In this document: piece after piece, positions 1 to 64,000 of the stretch
Position numbering within the stretch: the first letter of the stretch is position 1
Layout: every line of letters begins with the position of its first letter
Assembly: GCA_001600175.1 (NCBI GenBank)
Contig: BCJC01000008.1
Coordinates: 994,781 to 1,058,780 of the forward strand
DNA: 64,000 bases
Source of the DNA: Erythrobasidium yunnanense
Lineage: Eukaryota; Basidiomycota; Cystobasidiomycetes; Erythrobasidiales; Erythrobasidiaceae
Direction of reading: 5' to 3'
Made by a program: the position numbers and the translations under genes
The notes under the pieces: generated by a model
Seen by the model: the letters and a program-made list of their open reading frames with translations, nothing else
Told to the model about the DNA's origin: nothing
Databases searched by the model: none

Positions 1-282
1 GAAATGGACCAAGGGGCTGCAAGGGCACTTGTAGTGCGATCAACACAATTAGTGCAGATACATACACCAGAGTTTCTGTCTCTCTGGTAGGTCGGTAGCA
101 GTATTCTGCATTGCGCTATGCTCGTTTGTGCAGATGCTGCTGTCTTCGTAGCCTACACTGGCCTAGGCATACACGGTCTTGTGTAAACGTAGTCGAGCAC
201 ATCTTGTTTGATACTTTCCAGTTGGAACTCGCTCTTCTTGCATCGGCCTTGCGACTCTTTCTTGCTGCATAAACGAACTAAG

Positions 283-2802
283 ATGGCCAACTTGAAGAGC
301 AGCAGTAAGAAGAGGAAGAGCTTGTCGTCGTCGTTGTCACAGGCTCAAGGTCAGGCCGGCAAGAAGCCCAAGTATCGCGAGCTCGCAGCGCAGAAGCTGC
401 CTTGGAAAGCGCTCGCAAAAGGCGGCTACGATTTTGACGAGGACGGCGGCGTTCTCGAGCTAGAAGAAGTCGAAGATGTCGACATTGTATGGCAGGAGAC
501 AGCTGGAGGAGGGCGTACAGCCAAATTCATGGTATGTCGGCGAGAGAAAATCCTGAAAAACGGCTAAGTCGAAATGACCTTGGATCTATGTAGATACGCG
601 AAGACAAGGTACCTCTGAAGCAAGATGACGATGGTACAGATAATGAAGATGCTATGAATGGCCTGGAAGACGAAGAATGGACCGGCTTTATGGAGCTTAA
701 CGATCAAGAACATCCTGATGATTCTGCAGAGCCGCTAGAAGCAGACATTGAGCCTTTTGCAAGTACTTCCAAAATCCCAGATGGTCCTGCTAGGCCGCGC
801 ATCGACTATGACAGTGAACCTTTCGATGGTAAGAATTGTAGACAATTATGCAAGATCCAGAGTTGATAGTGTTTCTACAGACTCTCTGCTGCCCGAGTTT
901 TCTCATCTTGCTCTTCTCCCTTCTCTCAAGCGAGCTATCCACTCTCTTAAGTTCACAAAGCCTTCAGGAATTCAGAACAAAGCGCTTAGTGCAGTGTTGA
1001 CCACAAGTACAGAAGGTCCCAAAGAGCGCGATATAGTCGGCGTTGCAGAGACTGGTTCGGGAAAGACACTAGCCTACTCGCTGCCTATCCTGCAAGAAAT
1101 CCTGGTGCGAGATGCGGCGGACAGCATCAAAAAGCGCCCGCTCGCCGCTCTTATCCTCTGCCCCACAAGAGAATTAGCTCTGCAAGTGCGGCAACACGTT
1201 GGCGACGTAGTATACAGGGCCTCAATCCCTCCAGGCCAGACTGCCGAAACGATAGATAAAGCTACAAAGCCGATCCCTCGAGTCAACATCGTCACTATTT
1301 GCGGTGGTATGTCAGTACAGAAACAGAAGCGTATGCTCTCTTCGAATTACGGAGTCGATATCATCGTAGCGACGCCTGGTCGGCTTTGGGACATGCTTGA
1401 AGAAGATGAAGAGCTAGGAAAGGCTATCAAGGGCATACAGTTCCTGGTGCTTGATGAGGCCGATAGGATGATCGAGAACGGGCATTTCGCAGAGCTGGAG
1501 AACATCATAGCTTTAACGAAGCGAAGTAGCGATAAGAAGGCCAAGAAGCAGTCAACGAAAAAGGCGGTGGAGGATGAGGTGTTTAAGGATGACTTTGAAG
1601 CTGGTGAAGAGACGTTGGAAGCCTGGCCTGTGCGCCAGAATATCAAGACATACGTCTTCTCGGCGACTATGAGCAAGGAGCTACAACGGAATGTACAGAA
1701 GAAGGGCAAGAAGAGGCTTGTGGCAGAAGAAGATAAGGGAAAGCTTGGTGCACTGGGAGACTTGATAGAAAAGCTTGACTTCCGGGACGAAGACCCGCTG
1801 GTCATCGATTTGACGGTGGAAGGCGGTCTAGTCAAGCAGTTGCAAGAAGTCAAAGTTGACTGCTTGTTGACCGAGAAGGACTACTACCTCTACTATTTCA
1901 TACTGCGCTACCCTGGCAGAACATTGGTGTTCTTGTCTTCTATCGATGCTATCAGGCGTCTCAAGCCATTAATGGAGCTGCTGCAAATCAACGCTGCTAT
2001 TCTCCATTCAGGTATGCAGCAGCGCGCCCGACTGAAGGCTTTGGACAGGTATGTTCGCATCTGTGTGTCAACGTTGATAAGTGCTGATGCCTTGCCCAGG
2101 TTTAAGACTGCATCATCAATGGTCTTACTAGCAACGGACGTCGCAGCTCGTGGTCTGGATGTACCCGCTGTAGATCACGTTGTGCACTATCAGCTTCCTC
2201 GAACAGCAGATACGTACATACATCGAAGTGGTCGTACAGCAAGAGCAGGCAAAGAAGGTCTATCCTTGCAGTTATGCGCGCCAGAAGAGAAGCCTACTCA
2301 ACGGGCACTCCTAAAGAGCCTGAACAAGGGTGCGTTGCTTCATGCTTTCTGGTCCAGAGAGCTTATATCGCTGACATGCTTTGCAGAGGGGAAACTCCAG
2401 GAGCTTTCGGTAGATTATTCAGTACTCACAAGACTGAAAGAGCGAGTCGAGCTGGCACGGAAGATCGAGACAGCACATCATCGTGCAGAGAAAGCTACTC
2501 ACGAAGAGAACTGGCTACAAAAAGCTGCAGCTGAGATGGAGATCGATCTTGACGAAGATGGCGACTCAGACGGCGGTCGAGGCTTATCGAAGCGTCGAAG
2601 CAAGACTTCTATGCTACAAGAGAAGGATCTCCGGCAACAGCTGAAAGTCCTTCTCGCTCAGCCGCTTATGCTGAGAGGACTGTCAGCCAAGTATTTGACT
2701 GCTGGCGGATCTTCGAGTCTTGCGGATCAGATGCTATCTGGATCAAATCACAAGTCCATGCTTGGATTCTCTCGGTCGAAAGCTACGGAAGACCATCGGT
2801 AG
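283..2802 (+). CDS. MAK5: ATP-dependent RNA helicase MAK5 (DDX24 family)
   Basis: DEAD-box RNA helicase of the nucleolar Mak5/DDX24 group, which acts in 60S ribosomal subunit biogenesis. Exons read as 283-531, 594-828, 881-2048, 2100-2329, 2387-2802. All junctions keep frame, and the ATG at 283 opens a lysine/serine-rich basic tail typical of the family. Visible motifs in order: AETGSGKT (motif I), PTRELALQ, ATPGRLWDM, DEADRM (motif II), SAT (motif III), then in the second RecA lobe LLATDVAARGLDVP and HRSGRTARA (motif VI). Introns three (51 nt) and four (57 nt) are multiples of three without stops, so an unspliced reading also stays open. Splicing restores the family-like junctions ALDR-FKTAS and SLNK-EGKLQ. 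The identity is secure; only the exact exon ends are inferred. Confidence 0.95.
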
Positions 2803-3159
2803 TTAGCTAGGCATTCGTTCCACAATCTTCAAGGTGAAGATGATGGTAGAGAATGTTGTCGTAAAACCGGTATTATGCTATTGACAACATGACGAATGCT
2901 TGAAAGATGGTATGATGACAATACGGGATGAGCTGGTGCACTCTCAAAACTATATACAGACCAGGATGCGTACCGTCTAATTACAAGGACTAACACATAC
3001 TGAACTTATCTATCAACGAAGCTAATAAAGGGCTGAAGCCAGGAGGAATGGTTGGAAGAATGAAGATCAGACTGCTAGTATACATCCGCTGACATATGCA
3101 CTGCTGCTCGTTATAGACATGAGAATGATGGTATAGTGATACAAATGCCCAAAGCGGAA

Positions 3160-5043
3160 TCAACTCCATATCGCTTGTGGCGTCTGGAATTGCTGGGACG
3201 TTTGGGCCGATGTCGAAGAATAGTGATTTTGCACATGCTGCCGCATCTGCTGTTCCGAAGTTGACGTGCTGTTGCAGCCTTGTAAGCGGCACATGAACGT
3301 CCGTGCGTCGATCTGGCCATACAGATTGCGGATGACATCTTCGTCGATCCAGGATGTCTGGGATAGCGGTAGTGGAGGAGCAGCGTGAAGCTGTGCTTGA
3401 CTCTGCTGATAGAGCTGATGATGTGACGCCGAGCGAACAGGCTTCCGCGATTGAGACGGCTGCATCGCCGCTACCCTTCTCCGCCCCGCAATAGGTCTCG
3501 TCTGTTGTGGGTTCTCATACACCGGCCGACTATCGTTGCTGTGTACCCTCTGGTGCATGCTCGTGCTTGCATAAGGAATCTGATCCTCTTCGCGCCGCCG
3601 CTTGAGCTCTGGCACCGACGCGGTATTTATCCGATTCATGCGATTCATCGCTGTATGAGGATCTTGTCCGAGGAAAGATTGTTGTGACGAACTTGGTCGC
3701 ATACCCTTTGATGAGTTCACTGCGATGCTCGATTTGGGTGAGAGCGCTGTCGGAGCCACTCGCCAAGTCAAGGCAGAAGCGTGTATGGCTGGCCGCTTAT
3801 AAGGCGACGAAGGCACACTCGGCGACTTGAAGCTCGAAGGTGTAGGAGGGATGGAAGAAGTCACGGAATGCTGTGGTGAATGAGTAGGTGTCTTTACCGC
3901 TTGCGGCAGATCTACAAAAAGACCTTGTAGGTTACCGTTGACAGACATTCCGCGTTTCCGGAGAGCGAGAGGATCATTAAGAAGGGCTTCCTCGAACGAG
4001 TTGTTGGAAGTACTACTTTCGCCGTATGACAAGGCAGGTGAAGGGCCGGATGAAGTTGGACTGGGTATTGCGTTTGAGGAGGGGAAGAGATTGAAGGTGT
4101 ACTGTGAGAAGTCCGCATTGATGTCGTCGGTTGTAGATGAGGAGGTGATAGCTTGTGTAGATGCCAGTAATTTGCTGAAATCGTCGTCCGGCGACCCTCC
4201 TCCCACATCTAGCATTCCTCCCGCTACCAATCCCATATTCTGCAGATCCTCGAAGCTGAACGGCATAGATAGAGTTGCTATACTCGCTTCTGTGAGATCC
4301 GTGTTATCTGCGGGGCTGTTGAAGGGTACGGAAATGACAGGACCGCCTGGAGGTGATAGCATGTTCTGCTGAGCTTTCTCCTTCTTCTTGCTTTCCTTCG
4401 CTGTGGGTGTACCGCTTTTACTACCCGATGCCCCAGATTTACTTGTTGTTGAGCTACTCGAAGCATTGCTAGCATTGCTTACTACCGCCGAAGAGGCAGG
4501 TCCAACGGTTGAAGCAGGAGTAGGTGTATTATCCAGCGACGGTACTTCGATATCTCCAAAGTCTGCAAAGGTGACATAGTCGTTCAATGATTGAGGGAAT
4601 GCATCGAGTGCGTCGTTGATGCTGATCGGAGGCTGGCTTTCCGGACTAGCTGCCCATGCGAAAGGATGGAGGTTGCCCAAGACAGGTGAGTCGTCCCACT
4701 GCAGTTGCGACTGCTGCGATGCTCCATAATCTACATTCTCGAGATCTCCCACTAGCCGAGAAAGGCGTGCCTCGTAGGAATCGTCGCCCGTGCTGCTATA
4801 GTTGTTCGAGTCGCTGACATAGATATCTCCAGCTTTGCTATTACTGCTAATCGTAGGTGGCTCAGGCGATAGTGATTTGTGGTTGGGCAGAGGGCTCGTC
4901 AGAAAGCTCTTGATCTTGTTTTTCCATTTTGAAACTCCGGTGCTGCCTTTCGAGTCCATGTTTGCGGTGGATGAGCGAGAGAGTAGCGTACTGCGCTGTG
5001 GAAGCTGGCTCGGACGCAGTTCTTCGAGCATATCTGCGTTCAT
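3160..5043 (-). CDS. Ser/Pro-rich protein with one C-terminal C2H2 zinc finger
   Basis: Single uninterrupted frame of 627 residues starting at the ATG at 5043. Most of the chain is low complexity: serine, proline, threonine and asparagine runs with many SP/TP sites (for example SPLPNHKSLSPEPP near residue 55), which points to disorder and phosphorylation. Near the C-terminus (about residues 580-605) is one zinc-finger pattern, C-x4-C-x12-H-x3-H, in MCRLQGCNSTSTSEQQMRQH followed by VQNH. This arrangement resembles fungal transcription regulators, but one finger alone does not define a DNA-binding specificity. I do not recognise an orthologue. About 600 bases upstream (5044-5641) hold no gene and probably its promoter and leader. 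Confidence 0.65.
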   Translation of the reverse strand: MNADMLEELRPSQLPQRSTLLSRSSTANMDSKGSTGVSKWKNKIKSFLTSPLPNHKSLSPEPPTISSNSKAGDIYVSDSNNYSSTGDDSYEARLSRLVGDLENVDYGASQQSQLQWDDSPVLGNLHPFAWAASPESQPPISINDALDAFPQSLNDYVTFADFGDIEVPSLDNTPTPASTVGPASSAVVSNASNASSSSTTSKSGASGSKSGTPTAKESKKKEKAQQNMLSPPGGPVISVPFNSPADNTDLTEASIATLSMPFSFEDLQNMGLVAGGMLDVGGGSPDDDFSKLLASTQAITSSSTTDDINADFSQYTFNLFPSSNAIPSPTSSGPSPALSYGESSTSNNSFEEALLNDPLALRKRGMSVNGNLQGLFVDLPQAVKTPTHSPQHSVTSSIPPTPSSFKSPSVPSSPYKRPAIHASALTWRVAPTALSPKSSIAVNSSKGMRPSSSQQSFLGQDPHTAMNRMNRINTASVPELKRRREEDQIPYASTSMHQRVHSNDSRPVYENPQQTRPIAGRRRVAAMQPSQSRKPVRSASHHQLYQQSQAQLHAAPPLPLSQTSWIDEDVIRNLYGQIDARTFMCRLQGCNSTSTSEQQMRQHVQNHYSSTSAQTSQQFQTPQAIWS

Positions 5044-5641
5044 TCATTCATGTGCGATCCAGTCAGTATGCAAACGGTCTTTCTTCCCAGACGGAGAATG
5101 AGGGCCTCGACCTACATGGCTCGAATGGCCGCGGTCAGCGAGTGGATATGTAGGTACTGTAAGATGACGGAAGATGTCGTTGTCTGTGTGTGTGTGCCTT
5201 GTCGAGCTTCAGCTTCTTCTCTCTTCAGTTTGAGTCGCGTCAACATCTCCCCCTCGATCACAAACAAAGGCAAAAGTAGGCGCGCATCAGGTACAGGCGG
5301 AAGAAGCGGCAGAGGGATAGGAACAGCTCATATATGCGTAATCTTGATGCAGAGTTGTGTGTGATTCGTTGGATCTTGTTCCGGGTTTGAGAATTGGAAG
5401 CCGGCTACAGCTGGAGGCAGCATCTTGCAGGCCAGTGTATGTATTCGCACGATGAACAAGGGAGATCAGCATGCCTGGTAGGTGCAAGTCAGAAGAGAAG
5501 TAGGAGCAATCTCTGCATCGCATGAAGTCCGATACATGATCGAAGCTTTGGCTCGACGGGCTGCTCTTGAACCAAACAAGCTTATCGAATAGCGTCTGTG
5601 ATGAGCTACAATTCCAGTACTTCATTCTTTAATTGAGTATG

Positions 5642-6676
5642 CTACTTGTCGCCCACCAGCTTGTACCCGTTGAACGAGCCAGTCTCCTCCTCCAGCAGCG
5701 CCGGTAGCTCTTCATCTAAGAAACTGTGCTTGAAGCTCTTCTCCTTCGGCTTCCATCCCAGCGATCTAAGTCTATTCGCTCTGCTCCTACTGCTGTTACC
5801 AACCTGTACGTCCGAGACGTCACCGAACAGATCAGACCAGTCTTCCTTGGGAATCGGTTTAGGAGAAGCATCGTTGATCTTGCCAGCTTTGTGGAGTCCT
5901 TCTCCGATGATGGCTGATACATCCTTCCACGGCACATCGTTGTCGCCCGTGCATTCGCAGAAGAAATAGGGCGACTTTTGCAAATCTCCAACTTTCCCGC
6001 CTTTGATGCCGTCCAGAATGGTCATGTATCCCCTAGCCAAGTCTAGGACATGGATATGTGCCCATGTATTTTCTCCTGTTCCTACGTAACCCGCGTAGCC
6101 ATGCTTCAATGCGAAGCGAGCCAGAGTGGGGACTTGAATACTGAGGCGGCCTTTGTGTGCAGGAACGTATCCATAGATCATAGGAGGAAGCATGATCGCT
6201 ATCTGTGCTTTGTCTCCCAACTCTTTCTGTGCTTTCAAGATAACGAGATCGACGTTACGGTGGGGCGCATCGTCCGAGATGGAGTCAACTTGTTCGGGCT
6301 TGTCGTCGTGATAGACAGGCGCTGCATATCCAGGCTTGTCTTCGCAGAGCAAGCCTGTTCCAGAAGTATGGATATAGATAGTCGATTTGCCCTGGGCAGC
6401 TCGCTGCTTGATACCAGCCAGGATAGCTTTAACCGAAGGAACATGGTCGGCAGTAGCTGTATGGAACACTATATCGTGCTGTGAAGCTAGCTTTGTGATC
6501 TTGTCTTTATCGTCCAGATCTCCCAGAACCACTTGCGCGCCGGACGCTTCGAGCTCTTTGCCATGGCTCTCGCGGCGGGTGTACGCTGTGACTTGATATT
6601 TCTGGGCGACTAGCAGATCCAAGACACACCAGCCGATGAAGCCTGGGCCGACGAGAAAGACCTTGTTGGCTGACAT
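5642..6676 (-). CDS. NAD(P)-binding epimerase/NmrA-like Rossmann protein
   Basis: Intronless 344-residue frame. The N-terminus KVFLVGPGFIGWCVLDLL is a Rossmann beta-alpha-beta with the glycine-rich G-x-G-x-x-G loop. It is followed by an acidic/basic switch region (AYTRRESHGKELEASGAQVV) and GDLDDKDKITKLASQHDIVF, as in atypical short-chain dehydrogenases of the NmrA or NAD-dependent epimerase type. A TSGTG stretch and a later hydrophobic MLPPMIYGY fit the extended SDR core. A classic YxxxK pair is not obvious, so it could be a redox sensor or an isoflavone-reductase-like enzyme. Substrate is unknown. It shares an upstream region of about 400 bases with the SET gene that diverges from it. Confidence 0.8.
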   Translation of the reverse strand: MSANKVFLVGPGFIGWCVLDLLVAQKYQVTAYTRRESHGKELEASGAQVVLGDLDDKDKITKLASQHDIVFHTATADHVPSVKAILAGIKQRAAQGKSTIYIHTSGTGLLCEDKPGYAAPVYHDDKPEQVDSISDDAPHRNVDLVILKAQKELGDKAQIAIMLPPMIYGYVPAHKGRLSIQVPTLARFALKHGYAGYVGTGENTWAHIHVLDLARGYMTILDGIKGGKVGDLQKSPYFFCECTGDNDVPWKDVSAIIGEGLHKAGKINDASPKPIPKEDWSDLFGDVSDVQVGNSSRSRANRLRSLGWKPKEKSFKHSFLDEELPALLEEETGSFNGYKLVGDK

Positions 6677-7074
6677 AACAGGAGGGTGAGTCTACTGGAG
6701 ATGGGGTGGTAAGGGAAGGCGGAGAAATGGAGGGTGTAGTACTGTCGTATGTCGTATGAAGCAGAGGAACACGAATGTATCTTGCTCTTTACGCGCTCGG
6801 ATATGAGATGGGATTAGTCAGGACGCAACATCGAGCATGACGCTTCAGCAAGAAGATGATTGCCCGGTGTTATACAGAAGAGACGCATATACAGACTTCT
6901 CGCACATGACTACTTGCAGCACCGTAGACTACTACACGGGACTGCCCTGGCCATGTCTCCGTTCTTTCCCTGCAGGCTTATAGGGCCAGCAATAGAACTC
7001 GATAAATTACTGCGCAAGTTGCTGTCTCTGGATACTGTCTCTTGATCTTCTGTTTCTCATTGGAAGCAGCATTC

Positions 7075-7844
7075 ATGACATCCCTTGCAGACACCCACCT
7101 TTCCTCTCCCACCGCTTATGCAGGTCATCTCTCTAATGGAGACCCAACAAAAGCGTCTGCAGCCTATAAGCCTACCCATCCAGACCTGTTTGCAGTCCAG
7201 TTCCGGGACGGCGAGTACAAGAGCTGCCTTGTCGCTTCAAGAGTGCGTTCCGAGCGGCCTTACGAGTTTCAGCGGATCCGGCTTGTAACGGCAGACTCTT
7301 GTGATTGTAACAGGCTTTTCGAAAGGGCGAAACCATCGCCTTCATGACAGAAGCATCGTTTAGCCGCACTATCCGCTACTCGACGCTACAAGTTTCAGAG
7401 ACCGATCATATCGAATTCAACAGCGAGTGAGTGGAGATGCCGGACATGAAGACTCGTAATGCTCATCAAATGATTGACCTTCTCGCGTCAGCTTGCTCTA
7501 CTGCAACCACTCATGCGATCCATCCGTGCACATCAACGTATCGTGTCCACGTCAGGAGTGGAGAGCAGAAGCATTGAAGGATATTGAAGCAGGAGACGAG
7601 CTGGAGTTCTTCTACCCTAGTACGGAATGGGATATGAGCCAACCTTTTGATTGCTCGTGCGGCGCAAAGGTGGGTGCCACACTTGTCTTTTCTCCTGAGG
7701 TGACAGCACAGGAATTGAGCTAATGCTGATTGTTTCCCATGGCAGAGCTGCCTACGACGCATTTCCGGCGCCAAGGACATAGCATCAGAGGTTCTCGCGG
7801 AATACGTGGTTAATGATCACATCAAGAGACTCAAAGCTCAGTGA
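7075..7844 (+). CDS. Small SET-domain protein (putative lysine methyltransferase)
   Basis: Four exons, 7075-7242, 7314-7426, 7492-7669, 7746-7844, giving 185 residues. The protein is almost only a SET domain: KGETIAFM near residue 60, the SAM/lysine pocket motif LYCNHSCDPSVHI around residue 96, and the catalytic-site segment AGDELEFFYPSTEW. A CSCGAKSC cluster follows that resembles a post-SET zinc knot and is formed across the last intron. No pre-SET, chromo or other targeting domain is present. Splicing is supported because each junction reconstructs a SET motif. Compact SET proteins like this are common in fungi and their substrates are mostly unknown. An alternative ATG at 7087 lies in another frame and does not lead into the domain. 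Confidence 0.85.
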
Positions 7845-8021
7845 TGCGTTCATCTACCTGCAAATTCTATTCTCAACGTTACTATAGACTATAGCCTGCA
7901 AGGTACCGATTGTACGCCCTATGTTAGAACTCGCAAGCATAATGGAACGGCAGGATAAACTTTTCGTTTGTCGAGGAAAAGAATGCACAAATTACACACA
8001 GAGGATATGTACATGCAGCTC

Positions 8022-8777
8022 TTACATAGTCGCACAGTGCTCTTGCTCTGGTTTGCGAATCAGACTATATTTCACTGGATTATGCGAGACCCTGACCGAT
8101 TCATAAGTCTTCATAAAGACCCTCTGCAGCCTCCAATACTCGCTCGGATTGTTAGTCGCTGCTTTCGCTTGGTTCTCCCATCTTTCCAGTACGGCCGCCT
8201 CGTCTGTGTCCTTGAAGACGTCAAATTTGTACCGCTGTCCCGTCTCATCAATGATCACTCCACAGTCGGCGTCATCGCTAATGACCACACCAGATAGGCC
8301 TCGTCTACCGACCGGGTGTGCTGACTTGGCTGGTTCTGCAGGTTTTGCAGGGGCGGTGCTTTTCTTTGAGGATGCAGACGATGCTGAAGAGGAAGAGCTG
8401 CCCGCGAGGACATAGACGGCGGGGTATCCACCATAATAAGCAGCAGCTCTCGCTCTTCTTTTGACCTTCTTGCAGGCCGCCGCGTCCTTCTTAGCTTGAG
8501 CTGCTTCTTTCTCCCTGAGGGTCTCCAAGTCCGCCTTTGCCTGCTTGTTCTCAGCTTCTAGGATTCCAATCTTCTTGATGACGCCTCTCTCCTTGTCCGT
8601 GATTGGCGTTGGCTTCTGGTAGATCAGGCTTGGGCGATTCAAGATGCTGTATTTGACTTTTGGCTTCTCCTTTTCAGCTCGTGCAGCTGCGAGGTTGGTC
8701 AGCTCATCTTGTAGCAGGCCCAGACCAGCTTCTTGCTTCTTGATTAGAACCTTCAGCTGCGACTTGCTTTGCTTCAT
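8022..8777 (-). CDS. Hypothetical protein with N-terminal coiled coil
   Basis: Open frame of 251 residues from the first ATG at 8777; the frame stays open upstream but without another ATG. Residues 1-110 are rich in Lys, Glu, Ala and Leu with heptad-like spacing (LEAENKQAKADLETLREKEA), which suggests a coiled coil. A basic KKVKRRARAAAYYGGY follows, then a serine/alanine linker (GSSSSSASSASSKKS). The C-terminal 100 residues (GVVISDDADCGVIIDETGQR onward) look like a small beta-rich folded region. I recognise no family. It diverges from the COQ11-like gene, with about 310 bases between the two starts. Confidence 0.6.
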   Translation of the reverse strand: MKQSKSQLKVLIKKQEAGLGLLQDELTNLAAARAEKEKPKVKYSILNRPSLIYQKPTPITDKERGVIKKIGILEAENKQAKADLETLREKEAAQAKKDAAACKKVKRRARAAAYYGGYPAVYVLAGSSSSSASSASSKKSTAPAKPAEPAKSAHPVGRRGLSGVVISDDADCGVIIDETGQRYKFDVFKDTDEAAVLERWENQAKAATNNPSEYWRLQRVFMKTYESVRVSHNPVKYSLIRKPEQEHCATM

Positions 8778-9087
8778 GGTGTCGCTGTACGTATGCGAGA
8801 CAAAGAGCCGGACTGCGAAAAATCGTCGACTGGCGGTGGCAGTGCAGCGAGAGGACAGCAGAGCCAGCAGTCCCAAGTGGTAGTGTGCCTCTGTGTATGT
8901 TAGCTGGGCTAGCTAAACCTCTATTCGAGGTTTGGCTTGAGCTGTAAAAGACAGTGGGCTCGGTCGTACAGTCATGGTGAAGGGTCGCATAGGCGCAGTA
9001 TGATTATTAGTGTCAGCCAGCTGTCGCTTAAAGTCTGTCGTAACATGCCGGCCCGCTTGCTGCCTTCTTTCTTCGCTCGCATTCAGC

Positions 9088-10337
9088 ATGGCCAGTCAAC
9101 GAGTACTCGTCGTAGGAGGATCAGGCTTCGTTGGTGAATCTTCCTTGCTACTTGCGCTACGACTGCCTATCAGCTCAATGTCGTTTGCTTGACTTCGCCA
9201 GGCTCTGCGATCTGTCAAGCATGTGTCGCTCGGGGCTGGAGTGTTGCCAGCCTGTCGCGCAAAGGGCAGCCATCTTCGAACAGTGAATGGACCAAGAAGG
9301 TATCAATACAGCTCGACAGATGTGCGATATTTGCTGATTATGCGACCAGGTTGAATGGATCCAAGGGAGCGCTTTCGACGAGAAGACCTTGAAGACCCTT
9401 ATGCCATCCGTGACTGCAGTCGTACATACACTCGGCATCCTATTTGAAACAGACTACAAATCAGGCGGCATATCAAGCCTGTTGAGCGGAGTTGCGAACG
9501 GTCTACTCGAGAATCACCGGTCATCCCAGAAGAATGCAAATCCTCTAGCTACTCCTCGTTCCTCTACACGTACTCGGAAAGACGGCGCTTATGAGAAGAT
9601 AAATCGCGATTCAGCAATAGCGGTCCTCAAAGCTTACCTAGAGACGAAACCTGACCACTTCCATCAAGACAATCCGAATGACCTGCTTTCACCTGAAACT
9701 CAGCCTTCTCCTTTCGTATACATCTCAGCGGAAGATGTCTTTAGACCGTTCGTGCCGGAGCGGTATATCTCGACGAAGAGAGAGGCGGAAACTAGGATAC
9801 AGCGGATGTCAGAGACGGCTAGATCGATGCTACAGCAGAGTATGCAGGAAGATAATGAGTTTGAGCAGTTGGAGAGGCCGCAGAGGCTCGTCAAGCCCGT
9901 CTTCATTAGGCCCAGTAAGTGCGGGATTTCCCGATCTCAGCAGGGACGAGACTGACCTTCTTGCAGGCTTCATCTACGATAATGCGGCACGGCCGCCGTC
10001 TGCTATACCAGCAGCTCTGCTCAACGCATCCTCATCCCTTCAAGCCCATCTCCCCTCGCCTCTCAAAGCCAGTACCGGCGCTTCCCTCTTCTCATCTCTG
10101 ACAAGCAGTCGTACCGACAGGCTAAGGCAAGCCTTACCATCTTCAGCAGAGTCAGTCGCAAACCTTCTCTCGATCCCTCCGATACACGTCGATACGGTCG
10201 CAGAAGCCGTTTGTAGATCTATCGTGGAGAAAGACTTGAGAGGCGTTGTCGGGGTCAGTGACATGAAGGTTATGATGGATAGTAAGCAGGATGGGAGAAG
10301 TACGAATGGCCGACCAAGCCCTCATCCGAGTATTTAG
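9088..10337 (+). CDS. COQ11: COQ11/YLR290C-like mitochondrial NAD(P)-binding protein
   Basis: Four exons, 9088-9133, 9202-9299, 9350-9914, 9967-10337, giving 359 residues. The start MASQRVLVVGGSGFVGSAI, completed across intron 1, is a Rossmann G-x-x-G-x-x-G motif. VVHTLGILFET, YEKINRDSA, PFVYISAEDVFRPFVPERYI and KPVFIRPSFIYD (joined across intron 3) are the conserved order of the atypical SDRs related to NDUFA9 and yeast Coq11. In yeast Coq11 belongs to the coenzyme Q synthesis complex in mitochondria. The YISTKREAE stretch holds the YxxxK-like pair. Assignment rests on motif order. A complex-I NDUFA9-type paralogue is the main alternative. Confidence 0.82.
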
Positions 10338-10387
10338 ACGAGATCCTATACTGTAGCCATATACCAACGCGATGACAATGAATCAAG

Positions 10388-12263
10388 CTAAGAATACAGA
10401 TCCTCCTCCTCTTCCATCAGGATCGGTGCCTCAGCAGCTTCCTCATCTTGCTTCGCCATTTTCTGGCTAGCAAGTGCTTCAGCTTCTTCGACACCTTTCA
10501 AGAAATCCTCATCTTCCTCTAGCTCAAAGTCCATATCCAGGCTCGCATTTGACGACGAGCCTGTTGTCAGAGAGGGAGGTGCTGTGACTTTAGCACTGTT
10601 CTCCGAGGCCATCTCCATCTCTCGCAGGATATCTTCCTCTTCTCCGAAATCGAAGTCATCGAAGTTGTCTTCATCCTGTGCAGGCTCAGATGCAGGCTTC
10701 GGAATCTGCTTTACTGGTTGAATCGCTGCAGTGGCTGGCTTCACTTTCGGGTTGAGATCCGTCTTTGGCTTGGCTGGAGCGGAATAGAAAGAGCTCGTTT
10801 CGCGCTTGCTCTGATGCCTGTTCTCTGCTTTTCGCGCTGCGTCCTCCATCTCACGCATCATCTCGTCCTCATCCGGGAAATCAAAGTCGTCCATGGTATC
10901 CTCCTCTTCCAGAACAGTCTTCTTCGCTGGCTGAGCAGCTGCTCCTGCCGTGTTGTCGTTGGACTTTGCAGCTGCACTTGCTGGTCGTTTCGAAGTGCTG
11001 CTTTCTTCTCTCTCCATCTCTAGCAAGGCAGCCATGTCGTCCTCGTCGTCCATTCCCATAGGCTCATCATCGAGATCGAAAACAAGATCCGCATCATTGA
11101 ACCCGGCTTCAGACATTGTACTGATTCTCGTATCAGGCGCTTGAGAACCAAAGAAGACATCACCATCATCATCTCCATTCCCAACAGCGGCCGATGACTG
11201 TCTCAACTGCTGGTAGGCTTCCTCTTCCTCATCTTCGTCTTCTCCGCCCAAGCGCATGTCTGCATCTCCTCCTCCAAGAGCTCCTCCAGGAGATGAAGTA
11301 GGAATATTATCGAAATAAGACTTCTTAGGTCTCGCAGCGGACGATGGATTCGTTCGGGAAGGAGAACCGCCCGCTTGACTTCCTGCGCGCTGGCCAGTCG
11401 ATGCCACGACGTCGACATTGTCATCGTCCCCGTTGAGGTCGGCGTGATTCGTAGCGTCTTCTGAAGTTGGTTTGGGCCGGAAAATACCACGCGCTTCATC
11501 TCGCCAATCGCGCATTTGGCTCTGTAAGTCACAACGGAAGTATATCAGTAGATGCCATACTTGCAAAAGATGTGTGACGCGAACCTGAAGAGCTCGCTTG
11601 TGACACAGCTTCTCGACGCTTTCAAGGGTGTCTCTGAAAGTCCCGCCCGGAAACATCTGATGCGCCCAAATCTGGTAGACAGACATCAGACGTCGCAAAT
11701 CTTCCTCCTGCGACACGCATAACGCGTGAGCCCATGTCTTTTAGGCGATGTTGTTGTTGACCAAGACCCACCTCGTGTCCTTTGCCTTTGATCTTGAATC
11801 CTTTAAGGCTGTCTTTGAGTTTGCGGAGTCCTCTATCGCCTAGCAGTCTCTCTTCATTCATTATCATTCGTTTACGAGGTGGTTTACGCGTTTTCTGTTC
11901 GCCGCCTTCTCCATCTTCGCCATTTTCGCCCTTCTTGCCCTTCTTGTTTCCCACCGTGATAGTATCATCAAGTAACAATTGCGATGCGTCCAATGCAGGC
12001 CGTTTCAGCGGTGGTGGCAGCCCAAATCCATCATTCTCGTTCTCGTCTTCTTCGTCCGCTCTCTCTGCATCGTCGAATAGCTTGTCGATATCCTCAGCAG
12101 TAGTCTTCTTGCGTCCTAAACGCGTAGCTAGATCATTGTCCTCGTCGTCGTCGCCCAGAAATCGCGGCGCTGGCCGTTTGAGCGCGTTTGTTTTGCCTTT
12201 TCCTTGGGCTTTACGCTGAGCTGCTATACCAGCTGGAGGTGGTGAGCTGAACAGCGAGGCCAT
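10388..12263 (-). CDS. CSM3: Replication fork protection component CSM3/Swi3 (TIPIN)
   Basis: Exons 12263-11772, 11707-11585, 11521-10388, giving 582 residues. The Swi3 domain is built across two introns: LLGDRGLRKLKDSLKGFKIK, then GHE-EEDLRRLMSVYQIWAHQM, then FPGGTFRDTLESVEKLCHKR and SQMRDWRDEARG. In yeasts this partner of Tof1/Swi1 stabilises stalled forks and supports the S-phase checkpoint in the nucleus. The N-terminal 150 residues are charged with acidic DDDEDND and basic patches. The long C-terminal region carries several acidic repeats of the form EEED-x-D-DFDFPDEDEMMREMED and DDFDFGEEEDILREMEMA. These recur at about 60-100-residue spacing and look like acidic helical linear motifs. 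Intron 2 (63 nt) is stop-free and in frame. Confidence 0.87.
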
Positions 12264-12421
12264 CGTCGTAACGTTTCAGAACTGTTATTGCTGGGAAAGC
12301 AAGAAATTGAAGTTGGTCAAAACAGAGGAGAGGCGACGCGCAAATGACGCGACGAAGTAGCTAAAGCCCGCCAACAATTGGCCGAATATAGTCTGTTCAT
12401 ACATACAGTCGCTCTATCAGC

Positions 12422-14355
12422 CTAGCTATCTACGTGCCAGTACACAGCCGTCGTCCCGAAGCCCGTCACGATTCTCTCCTCTACGCCCTTCGCCCTCGGT
12501 GCCATCTGCAGTCTATTATGCGGCATATGGCTCTTCGTCCCGCTCTCCAGCGTCTCCTCCGCCTTCTTTATGCCTTTCAGGACCTTCGAAGCCAGTTTCT
12601 CCTTCACTTCTTCCGTCAACGGATATGGCAAAGGTGGGATATGCTGTGGAATATTGAGGTTTGAACGCTTTCCTGTGCCCAGTTGATACGACTCATTGTG
12701 CCCGAAGAGAAAGACGTCGTTGCCGAAAGACTGCTTGGTCACTTTGTCGTGCACGGCGTTCTGTAGGACGACGGCACAGTGCGTGCTCCCGATTGACACA
12801 CTGTGTATGGGGATGCTCTGAATAGTCTGCGTCGCTTCGTCGAACTCAGTAAGACCAGACACCGTCTTCACTTTCAATGGTTGCGAGGTGCTGCATATTC
12901 CAAGCATCATCAGCTCATGTTCCTCATCAAACAATGAAACGAGAAATGATGCCCACCTCATGAAGCTACCATTCCCAATACCGCCGTACATTCCATTGCC
13001 TGCAGCCAGTAGGTCCTGATACATCCTCCTCTCTCCGCTCAGAGCAGCCTGTTCCTGATCACCCGGCGCCATTTTCAAATCATCTCTATTGACCACAAAG
13101 TACGAAAGGTCTCCTCCCGCATGTATGCTCTGGCATGCCACTCGTGCTGTCTTCGTAGCTTGCAGCTGGCATTCAGTAGGTGTGGGAATGTAGGGGAAAG
13201 CATAGGATGCGCCGAGAGCTAGTTGGCCAACGGAGTTGTTGCCCCATGCTAGTGTCCGGCGCTCAGTCGTCAATGCTAATGAATGGCGGTCGCCAGCTGC
13301 TATTTGCATGATCTTCAAGTTGCGTAAGGCAGGGATGATCTTCAGCGTTGTGTCGTAGCGAATATCGCGCGGTTGTATGATTTCTTTGTCTGCCACCGCT
13401 TTTGACGAGATAGCATCCATGAGCTTGGCACCTCCTCCTAATTGTCCCAGCTCATTCGCTTCGCTATCAACAGCTGCGCACAATGCCTTCCCATCCGAAG
13501 TGAGGGCGAGAAGATGTGATCGACCAGCTTGGATATCCGTGATACGTTTACTGCTCGTCAAGTCTTGGGAGAAGTCCATCTCTACGAAATGCACGCCTGG
13601 ATCTGCATATCCCAACAAGCGCCAGTACCAGGGTTGCGAAGGAAGAGGGCGGGAGGGGTCTTCTTGATCCAGTTTAGAAGAAGATAGAATGACGACCTTG
13701 CCGTGTTTCGTTCGGCCGTAGATCTTGCTGGGTGTAAGAGCGACTTGGACGATATCTTGCCCCCGCAGTGTGACAGTAGGTGAAGAGACGTCTTTTGAAT
13801 AGCCTGATCCCCATTGTAGTAGATCGCCCTTTGGTGTCACTGCTACGGCATAACCTTCATGGAGTGCTAGGTCTCTGAATGCTTGGCCCGACAGCTGGAC
13901 CAGATACTGCGGCTTCTTGTATAGCGAGGGTGCTGAGGGATCAGGGTTTATGAGCTTGGTTCTGCGAAGAGAACGCTGGATTAGCACTAGTATATTACGA
14001 TAGAACCGCAAGGATACCTATTGCTTCCCCACAGATGTACACCTCTATGAGCTGCTCCATCATGCAGAGAAGAAGCAGGAGAAGCAGCAGTGCCGTTCTG
14101 GACGGGTTTGGATTGGAAGAAGAGGGTATAGCCGGCGAGCGTCATTAGCGAAGCAGCAATCGCAGCGTTCCCGCTCTTTGATCTGTCATGATTGTTGTTG
14201 TTGTTCTTGTTGCTGTTGCTGTAGCGCGGCCGTGGGTTCTCATAGGCATAGGAAAGGTATCTTCTGGCTGCTGGAGCTGACGGCGCTGCTATCGGGCGAC
14301 ATCGCAGGCAGCTGGCAGCTGGACGGGCAGTGCTACCACTTGCTATGGCGTGCAT
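12422..14355 (-). CDS. FMP25: Mitochondrial RCC1-repeat protein FMP25
   Basis: Exons 14355-14018, 13961-12957, 12890-12422, giving 603 residues. The N-terminus is arginine/serine/alanine-rich without acids (MHAIASGSTARPAASCLRC), followed by ARRYLSYAYENPRPR: a likely mitochondrial presequence. A short hydrophobic segment (SLMTLAGYTLFF) follows. RCC1-type blades are clear: VHLWGSN, LHEGYAVAVTPKGDLLQWGS, LKIMQIAAGDRHSLALTTE-RTLAWGNNSVGQL, and VSIGSTHCAVVLQ ending in LFGHNESYQLGTGKRSN. Yeast Fmp25 sits in mitochondria and assists respiratory complex III assembly. The second intron (12891-12956, 66 nt) is stop-free; removing it restores a GNGSFM-STSQPLKVKTVSGL blade. Only about 100 bases separate this start from the LIN1 start, so they probably share a promoter. 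Confidence 0.87.
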
Positions 14356-14459
14356 GAATCCAATGATCCACTGAAACCTCTGAGAAGATGCAATTATTGT
14401 CGTATGAAAGCTGACCCCCAAGTCGACTTAGCCGTTTCTCCAATCAGTCATCAGTGAAT

Positions 14460-16112
14460 ATGCCCAAACGACAGCGAGGCCAGCAAGAGTACAACAGCCC
14501 CCCTGAAATGGTAGGGGACGCTACAAAACGCGTAAGATTTGGCAGCGAAGACATCGGCGAAGCTGGAGGGCAAGAGTGCGCTGGGACCCGTCTATCTGGT
14601 TGATTGAGCCTGCAAGATCTAACGTCGCAATCTCCCTGCTTCCACATCTGTACTCCCCTCTCTGTTCATTACCGCGTTCTCTCGTGTTTCAGATTCGACT
14701 TTCCCAACTCGAAGCCTAGGCGAGGTGCCGTAAAAGACACGGAAGGGTATCAGTCAGATAGCAGCGACGATGTGCGCACGACAATCCATACAGCTTTAGA
14801 TCCAAGCTAAGCTAAGTTGGCATACAGGGCGAATCCATACATACAAAACCGGGACCTGCAAACGCAGACGACGATGATGACATGTTCGCATCCACTTCAG
14901 CCGGCGTCGCAGGGACTACAAATGCCCCTGATCTCGATGCGAAAGACAACGATACTCGAGTCAAAGATACTGGCTTGGAGCTGAAAGGACAAGCCGGCAA
15001 GGGAGGGAAAGAGTTCTTGGAACTAGGAGATATAGAAGGACAGGAGTTCACGAGCAGCGAAGCGTACTCTTCGGCGAATAGACAGGCTAGGGAAGATATG
15101 GAGAAAGCGAGGAAAGTTTATGAGGATCAGGAGGACTATGTAGAGGGAGAGGAGCATGCAAACGACGATGATGCAGTCGTTCCGCAGGAGAGGAAGGATG
15201 CAGAAGGAATGGGATTCACCATCAGCAAGTTCAACATGCAAGAAGAGATGGAAGAAGGCAGATTCTCAGCGGATGGCAGTACGTACCTTTCTTTCATCAA
15301 CAAGCATGATTCGTATCAAAGCTTACGCCGCGTGCTTATCAGACTACACGCGACACAACAAAGATCCAGATGCTGTACATGATTCATGGCTTTCCGACCT
15401 TACGACCAAAGATCTAGCAGCAGCCGCAGCTGCGAAAGAGCGCCAAGATGCCCTATATGCTTCACGCGATGCCGCTCAAGCCAAAGGTGCACCTACACGT
15501 ATAGACTGCCTAAAGCAGCTTCTGGAGCTTCACGGCGGGCTCGTCAAGCCTGGCGAAAGCATCCAGACTGCACTTGCAAGGCTGGGCAAAGCTAGGAAAG
15601 CAGAAGTAGAGCAGGAGAAGGAGCGCTTGAAGATTGAGAAGAGGAAGAATCGAAGTAACAATAATAAGCCGAACAGGGATTTCGACGCGCCTGATGATCC
15701 CGCTACACATCATCCATCGACATCTGCAGAGAAGAAGGATGTCGAAACACACGATATGGACCTTGATCCTCTCGCACCACCTGAGCCCACGGCAAGCTCT
15801 ATGATCAACAAAGGCAAAGGCAAAGAAGTCGACAGTACGACGACGCCTACGAAAGCTGCTATTGATGCGCTTACGACGTTGGCGAGTACATTGCTTGGAA
15901 CGCATGGCGAGACGGACATATATGAAGAGACGCACGAAGGTATCATCAGACAGCTCATTGCGGAGGGAGAAGTGCCCAGAGGGTGGAAGCCAAATGTACA
16001 AGAGGTTAATAATGGGCAAGGCGCTTCTGATTCAAGCGCGAAAGAGCCAAAGGAGGGGAACCAACGGAAGAGTGTAATCAGCAGACCTGTGATAGCGAGG
16101 CCGAGGGCATAA
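14460..16112 (+). CDS. LIN1: LIN1/CD2BP2 homologue (U5 snRNP-associated), no GYF domain seen
   Basis: Exons 14460-14569, 14693-14771, 14828-15278, 15343-16112, giving 469 residues. The start MPKRQRGQQEYNSPPEM leads to KRVRFGSEDIGEAGG, EGYQSDSSDD, a stretch rich in acids, then GFTISKFNMQEEMEEGRFSA and DGNYTRHNKDPDAVHDSWL across intron 3. This is the diagnostic Lin1/CD2BP2 order. Human CD2BP2 and yeast Lin1 bind the U5 snRNP during tri-snRNP assembly. The segment LTTLASTLLGTHGETDIYEE matches the region before the GYF domain, but the chain then ends after about 60 residues without the W-x-Y-x6-11-GPF signature. The first intron seems to use a GC donor (GG|GCAAGA at 14570), the only in-phase choice that keeps KRVRF in the protein. 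Adenine-rich lysine/glutamate helix at residues 290-320. Confidence 0.86.
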
Positions 16113-16337
16113 TCGGTGAAATTGAAATAGAGAAATGGCCACGTAATGACCGCGCAAGCTCAGACGATATTGACAACGTCAAGAAGGGCTAAACGATAAT
16201 GATAATGAGAGCGTCTAAAGAGCTAGAAGAACGATTATGCGCGAATTGCGACAGAAGGTGAAGAAACAACGATATGAACGAAAGACTGAAAGAAACTATG
16301 GAGACGAAGAGCGCGAAAAAGGGGAGAAAAACATAGA

Positions 16338-19300
16338 CTAATGACCGCCGTTTAGCCTCCAATCGAAGCTGACGGGGCTGACACTCGATACGGCACTGAC
16401 TGCCGAAGGGCTGACTCGGCGGTACTGGTGCAAACCGCCAGCGCTGTTCAGGGACGTCATGGAGTGCATCTTCCTCATTGCGGGTGATACAGTAGCCGTC
16501 TTCCTAGGTGAGCCTGCTTCGAGTGCAGCAATGCGGCTCTTTACGTCTGGCGAGGCGGCTCGCGAGGCCATTGATGTAGTCGCAGGAGCTTGGGCAGTAG
16601 GACCCTTGGGCTTCCTTGGTGTGGTAGCTGGCGATACGAAAGCTGGAGAGGGACGAGGAGAAGTCATGGATGATGTTGCTGGGGATCGCCTGCCAGAAGA
16701 GCCACTTGTTGAGGGTCGGAGGGACGAGGAAGTACTGCTGCGGCTTCTTGCGTGAACAGGAGGTGCGACAATAGCTGCTTGACCCTTCTTGACAGGAGAA
16801 GCGGGTGTCGCGAGCCCGAACTGCAGACTAGCAGACAGCTCTCCATCCTTGTCCAGCGTTGTTTTAGCCAGACCTGGAGAGCTAGTGGAATTGCGCTTGT
16901 TCTGGCTGAGAGCTGATGAAGGGCGAGCAGGTGCCGGAGAAGGTGGAGCGACGACACGCCTCTGCTGAGTAGGCTTGGCAGGCGAAAGTGGCATGCTAGG
17001 CGTTGTGCTTCGGCTAGCAGGAGCCGATGAGACTGGCCTAGTGTAGCGATAGCCTGTAGCGTGAATGTTCTCTTCATCCTCATCCGATTCGAAATGCTTG
17101 GTCTGCAGGACCAGATCGACCTCGTCCTCCGATTCGTTCTCGTACTCCAGCCAATCGTCTTGTTCCCTCTCAGCTTGTAGGTTCTGGGTGATGCGCTGCA
17201 CCTGCTGATATGGCAGATCTTCCACATCGTCGGGGATATCATCCAAGTCGTCCAGCTGAACGATATTTTCTGGTTCCGGAAGAGGGGTGGGATAGCCGGA
17301 GTATGACAGATTGCTGTTGTTAGACGGCTCTTCTGCGATTGGTACTGTCTGCAGGGTAGTCATGCTGCTGTTGGTTCTGGAGTGCCCGCCCTGTCGTCTA
17401 GCTGTCGCCGATGCGATAGCTGTACTAATGCAGTCCAGCGATATCTTATGGCGCATCTGTCTTTCTTCTGCCTTCTGGACTACCATCTGTGCCATCGCGG
17501 GGAGCGGAGGTGAGTCTTTGTCCAGCTCAGGCTCGGCTTGCTCATCGATGACGGACATGAGCGAAACAGGCAGAGTCTGTGCTCGAGACATGCCAGAGCT
17601 GCTCGTACCGGTGCTGCTCTTAGTCGCTGACGTTGCTGTACTGTCGTATGATGCACCACGCGACATGGGAGGAAGACCATACATCCTGTTGAGGTCGGTG
17701 ATATTGAGCGAGTCCATCGAGGTCATTCGAGCAACGGCGTGTGTTTGACTAGCACGCGTGATCTGTGCCGCTAGGGCTGGAGCTTCCGCAGCCGTTGTTG
17801 AAGCTGTTCGACGAGTATGGCCAGGAGGTGGATCGATGGAGACGAAATTGATGATGCGGATAGGAAGCTCGACACTGACGTCCGAGGACAGCGAGCCACT
17901 GACAGACACCTTGAGAGAGTAGGTCACTTCCAGATGACGGCCTCGCTCAATACTCAGGGCATCGGACTGAAGAACAAAGGTTAGCATGCTTACACCAGTC
18001 TAAACTGGTATGATACTCACCGGAAGAGCCAGAAAGTGGCAGAATTCGACATCTTCCCCCTTATCTACGCCCATCCACATGCCTTTTGCAGTGACGCTAC
18101 CTTTCGTACTCTTCTTGCCCATTTCAAGAGTCTCCTCCGCTACCTTCTTTCGTATTGTTTGCGTCTGGCAGGCATCGGCATCGACATCCGCCTGTACCGG
18201 ATCTTCCCCATCTCTACCTGTACCTGCTGTAAGATACGGTCGAGGGCGGAAGGCGGTGGTTATACGTGTAAGGCTGAGTGTCAGGCTCTTCACCTTCTTG
18301 CTGCCCTCATTTGCCACCTTGATATCGACGTAGCAGCTTTGGCCGGCTACCCATGTCGAACGATGCAGAGAGGCTGATAGCTTGACCTTCCCGCTACCCG
18401 CCATGAATAACGCCTTGGAAGCCTCTGCTTTGAGAGGCTGAGGTAGTGGAGCGAGCACGATGCTCGGCTCAAGGTATGGGTAAACATCGACATGACGGTA
18501 GAAATGGGCGATTGATCGATCTAAACCGACGTGCGATTTGAGCTTGACGGAGCTGTCAATGTCTGTTAGTAGAAACAGCAGGAAAGGACTAGAGCTAGCT
18601 CACCCAATAACGATATACTTCACAACACCCTTGCTGCTCTTAAGAGAACCCTTTGCGCCCTTGCCGATTGGTAACGGCATGTTAAACGGGAAGGTTTGAT
18701 TGCCAACTTTGCCTCTGCAGAAACCCTCTTCATCAGGCTGCGAGCCGTAGCAGGGTAGGGTTTCTGATGTCCCGTTGGCGAGAGGTATATTGTCGATTTG
18801 AGCAGAATGATGGTAGAAGACGTGACGAGCATCCTCGCTTCCTGAAAGTTCTGAAAAGAACAGTGACGTTAGAATCAGATATTGAGATTGGAAGAAGATT
18901 GGCTCACCTTCAAAGCCGACAATTCGCGCTTTCACAGCTCCTAGCCAGACTTCTCCCTCGCCATCCTTCTCCTTGCGTACCCTGACTTCCATTCGACCCT
19001 TGAGATTACCGCCTTCGACGACCAGAGTACTTGCCAAGACCAGATCAAGCTCCACTCGCGCTTTGCCTTTTGACGCTTGCTCCAACACGACAACGCTTGC
19101 CTTTCGTCTCAGACCAGGCTGATAGCCTGCTGCTCCAACAGGCTTGAAGGTAGTGCCGCCGGGCGAGAAGACAGGCTGACATGGTACCTCGGCGGAGTTG
19201 AAAGGCTGAGCAGTAGGCGAATACTGCCCTCGTACTTGCTCAGCCTTCGGCGCAAGAAGACGGTCCAACTCCTTCGCTCTCTTGGTAGGATTTGCATTGG

Positions 19301-20678
19301 CACTTAGCAAAGTTGATTGCCTCTGAAGAGGCTGATCGGCTGCCGTAAGAGCTGTCGTCAAAGCCACTGACTGTCTCGAAGTAGCTGTCGCTACGCTTAT
19401 CGCCCTTTGCCGTGCTTGTCTTTGTACTTCAGCGATGACAGGGGGGCTTTTCAGCTCTTCTGCATGGCGAGGATGGAAGGGCAGGCCTTCAGTGAAGCCT
19501 CTTCCTAGCTTGTCGAGTACGACAGCGCTTCCACCGATCTCAGCGATTTCTAGACCCCGCATGGAAGCAGCGGAGCGCATAGAGATCGCTGACCTCGCTT
19601 TCGTCAGGCGGTGCGACTGAGGTCCCACTTCCGGTGCGTTACGGAAGACAGGCTGTTGCTTGGCTTCTGCGCTGCCACTGATAGATGACGGAGCAGTCGA
19701 ATGACCAGATGTTAGACTCGAGGCATAAGCTTCCTCAGTCGAAGCTGAGAGAGGAGAAGTGCCGCTCGTGGCAGTGCTGGCTTGTGAATAGCTTGGTGCC
19801 ATGGGGATGCCAACCATGTCGTAGTAGTGAGAATGGACCAAAGTTGGGACCGAAGACTTCTCTTCGATAGACTGGTAGGCGTATAGTTGAGACAGCTCCA
19901 TCATACTCTTAGGCCTCGACATGGCTTGTGTACGTCGGAGACTTGATTTGACTGGAAGGGGAAGAGGGTTCCGCGTGGGTGCCATATAGCTGAGTTCGGA
20001 AGCCGCATCATCGTCTGGCACACCTTGCGATGGGTAAGAAGCTAGATGTGCGGCCTGTCCAGAAGGAATGCGATGGCCGCGCAGGTCTGCTTCGAACTGT
20101 TCTGCTTTGACGGAAGTGAGATGCCGAGAGTGGTCCATAGAGGCGGCATCTCTTGCCCGAGTAGATGACCCAGAAGATACTGCACTCATTGAGCGTATCG
20201 ACATGGCTGTATGATTGATGGGAATGGGCGACAAATCCTCCTCTGCCGATAAAACTCCATAGTCTCCAATGTGCTCCGAGTAGCTGTCGAGGATATCGTC
20301 CTCTCCGTCGTCGTAATGCTCTTGTTCATCATCCTGTTGCTCATCATATCCTTCTTCCCCTTCCTCCTCGTCTGACTCTGAGTGTGCTGTCCGAGGAGAC
20401 GATAGATCTTCATGGTAGATATTGGCTGCACTGACGATGCGGACTTTGCGTCCTACAGCATGGCCAGAATCTTCAGATCCGTTCGCTATATCGTGAGGCG
20501 CATCTTGGCTGCCCAGCTGAACGAGAGAGACATTGTTTGCACTGAACGAGCGAGCTGGCGGCATCCGTCCTAGAGCTGCTTGACCTTGCAGGCGAGCAAT
20601 AGCAGGATTGGGTGCCATATGTGCTACTGATGGCGGTGAAGGAGGAGGGTCGAAGTCGATGCCGAGCCCGGTAAACAT
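16338..20678 (-). CDS. Large arrestin-domain protein (arrestin-related adaptor)
   Basis: Exons 20678-18908, 18850-18604, 18552-18021, 17966-16338, giving 1,392 residues. The first 520 residues are disordered and Ser/Pro-rich with an acidic block (about residues 110-145). An arrestin N-like beta-sandwich begins near residue 526 (KARVELDLVLASTLVVEGGN then LKGRMEVRVR), continuing over intron 1 with VGFEELSGSEDARHVFYHHS. An arrestin C-like fold follows: GKVKLSASLHRSTWVAGQSC then VDIKVANEGSKKVKSLTLSL. The last 450 residues are again Ser/Pro-rich. Fungal arrestin-related proteins recruit ubiquitin ligases to plasma-membrane cargo. I found no clear PPxY motif, so a Rsp5 partnership is not shown. Intron 1 (57 nt) is stop-free and in frame. 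An alternative reading is a Rim8/PalF-like scaffold. Confidence 0.85.
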
Positions 20679-21135
20679 CGTGGAAGTCGCCTGCCAGGTA
20701 GGCCGCCAGAAGCTTGACCGATTTCCAGGAAGACAGCTTCAGGCGTAGAGGCCAGGTGTATAGTGTACTTTGCAGTAGTGATGATAAGCTTGTTGAAGAC
20801 AGCAGGCTGCTGCTGCGAAATAATTCTGCCCGCAAACAATCAACATCGCAGGAATGCGATCGGGGCTGGCTGGGGCCGAGAGTGAAAAGTGAAAAGCGTG
20901 GTCAGTTTATGATGTCAAGACCTTCCAAGTGAATCTTGCGTAAATTGCTTTCTTGCGACTTGGGCGCGATGAAAGGTCCTTCCGCTCGAGCTGGCTGGCG
21001 GACTGCAGACTGCGAATGCAGCAGCTACACGATGGGAATAGCACTATGCTTGCAGTGATCGTCTGTATGCATCTGCAATGGATGCGTCGAAGTGTCTCGG
21101 TATGGACGCACGTCGAAGCGCTCTTTCGCCTTGCA

Positions 21136-23546
21136 ATGAACACCAGTCTTGCGTCCGAGCTTTCGCAGCGGCTTTCGCACGAGCTTGACCAATATGCAGC
21201 ATCATTAAGCGTCTCACAGCTGGGAGGAACAGATACGCCCAATCTTGAAAGCCCTGAGAACGATGAAGCGCGACCTCCTGAAGCCGCCAGCGACGATGGC
21301 GTCGTAGTCAGACTATCTTCTGCGCTTTCCAAGATCCGACATCAGCATGGAAACTCGTCTGGGTTGTCGCTGGAAGCCGCTAAAAGCCAGGCGAAAGCAG
21401 CTTCAAGCATCCAAGCCAGAATCTCGAAAGGCGATATCCAGGCGACAGCGAACAACCGCGCGCAGGCTGAACAGGCTGACCAGCTTCAATGGATCTTGAA
21501 CTCGCATATCGCTATCGCTACTTGGGGAGCCGTCTTCACGAGCCTGCTGGATCAGGCCGAAAAGGTTAAAGAGGAAGAAGCATACTGGCAGTCTGTCGAG
21601 GGAGAGGATGCAAGTGGTGCCATGTATCTTGTTCAAAGTATATCCTTCGAAGCTCTTTGACTTTCCGAGATCCTCGCTAATCGTCCTACGTGTTGCAGCT
21701 TTCCCCGTCAGAGCAGCAAACGCACTTCGCGTGCTCTTTGACCGCTTGAGACTTATTGCAAGCTCTCCTCGTCCTCCAAAATCCCTGTTCAGCATCCGCG
21801 TGGTCAAGCGGGCTCTTCCTCCGTCACTCCTTATCACTTCCCTCTTTCCACACCTTTCAGCTTCCCTCAATGATACCAATAGTGTATCTACATCTGCGTC
21901 TTCGAATAGGCAAAGCAGTCGCTCGCTTCTCTTCCTCACTTTCTCGCCCTTGCTGCTCACACGACAAGAGGTATCGCAGAAACGCAAGAAACTCGAAGGA
22001 CTGCGCTTGGATCTGGCCAAGCGTATCGGGGCATTCGTGAAGGATGCAGATGCAGCTGTCGCGCGATTGAAGGAGAATCGAGAGGAGCCGGACATCTCGC
22101 TTCTAGGCGAAGTCATCGGCGAAAGGATCACTTTCCTCGAGCAGTCACTGGCGGACCCTCTACCCCTAGGACAGAAGATGCCTCACTATGAAGCGTGTGA
22201 CTTACGCTCGCCAACGGAAATGTTGACCAGCGTGCAGATCACACTGCATAAATCGTCTAATCGGAATGCAGCTACCTTCAAGAGACAGCTTGCACCGCTC
22301 AGAAGGCCACTTTGGATCACTCGCTCTTGGCCATGGCTCGTGGCGACTCCAATCATTGGATACTACGGCGCGAAGATCCTGTACAACTCACGACAAAGCC
22401 TCTACGAGTACTACCAGCTTGCGGTAGACACTGTTCGAGGCTTTGTGGTAGATTGGGTAGTGGATCCATGCATGAAGATACTGGAGACACTGAGGCATGG
22501 CGATTCCTCTTTGGCCTTAATGGGCCGAGAATCCCTTAAAAGCGATTTCGATGTAAGCACATCCTCTGCCTCGGGATCTTCATCGACCATGACCTCCCAG
22601 AAAGTCTTCATCGAAGCTATGAGAGCAAATCTGAGATTGGCGCTTTACTTTCAGAGCTTGGAAAGGATGGTTGCGGATTTCGCAAAAGATATGAAGCTCT
22701 CGCCGGAGCAAATCGCTGCGGTAGCCAACAGAGTACGGGAAGGCGATATGTCCCTCGTTCTCGGCGCGTATGAGGAGGACCTCAAGGTAAGTCGTTATCG
22801 GTGGGTGTCAGCCCGTCACCTGCTGATGGAAAGATTTGCAGAGTCCGCTCAAAAGCGCCGTAACAGGAACGTTAGTCCGTTCCTTGCTCATTCAGATTCA
22901 GAAAGTCAAGGTCAGTGAGATCTTGCATTGCAGTCAGGGAGCTGGACTGATTACCTTCTTCTCTCAGGTCGATGTCGATATTGCGATGGATGGCATCGAA
23001 AAGATGCTTCGTAGTCAGCAGCTAACGTACGATGTTCTTTCGTATAAAAACCCAAACGCAAAGCACTGACTCATCTCTATTTCTACAGCTTTGCTTTCGT
23101 CGGAGTAGCTCCTTCGATGCTACTTCTCTATCTGTCATCAACTTGGCTACGTAACCTCATTAGAACAGGACCAAGCAGTAGTAGCAAAGCGAGCAGGAAG
23201 CGTGTCTGGTATACTATGCGGTGAGTGGTCTTTGGTATTTTGACACTCACAGCCAACACAGCTGACCATTTTTTCCAGATCGATCGACCGCATACTTACA
23301 GCCTCTCTGGATAGTACAGCAAATCCAAAAGTGCTAGATGACGTCTCGACCGGTCTTCTGCTGATTGAGCTGACTACCCTTCGGCGGTACGTGGCTTCAC
23401 CTGCTTTCCCAACAAGGGACAGAGGGATAAAAGCAGCCTTCCTAGAAGATATCAGAGGCTTAGAGAAGGGAGGGATTGGACTTGATGCGAAAATAAGAGT
23501 ATTCGATCGCATGAACCGTACGTTTGGGCAGTACCTGAAGCAATAG
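21136..23546 (+). CDS. NCA2: NCA2, mitochondrial outer-region membrane protein
   Basis: Exons 21136-21637, 21699-22786, 22842-22910, 22968-23026, 23089-23220, 23279-23546, giving 705 residues from the ATG at 21136. The frame is open to an earlier ATG at 21016, which cannot be excluded. The NCA2 domain is clear: LRRPLWITRSWPWLVATPII, an aromatic YGAKILYNSRQSLYEYYQ, then KSPLKSAVTGTLVRSLLIQI followed by QKVKVDVDIAMDGIEKMLRS assembled over two introns, and a final hydrophobic segment GVAPSMLLLYLSSTWLRNL. Two membrane segments, near residues 390 and 590, fit the family. Yeast Nca2 acts with Nca3 on expression of mitochondrial ATP synthase subunits 6 and 8. The last exon holds the typical closing DRMNRTFGQYL. 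Confidence 0.93.
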
Positions 23547-23690
23547 CTGCCGATACACGAACGGAAGGGTTACACTGTCATGCTGTTGCTGTTGTAGACC
23601 TTCTATCAACTGTTGAAGCGTCATCTACGCGTCTTTCTTGCCTAAACTTGCCTTTGCCTCACACCTTTACGCGACAAAACAAGATACGAA

Positions 23691-25309
23691 ATGGACCAGG
23701 CTACGCTGTACACTGCAGATGGACTGAAGGCGCTGAAGCTCAAGCTGGGTAAGCTGGCCTTGCTGCAGAAGAAGCGTCCAAGCTGACCGCGTTGATTGCG
23801 CTGCCTTGCAGTCACAACTGACGCTGAAAGCAGCCAGAACTTCTCGCCAGCGTTTGTGTACCCTCTCTTTGGGGAGAATGAGACCATCTTTGGGTATCGC
23901 GACTTGTCCATCAAGCTCTGGTTCTCGAGTGGATCCCTCAAGAACCTGCTCGATATCACTTACGAGGGAGAACCGCTGGCTGGCGATAAAGCTTTAGACA
24001 TTGAAGCGACGCTCTACGAGTACATCCCGCCCGGTATGCCTCCTTGCGTTCGGCGTAGTTATGAGCGTTTCTGACGCGTTCACGTCTGGCAAAGACTACA
24101 CGAAAAGCATCGAGGCTTTCGACGAGACTGTAGCGAAAGACGAGAAGGAGTTCAAGCCGCTAGGGAGCAAGATTGGCGAGTATGCACGCAGACTGAAGAA
24201 GCCAGACCTTGCCAGTGTCAAAGGCAAAGGCAAAGCAAAGGCTGACACGAACGGCAACGGTACCAGTAGCAAGTCGATGTGGGAGAACTGCGAGGTCACC
24301 GATGAAGATGCGGTCGTGTTCGAGGCCTATCAGGTAAACCAGAGGTAGATTGACCTAAGAGGACGGCCCTGACACGCATCTTTTGCAGACGCGCCTAGAT
24401 ACACATGGCTTCAAGGAGTATCACAGAAGAATGCAGATATTCGTTCTGCTATACATTGAAGGAGGCTCATATATCGACGAGGAAGACGATAGATGGGAGT
24501 TTGTGACGCTGTAAGTTACGCGTGAGGCGGTACATGCTTGGAAGGCTTACACTCCTTCGCCAACAGGTACGAGAAGAGGAAGAACAAGGCAACAGGCGAA
24601 TTTACGTATCACTTTGTCGGGTACACTTCGCTATACGAGTTCTTCCACTGGCCTGACAAGACGCGCCTGCGCTTAGCGTGAGCATTCTTGAAGCTTTGAC
24701 TCTCAATATTGAGCTGATCCTGACATTTTTTTTCAGCCAATTCGTTATTCTTCCGCCTTATCAAGGCTCCGGACATGGCTGTATGTTGGACCACTTGCAG
24801 CAGAAGCTCGAAATTGACTGATTTCCGATTCAGCTACCTTTTACAACCTCGTCTATCTATACCTACTTCAACGAAGCGACATCGCCGAGTTGACCATCGA
24901 AGATCCAAGCGAAGCCTTCCAAGACATGCGGGACAAAGTCGATTATCGCACACTAGTCGCAGCCGGTGTCTTCGACGGCATCGTAGCGCCCGTCGATCCC
25001 AAATGGCGCGAAAGCACACGAAAAGAGTGGAAGTTGGGCTCCAGGCAGTTCTACCGTCTTATAGAGATGGCTCTTCGCTCAGACCTGCTGAATGCGCTCG
25101 AGGAGCCTGCCTCGATGAAAGCGAAAGGAAAGGGACAGAGCAAGGATATAGAGAAGGACTATAGATTGATGGTCAAGGAGAGACTGTGCCGCTTTAACTA
25201 CGAGATTTTGGCTCCGATGGATCAGAAGGAACGAAAAGATACGCTGCATCAGACATACGAGTCAGTCGTCGACGAATACGATAGACTTCTGGATCAGATA
25301 GCCGCATGA
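23691..25309 (+). CDS. HAT1: Histone acetyltransferase type B catalytic subunit HAT1
   Basis: Seven exons: 23691-23748, 23812-24033, 24095-24333, 24389-24510, 24567-24677, 24737-24780, 24834-25309; 423 residues. The N-terminal Hat1 domain reads FSPAFVYPLFGENETIFGYR and LWFSSGSLKNLLDITYE. The GNAT core holds MQIFVLLYIEGGSYID, FVTLYEKRKN, GYTSLYEFFHWPDKTRLRLA and the acetyl-CoA loop LPPYQGSGHGSTFYNLVY, whose Q-x-x-G-x-G is completed across an intron. ITIEDPSEAFQDMRDKVDY-type text follows (here LTIEDPSEAF). The enzyme acetylates newly made histone H4 at Lys5/Lys12, with Hat2 as partner. Residues 105-150 hold a short Lys/Gly-rich insert (KGKGKAKADTNGNG) not expected in all members. All junctions keep frame. 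Confidence 0.95.
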
Positions 25310-25440
25310 GGAGCGCGGTGTTAAGCATGTTGTAGCTTAGTTGACATTACGAAGGGTATGAATGAAAAGTATAACACGCTTCCCAGCCAAGCAGACTGCG
25401 CATATAACGATGATCCCCTCTATTTGTCTAAATACTCCTT

Positions 25441-26897
25441 CTATAACTCCTTATGCTCGATTGCAGGCGAATAACCCAATGCTTCTTGCAGCTCTGCGCG
25501 TAACGAAGATAAGTCAGCTAGATTAGGGTAGTGCTGTATCGAAACCCACTTTTCCGTGTATTCTCAGTCAGACTGGCGGGTAGAACGACGTTATACTCGA
25601 CGAAGAGCTCGCCAAACTCAGAGCTGTGGTACCGCGGTAGACCTTCTCCATGTAGGACCTGCACGTAGCCAGGCTGTACAGTCTTGCCTTTTGGATTCGT
25701 GAGCTTGATGATATGCCCATCGAGATGCGTGATGCTTCGTTCGAAGCCAAGCAGAGCCTGCAGCAGACATCAGCCAAGCTGTAATTCCGAGTAGATAAGG
25801 TTCGCACCTCTGCAACGCTTATCGACTCCTTCCAGTACAGATTTGCGCCTCTCCTCGAGAAGCCTCCCTGCTTAGGCTTGCTTCTGATGCGGACGACCAG
25901 GTCTCCAGCTACCCAGTCTGGGTTCTCGTCTGCTTCGCCTTCGAAGACCAGCTCTTCGCCCTCGCGGAGACCTCTATCTATATCCACCTGTATATCTGAA
26001 GTAGCTTCCACTATTCTTGCTCCGTGACATGTATTGCAGAGATGCCTGACGGTCTTGCCTCGTCCTCCACACCGGTCGCACTGCATCTGTACTTGCTGAT
26101 ACATGCCAGGTGCCAGCATATGTTTGACTATGCGCACTCCTCTTCCTTGACATGCATCGCAATCGTGGATGTCCTTGGCTGATCGTGCTCCAGACCCGTC
26201 ACAGGACTCGCAGATAGTCTTCCGCGTCACGCTGACATCGTATGTCCGGCCAGTATAGATATCCTCGAGCTCTACTTGAAGCTCCATGATCATGTTAGGT
26301 CCACGGCGAACTTGCTGTTGTTGCGAGTGACCTCCTGCAAGAGAAAGGAATCAGCCTGGATGAAATCGGATTCGCGCTAGCTGACGCACCGAAGAAGTTC
26401 TGGAAGATGTCGAAAGGATTGTGGAAGCCGCCGCCCTGCCCTTGCTGAGCATGCTGCTTGAGGCCGTCCTGGAGGTGCAAGGTCAGGTCAGGTCCAGTTG
26501 TTCGCGTCAGTATGGGAGGATCAGGTTCGCACATGGCCGTATCTATCGTAGATGTCGCGCTTCTCCTTGTCAGAAAGGACTTCGTACGCTGCGACCATGA
26601 CAAAATCGACAAGACGTGGCTCAGCTTTGGCCCGAATCTTCTGGCAACGTCGACCGCTGATGCTGCACCTTCTGAGATCTGGACAAACTTGTCTTTGGCT
26701 TTATCGTCCCCAGCGTGCTTGTCTGGATGGTACTTCTTGGACAGTCTGCGATACGCCGTCTTGACGTCTCTGTCGCTGGGCCGCGTCTCTTTGCGCAATC
26801 CCAAGATCTTGTAGTAGTCGTCGGCGCACAGAACTAACGCCGAATGGACGACGAGAACGAACAGAAGAAGAAGTAGCTTCAGACGAGGGCGGGCCAT
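25441..26897 (-). CDS. SCJ1: ER-luminal DnaJ chaperone SCJ1 (ERdj3-like), C-terminal HKEL
   Basis: Six exons: 26897-26669, 26588-26533, 26468-26390, 26334-25808, 25757-25550, 25493-25441; 383 residues. A signal peptide (MARPRLKLLLLLFVLVVHSA, cleavage near LCADD) precedes the J domain DYYKILGLRKETRPSDRDVK with the catalytic HPD in KKYHPDKH. Next come a G/F segment (GQGGGFHNPFDIFQNFFGG) and the cysteine-rich domain with four CxxCxGxG-type knuckles (CESCDGSG, CDACQGRG, CDRCGGRG, CNTCHGAR). The substrate-binding C-domain ends in EHKEL. HKEL is a KDEL-type retrieval signal, created only when the last exon is spliced in. It should act as an Hsp40 partner of BiP/Kar2 in the ER lumen. The ATG at 26897 is the first that gives a signal peptide. 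Confidence 0.93.
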
Positions 26898-27121
26898 CGC
26901 GCTGCTGGTCGAGCTGGTCGAAAGCTGGAAAGAAGAGCCGACTGATCCTGCGAAACCTTCAAAGCTTCTTGCGTAACAACGTCCTGGTGATTTCAGCGTA
27001 TCTACGTTGGGTATGACCTCCGGCGAACCGCCTTTCACGCAGACGTGCCCTTCACATGGCCTGGTTTGCTCAAGCTGACCAGTCTAGTCTCGGTCCCAGA
27101 TCACTACCAAGCATCACGACA

Positions 27122-27529
27122 ATGTCCGCCCAAGTCATACAGAAGCTACACATGCACCGGCTGCCGAATTTATTGAACCGCAAAGCGACCTATACTCCTC
27201 TGCAATTCATGCTGCCACTTACAAACCTCCCTCACTTGCCTCCTGGCGTACCCAATGATAGTCTCAAGAGTTTTGGAGACGCCTCTGGCTACGCAAACAC
27301 CCTCAAGTCCCGAAGCGCAAGTCTCGCCGTGCCCCCAAGCAGGATCAACAAGAAACCTGTCAACTGCGAGCTCCAGATTGACGGGCTGCCGTTCTCGATG
27401 AAGGGCTATCAGCAAGCTCAGAAGTGGCCTAGAAACTATCAAGTGCAGTTTACGCCTGAGCTGCGAACCGTAAATATCGTTTCTGCGTTTCCACTGCCAG
27501 CCAAGTCGACTGTCGCCACAAAAGTATGA
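27122..27529 (+). CDS. Small protein of unknown function, tandem family member 1
   Basis: 135-residue intronless frame, first of four related ORFs in a row. Central text LPLTNLPHLPPGVP and NCELQIDGLPFSMKGYQQA align with the same blocks in the third member (IPLSDLPDIPHGTL and SYELRFDELPLKLGSYMQA). The end QVQFTPELRTVNIVS matches FSVELHPETRVASLVKKV of member 3. No signal peptide, membrane segment or known motif is visible; it is basic and probably soluble. It diverges from SCJ1 with 224 bases between starts. The start follows the shared MSA- beginning of members 1 to 3. I do not recognise the family. Confidence 0.58.
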   Translation: MSAQVIQKLHMHRLPNLLNRKATYTPLQFMLPLTNLPHLPPGVPNDSLKSFGDASGYANTLKSRSASLAVPPSRINKKPVNCELQIDGLPFSMKGYQQAQKWPRNYQVQFTPELRTVNIVSAFPLPAKSTVATKV

Positions 27530-27835
27530 TCAGCTACTGTTAGACAAGCTCAGGTACTCGCACATATGAGTCGCTGGCTTGGCATAAGACCCCGGAAACG
27601 GTCTTCTACGTACGATTATATTGCTGTGATTTGTTCACACCATTTCGCTTTCTCGCGTGAAGAAGGTTGTGTAACTCCGCAGATGCTCCTCCATGAGCCG
27701 TGGCTCAGATCCTCAACATTACAAAGGTATCTTATTGCCTTTACATCAGGACCCTTTCTTCGCATGTACAGGTAAGGTCGGCTGCGTCTGAGCCAACCTC
27801 TTGCTCTTAGGACAACACCATCTGACATCTACAAT

Positions 27836-28342
27836 ATGTCTGCCTCAGGACGCAAGCCTTCTCGCATCACTCAGCATATCCGCCATCCACGGCAATTCCT
27901 CCATGGTCTATCTTCGAAGAGGTCAGGCGCCTCCGATCAAAGTTGCCCTTGCACGCAGAGCAGACCTAGCCCTGCTGCAGATTCCCAAGCCAAAGCTTCG
28001 CCGCCTCTTACCATCGCACTCAGTCGTCTCCCAAAAGTGCCGGACTGGACCTCCGACCCCAATGTTAGTGGCCTGCTCTTCTACAGATTTACAAGTCCAT
28101 CCCAGTGTGCAATTTCTTGCAACACTCTATCACAGCCATTAAGCCTATATATCTCGGCAGCTATGATCGACATAAGCTACGAGGGTGAATACAAACTCAC
28201 TTATTGTGGACAACTTCTCTATCTCTCCACCTACATTTGCTGTTATCGACGCCTCGACGTTTTCCAGGTAGTGCTCTCGCCTCAAGATCGAACCGCAAAG
28301 ATTACGGTACAGCCACTCGACTGCGAGGCCAAGACCCGATGA
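27836..28342 (+). CDS. Small protein of unknown function, tandem family member 2 (most diverged)
   Basis: 168-residue frame starting MSASGRKPSRITQHIRHPRQ. It shares with the other members the N-terminal RHPRQ/F-W block, the ALSRLPKVP segment (compare PLSDLPDIP in member 3) and a C-terminal beta-like tract EYKLTYCGQLLYLSTYICC followed by FQVVLSPQDRTAKI. The middle is poorly conserved and cysteine-rich compared with its neighbours. A likely 5' leader intron lies just upstream (GTAAGG at about 27773 to TTAG near 27810). Either this copy is drifting fastest or part of the middle (about 28060-28140) is mis-read intron. Function unknown. Confidence 0.5.
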   Translation: MSASGRKPSRITQHIRHPRQFLHGLSSKRSGASDQSCPCTQSRPSPAADSQAKASPPLTIALSRLPKVPDWTSDPNVSGLLFYRFTSPSQCAISCNTLSQPLSLYISAAMIDISYEGEYKLTYCGQLLYLSTYICCYRRLDVFQVVLSPQDRTAKITVQPLDCEAKTR

Positions 28343-28697
28343 AAGAATTCGATACCCGGTTTAGGATTAGCATGATGTATCAGGCTCGTTTTGATTGTCA
28401 GACTGTTTTATCACCCGCAGTTCCTTCTACTCAGTATGTCTGCATAGAATCATGCATTCGCAGACTCCAAACTGGAAGTGATCGACGTAGGTACTTCTAG
28501 CCTATCTGGCTATCCAGCAAGATGTCACGCGTCCGCAATCGTCATTGGTCGGCAGCTGGTCATGCGCGTACAACGGGCCCTTGTCTCCAAAGGCACGGAG
28601 TCTACCCTTGAGCGGATCTGCACCTTTGTAGGGCTTGTAAGCTGGCCTGACTCAGGGGTCTCTCGTCAATACCCTACCAAGACCTCCAACTGCAGGT

Positions 28698-29141
28698 ATG
28701 TCTGCAACAGAACACAAAGCTTCGAACCTCAGAACTACTCTGCACCGTCTCTGGCATCCAAAGCAATGGAGAACCTCTGCCAAGCCGACTGACACGAAGG
28801 GCAAAGGCAAAGCTGTCGATCCGCTTACTATTCCACTCAGCGATCTGCCAGATATTCCACATGGCACGCTTAATGGACTACTGAACCCAAAGCACTCGGT
28901 CAATCTCAGCTTCGGCGAAAAAGACAGGTGTATGATCAAGCGGACACGTCCTGGACTACCCAGTATTTTGACCGTTCCGGAAGACAAGGCCTCTGGACGA
29001 AAGAAGGGCAGCTATGAACTCCGTTTCGACGAGCTGCCTCTCAAACTTGGGTCATATATGCAAGCTCGCGGGCATGCAGATCAGTTTTCGGTAGAACTGC
29101 ATCCAGAGACTCGGGTCGCAAGTCTCGTCAAAAAGGTGTAA
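28698..29141 (+). CDS. Small protein of unknown function, tandem family member 3
   Basis: 147-residue intronless frame starting MSATEHKASNLRTTLHRLW. It is the clearest member: WHPKQWR block near residue 20, a KGKGK linker, IPLSDLPDIPHGTLNGLL, NLSFGEKDRCMIKRTRPGLP, TVPEDKASGRKKGSYELRFD, LPLKLGSYMQARGH and the end FSVELHPETRVASLVKKV. Alternating hydrophobic and charged residues in the last 60 suggest a small beta-sheet. Member 4 shares the lysine-rich turn (DKSSNKKKDRY against DKASGRKKGSY). No targeting signal is seen and function is unknown. Confidence 0.6.
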   Translation: MSATEHKASNLRTTLHRLWHPKQWRTSAKPTDTKGKGKAVDPLTIPLSDLPDIPHGTLNGLLNPKHSVNLSFGEKDRCMIKRTRPGLPSILTVPEDKASGRKKGSYELRFDELPLKLGSYMQARGHADQFSVELHPETRVASLVKKV

Positions 29142-29452
29142 AGCGAGTACTCGCATGTTACAGCTGTTGAAGTCGTGCCTACACGCTTATTAGCACCGAC
29201 AATTAGGGTATAGTCCGCGTTGGTGTTGCGCTCGACTGAATGACCCCTAACATTACTGACTCCATCCCTGGATGCCTCGAAGTGTTTTTGTCAGCCGGCT
29301 TAGCTACTGCAAGCGTGAATCTGTTCAGCACCGGTCCCCTTATCTTACCCTATCAAAGTCTCGATACTTTTGTCTACCGCTCGTGCCTTCACCCAGCCAG
29401 GTCTCCGTAGGTTTCGCTCCCGCCTATGCAACTGCCGCCAACAAGCACATAT

Positions 29453-29908
29453 ATGGCAGAACACAACGTCAGCAGCCTTCCCATTAGTGTTGTCCGGCAC
29501 CCAAGACAATGGATCCGTAATCGCTCCAATCGAAGGACGAGCCCATGTAACGGAGTCAAAGCTTCGGTGCTGTCTACGATCCCGTTCTGTGACCTCCCAG
29601 AAGTCGAGTTTGGGGCACTCAAGTACGCCGAAAAGCAGATGATAAACCTCACATTCGATCAAAGGCACAAGTATCTCCTTACGCAAGTTACACCGAGGCT
29701 CCCACTGGAGATCACCGTCTCGGCAGACAAGAGTTCGAACAAGAAGAAAGACAGATATGCCCTCTATCACGATGGCCATCCTATAAAACTCGCAATCTAT
29801 ATAGGGCTTCGCCAACAGGAGCCAGACCTCCACTTCGTACAGCTGCTACATAACGTGAAGCACCTGCCCAAGCGGACTGCGTACATCATGAAAAAGTCGC
29901 AACCTTGA
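29453..29908 (+). CDS. Small protein of unknown function, tandem family member 4
   Basis: 151-residue intronless frame. I chose the ATG at 29453 (MAEHNVSSL) because it matches MSATEHKASNL of member 3; an in-frame ATG at 29426 would add nine residues. Shared blocks are VVRHPRQWIRNR, IPFCDLPEVEFGALKY, INLTFDQRHKYLLTQVTPRL, TVSADKSSNKKKDRYALYHD and PIKLAIYIGLRQQ, ending VQLLHNVKHLPKRTAYIMKK. Spacing from member 3 (311 bases) is like the other gaps (306 and 355). No motif of known function was seen. Confidence 0.58.
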   Translation: MAEHNVSSLPISVVRHPRQWIRNRSNRRTSPCNGVKASVLSTIPFCDLPEVEFGALKYAEKQMINLTFDQRHKYLLTQVTPRLPLEITVSADKSSNKKKDRYALYHDGHPIKLAIYIGLRQQEPDLHFVQLLHNVKHLPKRTAYIMKKSQP

Positions 29909-30083
29909 TTGAGAACGGAATGCTCATACTTGTTGACTTGGTTAGCGATGTATGACTGCGCTCAGATATTCAGATAGCCGTTGTGTTAAGCTGCAATTTG
30001 TGAGCAGTGATACGCATAGTTTGACGCAGGTAGCGCTATCAACAACATGATACCTACCGAAGATCTCAACATACTGTGCTCAT

Positions 30084-32688
30084 TCAATCTACAACGACAA
30101 GTTTACTGAAGGCCGGGTTGGCCAGGACTTTTGCGAGTTGCTGAACAGGAGTAACCTCCGTCTTCTGTTTCTTTGCTGATCTCGTCGACTCTCCCTCTAC
30201 TGGCTCATTCAGATCATCATACTCGTCCTTCTCTCCCTGCAATTCCTTCTCCTTCTCAGCAGCTGCCTGCTCTTCCTCCTCTGCCTGGCCCAGGAAGACC
30301 TTCATCAAGCTGCCAGAGAAGCCACTCATCATTTCCACGCCCATCTCGTCCGCTTGAGCAGGCAGTGTAGACCCTGTATACGCGCTTCCTTGGATATTCC
30401 AGTACACCACAGTAGGCAGATCATATCCTGCTTTAGCGTAGTTTTCCTTGATGATCTGATGAGGTGTCTTCAACGTCGCTGACTTGGTGCTCAGCTCGCG
30501 CTTGCGCTTGAGCCATGCGTCGATGCCGTGTTTGTCCATGTATTTCGCGTCCCGATGGAAGTCATCTTCCTCCTCCTCTTCTTCCTCCTGCATGGCCTGG
30601 TCGAGTTGCATGTCGGAGAAGATAAAGACCTTCTTGATGAAGTCCTCCTTCTTCAAGTCGTTCTTGATCGCAATATCGAGTAGCAGCCTAAAGACCTTGT
30701 GAAGCGACGTGTTCATTCCCCAGTCCGCCCTGCTCATGCTCTGCGCTATATCGCTTAACGAGCCACCTTCTTTCAATCTGTTGATCTTCGGATCGGCTGA
30801 AAAGGTTATGAACGCTTGATTGAAAGGTGGCTTTGCCAGTTGAGCGCATAGGATTCCCAATGAGACAGAGACAAGGATCGGTAGAGGGCGCTTCTTCGAC
30901 TCTTCACTAACGCAGCCAATGGACCCCATAGAGCCTGACACATCGACAACTGCGATTGAATTTGCCAATGCTGCAGAAGACGATTCGCGGAGGTTATTGA
31001 CCATCGAGTTCCACTGTGAGTTGGTCAGGCTCTCCATGGCCCGCTGATACTCGTCTTGAAATTCAGGCGGGACTTTCTGCTTTGCGACTTCTCCTCGGAC
31101 TAGAAGAGCATCGGCTAGCAGTTCGTGCGGGAACAGCGTAGCTCCTGATACCTTTCTCTGGCCATTTGCTACGTCCTCGAGGTATTTAATAAAGCGTCTT
31201 GTATCGTTCCTGAAAAATGCAGCTTTGTGCAGCGCCATAGCCCTACTAGGTACTCTCGAGTAGTTCAGGTCTTCCCACTCTCCTGCTGACATCTTCACTT
31301 CGGGAATGTCGAGTGCCTTGCGCAGTGGAGCTAGTATTTTTGTTTGTAGAGCCACCCTACTACCTATAGAATCCTTGATGTCGGGGAATAGGATGGAAGA
31401 GATGGCGGTGGAGATGAAGAGAGCTTTGTCGTGAGAGCGAGATGGAGAGGGAGTCCATTTGCCAGCTAGAGTGAGTTGAGCGGAGATATTGTACTTCTCT
31501 GCTTGAGGTGCTGAAGCCAGCTGGTCGAGGATAGGCAGATCGAGCTTAAGCTTGTCGGCGAAGAGACGTGAGATGACGATGTAAGAAAGGCGGAACTTGC
31601 GGTCTGAAGCCAGCTTTTCGTGAAGACGAGCTTTCACCATATCATGCTTGACAGATTCGGAAGCTGCATGATAGGTTTGATACCATTCTGGAAGCTGCTT
31701 TGCACGCTTGTGAATGTCTCTGAAGGCGCTGTCTCGACATATTTGGGAAAGGCGTGGTCGTTTGTTCTGACGTTGACTGAAGATGGGTGCTGTGCATTTG
31801 CCGTTGAGACCATTCTTGAAGGCTAGAGTCATCGTTTTGTAGTCTATGTCTTTATCCAAAATGCCGTGTACTCCGAGTAGAAGCATGTTCAGAAGACTGT
31901 TGTAGACAAGGCGTGAGTAACACGAAAGTCATTGAATACAGAGAGGCTACGCACTCTTTGTAATAGCCATACGAGACAGACGGTCTTTCCACCAACTCGT
32001 GGACACCGTTCTCGAGCGGGATCTTCAGATCAGGTCTCTTGCACTCCTGATCGACTAGTAAGTGGATACTGGCGAAAACAACTTATCAGCTTGTGCTCGT
32101 TATGCAGAAAAGGGAGAAAGAGTTCTGACATACTTGTTAAAGAGGGTTCGGGGATGCCTTTGGTAGACCCAGGCCATGCATGAGTAGAAGACTTCATCTC
32201 TGACACCTTTGCCTTCAGCGATTGAGCGAGCTTGCCATATGATACGAAGGGTAGCCAGACTGTCCTTCCTCCATGATGCTTCGAGCAGAGGAAGGAGAGT
32301 GTCATTGGTAATGTTGGGAGCGAGCTGGAAGAAGAGGCTGCCAAAGCACGTCAGTACCGTCATTAGGTGAGAGAGGACATAACACCTACTCAACTGTCGC
32401 ATCGTTGCTGGTCGAATGAGCAGGCGCGTTGTTGGAGGTCCGGGAGTCTGGTTCCTTCAGCAGTGCAGTCATGAAGGCTGATTCACCAGCATCGTTCTTG
32501 CTTGATGTTGAAGCAGGCTGAGATCTCGGTAGCTTCGCAGTAGGGAGGTATCGGTCGAGCAGCTGATCCAGAGACTCGTTCTTCTTCAGTTCAGCTACCA
32601 CAGCTTCAGGCAGAGTGTAGTCTTTGGATGAAGCCCAGCTGCCCTTCTTGACAGATGCAGGCTCAGTAGGCATAGTTTCGGATGTCAT
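30084..32688 (-). CDS. DUF2828-family protein with vWA-like C-terminal half
   Basis: Exons 32688-32390, 32337-32134, 32068-31955, 31896-30084; 809 residues. The DUF2828 signature is rebuilt across introns: VDLFFQLAPNITNDTLLPLL, LEASWRKDSLATLRIIWQAR with SIAEGKGVRDEVFY, HPRTLFN, and SVSYGYYKEDLLNMLLLGVH. The C-terminal half is a von Willebrand A-like fold with a MIDAS pattern VVDVSGSMGS near residue 525, an FIFSDMQLDQAM strand and an acidic run. This architecture parallels the TROVE/Ro60 RNA-binding ring proteins. Members in plants and fungi have no settled function. The start at 32688 is the first ATG of the exon. Confidence 0.88.
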
Positions 32689-32850
32689 GGTGGTCAGACC
32701 CGGGCGGGGAAAGAAAGAAGGGAGGAAGAAGGAGGGAGAGGAAAGCAAAGGAGGGTAATTCGCTGGTTCTGCGATGACTCTTCGCCTTCCAGCTAGTGCT
32801 CTTCCATGACTTGGGATGACTCGCGATGAGAGTCTGGCAGCTCCGCTTGC

Positions 32851-33212
32851 TGCGTGACTGACTCAACTCTGGCCGCCAGACCGCGAGCAAAAGGAAATCG
32901 CAGCAGTATTCTGCATAATCTAGAACTCAAAGGAGAGGAAAGAGCATGCATTGAACGAGCTGAAAGCTGTTCGAGCAAAAAAAAAAAAAAAAAAGAGCAA
33001 GAAGATACATAGGCCGAACAGGTTTCTTCCCCCAAGTCTGCTTGCAGACTCGAGATCGGATTCCTGGGTAGTCTCAAAAGAGTAAGTTGTTCACTTTGGC
33101 GACTACGCTATTCGACCGAAAGCAAGGTGTGATCTTGTATAATATATAGCAACAACATCCAGCGCCATCTACCCTTTCTGTACAGCCACCCTGATGTGAG
33201 TACAGTATGTCT
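32851..33212. repeat. Duplicated segment, copy A (left)
   Basis: Diverged direct copy of 33827-34151, about 960 bases away. Matching islands in the same order: GACTGACTC-A/G-ACT, GCGAGCAAAAGG against GCAAGCAAAAGG, GAGCATGCATTGAACGAGC (identical), AGGCCGAACAGG against AGGCCGAACGGG, ACGCTATTCGACCGAAAGCA against ACGCTATTCGGCCAAAAACC, and CCACCCTGATGT against GACCCTGATGT. Copy A also carries an 18-base A run (32977-32994) that is much shorter in copy B. It lies between the DUF2828 gene start and the decayed SDR copy and seems non-coding. Confidence 0.75.
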
Positions 33213-33309
33213 GCTGATATGATACGTATGCTGCTCCGCCTAATAGCTATGGTCTTCAAGGGAGATCGGAATAGATTGGTACTGTCGGGCTGGGGGCGTT
33301 TTAGAGAGG

Positions 33310-33700
33310 TTATGGCAGCAGTTCCAAGTGCATTTGGGACTTGTGTGCAACCCGCTGTTGGACGACCGGGAAGACGATGGAACAGATGTCAAGAGACGAG
33401 CACGACGCGAACGCTACAAAATCGCCTGCCTGCATAATGACCTCTTCAGCTTTGAGAATTATTGGCTTGTCGTATTGAGTGAAAGCAGGCAACCAGATAC
33501 GGTTGCCGTAGGGTTTTTCGACGTGTAAGCCAATCAGAGGCTGGAGACCTGGGTACCCTGGCAAGCGTTATAACGAAGAGGAGATGCAGATACAGGTCGT
33601 CATCGCTCGTCATGGTCTCCAGGTAGGTGGTATCTTGCACCTTCGCAACTCTCATGTCTTATGGCATACACACGCGACACGGAGGAAACGGGCAGAAGTG
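33310..33700 (-). pseudogene. Decayed 3' part of an SDR gene
   Basis: Reads as the C-terminal remains of a short-chain dehydrogenase like the intact gene at 34359-35545. RVAKVQ near 33650 matches [12 protein letters not shown] matches VETEF, and after an old acceptor site GLQPLIGLH matches [14 protein letters not shown] then matches AEEIL, and the end ASCSSLDICSIVFPVVQQ resembles the usual SDR close ASRPAHVDI-x-VLVLPT. The Rossmann and catalytic parts are absent; upstream sequence (33700-33820) has no SDR similarity. The frame wanders between pieces, so I call it a broken copy rather than a gene. Confidence 0.55.
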
Positions 33701-33826
33701 GGAGGGAGGGCGTGCTAGGCTCTTCACTGACGATCATCGCAGCAGAGTTGGCGATTCTTCTTGATCCAAGCAGGTTCTGGCGATGCAGGCAGGCGGGCGG
33801 ACCTGCATTTCGGAGGGACTGACTCG

Positions 33827-34151
33827 ACTTCGCTTGCCAGACAGCAAGCAAAAGGGCTAGACTGCGGATACATAATCCAACTCGTGTAAGAAGGGAGATG
33901 AGCATGCATTGAACGAGCGAGATTCTGCCTGAGAAAGAGATGCGATTGGGCAAGGGCCAAAAACGAATTGTCAAAAAAGAGAGAAGGCCGAACGGGTCCC
34001 TAAGAACCAGAATTTGCAGGTGGAAGTAAATAGCTTCATTGCAATTACGCTATTCGGCCAAAAACCAAGTGTGTTCTAAGTGAAATATATACCGCGAGCA
34101 CCCGCATCACGTTTGCGTCCTCTATGATGACCCTGATGTACGCTATGTCCT
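33827..34151. repeat. Duplicated segment, copy B (right)
   Basis: Partner of 32851-33212. The duplicated unit is [this flank][SDR gene, minus strand]. Offsets are consistent: 958 bases between the GAGCATGCATT islands and about 980 between the GLQPL codons of the two SDR copies. Similarity is patchy, so the duplication is old. No coding sense is evident on either strand. Confidence 0.75.
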
Positions 34152-34358
34152 ACATGCGGCTGGGTTACCAAGCGCACCGAGTAAGCCATCAAATACAGAC
34201 CAGTTTACTGCGGCTTCTTGTAGTTGAGCGTGGTACTGGCTGTAAATGCAAGCTCTATCAGCCATATGCTCAAAAGAATAGACCTTAAGCAAGCCTCGCC
34301 TTGGTTGACAGGCATGACAAAGCATTCTATGAAGGGTCCGGACGAATCAGTCTGGATC

Positions 34359-35545
34359 TCACAAAGGCATTGAATCAGAGGCAGACGCACGAGCAATGTT
34401 GACATGCGCAGGTCGGCTTGCGATCCATAGGATCTCTTCGGCCTGTAGCAGTACATACATCAGCGGGAATCGGCGAGAGGCGTCCTAAGACCGGGAACTA
34501 ACGATGTCCAGGCCGGTCAGAGGTTGCAGGCCTGTTTGTGATACTCCTTAATCATTGTCATACATATGAAAAGGGGTTGGACATACCTTTGTAGACGTTG
34601 TCTGCAGCTGATTTATCGCCTCTGAAGCGCACGAGCGAGAACTCCGTCTCTACCATTCTACGTAAGTCAATACATTGTGCATTAGTCAACAGAACGAGGT
34701 GTAGAGTATGCGCTTACCCAGGCTGCACTTCGCTTACGCGAATCTGCGTATTAACAAGCTCCTTGAGGAGAGAGGATGTAAATCCAGCAACTGCGAATTT
34801 AGTAGCGTTGTAGATAGATCCTTCAGGGTATGCTTCTCGTCTGATACATCCAGATTTAGTCAATGAACACGATGCTTGGACCGGTTTCCTGCTCAGGAAG
34901 CGAAAGAACTCACCCGGCTATACTGCCCAAATTGATGACATGTCCTCTGTCGCGCTTCTTGAACTCTTTGACGAATACTTGCGTCATTCCAATCAGTCCA
35001 TAGACGTTTGTAGAGATCATAGTCTCGATGTCCTCTGCCAAAACAGTTCCGACTCAGTCTTTTTGCCCAAACATGAAGGACAACGTAAGCCCACCTTGTG
35101 CAATATCACCCACTCTCTCCCTTCCCTTGACCAATCCCGCATTATTGACCAACAGATCTACCTCTTTGAGCTCTTCAGGTATTTTCTCAAGCACGTTCGA
35201 CACCTGTTCGGCTTTGCTTATATCAAGCTCAATAGTGTGTACTTTGATGTCCTTGTTGGCTTCTTGGCATAACTTCTGTGTCTGAGCGAGTTGGTCTGCT
35301 CGGCGAGCACTCAGAATTACGGATGTTCCGGCGCGAGCGAAGAGGATGGCGGTCTCGCGGCCAATGCCTAATTGGATTGAATGTTAGACGGGCGAGAGAA
35401 GAAGAAGAAGAAGAGAGAAAGGTGGACCTGATGAAGCGCCGGTAATGCTAGGACGCGGCGACGTTTCAGCACATTGTCTCGCAGAAGTGTACAGGCGAAC
35501 AGCTTACAAGGCTATCTTTGGCGGTGTGAGTCGCAGTACAGACAT
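34359..35545 (-). CDS. Short-chain dehydrogenase/reductase (YMR226C/YdfG-like)
   Basis: Eight exons: 35545-35508, 35447-35428, 35367-35095, 35034-34914, 34840-34718, 34657-34587, 34531-34503, 34442-34359; 252 residues, the normal SDR length. [20 protein letters not shown] then [13 protein letters not shown] gives the TGxxxGxG cofactor loop, built over a 20-base exon. LDIS, LLVNNAG (NNAG motif), VINLGSIAG (catalytic Ser region), then [20 protein letters not shown] with the catalytic Y-x-x-x-K follow, and [20 protein letters not shown] closes the core. The group reduces 3-hydroxy acids such as serine or L-allo-threonine with NADP. The last 12 residues ([11 protein letters not shown]) do not look like the family end, whereas the +1 frame reads VRLPLIQ, which does. 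Confidence 0.88.
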
Positions 35546-35594
35546 CTTTGGCTTCTCTTCAAGGAAAGTCAGGTCGATAAGACGCAAGAGCCGG

Positions 35595-36381
35595 TCACGC
35601 CTTTGCTCCTTTCAAATCATTGGGCTGTTTCGGCGCACTTCTTCGAGGATCAATCAACGAACGCGTATTGAAGCTCCTCATACTCTGTCGAATCATATAG
35701 TCCACTCGGGCGCTAGCCAACAGCCCTTCAACGTCCTGCAAGATGCCCTTATGCATGATCAGCTGTAATGCTTCGGATCCTGGTTCGATGGTAGACTGGG
35801 GCCGTACGCAGGCAGCCGATGAAAGCAAGCCCCTTTATCCACCTTATTTCGTCCCTTGCGCGAAAGCGTTTCTCACCACAACTCGATGAGCACACCAGAC
35901 GCTGGATCATCTGTTCGAAAAGCTTGTCCATAAACGCCTCTGCAACTTTTTACAGAGCCTTTCGAGAAGAGCAACACGATCTCTAGCTCTGCCTTGGCCT
36001 CTGGAGCATTCCACGCAACTACCGAAGGCCGTACGAATTCGTCGCGCTGCGCAGACACACCAGCCTCACCCGTCTCGTTCTCCTCAAGAATAAGCTTTGA
36101 CGTCTGTGCGGAGTGCCACTCTTCTCTTGTGGTGCCCTGTTCTAGCTCAGAGGGGGTGCTTGCGCGAACTCTATCATCGAGGCTCGAGAGTCTGCTTCGG
36201 CGGCGTGCAATTTTCCTGTATCAGGCCTTGATGCGTACAAGCCCTTTGTACCAAGTGCTTCTTCATCAATCAGATTCGACGTACTAGACTGAGACTGAAG
36301 TCTTTGTCCATTCTTCCACCTTTGCTCTCGGCTTGTAAAGACATCGAGGGAGCTCGTTTGAAGACTAATCGAGGGTGTATC
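35595..36381 (-). CDS. Unrecognised spliced gene, 5' end and one junction unresolved
   Basis: A long open frame on the minus strand (36381 to about 35990) has no ATG but reads like protein: LDVFTSREQRWKNGQRLQSQ, SNLIDEEALGTKGLYASRPD, RRRSRLSSLDDRVRAS and LEENETGEAGVSAQRDEF. A later exon ending at 35896 reads EAFMDKLFEQMIQRL in the next frame. It joins in phase, through a GTGTGC...CCCAG intron (35796-35895), to STIEPGSEALQLIMHKGILQ, DVEGLLASARVDYMIRQSMR and a stop at 35595. The link between the first two pieces needs an intron I could not fix. More 5' coding text may lie at 36470-36770 (QYLDSRLRSLTSYSKIRP, REYVDWIV). Lys/Arg- and Ser-rich, no known domain. It ends about 50 bases before the SDR start on the same strand. 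Confidence 0.45.
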
Positions 36382-36770
36382 TCAAGATTGACGCACAATT
36401 TCACATGAGTGTGCTCTGAAAGTCATCCTCTAGAATTGGGGCCCGCGCGCGCGTCTCTAGACGATCCAGTCTACATATTCACGGGGTCGAATCTTGGAAT
36501 AGCTCGTAAGAGAACGCAATCGAGAGTCAAGGTATTGTACTAGGGAAATCAAGCGAGATAGAAGGCGTTCTTCTCATAGGCAGAGCTTTCATAATCAGTT
36601 CTTAACTGAGGCCGTTGTGAGCATACTGCTGAGCGATCCTGTGTTCACTACTAGCGTACATTACATCTTCTGTAGCAGAAACTGCAACATTTGCTGCTGC
36701 TCTATCGAATCGTCGCGTCTTACTGTTATTATAGCTTGACAGGTGGTTTGTCATCCAGCACTTTAGTCTA

Positions 36771-38235
36771 CCCCGCAATTTTCTTACTCTTAGTGCACGG
36801 TGATCGAGCGTGATCGAGAATAAGGAGAAAACGTGGGGTTTGTGCCGCTTTCTGCAATTTCGAATTCAAGGGAGATCCTCTTCCTTCGTCTTTCTTCTTC
36901 TTGTGTTCTTTCTTCTGCTTTGTTCTCGCAGTTCACCGTTATCCCGTCCTTTCTCTTGCGCTCTAGCTTGGAACCTTGGCTTTCAACGGTCCTGGCGTCA
37001 CTTGTTGAACGGGCCTGCCTGCTCTTGCGGATGGGCGTGAAAATGGAAGGATAGGCTAGCGCAACAGCACCTAGTCTGAGGGAGTCTTCCTTCTTGTGCT
37101 TCTTGCTTCTGCTCCAATCAATCTGCAAGCAATCAGTCCATCAACGATCCAGATAGAGTTGGTAAGTCTTGGTCTTGGGTGGTCGCGTGGGAGGAAGGGA
37201 GGTCGAAGGGAAAGACAAAGAGCGAGCTTGTTGTAAGGAACGAGCAACTCCTCCTCTCACACAACAACACACACTCAGCCTTCCTTCCACTTCCTCGTCC
37301 CAGCTCCGCCGTGCTTCTCTCTCTTTGTCTGTGCGTTGGTGGTCGTTGCATCTTGCCAGGATCGGAGTGTGCTGCTGTACCTTAATGAAGGGAGCGCTGA
37401 GTGGATGCATTGCATTGACTATACTTGCTTCTACTTGCTACTTCACTCTATTCACTAGCTGAGTGAGCCCCAACCCCTTGCTCTTGTGCCGAGTCGCGTC
37501 GCCCTTCTCTCAAATTGAGGAGAGAGCTGAGAGCTCGCAGCAAACTCTGGCTTCAGCACAACTCGACATTGTATCAACACTTTTTCACGAGTAGTGTATC
37601 ATCCTGCATCTACCATCAAGTATTCAAGACCTCGCTCTATCTTGTCGCAAATCCCTCACTTTCTTGGAGCGAAACGAGAGACGCCTTAAGACTAAGAGCG
37701 GGACTGGCGTTGAATGATAGCTAGGGAGAGAGCAACAAGCTTGAAGTGAGAGTAGCATAGTAGGTAGGCTACAACGCTGCATTATCCTTATCCCATCCCA
37801 TCGCCCATTCTCGTCAAAGTCCCGCGTTCCCAACCAGCTGGGATCGCAAGGGAAGGGAGAGCTCTGAGCAAGGGAGAGCTACGAAGCAGCTGCATTGATA
37901 GTGCTACTACATCATCACTATTACAGCTGCAGAAGTAGCGTCCATTCCCAGCTCTCTCTGCTAGCTGGCACCTCCTTTTTTATCAGCTCAAAGGGAGCTC
38001 ACTCACTCACTTGCATGGCACAAGGAGCCCGTCGCATCGCAGCCGGCAGAAACAGCAAGCAGATCCATACATCTACATACACATCGCCTACACATCTACA
38101 AAGGAATACAGAACATACGCTGATCGTCGTTTGTTCTTCCTCCCTTTTCCCCGTTTCTTGAACCGTCAAATTCGACCTCGTCCCCAACCACCCAACGCAA
38201 TCTACGACCTTCGTCTAATCTGCCAATCGCAGAAC
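36771..38235 (+). promoter_or_regulatory. Long pyrimidine-rich upstream region/leader of the PP1 regulatory subunit gene
   Basis: About 1.4 kb without a convincing gene. The plus strand carries many CT-rich tracts, for example around 36880-36930, 37240-37330 and 38130-38160, and CA-rich text just before the ATG at 38236. The CT-rich tracts and the open frame upstream of that ATG fit a long transcribed leader. Short ORFs here are low-complexity readings of the tracts. No specific operator was identified. Confidence 0.4.
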
Positions 38236-41200
38236 ATGCCCTACATCTCACCAGCACTCTCGCCCGTAAAGACATTCAACAGCAATGGGTATGGCTCAGC
38301 TTCGTCCTCGACATCATCGTCGCCCGTCTCGAGCACAAGGGTGTCCCCTTCGAACTCGTCCATAGGCTTATCGAGCAAGAACAACGTATCGTCAACGAGA
38401 ACAAGCGATGATGCCACTGCAAGCAATACATCTGCGAATGCAGGAGTGCAGTTCTCAGCGAGCTACGCAAATGGATTCCCCCGTCGGCCTCTGCAGAGAC
38501 ATCACTCGAGGTCGCATTCTTCAGACGCACTAGTGACCAGCGCGTCGTTATCATCATCGTCATCATCACGTCAATCATCTTCCTCAAACTACGCCTTCCC
38601 TTCCAAAGCCACGCCCGAATACATCTACGTCCATCCTGCGTCACCTGGCCAAACCCACCACCAACACGAACGGCAAAGCAGCACACCTTCTTCATCCACC
38701 ACCTCTGTATATTCAGCATCATCATCATATTCTTCTCTTGGTTCTTCTTCCTCCTCTTCTTCGGCATATCATTCAAGACCTGCTCTCCGCTCACTCAGCT
38801 CATCCCGATCAAGCGTGCTTTCGAACGGCAGTAATGGCTCCACATCTACAATCATGTCAGCTGGTGATTCAGGGGACGTAGCACCACCCCGGACAGCGCG
38901 TAGCAGGAATAAGAAATTCCACCTTGGCTCTTCTTCAAATTCGAATGGAGGGAATTCAGGATCTACAAGCGCAGATAATAGTCCTAGAGGAAGCATCATT
39001 GCGCTTGAAGCGCAGGCATATACCCTCCCCCTACCGAATCTAGACACGATGTCCCCGCCCGCTTTCGCGAATAGATCGTCGAGCAGCCCCGCGCTCCTGG
39101 GCATGGCGGAAGAATCGAGTAGACAGTTAGGACACCCTTCTTCCTCGTCTCTACCTGTGCTGCAGGAAGATACTCCACTCAGTATGGAGTATAATCAACG
39201 GCAAGAGCAAGAGCGGGAGCGGGAGCAGCCTGAACAGGGCGAATACATGCTACGGAGCACGGATCTCAGTGCGGATGATTCGGCACTCATGACGTCTAGC
39301 GAGACGAGTTCTGGCTCTGGCTCAGCTAGTGGTAGCGATACGGAGTCTTTCGACGCTAACGGAGGAGAAGCATCGCAAGTCAAGAGTATCCGTATCCCAC
39401 GACGGCCGCTCATGAATGCAAAACCATCATGGGGAGATCTACCTACACCTACAATGGGCTCATCGACGTCTTTCTCGTTCGCGAATGGGAATGGAGAGGC
39501 CAATCTGACGCCTACGGGCATCTCGCCTGCAGACTCACCTGTGGATCATATGGGCAACAGCGTGTATCCCAACGGAGATAGCTACGAAATGATGGACACG
39601 ACTGCTGTACCGACACCAAAGGCAGAAGCTCCTTCTTCCTCGTCTTCATCTTCGGCGGCGGTGCCTACTTCTGGTGCTCTTGCACCATCTTCATTCAGAG
39701 TCAAGCGACCGACGCACATCAAGTCGTATTCGGAACGCGTAGATTCACCCATGAGCATCGAGTTCGAGTCTACTCATCGAGCACGACAAGCAGAGTTCGG
39801 CTCGCACCATCCTCTCGTACATCAAGGTCATCCCTCCGCTTCTCAAATAGCAGCCTCTTACTCAGGCCGCCATCAACGTTCTCATTCACATCGTCCTCCA
39901 CCGCTTCCTACGCCCATGCTTCGCAAGAAATCCGGAGAACTCGTCAAGTCTTCCATGAAGCATGATTCGCGTGCGCGGTCTGCGCCTACAACACCTACTG
40001 GACCCAAAGCAGTCCATTTCGACGAACAGCTGGAACGCGTGAAGCTTTTCTTGGCTCAGCAGAAACCGACAGCGGTGTCAAGAGATGGATCGCCAATAGA
40101 GACGGAGACGGAGGATGATTCAGAAGCTGCTTTCCCCTTCCCGCCTATGACGACTAGTATACCAGCTCAGATATCGCTCGTCATGCCTGATTTCCCAAAG
40201 AACATCCTTCCGGAATTGGGCGATAGAGCAGTATGCATGGAGACACTGGAGATTGCAGCAGATTGGAAGTCATTGAAGGGAACGTGTTTACTGAGGAACA
40301 TCGCGTTCGAGAAGAGGCTGTCTATCCGGTTTACACTGGATGACTGGCAGACTGTCTCTGAAGTTACGGGAGAATGGGCATCCACGCTCGTAGGAAGCAC
40401 GATCGACAGGTGGACATTCACAATCAAGCTCCAAGACATGCTAGCGCGCATCGAAGACCGCAAGATGTTCATCGCGATTCGGTACCAAGTCAACGGCGAA
40501 GAGATCTGGGACAACAATTATGGCAAGAACTACCTTGCTGAGTTCAGGAAGCAAGCGGCGAGGTCGCAGGCGGTGGTAGGAGGAGCAAGAGCCGCAAGAC
40601 ATGAATGGGCAGTCACGAACCCTGGACAAGCAAGCGAGCGCATGGCGGATCTACGGAGAGAGTTGGACAGATTAGTCGCAGACCAAGATGACTATGCTCT
40701 AGGCGCAGACGAACTCATCCTATCCCCTACCTCTACGGCGGTAGCAGGTGGAGCAGGAGGTCCAGCTTCGGCGCTCTCTCCGAACGCCCAGCATATCACG
40801 CTTAGATATCAGCCGAGATACCTGGGAGGTGAAGCACTTCCTCTGGCACAAGCTCCTGCCTCAACTACCTTCTCAAGCAGGTATGACTTCGGTGCAAGCT
40901 TGAAGAACGAGAAGGCCGCAAGGATCACGAACAGCAGCAATCCAGCAAACTACAACAGCCCACAAAGCGCTCATGCCATCCTAGACAACCCATACTTTGC
41001 TTCGCACGCACCTACAGAAGCTATGGTGTCATCGTGGAGGAACAACAACGCCGCTGCTGCTTCCATCATGTCTCCAGCTCCGTCTTCGCAGACTAGCTCT
41101 CTCCACTCTTCGCCTCCTCAGCCACCTCAGCCTACCCTTCCAAACCTCTACGCCGACGATAGACATATCGCGACGAGCATCATCGGTGGTATGCCTACTG

Positions 41201-42172
41201 CCATGCTAGGCGAACCTTCCGCGACCACACCTCCCGCAAGCTTCACAGGATCGAATTACTACCCTCGGACAGAGGCGAACGGAGTCGTATCGACAGACTT
41301 CGGACTTCCAAACTACATGTCGATGCATTCAGTCGCTTCTGGAAGCCCTCTGACTGCAGTTTCACCTCTTCCGGATCTCGTTCATTTCGACTCGCCTGCG
41401 CTGGGCGTAGTAGGAGGAGAGTTTGTAGGAGGAGCAGCTTTGTCGAGACAGGCTAGGTTCAATTCTTTCCCGCCCGGAAAGAGTGGACTCAGGTCACCCA
41501 ATGCCCGAGCATCTGCGCAAGAGACATTGGCTTCTTTGGAACCTTCTCTCGACGATCAAGATCCTCTGGATACAAGCAACTACTCTCCAGCCATGTCTCC
41601 TGCGCAGCTCTCTCCGCCTCGTCAAGCTTCTCCACCTCCTCGCCCGCTCTCGCCAGAGGATCTGCTCTCGCCCTCTCCTTCGTCAGCTAGTACAGATACT
41701 AGTATCTCGACGCCCCAGTCCCCAAACGGGTCGCCTCCGCTCAAGATGTATGCCCCATATCTGGGAGACGGAGGCGGTAGACCAGATATGGGATCTGATA
41801 CTTACTTCAACTTTGTCCATCGCTGTGAGTTGCTCGTCTATCCTTTGTTTACCAAAGATCGGCTATTGACTTGCTCGGTCAATCAACCCAGACTGCTGGG
41901 GCAACAGTGATGGCTCTACCACCTCTTCATCTGCTTCGACCAGCAGTACGAGTACAGCACTAGGTCTTGCAGGCCTCAACTCGCTAGACTCTGCTACTCC
42001 TCGTCGGTCTACACCGCCCAGCTCCTGCTCTGCCAGTCTGCTCTCTTCGCCCACTGCGAGCACATCGGGATCTAGGACACCTTCTCCGAGGAATGGCTCA
42101 CCTTCGTTGGAGAATGTAGCTAGAATGGAGCAGAATGGATACATGTATGGTCCTCCTACCGTCGAGATCTGA
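38236..42172 (+). CDS. Glycogen-targeting PP1 regulatory subunit with CBM21 domain (GAC1/PIG-like)
   Basis: Two exons, 38236-41824 and 41892-42172; 1,289 residues starting MPYISPALSPVKTF. A KAVHF motif near residue 591 fits the PP1-docking RVxF pattern. The CBM21 domain spans about residues 646-770: LVMPDFPKN, VCMETLEIAADWKSLKGTCL, LRNIAFEKRLSIRFTLDDWQ then TVSEVTGEW, and ending YQVNGEEIWDNNYGKNYLAE. This combination is found in subunits such as yeast Gac1, which bring protein phosphatase 1 to glycogen and glycogen synthase. The rest is disordered, with serine homopolymers (SSSSSS, TCA/TCT repeats) and proline-rich tracts (SPPRQASPPPRPLSPEDLL). The small second exon gives the tail beginning YCWGNSDGS and ending PPTVEI. 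The in-frame text upstream of 38236 lacks an ATG. Confidence 0.88.
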
Positions 42173-43182
42173 AGATGGGAAAGGCCGACTGGTAAGTTCA
42201 TTCTGCTGATCGCACCAACCCAATCTGACTTTGTTTATATGGCAGCTCCCTTCTAGCGCGCACACACGCTATGCTCCTTCCGCGTCCACCTTCTGCCACA
42301 CTCAAACCCGCACAAAACGGAATCGCAATCTTGTTTCCATATTCGCAACACAATACGTACCACCCTGCATCTATGACTTGCACATACACATAAAGTCATA
42401 GCTGTTTATCTACCTTGTCGTCGTTTCATTACTCTTCTACCTCATTCCGTCCGCGGGGACCCTCACCATCGTCCTCGCCTCTACCAAAAATACGATCGTC
42501 TCGATCTGGCTGGCGGATCTAGTCTCAAGACATCAGTCGTTTCCGATTATAACGAACACTGGCCAGCCAGCGTTTCACTGGCTGCGCCTCCTCTCTTCGA
42601 CCGTACAAACACCACTCTCGTCCGTGCAGGCCACTTTATACGTCGTTCTTATCACTGTGATCATATCTACATTCTTCTGGGCCTTGTAAAATCATCTCAT
42701 CGATCGAAATCTCTCTTCAACGGGCAATTTACAGCGCAAATAGACAAGATAGTATCGTCGTTCCCGTTTCTTATCGTTACAGTTCTCCAATGCTTCAAGC
42801 GATGGGTCAGCGGGATTTAGGGCACTGCATCCAGTCCCCGTTTCCAGCTTCCTTCGTTCAAATTTATGCAAAGTTCTGTCTTTTACGTAATCATAGGGAT
42901 GTACCATTATCAGTAAACATAAAAGCGACTGAAACTGTGCAGAAGAGGCTGCCTGTTGTTATCTAGCGTGCTTTACGATTTATTGCTTGTACAATCGAAA
43001 TCCGTACACGGTTCCGTCTTCATTCAGCGTTTTCATCCAGCTCCCTCTTGAGCCTGTACTTTTGTCTACTATTGCTACAAGATAAACACGGTCCCGAGTC
43101 GTCCCCTGACTGGCATCCATCCCAAGATTTGTCTACATTGTCCGGCTTTACAATTTTAGGAATTTTTCTAGTGAAGTCCCGA
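42173..43182. other. Convergent 3' intergenic region
   Basis: About 1 kb between the stops of the PP1 subunit gene (+) and the giant PONY gene (-). It should hold both 3' untranslated regions. I see only short chance ORFs and no repeat or RNA gene. Confidence 0.5.
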
Positions 43183-46100
43183 TCATACTTCTTTATCAGC
43201 TTCTCCGTCCGCGTCTACTGCACCCTCCTGAGCGGGATAGTCCAGCTGTGCTGCTGGCAGATCCGCATTGGCCGCTGCTATGTCCATCTGCGATGCGCCT
43301 TTCTCGCCTTCTTGTTTTTGCAACTCTGTATCGCTAGTAGTTGCAGTCTGCTCTCCCTTCTCCTGAAGTATGCTGCTCTGGGTGATACTGACTGTCTCGG
43401 TCACTGCAGGATCAGCTTGCTCCTCAGCCTCCCCGCCCGAGTTGTCGGTCGGCTCAATCATCGTTGTTGACGCGACCTCCTCAATTACGACAGTAGCTTC
43501 GATTGGTTCTGCTTGTGAGGTCATTGGCAGGTCCTCTTCGATTGGTGCGATCTCTAAGTTGGCCTCCACAGTCACGGTCTCTTCCCTTACCACATCAGTT
43601 GCTCCTTCTACTACTGCCTCGGGTACCTGTGGCGCCGAGTTCTCCGCCTCAGCTGGTGCCTCAAAGCTTGCCTGAGTCTCATTTGATGCTTGTACAGCTT
43701 GTTGCGCAATGGGAGATGCTACAGATGTATCTTCTGCGAGAGCGTTGTCCACGTCTATTGGCTGCCACCCAAGCACTGGCTCTTGGGTGATGACTTCTGT
43801 ACTTGGCTCGCCCGATTTATCGGACGTCAGAGTATTTGATGCAGCTGCGCCCTCAACTTCGCTTGCTGCAGGCTGCTCAGCTTTGTTGGGAGTTGCCGGA
43901 GATTTGATCATCGACGGCATTCCCAAGCAGGTCCGTTGCAGCCGCATCTGTAGATGGTCGGGCATCGTCACGGAGAAGGCCAGACGGTACTGTATCGCTG
44001 GTCTCCGACGGCTCGACATGATTGACCGCGATGTGGTCAGCATCGCTTGTTTGTGCGTCTGCTCGCTCTGTCTGAGCTTCGTGGCTTGGCTTCATCGCCT
44101 GCGGCACTTCGGCATTGGAAAATTGCGATGAGGTAACAGCCTCTGCTTGAGCCATGGCCTCTCGTGTAGCCTCTTCTATGGCTTTTTCGGCTGCTGCATC
44201 TTGAGACTCCGGCCTTGGCGTCGTACGCTCGTGCTGCAGAGCACTGTCCGAAGACTGCGCCGTCGAGGCTGCGGCAGGTAACAGAGGTTCTGTCTCATCG
44301 TCCGATGCCTCCTGCACCGTTGTCTGCTGTTGCGGATCGTGCTCCTCGACCGGCACTAGCTCTTGCTGTTCGGTCCCGTCTCCCAAGTCATCTTTCGTAG
44401 GAAGAGGTTGTCGGCCATCCTCGACCCACTGTACATACTCTTCAATGACTTTTGGCCATTCTTGGGCATCCGCAACGAAGCCTGTGATTTGCGTCCTGTC
44501 TTTATCGGCGAAGGTGACGGCATGCACGAAGTTCAGAGTAGCCTGCCACAGTTCCTCCGTTACAGGCTCCTCGCGGTCGAGGACGTCGGTATAATACTCG
44601 AGAAGGTCGTCACCGACTGTGGAGTAGCTAGCCAATATGCAGGACCAAGTTGCTATAACGGTCTGCCGGAAATGGACAAATCAGTCTCTATCTGCTATCG
44701 AAGTGTGGAGTAATTACTTCGAACGGGTAATCACTTGTCTGAAAATCGTGCATCACGCCGTATACATAGTTGTAGAAGCCAAAGTAACGCTGAGGAATGC
44801 ACTCATAATCAACAGGCTCAGCGTCTTCAGCAGCCTCCGCTCCCTTGCGAGAGTGCACTCGAGGGAAGACTGTGTCCCAAAGGTTCTGCAGATACTGCTG
44901 AAGCCTTTCCGGTGAGTCGATCCTACCCATATAGTGATCAGTATTTGCGTTCTTTGGAGGGTCTGTGTAAGCTTACATCTCATCTAGCATGTGCTCTCTG
45001 AACTTGTCGCGGCCCAACATGTGTACGGATGTGCTTTGAAGCTGCCAAGCTAGCAGCATGAGATGCGGATCCAGGTTGGCTCTGAAGTCCTCGGGGCTAG
45101 TAGTCTCGGTAGCATTGCTGTTCTTGTCGTGAATAAGGGGAAATGTCATCTGAGATGTGAATAGCTTTGCAATCTCCCTCTCAGCTATAGTAGTCGAAGA
45201 AAAGTCTGCAGAGGCAGCATGTAAGCATTCCACTGCACTCGTTCAAGTTCGTCACGTCCTTACCTGTAAAGGTTGACATCCATTGATCTAATTTAGCCTT
45301 GCTAAATCGCTCCTCTTCTGATAGACCGGGATTTGAGGTGCCCTCTGCATCTTCTTCGCCTTCACTGGCTTTGCCACTGGAAGGCTCAACAGACGTTTTT
45401 GGGACGATGGAGTCTTCTCTGTAGGTAGCAGGTGCTTTTCGGGGCCGACGCCCTGCTGTTGGTACACTGTAGATGCCAACTTTGGACGTGCCGTTGGGTT
45501 TCCGAGCGGATGGAGTAGTCTCCTCGCCAATCAGACTTTGATTGCCGGATGAGCTGTTTCGCAAGCCTGCAATGGAAGGCGGGTCTATGTCCATCTTTTG
45601 TGAATTCGCAACAGCTCGGCGGATCTTGTCCAAAGGCGGCTGCAACCTCGGTGAGTCATCCTTATCGTCTACCTCCATCTCAAATTCGAACTCCTCGTGC
45701 TCTTCTAGGATGTACACCGTAACATCATTCTCGTCATCCACGACATCGTCGGGCTCAATGACTTCGTACTCCGATAGGATATGTAAAGACAGCCGCGACC
45801 TGCGAGGCTTAAAGGAGGTGGAAGCTTGCTCATTATGCCGCGGCGCTGAAGATTCTCGTCTAGGAGACGCTCTCTTCGAGTGCTTGTTCGCCCCTCCAAA
45901 AGTTCTCTTAGAAACTGCACGAGCAGGCTGTGGAGATGCAAGATTCGTGTCACCGTCTCTGGTACCGGCGAAGTCTTCGTCATTGTGATATCGAGCTGAA
46001 GTTGAAGCTGCCACAGTGATAGAGTCGTCATCTCTATCGCTGACTACCCTGCTGTTCTTGTTACTCTGCAAAGAAGGCTTGTTGCTGTTGGACATCGTCT

Positions 46101-49100
46101 GCGTGCTTTCCGTAGGTATGGACAAGTACGGCAAACGTGAAGGACCTGCCTCAGACGTGCCGTCCTGACAATATGCCGCATCTTGGGGAAGGAACGAGCT
46201 TTGGGAGTAGTCGAAGTTGTCGTTGTCCATGTAACTATCGTCATGATAGCCGAACGGCGGTAAAGACTCGCGCTTTTCAGACTGATTACCCAAAGATTCT
46301 GTATCTATTGCGAGGTGGGGTGGCCGGAGCGCAGAACTGAAAGAAGTGGAAGGCTCTTCCGATTTCCGTTTCGAGCTACCGAAGAGAGTGCTGCTCTTCG
46401 CAACGGTAACGACGTCTTCATCATCATCGTCCGAGTAAGTCTCGGCTAGCGATTTGCGGATGCCTCGCGATATGCCTCTGGAGAATCCTAAAGGAGCTGG
46501 CTTACCAGGTGAAAGGGATCGGACAGGTCGTTGGGACTTCTTCCCAGCCGACTGAAAGGCAGTTGACGACTTTCTCGCCTTCTTGGTGTCACGCTGCCGA
46601 ACGATGCACTATATCAGCGATCCAGCGTACATGGACATGATTTTGCGCACGCACCTTAGCACGACCGTTTGACATGCTAGACTCGTCCTCCAGTTTCATG
46701 GGAGTTCCTAGCTTCTCCCATTCTTTGGTGCGCTGCCTTGAGGAGGGCTTTTTCGCATCGCGGGAAGTAGCTTCGCTGTTGCTGTCTTGACTAGTGGACC
46801 GATCACCACCTTGGGCAGCTGTAAGACCTGACTGGAGCTCCGGCGGAAGATCAAAGTCGTCTTCATCGCCATTTTCATTTGGTTGTCTCGGCACAGGAAT
46901 GTTGTCATCAATACTCTTGGCTGCACCGGGCATGCTCTTGCGAGAGCGCTGCGCTTTACTTTGTGCGGGAGCCGGCGATTTGCTCTGTGATGGATGAATC
47001 ATCTCGCCTGAAAAGCTTTCATTGACTTCCGCAACAGCAATGTCTGGGACAAGAATATTCTCGAGATGATCGTCTCCCTCATATGTCAGTTCTGCCGGAT
47101 GAAATGAAGAGGAAGCGGCATCCGTACTGGGTCCTGCTTCGTCATGCTCTACTTCAGTGTCGATTTGCCGGACTTCCGGGGTCCGCCGAAGAGCAGGAGA
47201 AGCGTTGATCGATGAGCGTCCTAGACCTTCTGCTGTTGGAGTTGAACGGGATTCTTCGGGCCCGAGCCGAGTAGCCTGATCTGCTTCATCTGCACGAACT
47301 TCGGGTGCAGCAGAAATCGACGCATTGCTTCCGAGCATAGTCTGTGTGGGCTGTACCACTTCTTCGAGTTGCCCATCGTTCAATGAGACATCCTCATGAA
47401 TGCTCATAATGCCTTGCTGTTCGGCTCGAGATGCGTGGGGCTCCGCTTCTGACACGGTAGCTGGCTTCTCGACCTTTGGCGCAACCTTGACGGTCCTCGG
47501 CGTGCGCGAAGCATTCAGATCCGCAATATACCCGGATGTGTTCGATGATGGCAAAGTTTCGGCTTGGTTGAGCGATGCTTCAGAAGGCGACTGCTCTTGC
47601 ATGTCCTGTTGGTTGTTGAGCCGTGCGAGGGGTTCTTCGAGGCCAGCTTGCAGGTTGAGTATGGCTGAACTTCTGCTGATCTCTGAGGGCAGACCGCCCT
47701 CCTTGCCTGCTTGTGCATTGGACTCTGGCTGCACAGATACTTCTCGTTGAGCAACCGCAGCTTCCTCAACGCCGAATGTGTCTGGATCGCTCTCCATAGC
47801 TTGCTGCGTATCTGGCAAATTGAGTAATGCAGAGTGGATCGCTACGGTTTCCGTAAATTGAAAAGGATGTAGTGGAAGACTCTGAGATTGGGAAGGTAAA
47901 GGGTCCATATCGACTTCCATCTCTCCACTGCTCACATCGGCGATAGCACCAGTTGCGTCACTTCGCTCTTCCTCATCTCGCTGCACAATCTCAACAGTAT
48001 TTACTTGCGTTAACCCGATGGTCCCTTCCTTATCTTTAGAAACGCGCTCTGCCCTAGTGACCACGATCTTCTCTACAACTGCGGCGCTTCCCGGCTGTTC
48101 CTCTTCGGCTTCTGAGAAAATACCTGCAGAGGCATCCGAATCGTCTCCTGCAGTCTCGATGACTGTAGTTTCTGTCTGGAAGACAGAGGTGACGGCTTCG
48201 TCGTCTGCTTCGATATCAGGCAGTGCTGCAGCGGAGCGCACAGGTTCCGGTGAGGTGGAGGGCGAACTAGCCTGGCGAGCTACAGCGATTGAAGGCTGCG
48301 CAGGTCTTGGGCGAGTCGTCTTACGAGCTGCGCTGGGCTTTGAACGGCTAGGCTTTCTTTGTTTCCTGATGTCGGCTTCTAAGTCATCGTCCGAAACAAT
48401 TGCTTCGGGCGTGACCTTTTCTTGTTTGCTGGACGTGACGGACGGAGAAATTGAGGCAGGCTGTAAATTCTCGGCTTCAGATTGCTCTTGAGCGTCTGAA
48501 GGTGCTTCTTGAGGTGGACCGGCATGTAGATCGATAAGGGACGTATCTGGTATGATAGTTAGCGGCTCGCTTGGCTCAGCAGGTGGCGACCTTGAGGCTT
48601 CGACAGAAGGCGAGCGTGTGGGGATATCCGCGGTTGGTAGATCTTCCCGTTCGTCATCAATGTCTTGCAAAGGGGCAGCAAGGGTAGTCTTTTTAGTCTT
48701 GCTAGAGCTTCCCTTCAGCTTTGCTGAGCCACCGACTTGAGGAGAGACCGTAGGTTTGGACGAAGAGGCGCGAGGACTAGACCCAATGCGGATAGTGGAT
48801 GACTGAGTCTTCTTTCTCTGCGGCGAAAGAGGCTTGTCCGGCGAAAAGAGCATCTCGTCATCTGAGCCATCAGAGTCTGCTCGAACAGGTGCTTTCTCCT
48901 CTTTGTGTTGCGCATCTTCCGCCACCTCCGACAATCTCGAGAATATCAGAGAAGGAGGTAAAGCATATGGATCTTCTTCCTCAGGTCCATCCTCTGTAGC
49001 GCTACTATCGATCTCCTGCACTACAGGCGCCGGGGCTTTCGCCTTTGTGGACTTGGTGACTTTGCTAGACTTGCTTGTTGTAGCAGGAGGAGGAGGAGGG

Positions 49101-51657
49101 GACGGGGACCGCGACGGAGATGCCGGTCGAGACTGCACAGGCGTAGATACCGCAGACTTCTTCCTAGCTTTGTTAAGGACGCTCTTTGACTTCGCCTTGG
49201 CTTGCGTGGCTTTCATGACGGCCGGCTCGTCATCCGAGTCTGACTCGGGCTCTGGTGCAGGTGCAGGTGCAGGCGCAGGCGCTGCCTTCTGCTTCTCCGG
49301 CTTGCTCGTCGAAGTCGATACCTTTCGATCATTATCAGATTCGCGTATGCTGGGTCTCCTACTAATGACTTCTACGCTGAACCTTGCTTCAGGTAATGAA
49401 GCTCTCTTGACTGGCTTGCTAGACGAACTTGCAGCAGAAGCATCGGATTTCCTCAAGCTCGGCCGGCGTGAAGGTTTGGTAGGAACAGTATTGGCAGCAG
49501 GCCTGTAATCTTCCTGTTCCTCTTCCGCAGGCTGCTTGCCTTTGTTCGACTTCGATCTCGAGTTGGATGTATTCCCTCTGTCTGAATCTGCTTGAAGCCT
49601 ATCCTCATCCGAAGAAGGGTATAGATCTTCGTTAACCGACAAGCCAGGTATAGTATCCTGGAAAGCAGGTACGTAGCCGTTCTTGTCTGCCTTGGGCTTC
49701 GATTTCGAGCTACTTGAAGGTCGACTAGGAGCGCTAACAAGCTTCCTTGCGCTACTCTTCTTGGATGATGTAGGTACGGTAGCTACGACCATGCCGTCAT
49801 CATCCGAATCATCCTCCAATTCATCCACTTCTTCCTCACTCGACACAGCAGCATGCTTAGGAGCAGGCTTTGCGACCTTTCGAACGGGCGTAGGTACAGT
49901 TTTGCCCTTACTTTCCCGTCGTTCGCTCCTTTCTGGCTGCGGCAAAGATGCTCTGGGCTTCTTGACTTTCTCTGGTGACTTCGTCTTAGTAGTGGGAACA
50001 GCCACGACAACATTGTCTTCATCGTCGTCATCATCTTGGCTTTCCGCCGCCGCCGAGGTATTGGAGGAAATGCTTTCGGCTTGTGCTGGAGCCGCCTTCC
50101 GCTTTGTCGAAGATGGTCGTGAGGTAGAAGCCGCTGGACTGGCTTCCGCTCGAGAATTGCTCGTCGTGAAAGGTCTAGGACGAGCGCTGCTGCTGGCTTT
50201 GGCAGATTTGTCGACTGAAGTGACAGAGGTTTGCTTGGCGGAGACTTTCCTCGCGGGTATGACCACCGTCGGTTGTAGTAGAGGAGGCGATTGATGCTTC
50301 TGGTGAAAAGAATGCTTCTTCAGTGTTATGCATCGATCGCGAAAAGCGAAAACAAGAGCTTACCTTGGCTAAGCTACTTCGTCTTCCCTCTCCCGTACTT
50401 GTCTTGCTTGCTCCGACCTTGATGGGTGCAGGTGCTACAGCAGGAGTGTACGATGTGCCAGCTTGTGCTTTCGCCTTAGTCGCGCTTGCGATAGATGGGA
50501 TAATCTCCACGTCGTCTTCCGAATCACTACCATGATACTCTTCATACTGTTTCGTAGGTGGTGCTGAAGGTTTCGCTGGCTTTGCAGCATTCGGAGCCGC
50601 CTTGGCTGGTGAAGCTGTACTTGTAGAAGTTGTTTTCTTCTTGACGGGCGGTTGAGTCGCTTTGCTCGATGAGGAAGCTTTCTTTGATGAGATGACAGCG
50701 GCTGCTACGATGTCGGAATCGCTGCTTTCCTCGTCTTCGTTAGCCATGCTGTTTGAGGCAGCCGCCGGCTTGATTTGTACCTCTGAAGATCCAGAGGAGC
50801 TAGTAGACTCGCGACGCCTCTTCTTGCTGGTAGCAGTAGGGCCGGTCTCAGAAAGTCTCTTGGCTTGTACCTTGCTTGGTTTGGACGGTCCTGTCGAGGT
50901 AGAGCTCTTCTTCCTTCTGACATCGTCAAGCACTTCTTCACGCTCCTTCTCCTGACACCCTCAAGTATCAGAATGGTAAAATACCCTCAGTAGTATGCCT
51001 GCTCACCTTGCGGCCGGCTGTCTCTACAGAGTCTCGGCCTTTCTTCTTTAGCTTGCTAGACTGCTCTTGCGTCCTGCGTGACCTGTCCTCGTCCTCAATA
51101 TCCTCAGGAGGCTCATAGTATCTATTCTTTGGGCGTTTCTTGCTAGGCTGTTGATCCGCTTTACCAGATTTGGCCGGGCTCTTCTTGTCTGGTATCTTCT
51201 GCTTCTTGCTGCTGTTGTTGCTGCTGCTGCTTCCACCAATGTACTCGTTCTCCTGCTGTAGTTGATGTGCTACATCGTCCTTTCTTGACCGCTTCTTAGC
51301 TGGTGGGGATGGCTCTTCCAGGCGTCTCTTCTTTGATCCGGTCCCTGCGGATGCACCTTCTAAACTGCTTCTGGCTTTGACCGATGGTTCTCTGCTGCTT
51401 GATGTTGATTGCTGCTTCTTTGCGGTAGAGCTGCTCTGTTTGCTGCTGCTTGCATTACCGCTCTTTTTGGCAGCCGGTGGTGCTTGTTTCGCTGGGATTG
51501 ATGTTACAACAACATCTGAATCATCATCATCGTCGTTGTCTGATCCTGATCCTGAGCCTGACGATGCAGACGTCGACGCTTGCTGCTGCTGCTGCTGCTG
51601 CTTCCTGCTGGACTGTGCGGTCGCCGTTCCAGCGTGCTTTCGCTTGAAGATGGCCAT
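43183..51657 (-). CDS. Giant protein with C-terminal DCN1-type PONY (cullin neddylation) domain
   Basis: Eight exons, all in phase: 51657-51007, 50951-50364, 50299-46655, 46593-45264, 45205-44977, 44922-44718, 44662-43916, 43872-43183; about 2,694 residues. Residues 1-2050 are disordered, rich in Ser/Lys/Glu, with a Q7 run. They contain at least six acidic blocks followed by a beta-branched core, e.g. DDSDVVVTSIPAK, SDSDIVAAAVISSKK, DEDNVVVAVPTTK, DDDGMVVATVPTSSK, resembling SUMO-interacting motifs. From about 2053 comes the PONY domain: FSKAKLDQWMSTFTDFSS, LDPHLMLLAWQLQSTSVHML, IDSPERLQQYLQNLW, CIPQRYFGFYNYVYGVMHDF, TVIATWSCILASYSTVGDDL, and EWPKVIEEYVQWVEDGR. Dcn1 proteins (usually about 260 residues) are NEDD8 E3 factors for cullins. 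The acidic patch Asp is Glu here. A two-gene model (break at 46.6 kb) is possible, but exon 4 has no early ATG and carries the sixth motif. The last intron (43 nt) is the weakest. Confidence 0.8.
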
Positions 51658-51966
51658 GACTTGACTGAGAGCTGCTTCAGCCGGTCATCATTGCGATTGT
51701 ATGCTGAGATGAGTTGTCGGTCTAATGGAGACCTCTCTGTTTCTCGCCAATATCTCGTATATGTCCCACCGCTAACTCTTACCACGTCTACAAGAACCAT
51801 GCACGATTTCTGTCTCTACTGCCGGTAGCATCCTTTACTGCATCCTTCCGGCTGTTGCTCCCGTCTGGTCCTGGGCTCTACTTTCGCTGCTCCTCCTCAT
51901 CCCTTCCAGTCGCTCCTCATCCCTTCCAGTCGTTCAGTGTTCTTCGCTACTCTCTTCAACGCTCTT

Positions 51967-52673
51967 ATGCCGCCTATGCCCAGCTGTGCGTACTGCACGG
52001 ACGCCTTTTCCGCCGGGATCCCGATTTACGACTGTATCACTTCAACATGTGGTCATATCTTCCACGAGGCCTGTGCTAAGGAGGCAGAGTTAGAGACTGA
52101 AGAGCTATATCCTTGTCTCGCCAGAGACAAATGTGGGATTGGCCAGTGGATCGGGAAGGACATGAGGAGAAATTACGCTGTGGAAGCCATAGTCAGGCTA
52201 CTACAGGCGCCTGAGGTGGGAGATCCATCGACATCGCCGCAAGACACGACATCACGGACCACAGGACGAACGGCCGGCTCCACACTACCAGACGCATCCT
52301 TTCCGATGAGCCAGAATCCCGCGAAGAGAAGAAAGACGTCCGAAGAAAGCGCAGAGTCTATAGAGAGTGAGCCAATAAAGTCCAACATATATCTTCAAGG
52401 CTCACAAGCTATGCAGCAGGCCCACTATATATCAGCCGGGCCGCTGAAAATGCAAGCAACACTGAAGAGGCGATTGCGGACCAGGCAGAGGCTATTCTGA
52501 CCACTTACGAAGGAGAGACGGTCACAGAAGAGGCAGAGGAAGATCAAAAAGCGTTCGAACAGGAGGAACAGAGCAGGAAAGAAGCCTGGTTCTCCAGGAC
52601 TGTGGACGAGTATGGCGCGCCGCCACACAGTCAATACGTTCGAAGCTCGTATGCTCCATCAAGTCAACAATGA
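51967..52673 (+). CDS. RING-like zinc-finger protein
   Basis: Two exons, 51967-52379 and 52436-52673; 216 residues. The N-terminal 60 residues hold a RING/H2-type pattern: CAYC, a spaced Cys in YDCIT, then TCGHIFHEAC, and a final pair in CLARDKCG. The finger is followed by a hydrophobic helix YAVEAIVRLL. The rest is polar, with a basic KRRKTS (possible nuclear signal) and an acidic, glutamine-rich helix NTEEAIADQAEAILTTYEGE continuing into EEAEEDQKAFEQEEQSRKEA. The 56-base intron is inferred because it moves the reading into this long acidic helix. Likely an E3 ubiquitin-ligase or zinc scaffold; no orthologue recognised. It diverges from the giant PONY gene with about 310 bases between starts. 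Confidence 0.75.
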
Positions 52674-52934
52674 ACCGAAAGAGCGAATCGATGCGTTGGC
52701 TGGGGGATGTGGAGAGATGAGCGGTCAGAATCGCGCATTGGGCGCTACGGACACTCTACTCAATTCATACTGCTATACTCTAGACTTAAGACTGTATGTC
52801 GCTGTTGTTGTTTTCTACTACTTTCCTGCAAAATAGTCGCGAAAGCCGTTCTGGGTTTTGACTTCGGTCTAAACGCTGCAATCAACTGCCCACCTATCTG
52901 TACTGACATTGCGTACCGTTCTCATCCCATCTAT

Positions 52935-53312
52935 ATGTCTTCTGGTCCTACAGCCGGCCCTTCTGAGCCTTCGCAAAAGGAATATCATCTCAAGAAACAG
53001 CGCAATGAAGTCCGCTACGCGACTCTTAGCCAGACATGGGGAAAGGGCCCACGACTGCAAGTCATAATACAAGGATCAGAAGACCCTATTCGCATACCTA
53101 TGGCATTCCTCGAGCGAAGCGGCGACAATACCTGGGCTCTCGTGCATCATATGCTTAGCGCGACGGTTAATGAAGAGGGCTATATCTGCTCGCAGGCTGA
53201 TACCGATGGTGTTCGAGAACCTGTCGATCTGCGAGCTGTTCCAACCGTTGGCGGCTATCATTTTGTCCCGTTCAGTAAAGGCGCCCTGGCTGAACAACAC
53301 GGTCTCAGCTAA
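52935..53312 (+). CDS. Unrecognised small ORF; possible N-terminal part of a fungal HNH-nuclease-like gene
   Basis: 125-residue frame MSSGPTAGPSEPSQKEYHLK onward, with RLQVIIQGSEDPIRIPMAFL, WALVHHMLSATVNEEGYICS and VPTVGGYHFVPFSK. Alternating hydrophobic residues suggest a beta-rich fold. From memory the order resembles the N-terminal part of a family of fungal proteins that carry an HNH-type nuclease centre, but that is weak recall, not a match I can show. The piece at 53685-54055 looks like the C-terminal part of the same family, and the expected centre is not seen between them. It could equally be a complete small gene. Confidence 0.45.
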   Translation: MSSGPTAGPSEPSQKEYHLKKQRNEVRYATLSQTWGKGPRLQVIIQGSEDPIRIPMAFLERSGDNTWALVHHMLSATVNEEGYICSQADTDGVREPVDLRAVPTVGGYHFVPFSKGALAEQHGLS

Positions 53313-53673
53313 TAAAATATCGCTGATTCTGGTAGATACTTCGCAATTCTCCTGGGTCCGAGGCCCGCAAGGTCGAAGCAAATACAAAGCTGCCGGCAAC
53401 GAAGGAGTCGATGACGGGCGCGGTCTGCGTTTGAATACCCAAGAGCGTGTAAGCTAAGTCTGATACATACTCCTGCTTACATGGGGAGGTATCTAAGCCT
53501 GACTTCAGGAAAGCTATCATATGGATGTACATATCCGTGACTCTGACTGCCTGCTGAGCGGTACCCATCACCGTAGGTGTGAGGTAGTCAGCCTTGTGCC
53601 CGCGGAACGAGACGACGTAAGACGCTGCCTTCCAAGTATTTCTGCCGGGGAATAGCTCTGACACCAGTCGCAA
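53305..53673 (-). CDS. Doubtful antisense ORF
   Basis: 122-codon frame opening at a TTG, with the first ATG well inside (MGTAQQAVRV). Text such as RNTWKAASYVVSFRGHKADY and AFLKSGLDTSP looks protein-like. It sits head-on between two plus-strand ORFs and overlaps the end of the first by eight bases. A GTAAGC...GCAG pair (about 53423-53478) lies inside it. I cannot decide whether it is a gene, an exon of one, or chance. Confidence 0.22.
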   Translation of the reverse strand: MRLVSELFPGRNTWKAASYVVSFRGHKADYLTPTVMGTAQQAVRVTDMYIHMIAFLKSGLDTSPCKQEYVSDLAYTLLGIQTQTAPVIDSFVAGSFVFASTLRASDPGELRSIYQNQRYFIS

Positions 53674-53684
53674 TCTAGGTCATC

Positions 53685-54055
53685 ATGAGTCTGACGGATA
53701 AAGACTGTCTTACACCCCAACTAGCCAGTCACGCAATACTCGTGTCGCTCGAGTATTCTGCCGCGTACAAGGAGTGTGATTGGGCCTTATACCACAAAGT
53801 CAGTACGCACTCCTTCTCGGAAGGATCACATAGCTGACTGGCTTTCATCAGGAGGGCACCTACTACGTGCATGTATTCAGATCTCCTGACATGGTAGAGG
53901 AGTTTCATGGGAAAGCTATAGGTCCCGAGCGCTTCAATCCGAGAGTCCCCGTCGCAAAGAGACCGGATCCCCTATGGTGTGACTGGCACTATAGACAGTG
54001 CTGTATGATGGCACTCAGAGGCTTCTCAGCCGGTATGGCCATCAATGCATATTGA
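53685..54055 (+). CDS. Unrecognised two-exon gene; possible C-terminal part of an HNH-nuclease-like gene
   Basis: Exons 53685-53798 and 53852-54055; 105 residues. The first exon is too short to stand out as an ORF, but it opens with ATG and reads MSLTDKDCLTPQLASHAILV then SLEYSAAYKECDWALYHK. It joins in phase to EGTYYVHVFRSPDMVEEFHG, a PDPLWCDWHYRQCCMMALRG segment and the end FSAGMAINAY. The order (leucine-rich strand, acidic/aromatic WAL, G-YYVHVF, HG, then WHYxQCxM-RGFSAGM) recalls the C-terminal half of fungal HNH-type proteins. No HNH centre is present. Splice signals (GTCAGT, TTTCATCAG) are good. Confidence 0.5.
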
Positions 54056-54276
54056 GGCATGCCAATCGTCGCTCGATACCGCAACATCTAGATGTCAATC
54101 GCATCAACAGCCCTGGCCGACCGAGACGATGTGAATAATGCTCAGTTATCGCGGTTTCATCGTACACGATGTCTGAATACTACAAAATTCCAAGGCAGCG
54201 TCTTGACACAATCATAAAGCGCCGAACAGGTAAGGCTACATCGTTGAAATCGTTTTGCTATATTTATTTACTGACT

Positions 54277-54531
54277 ATGGTGCGTCTACTTGTACTTGTA
54301 AAGCTTGTCCTGCTGGCTCTATTGTCGACTGAATCAGCAGCGGCGTCTTCCCTGAAACGCACATGTCAAATCAGCTTCATTCAATGTAAGAAGAGACAAT
54401 GGGCACGCACTCCTCCATATCCGCCTCCTCCACCATATCTGCCTCCCCCTCCAAAACCTCTACCTCCCCCTCCGTATCTGCCTCCCCCTCCAAAGCCGCC
54501 ATTGCAGCGACCACCACCAGGCGGGCCATGA
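54277..54531 (+). CDS. Antisense proline-rich ORF with signal-peptide-like start
   Basis: 84 residues: MVRLLVLVKLVLLALLSTES then AAASSLKRTCQ, a convincing secretion signal with a possible Kex2 site (KR), followed by PPYPPPPPYLPPPPKPLPPP-type repeats. The proline part is simply the complement of the glycine-rich gene on the other strand. The signal-like part overlaps that gene's last intron and exon. An AT-rich TATATTTATTTA lies just upstream. It may be chance; I rate the minus-strand gene higher. Confidence 0.25.
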   Translation: MVRLLVLVKLVLLALLSTESAAASSLKRTCQISFIQCKKRQWARTPPYPPPPPYLPPPPKPLPPPPYLPPPPKPPLQRPPPGGP

Positions 54532-54758
54532 TGAACGACATGAACAGGCCCGCCGCCTCCGAAAGTTCGCATGGGAGGGCCTCGCATGCCTCCTCCTCCG
54601 CCGCCTAGAAGACCTCCGCCCATACCCAGTGGACGTCTGCCAACTCCGACTGGCTCAGAGTACATGTACTGTGGAACAGAGAGAACAGCATTAGTAATAG
54701 CTAGTCAATTTGATGACTACAAGCGCACTCTCTGTTGACGTGATGGACCGCAACCCAT
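54334..54758 (-). CDS. Small glycine-rich protein with MGC lipidation-type N-terminus
   Basis: Exons 54758-54729, 54668-54411, 54351-54334; 101 residues. MGCGPSRQQR has the Gly2-Cys3-Ser6 pattern of N-myristoylated and often palmitoylated proteins, so membrane anchoring is likely. The body YMYSEPVGVGRRPLGMGGGL then turns into repeats of FGGGGRYGGGGR. The short last exon adds GRRRC and a stop. Intron 1 contains TACTAAT shortly before TTCCACAG, a textbook branch site. Intron 2 (GTGCGT...TTTCAG, 59 nt) is inferred; if it is retained, the protein ends RAHCLFLH. The exact antisense of the repeats is proline-rich. Confidence 0.6.
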
Positions 54759-55249
54759 TCTATTGAAGCGATGTGTCAAGTTGGTTTTCTGGCTCGTCCG
54801 TGTGATTGATGTGTCGGGTATGTTGTTTTCAGTGATGAGCTGGAAAAGAGAGAGAGAGATGCGATAGGAGGAGGGAGAAGAAAGACTCTCGGCTGGCTTA
54901 TGGCTGCTATTAAGGCGAATAATTTAGTTGCCGACTCATGACGGGCGCCAAGACGCAGGTCGCCGTGCTGAGGTTTCTTGAGCATGAATGCTGCTCTTAG
55001 CTGAGTTATCAGAGCTCCAAGGATGACGTTGGTGATGCTCCGTGCTGAACGTAGCAGAGCGGTGTGCAAGGTAAGTCCCGACTTGAAGTAGCCATCACGA
55101 CTCTGTGAAGCGAGCTCAAAAGGGGAGGGAAGCTGCAGAGATGAGCATGTGTTGATCGTTCCTATAGTATTCATGGCGCATCGGCATTACATCTGAAAAG
55201 CCGTTCTTGCGCTCCAAGCAGCTTGCTGAGATTCCAACGAATTCCAATC
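54759..55249. other. Intergenic, GA/CT microsatellite
   Basis: Region between the divergent glycine-rich and MAK10 genes. It has a short GA repeat (plus strand, near 54848). A 132-codon minus frame (55174-54776) is present but lies in the leader of the glycine-rich gene and shows no conserved pattern. Confidence 0.4.
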
Positions 55250-57694
55250 ATGCCGGACTACGTAGACGTCCTGCCTCTGCTGACAGCTGCATGCGCATCG
55301 CTTCCTCACAATGTCCTGATTCAATCAGCGCACATCGACGCGTTTGAGTTGACATCATGCGTGGAGCTGGGAGACGCTCGCATGGACTGTGGTGCGCTGG
55401 CCATTGCACAAGGAGATGTCGCACAGCCTGGCGAACCACACTTTCATCTCAAGCAACCCATGCTGCCTGTCGAAGTCGTCTGGATCATGGACCGGGTGCT
55501 CGAAGCAGAGGTGTGAAATTGAGGACAACCAGCCCGAAGTATGCAAGATCTGAGACTGTTTCTTCTGGTCAGATGGCATGGCATTCTGGAAGTGCACTCG
55601 CGCAAACACTCTGGACGTGCGTGTACACGCTCGACACCGATAGTCTCGGAGTGGAATCATCAACACCCGAACGACCTAGCGAATTAACGACTTTGGTATT
55701 GCGAGCTCATCTGCGAGCTTGTCTCAAGACATGCGACATCGTCATGGAAGAGCTGCTCAAGCGGCATGTCCAGGATGTACGAAAGCCGCCCCTTGATCAT
55801 CTGCAGCGTGCCTAGCTGATACGATTGTATAGAATGAAGACTTCCAAGGCGACAAGGCTGGTATTTCACTGCTAGAAGACGTCGAGATCGATGCAGTGCT
55901 CGATGAGCTCAACGAAGCGTATGAATGGCTCATGGGCTGGGAAGGAGGTGCGCTTTCTTAACTTCGCAACGTATATGACCTATTCTGATGAGATCTTCAG
56001 ACCTGGCGGACCAATGGCGCATGCCTCTGCTTACGAGGATACGGCTCAGAATGGCGAGTCCTTTGTGCCGTCTGCTTGCACCGGAGGCTGATCGCGGCCC
56101 TCTTCTACCACAGGAACTGCTCTGCGCTATATGTCTCTTTGCAATCAGCGACCCTGCATACGAAGCCATTCCATCACATCTGCTAGGCGTACAACAAGCT
56201 TTCGACTACATCCGAAAGGGACCCTCTCTGTATCCTGAAGACTTCACTGTACCATGCGCACTCAATGCGGAGTATGCAAGAAGACTGGAGCGATCCGCTC
56301 CTCCTAGACCACTCATACAACCGCTTTCTTCCAAAAGGGCATGGGAGTTATTGCAGTTGCTGATAGACGGCGTTACGGACGCCGTCAAGCTGCTGAGCAC
56401 GCAATCCTGGAGCGAGATAGAAGCTCATTTCTTGCAGATGGCAAGGAAGCAGCCAGCTACGTTACCGTATATCAGGTCACTGCATCAGGTGAGCTCGCTA
56501 GGTAACATAGTATTGATCATAGCTGAGACATTGGTTCGGATGTCATAGACTGTCTTCTACTCCAACAAAACAGTCTGCACCCGTTTACCCTTGAAGTGGC
56601 TGGGGCTGTCCTTTCTACAAGAGCATACGGGTTGTCCGATATCTGTTTTTGAGAGCGAAACGATCGCAACTTCAAGACTTCCCAGCTTTTTAGAGAATAT
56701 CTCCGGCGTAAGTTGCACTGCTCTGTTCCCCTACTAGTCCAGCGCGAATTGTATCTGACCTGGATTCGGCTCCAGTACCTTGTCGAATACATATCCGCTT
56801 TGGGCAATAACCGCGCTCGCTCGTATAGGACTCTCGGAAAATGCTTGACTTCCTGGCAAAGTGCAGCCGAAACCGCAAGTCGCCTTGTCGAGAAGTATGG
56901 TGATGACCTGCAAACGGTCGCCAGGAACGAGGGTGCAACCGGTTTTGAGCCCGCTTCGATCGCTTCGGCACTGCAGAAGATGCAATACACCATCATAATC
57001 GAGATACAGGCTGCCGGTTTCGAGCTGGAACTATATTCTCCCAGCGAATATTCCTTCGTCTACTGGTACATGGCGCACTGTGCTCGCATCTTTCGACCAC
57101 ACGCAAGAAGGCTAGCCTCGTGTAATTCACGAAATATGGTGCAGCCTGCAGACTCCTTAGATTGGGCCAAGATGGAGCAAGCTCGAAGCATCGCTTATGG
57201 CGATCTGGCTGAAGCAAGCTTGATCGTAAGTGCCTTCGCATGTATAGTCAGTAGCTTTCCCAGCTCACATGGTCGTGCCTATCACAGCTACCCTTACTGC
57301 CAAAGACTGCTCGCACCCTTGACAGCAAACTCGACAGAACACGCTTCAGGCGTCGGTTTGCATGGGCACCGAGCGATGGCATTTTTGCGATACGCTGGGA
57401 AGATTACGAACAATATGTCACGAATCTGCAGGAGCTGGATAGGGCGGACCTTATAATACGCGCAGTGGAGACCTTAAGCAAAGTTCAAGAAAGAGCTTTC
57501 GCACTGTCTCCCGTGAGATGGAATTGATACAGCGCTTATGCTGCTCGCTGACTCCTTTGTGCTGACAGTATATCCTGTCCACCGTTCGAAACAACATCTC
57601 TGTTTTTTCGAAGCTTAGTCCGGACGCGCGCCTGAACATGCTGCCCCAGAAAGCCTGGTCTACCCCTCTGTTTCCAGCGTTCCAGGCAATATAG
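55250..57694 (+). CDS. MAK10: NatC N-terminal acetyltransferase auxiliary subunit MAK10 (NAA35)
   Basis: Eight exons: 55250-55510, 55573-55776, 55833-55947, 56001-56488, 56549-56707, 56776-57225, 57288-57512, 57569-57694; 675 residues, in line with the family. Diagnostic text near the start is FELTSCVELGDARMDCGALA and LPVEVVWIMDRVLEAE, then LAQTLWTCVYTLDTDSL. Later come LPLLTRIRLRMASPL and YTIIIEIQAAGFELELYSPS with EYSFVYWYM. Mak10 holds the catalytic Mak3 (Naa30) on the ribosome, where NatC acetylates Met-Leu/Ile/Phe/Trp starts. The junction at 56708-56775 is the least certain: a stretch reading VQRELYLTWIRLQ lies inside the chosen 68-base intron in frame and could be coding if a much shorter intron were used. 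Confidence 0.93.
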
Positions 57695-57933
57695 TCGTAA
57701 CGAGTATAGATTTCCTTGTCATGTTAGTCAGGATTATACATTCCCTGTCATGTCAGCGGAGGATCTCAGCCAGATCTGGTCAAAGACTTCATCATTTCTT
57801 CACATTTGCACACACTATTGACTACAGTATCGGCTTTGATGCTCGTACACACCATGCGACATCATCTTCTTCATCTCATTCCGACTACTACAACCCGCAA
57901 AGTTCACTTTTATGCAGAGCAAATCGCTTGCAC

Positions 57934-59836
57934 TCAGGCAATCTGCTCCGTGAAAGACTCCTCTTTCTTCATGTCACCTCCTTGCAATCCTTCCCTCTTC
58001 GCGACCACATCATGAGCTTCTCTCATTAGTCTTGCTCGCTCGAGCATGAGACCGTCCTTCTTATCTGCTGCGGCGAACAGAGTGTCCAGCTCTTCCAAGT
58101 TCTTGCCAGCAGTCTCAGGAAGGAAATAGGTGAAGGGAATGGCCAGGATGTTGAAAGCAAGGAACCACAGCCAGACCTTCCAGCCAACACTTGGGTCGCC
58201 TTGCGCGATCGGGGATGCAAAGACAGTAACGAATGACCAGAACCATTCTCCAGCCGCGTTGAGCGCGCCTCCAACATGTCGGAGCTCGAGAGGCGAGATT
58301 TCGGGAGCATACTGCCAGCATGGGGAAATCCAGCCAGCGCCGAAGAACCACGAATAAATGATGATGAGTGCCGATACCGCAGTGCGTGTCTTTTCAGACT
58401 GCTTGTCATCGGGAAGACCGAGGAGAACGCAGAAGGTGATCATAATGACAGTGCAGATGCAGGCCGTGTAAAACATCATGCCCCGGCGGCCGACCCGATC
58501 GATGAGCCAGATAGTGGGTAAAGTACCGGTAGCATCTTCGTCACAGAATCAGCGTGTAGTCATCTCAAAGGTATTCCCGTGGTACTTACAGACCGTGTTC
58601 GCGGTGGCGCCCAGAATGGCGGCCATGTTCGGGCTCGCGCCATTCTGTCTGAAGATGAAGGTAGCATAGTAAACGAGGAAGTTGATAGACATAAGCTGCT
58701 GAAAGCTTAAGATCAAAAAGCAGATAACCATTCGACGGGCTACTTTGAGTTCGCTCCTGTCCCAAAAATAGTCGCGAAGCTTGGGTTTTACGGCGTTGTG
58801 CTCCAGTTCAATGGCTGCAAGAATGCCCATCTTCTCCTTCAAGACGATTTCATTATCCAGTGATGCATCGAAGAGGCGCGTGATGGTATCGTCTCCCAAT
58901 TCGTTGCGACCGGTGGCATAGTACCATCTTGGCGTGTCTGGGCAACCGTACTGCGTAGAAGCAACTATTATTACGACACATCGTCGGTACTTGAGCTTCT
59001 ACTTACGAAGATGAGGCCGGCTACGAGGGCTGGGAGACCTTGAAGAGCGATCGGGACCCGCCATGAGACGGAGGAGTTGATGAAGCTCATGCCATAGTCT
59101 AGTAATGGAAGTCAGCACGTATCGAATGAAAATATCGCATTCATCGGAACATACCAAACCAATAAGCTGGAGCAAAACGAAAAATCAGCGAAATCTCGTG
59201 CCTGTCAAAGACACGACTGACCAAATGGAATTCCGAAGATCAGAATGGAGCATGTGATAGCAGTCTTTCGTCCTCGATGAGCATCGTCAATGGATGACTC
59301 GGTCTGGTATGCCGGCACGGTTGCGGAGATCTTGAGAGGAGCAGATGTCAGAGCCAGAAGCGCGTCACGGAGTCAGTGACGTACCAATCCAATACCAAAG
59401 CCGCATAAACAGCGCGAGAAGATGATCTGAGCCATCCCGTAGCTGGCTGCTTGGATGATTGCGCCGACGAAGACCAGTGCGCAAGCCCAAAGAAGGAGGA
59501 GACGACGACCAGTGCGCATGCCGTACCACATGACGAAGGGAGTAGAGGCGAAGGCGGCTAGAGTATATGAGCTTGCAATCAAGGGAAGATCATATTGACC
59601 GTTGGGGGTCATGGAAGGTCCGAAAATGCTGCTTAGGAACTGAGGAGTCTCCATCACACCTCCCAGCACACCAGCATCGTACCCAAACCTATCGAGTGAC
59701 TGGTCAATTCCACATAAATATGCTGTCTTGGAAGGACAGGGACTTACAGGGCAAACATGACCATGCATGCCGCGTCAATCCTGAAGCGCAGCTTCCTTCC
59801 ACTCAGCTTCGGCGTGCCAAATTTGAGTGCCTGCAT
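57934..59836 (-). CDS. MFS sugar transporter
   Basis: Seven exons: 59836-59748, 59688-59385, 59330-59222, 59166-59155, 59098-59007, 58950-58590, 58535-57934; 522 residues with about 12 hydrophobic segments. Sugar-porter hallmarks: FGYDAGVLGGV in helix 1, GMRTGRRLLLLWACALVFVG (GRR loop), CGFGIGL, VPAYQTES, the central hydrophilic loop, QQLMSINFLVYYATFIF in helix 7 (QQ-x6-YYA), RVGRRGMM, and the closing PETAGKNLEELD. It should import hexoses or related sugars across the plasma membrane. Exon 4 is only 12 bases (AYWF region), needed to join PFAYWFDYGMSFINSS in phase. The substrate cannot be read from sequence. Confidence 0.93.
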
Positions 59837-60662
59837 CCTGTAAGAATGAGATGGAGAAGAGAAAGGCTAGGGAAAAGAGAGGAGGTGGAGTGAACAAGAT
59901 CCTTCAGAGGACGAGAAGGGGATGCAGACGAGCCCGGAAAAGACGAATGAGACGGAGAATGGAGGTGACCAGAAAGTAGTTGTGGGGATCCAGAACGCAT
60001 GGTACTTTAAGATTTGGGCAACGACATAACATTTCATCCGGGGGCGCGGAAAAGACGAAGAGGCCATTCATCGGGTTTTCCGGTCGTACAGAATATAGAA
60101 GAGGGAGGAGGCGCAGTACCTCATTCGATGTGTACCAGAGACGTTCCTGATGGTAGATATCGCCCGGCTCCCACCCGACGATGTTGCTCCCCAGCGAGCG
60201 GAGTTGACCTTCATGCGTCATGAGCGTAAGACATCACTGTCTTGCGAGCAGCAAGACGCTTCCATACTTCGTCTGTAGCACACTAGCAATGTATGCGAAA
60301 GCCGCATCTAGATGTGCGAACGAGAGAGACCAAGAAATCTCAAAATTGGTCGATCCGATGATCATTGCGAACGAAAGACGCGATCCATCATTTCGGATAT
60401 GCGCCTTGATACTTTGTCTCTCTGAAGTCGCGCGCTGCATAGCGCCATGCAAGAAAGCGCTTCTAGCGACTCCACCCTGCACCGGATGCGTTTCGAGAAA
60501 GGCGAAGCAGTAACAGCACGAAAGGGTAAGGCCCGTCACAAACGAAGTGGCGGGTCACCTGTCTTGCCTATACTACCTCATCCAAAGCGCGACGCCTCAG
60601 CAGCTTCTGCTCATCCACCTCACCGCCTCGAGCTCAGCGGTACCTACAGGACGCGGCGGGAG
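59837..60662. other. Intergenic region, nothing recognised
   Basis: About 825 bases between the transporter start and the DBR1 stop (both genes on minus). Several 65-105-codon frames occur on both strands, overlapping each other, without codon bias or motifs. It presumably holds the transporter promoter and DBR1 3' end. Confidence 0.4.
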
Positions 60663-62940
60663 CTACTTGGGCACAGGATTCACTTTGTTCTGTATGCCTA
60701 GCAGAGAGCATAGCGCCTCTGTCTGTGGATTCGTATACCACGGTCCAGGCGCTCTGTTCTGGCCGCCTTCCTGCCCAGGATGCGGCGCAGTCTGCACAAA
60801 TTGCTGCACTTCCCTGATTTCCAAGCTAGTATCACTGCTTCCATCTTTGTAAACATTCTTCCGCAACCACTCAAGTTCCTTGGAGATCATGGCTTTGCAT
60901 ACCGTGCTGTCTCGCGGGAGAGGGTCTTGACGATACGACAATGAGAGGAGAGGATGGAAGGCTCGTGTTATAGCCAGCCAGATGGGATCGAAGGTCAATG
61001 TGGGAGGCTGCGAGTCGGCTTCTGTGGGGAGGTCGAAGATCTGGACCTCTAGAATCAGCATGATTGGTCTGGCGGTCGAGAGAAATATCCTTAAGTACCT
61101 GTAGGAAGTCCTGGCCGGGTAAGCACTTGCTCAATGCTAAGAACTTAGTTGCGTCCGCTTCCTTGTTCAAGGAGCCCGTCGGTGCTGTAACTTCAGATTT
61201 CGTAGTCTGAGCCTGCAAGGCTGGTGCAGCTGCGTCATCTTCGTCATCGATCATGATCTCGTCCGCGTTGCCGGTCTTCGCCGCTTGAGTACCCTGTGAA
61301 TGCGCTTCCTTGACTGAGATAGACTCGTCTATGCTGTTTGCCGGTAGATGATCCGTGAGAGTCGCTTCTGGGTGTTTGGGGTGTATCAATGCGTCCACGT
61401 CCCCTCCCACATGCTTATCAACCATCGCAGACCCGTTGTCATTGACCGGTTGCGCAGAATTACTCGCTTCTTCTTCTTCGCTGTCTACTACGTCCACTTC
61501 ATCCGGATTCGCCGATGCTATCTGCTTGCCATCGACTGGACTCTCCTCGTCATCTTCATCTATGAGCAGCTCATCTGGGTTGCCAGCTTGCGGTATCGTC
61601 GAAGGTGGTTGGCCAGGATTCGCATGCTGATGCTGTCGGGATATAGGCTTTCCATGTAGCAGAGTCGATTCTTTGTTGTGCTTGAACAAAGCTGGAAACT
61701 TGACGTGAAGATGGGCTGAGAACCAATAGCTCGGCTTGAGGGTTTCTAGCAACCCTCGTAAGGGTGGGGAGCCGAGCGTATTCGAGTTGATCTGTGCCAA
61801 TCAAGAGCAGGCGCCATTAATATCTGCTCCCTCCTTGCGCAAAACCCTGACACTGACCTCATCGCGGAAAAATGGTTTGGCTTTCAGCAAACGATTCGTA
61901 TCGCCGTATCTTTCGATCTCTAAAGGCCAATCGTGAGATAGGAAGATTGAAGGATATGCATCGAGCGTAGCGAGTTGTGCCAGCCGGCTTATATCGTATT
62001 CTCGTGTATGGTATATGCTTCGGATAGTCGACTTGTCATACGGCTGTCGTTCGAAACGACCTGGGAAGCAAGGAAGATGTGAGCGCTGTAGGCGATGTAA
62101 CGTTTGCTTTGTGGTCGGCCAGGACTAGCTCACCCTTCCGATAGTCTCCACTTTTGTAGATTCCGCTTGCGCCGGATATCCGGATGCCTTTGACCAGAAC
62201 AGAGCCCGCAGCTCCAAGGTAGTATATATTGGGAGCTAGCCTGACATCCATAGACTTTGGTAAGCTCAGACTGTCATTTCTGGCTTTGCGTAGCTTACCA
62301 TCCTCCGTGAAATCTGCGACGAGTCTGGTGTAAATACTACATCTATATAGATGTTTTGGATTTCTAGCTAGGTAGTCTGGGCAGCTTACAGTTCCCACAT
62401 GTAGTTGCTAGCTTCGTGATTACCTCCGATGACTAGCGTAAGCATAGGCGCGACTTTTTCGCCGGAGTAGTATCTTTCAGCAAGCTGTCAGCAAGTAGAC
62501 TTTGCGCGTATTGAGCAAGGTGCACTCACTTGTAGAAGCTTCCCATGTGCCTATACTTTTCAGGACACGCGAGAGTCTGAAGGTCCGAGTAGTTTCGCAT
62601 GGCCTGGACATAGCACAGAACCGATATAAGGGATGGGAGCCGTGTAGACAAGTGCCTATACAGGTTGGGCTCGCCTGGAAGTCACCGCATATGAGGAGCA
62701 AACCGATAGGGATTCCATCAGAAGCTTGGGCTTGCTGGAGGGTTGCGTAGATCTAATGGAGGGCATAGACATAAAGGTAGGCTGACTTTATTGAGCTCAT
62801 CTTTTTCTTCCAGGTAGTTCTCGGTCCTCACATTGTCGAGCTCGCCGTGACAGCACCCTTCGACAGCGACCTGCAGCAGCGCAACTTTCAGCTTCCTGAT
62901 GGCTTCAAGGATTATATCGTCAGTCTCAGCGCACTCTCAT
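60663..62940 (-). CDS. DBR1: RNA lariat debranching enzyme DBR1
   Basis: Ten exons: 62940-62935, 62870-62787, 62752-62675, 62603-62530, 62473-62390, 62313-62299, 62240-62134, 62060-61858, 61791-61099, 61046-60663; 575 residues. Metallophosphoesterase motifs all appear in order once spliced: [73 protein letters not shown] and FSAHLHVKF. Dbr1 hydrolyses the 2'-5' bond of intron lariats in the nucleus. Exon 1 codes only ATG-AGA, exon 6 is 15 bases, and the intron after GDFQ starts with GC. The third-from-last part (about residues 270-440) is an acidic, disordered insert with [15 protein letters not shown] and [14 protein letters not shown]. The DBR1 C-terminal domain resumes at [14 protein letters not shown]. 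Confidence 0.95.
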
Positions 62941-63723
62941 GGCTCTTGTTTGCGCGTGTGCTGGCGTGCGAACAGGCAATGATGATCTGGCGACGCTTCG
63001 GACACGCCGGTGCATCAAATGAACGACGAACGACATCTTCAGTGTTCTGTAACAAGATGTCACGAGCTGCATACTATCAATTACACGTCGTCAACGCTGT
63101 GCCAGATTACAACGACATGGCAGACTACTGAGGCTGTCGTGGTCGACGAACGCCTGCTCCAACTCCGACGCACTCGAAATACGCCCGCTGGATGCAACAC
63201 GCGCGACTGGCGATCTTCTGCTTTGTGTTCCTGTCCATCCATCAGTCTTGAGCTATTCAAGCGTGCTGCTACCGAAACTGGCAAGATGGCTGTCCACATC
63301 GGGCAGGAGAGAGCAAAAAGAGCTGCCTTCGAGGAGGCGCATCACAGCCCATCTGCAGACGAATCTATGAGGTCTTAAGGCATAATTGCGCTGGCCAGAC
63401 TTGCACAATGGCCAGCCTTGTTCAGACTTTTGACCGTCCTTCTGTACAGTACTCCTCGACTCCCTTTCCAATCTCTATTCTCATTCTGTTACTGTCACAC
63501 TCACGCGCACATATACAGCGTCCAACGTATACACCGCTCTGTCGCCTTTAGCTAGAGCAGCTTTATCTCTTGAGGGGCCTGGCAACTCGAATAGCCGAAG
63601 GTAGCCTTGCGAACATCACAAGCCAGTAGAATCCGATACAAGAACAGTCATTATTATCTGCACAACCTCCTGAGCCAGCGGGCGCAGAACTTCGCGTTTG
63701 ATTCGACCTCCAAGTCAACCAAG
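62941..63723. other. Divergent intergenic region
   Basis: About 780 bases between DBR1 (-) and the next gene (+). Pyrimidine-rich text on the plus strand at 63460-63500 probably belongs to the leader of the downstream gene. No other feature seen. Confidence 0.4.
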
Positions 63724-64000
63724 ATGTCTCACCGAAGAACATCATCAGCAACCAAAATGCCCAAGCATGGTCGCTCAACCTCGGTAGACTTCAGCTTGAG
63801 CGAGATGCCTACGACCATGCAGACTTTCAGAGGTGCAATTGAGCGCATCACAAAAAAAGGCAAACACGACTCAAGTTATGATGGCTCTGTAACTCCTAGA
63901 ACAGAAGGGGTGATGGTGTGGAAGGATATGGCTACTGAAGCATCTACTGGGCGTTGGCGAACGAGGTGGGTCTACCCGATCGTGCCATTGCAAGATCTTG
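63724..64000 (+). CDS. 5' end of an unrecognised gene, cut by the window
   Basis: The frame opens MSHRRTSSATKMPKHGRSTS and runs for 92 codons to the window end without a stop. It is basic and serine-rich at first, then FSLSEMPTTMQTFRGAIERI and EGVMVWKDMATEASTGRWRT. No domain is visible in this part. An intron may begin in the last 50 bases (GTGGGT near 63966). Confidence 0.5.
   Translation, partial: MSHRRTSSATKMPKHGRSTSVDFSLSEMPTTMQTFRGAIERITKKGKHDSSYDGSVTPRTEGVMVWKDMATEASTGRWRTRWVYPIVPLQDL

Follow-up and report, generated by a model that had tools for sequence, protein, structure and literature searches.

DCN proteins are small factors, and SUMO-targeted ubiquitin ligases of the Slx5/RNF4 type couple several SUMO-interacting motifs (SIMs) to a RING domain. 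The available parts of two papers on human DCN proteins describe an N-terminus thought to set location and a DAD patch that binds cullins, and hold the roles of the variable N-termini to be largely unclear (PMC4886823; PMC6393609). Here we describe a gene of Erythrobasidium yunnanense encoding a very long low-complexity protein closed by a PONY domain, on a contig that also carries an ordinary Dcn1. Our first choice among the explanations, held tentatively, is a nuclear giant DCN-family protein in which an arm of SIM-like motifs would tether the protein and the PONY domain would recruit cullin or NEDD8 machinery with altered cullin binding.

Gene model and low-complexity arm

A minus-strand gene of seven exons runs from 51657 to 43877 within the window (the whole 64,000-nucleotide stretch of DNA analysed) and encodes 2,477 residues as the DNA stands (Table 1). 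Its six introns, each 54-64 nt long, have GT..AG ends and phases in agreement, and the chosen frame had a higher codon score than the other five frames in 7/7 exons, with the score trained on 11 window segments that all lie outside this gene. Judged from these features of the DNA, the giant PONY gene is real. Exon 3 is present once in the 20.9 Mb genome examined.

Table 1. Features of the giant PONY gene (window coordinates)
Feature	Position	Strand	Remarks
Exon 1	51007..51657	(-)	aa 1-217; start ATG at 51657; codon score
Exon 2	50364..50951	(-)	aa 218-413; codon score
Exon 3	46655..50299	(-)	aa 414-1628; 3,645 nt; low complexity; codon score
Intron 3, disputed junction	46594..46654	(-)	61 nt; alternative acceptor 46609 likewise in frame
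Exon 4	45264..46593	(-)	aa 1629-2072, final codon split; motif copies and PONY start
Exon 5	44977..45205	(-)	N-terminal subdomain of PONY
Exon 6	44718..44922	(-)	PONY; ~20-residue insertion separating subdomains
Exon 7	43877..44662	(-)	PONY end and acidic tail; stop at 43877
PONY domain	44411..45291	(-)	spans exons 4-7 (aa about 2063-2300); match to Pfam Cullin_binding at 44426-44665
SIM-like module NDDDDDSDVVVTSIPAKQAPP	51475..51537	(-)	aa 41-61
Module copy EESSDSDIVAAAVISSKKASS	50670..50732	(-)	aa 291-311; outside strict core rule
SIM-like module GSDSEDDVEIIPSIASATKAK	50469..50531	(-)	aa 358-378
SIM-like module DDDDDEDNVVVAVPTTKTKSP	49973..50035	(-)	aa 502-522
Module copy DDSDDDGMVVATVPTSSKKSS	49751..49813	(-)	aa 576-596; outside strict core rule
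Weak module copy ESDSDDEPAVMKATQAKAKSK	49184..49246	(-)	aa 765-785; outside strict core rule
SIM-like module DDDDEDVVTVAKSSTLFGSSK	46369..46431	(-)	aa 1683-1703; exon 4; left out of profile building
Possible module SDRDDDSITVAASTSARYHND	45979..46041	(-)	aa 1813-1833; no higher than controls
SIM-like core ...ENDVTVYILEEHEEF	45688..45750	(-)	aa 1910-1930; profile score 0.9 only
Acidic reading frame (eighth exon of the initial annotation)	43183..44091	(-)	frame differs from PONY frame; join unsupported

The initial annotation had drawn eight exons and a protein of ~2,700 residues. Seven of these exons hold, and the eighth as drawn there, which would add the acidic reading frame, was rejected: the PONY-carrying frame stops at 43877, the acidic frame at 43183-44091 is a different one, and the coding signal jumps between frames at 43884-43930 (43.88-43.93 kb). 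Fourteen introns of 40-130 nt could be proposed to link the two frames, none of them credible; 1/14 has G at the fifth intron base compared with 5/6 accepted donors, only one other contains a branch-point-like word, and an abrupt frame change beats all 14 by 6.5 to 18.8 bits. With this abrupt frame change and no credible intron, the protein measures 2,477 residues as the DNA stands, or about 2,700 should the shift of frame, or an unusual intron, prove genuine.

Six residues (S, A, P, E, K and D) are abundant in the ~2,050-residue arm ahead of the PONY domain, and Trp and Cys each occur a single time. Length and composition thus agree with the Ser/Lys/Glu-rich region described before, and the arm is probably mostly disordered, as judged by that composition. 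Scanning of the arm as three pieces (aa 1-413, 414-1628 and 1629-2071) found no UBA and no Pfam family over its cut-off; DUF3246 and B3GALT2_N matched in exon 4 under cut-off and were set aside. Seven basic runs in the protein match an NLS-like pattern.

A PONY domain with a changed DAD patch

The spliced PONY region, for which the initial annotation had proposed a profile search, matches Pfam Cullin_binding (PF03556) at 41.3 bits (2.4e-10, cut-off 27.9) over profile positions 19-118 of 118, and the same profile run exon by exon on the genome gives 30 bits. Galdieria DCUN1 (3kev_A) is the sole distinct structure chain found at E up to 1, with a whole-sequence E of 5.4e-7; of its two pieces the C-terminal is significant alone (i-E-value 0.0021) and the N-terminal has an i-E-value of 4.5. 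A four-sequence PONY alignment has 13 invariant columns. The predicted fold of the single-exon C-terminal stretch had a mean pLDDT of 50.3, too low for use. In a viral contig collection the PONY sequence had no pattern match, and in a prokaryotic contig collection the alignment had 16, of which tblastn confirmed 0.

We mapped the DAD positions via human numbering (D211, A235 and D241, given in the part of PMC6393609 available), and found E, Q (E beside Trp) and E in the giant protein. The Glu noted earlier in the conserved C-terminal helix is thus present, and none of the three positions is retained in a patch that the available text of PMC4886823 terms invariant. D, A and D are intact in Galdieria and in a separate UBA+PONY Dcn1 elsewhere on the same contig, a paralogue to which the giant PONY domain has weak BLASTP similarity (E 0.015, 24/118 identical). 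Residues identical to the 16 that the accessible portion of PMC5658359 lists for the human pocket of the acetylated UBC12 N-terminus number 2/16 in the giant protein and 5/16 in the paralogue, the first four being aligned with uncertainty. The genome has three loci for the cullin NEDD8-acceptor domain. On this pattern of residues, the best reading is that the cullin activity of the giant PONY protein is altered or lost. The 'scaffold-type neddylation factor' proposed earlier is possible, but the DAD patch is altered at 3/3 positions and an intact-patch Dcn1 lies on the same contig.

Given the changed DAD patch and the 2/16 pocket residues, the PONY domain may no longer act in neddylation. The strongest alternative takes this further: the domain would be a degenerate remnant that serves a nuclear or chromatin scaffold only as a structural or protein-binding cap, with no role in NEDD8 transfer. 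We regard this as quite possible though short of probable. Human DCN proteins mutated at DAD lose cullin binding, according to the portion of PMC4886823 available, and an ordinary Dcn1 exists here for the standard job; yet Asp has given way to Glu at two DAD positions with charge kept, the Pfam match lies far over its cut-off, the alignment retains its invariant columns, and the pocket of the paralogue has drifted too.

SIM-like modules in a probable single gene

The arm carries repeated acidic-hydrophobic modules that look like SUMO-interacting motifs, and may have partners other than SUMO. We counted five acid-first SIM-like cores (V/I hydrophobic beside acidic) in the 2,050-residue arm compared with 4 in 26,359 control residues, and with acid allowed on either side 6 compared with 10 in the same controls, which are 64 frames of at least 250 aa measured from stop to stop, perhaps not all of them genes, drawn from records L010-L027 and from the window outside 43.0-51.7 kb. 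Shuffled arm sequences never reached five acid-first cores (0/500 at each of four block sizes). Since the motif was defined post hoc, after copies had been noticed, this enrichment is inflated by some degree. PF11976 (Rad60-SLD) has nine matches in the genome, SUMO and ubiquitin not being told apart among them; four adjoin one another on C2 and are polyubiquitin-like. The initial 'chromatin-type' idea narrows to these repeated SUMO-interacting-like motifs plus the NLS-like basic runs.

Two further readings were considered. The protein might be a SUMO-steered neddylation platform, in which SIMs on a disordered arm bring the PONY domain with its reshaped patch to nuclear sites modified by SUMO, and the SUMO signal determines both the cullin to be neddylated and the place; we consider this unlikely, and if true it would be the NEDD8 counterpart of the SUMO-targeted ubiquitin ligases. 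Slightly more doubtful still is an extra active NEDD8 E3 whose long arm is regulatory, DCNL4/5-like but far longer and free of any SUMO link: the available text of PMC4886823 gives DCNL4/5 as nuclear and predicts unstructured N-termini for human DCNL3-5, but the DAD patch is altered here and the repeated acidic-VVxV modules would be left to be explained.

The modules also bear on the junction at 46.6 kb. A profile built from the six copies upstream of this intron scores 14.6 in exon 4, compared with a control best of 11.1 (64 frames), and 0/300 local shuffles of exon 4 reach 14.6; two further exon 4 candidates, at 9.5 and 0.9, fall below the control best. The first Met of exon 4 is at aa 1750, and the 121 codons before it score 0.15 bits per codon, with the five other frames all negative. 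Because the coding signal continues, exon 4 lacks a Met for 121 codons and the acidic-then-VVxV module recurs on both sides of intron 3, the junction is most likely internal to a single gene, as far as sequence can tell. Two misjoined neighbours, one for a low-complexity protein that stops near 46.6 kb and one for a PONY protein that begins within exon 4 (the earlier two-gene alternative), are very improbable: the exon 3 frame does reach a stop 21 codons beyond the intron 3 donor and the upstream stretch by itself matches no family, but the coding stretches are just 61 nt apart, intron 3 has GT..AG ends and a branch-point-like CTGAT, the codons before the exon 4 Met score as coding, and the two sides share a module.

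Comparison with known DCN proteins and SUMO-targeted ligases

Under the tethered DCN-family reading that we favour, a single gene would encode a giant, probably nuclear, PONY protein whose ~2,050-residue arm bears at least five acid-flanked hydrophobic cores resembling SUMO-interacting motifs. From these cores we infer a probable tethering to SUMO-modified nuclear complexes, with the arm anchoring the protein through many weak contacts. The C-terminal PONY domain would carry a particular cullin, or NEDD8 machinery, to these complexes, and cullin binding would be weaker or more selective than in ordinary Dcn1 because of the E-(Q or E)-E found at the DAD positions. The disorder, nuclear location, affinity for SUMO, selectivity among cullins and scaffold role are all putative.

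Our literature search found nothing on PONY or DCN1-like proteins in fungi or on Dcn1 neddylation in basidiomycetes, and titles and abstract openings on related topics held no description of an arm-plus-PONY architecture. Like Dcn1 and DCNL1-2 (UBA + PONY), the giant protein has a C-terminal PONY domain, with a clear C-terminal subdomain and a weakly aligning N-terminal one; it differs in having no UBA found, a ~2,050-residue arm, a changed DAD patch, a PONY insertion and an acidic tail. With human DCNL4 and DCNL5 it shares a low-complexity N-terminus ahead of PONY, its own bearing NLS-like basic runs, and we know of no SIM array in DCNL4/5. The sizes are far apart, 27.5 kDa for human DCNL5 (in the available part of PMC4886823) and 2,477 residues here. 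With an ordinary Dcn1 in the same genome, a natural DCN-type protein that has a 2,050-residue motif-array arm and a changed patch would offer a case for studying re-targeting or re-use of the PONY domain and a possible SUMO-to-NEDD8 link. Slx5/RNF4-type ligases are alike in linking multiple SIM-like motifs to a module for ubiquitin-like conjugation; the giant protein has PONY (NEDD8/cullin) in place of RING, and its SIMs are candidates.

Gene model of the giant gene

The window covers positions 994781-1058780 of its contig. In a genome of 20.9 Mb and 10 contigs, we resolved the minus-strand gene with a long low-complexity arm and a C-terminal PONY domain (the giant gene) into seven exons, whose conceptual translation comprises 2,477 residues. 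Its six introns are 54-64 nt long, have consistent phases and in 6/6 cases GT..AG ends. By a codon score trained on 11 segments of the window with the giant gene left out, the chosen frame beats five alternatives in 7/7 exons (0.14 to 0.29 bits per codon, the others -0.03 or less). The sequence of exon 3 occurs once in a genome-wide search.

Features of the giant gene and neighbouring reading frames, in window positions
Feature	Position	Strand	Remarks
Exon 1	51657-51007	-	begins with the start ATG at 51657
Exon 2	50951-50364	-	
Exon 3	50299-46655	-	
Exon 4	46593-45264	-	
Exon 5	45205-44977	-	
Exon 6	44922-44718	-	
Exon 7	44662-43877	-	PONY-bearing frame stops at 43877
Frame switch	43884-43930	-	positions scoring <=3 bits below best switch point
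Second open frame	43183-44091	-	rich in acidic residues
Divergent gene	51967-52371	+	ATG at 51967
Swi3-type replication fork protection protein	10391-11740	-	PF07962, 54.5 bits; long acidic tail
DUF2828 and DUF7788 frame	30087-31928	-	unknown-function families, strong matches (200 and 217 bits)
1,323-residue frame	37939-41907	+	largely low complexity; CBM_21 starch/carbohydrate-binding module, 94 bits
Lariat debranching enzyme, C-terminal part	60874-61800	-	DBR1, 29.6 bits; low-complexity acidic stretch

The divergent gene lies 309 bp from the giant gene start and opens with a zinc-binding stretch of RING/PHD-like character, which matches 17 Pfam families, mostly RING/PHD/C1, at E up to 1, all 17 below cut-off.

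A gene boundary at 46.6 kb, against which the initial annotation had staked its single-gene reading, was checked and the evidence points to one gene. The case that the coding stretches on both sides belong together is good, not final: the gap between them is only 61 nt, the first 121 codons of exon 4 are coding by codon score and lack Met, and a module recurs across the gap. This module, an acidic run followed by a V/I core and an S/T/K-rich stretch, has six copies upstream of 46.6 kb; a profile built from them matches aa 1683-1703 in exon 4 with a score of 14.6, compared with a best of 11.1 among 64 control frames and 0/300 local shuffles of exon 4 reaching 14.6. Two other exon 4 candidates (9.5 and 0.9) do not exceed the best control frame.

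At the 3′ end, the initial annotation had proposed an eighth exon and a product of about 2,700 residues. Coding signal in the second open frame begins at about 43.92 kb, and 14 candidate introns of 40-130 nt could join it to the PONY frame, but only one of the 14 contains a branch-point-like word, their donors are unlike the six accepted donors of the gene, and an abrupt frame switch outscores every one of them by 6.5 to 18.8 bits. No credible intron lies at the switch. It may reflect a misassembly or a genuine frame change, or the gene may end at 43877 with something else following. Neither the eighth exon nor the greater length is thus borne out; both stay unproven.

The PONY domain and its DAD patch

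Pfam Cullin_binding recognises the spliced PONY stretch at 41.3 bits (cut-off 27.9), and about 20 inserted residues lie between the subdomains. With E up to 1 as the limit, PDB sequences yield a single match, 3kev, a DCUN1 protein from Galdieria (whole-sequence E 5.4e-7; i-E-values 0.0021 and 4.5 for the C- and N-terminal pieces). The same contig encodes an ordinary UBA+PONY Dcn1 paralogue at about 510.7-509.6 kb of the contig (start provisional; human DCNL1 match 6e-29), to which the giant PONY domain bears a weak likeness (BLASTP E 0.015, 24/118 identical). The cullin-binding DAD patch is described as invariant (PMC4886823) and lies at human D211, A235 and D241 (PMC6393609). Whereas the paralogue and the Galdieria protein have D-A-D, the giant protein aligns at these positions as E, Q (E beside Trp) and E. 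Among the 16 UBC12-pocket residues named in PMC5658359, the giant protein is identical to human at 2/16 and the paralogue at 5/16, with an uncertain alignment at the first four; the low match may weigh against normal activity of the giant domain, though not as strongly as its altered DAD patch.

The low-complexity arm and a proposed role

S, K, E, D, P, T, Q, R, N, G and A make up 83% of the first 2,050 residues, which include one Trp, one Cys and seven basic runs that fit an NLS-like pattern. The arm has five SUMO-interacting-type cores with the acid first (aa 49, 365, 510, 1689 and 1921), compared with four in 26,359 residues of 64 control reading frames and three in the 26 disorder-like frames among them (11,702 residues); five such cores are reached by 0/500 shuffles at any of four block sizes. 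With acid allowed on either side the counts are 6 in the arm vs 10 in the 64 frames, and all these enrichment figures are overstated because the core definition was fixed once the motifs were already in view. SUMO is general to eukaryotes and is assumed to be present here; nine places in the genome match Rad60-SLD, a family with SUMO among its members, and may be SUMO or ubiquitin, and three loci match the cullin NEDD8-acceptor domain.

In human DCN proteins, localisation is believed to be governed by the N-terminus, with the PONY domain acting on cullins (PMC4886823); Dcn1 of fission yeast is nuclear and diffuse (PMC5483010). By analogy with these proteins, the giant arm would bring the PONY domain to nuclear complexes rich in SUMO, where, with its altered patch, that domain would either act selectively on one cullin or have lost the ability to neddylate. 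Of the two, we consider a scaffold whose binding is altered somewhat likelier than a pure remnant.

The arm-plus-PONY architecture may already be annotated in relatives; among the titles and abstract starts listed from a library with few subscription papers, none describes it.
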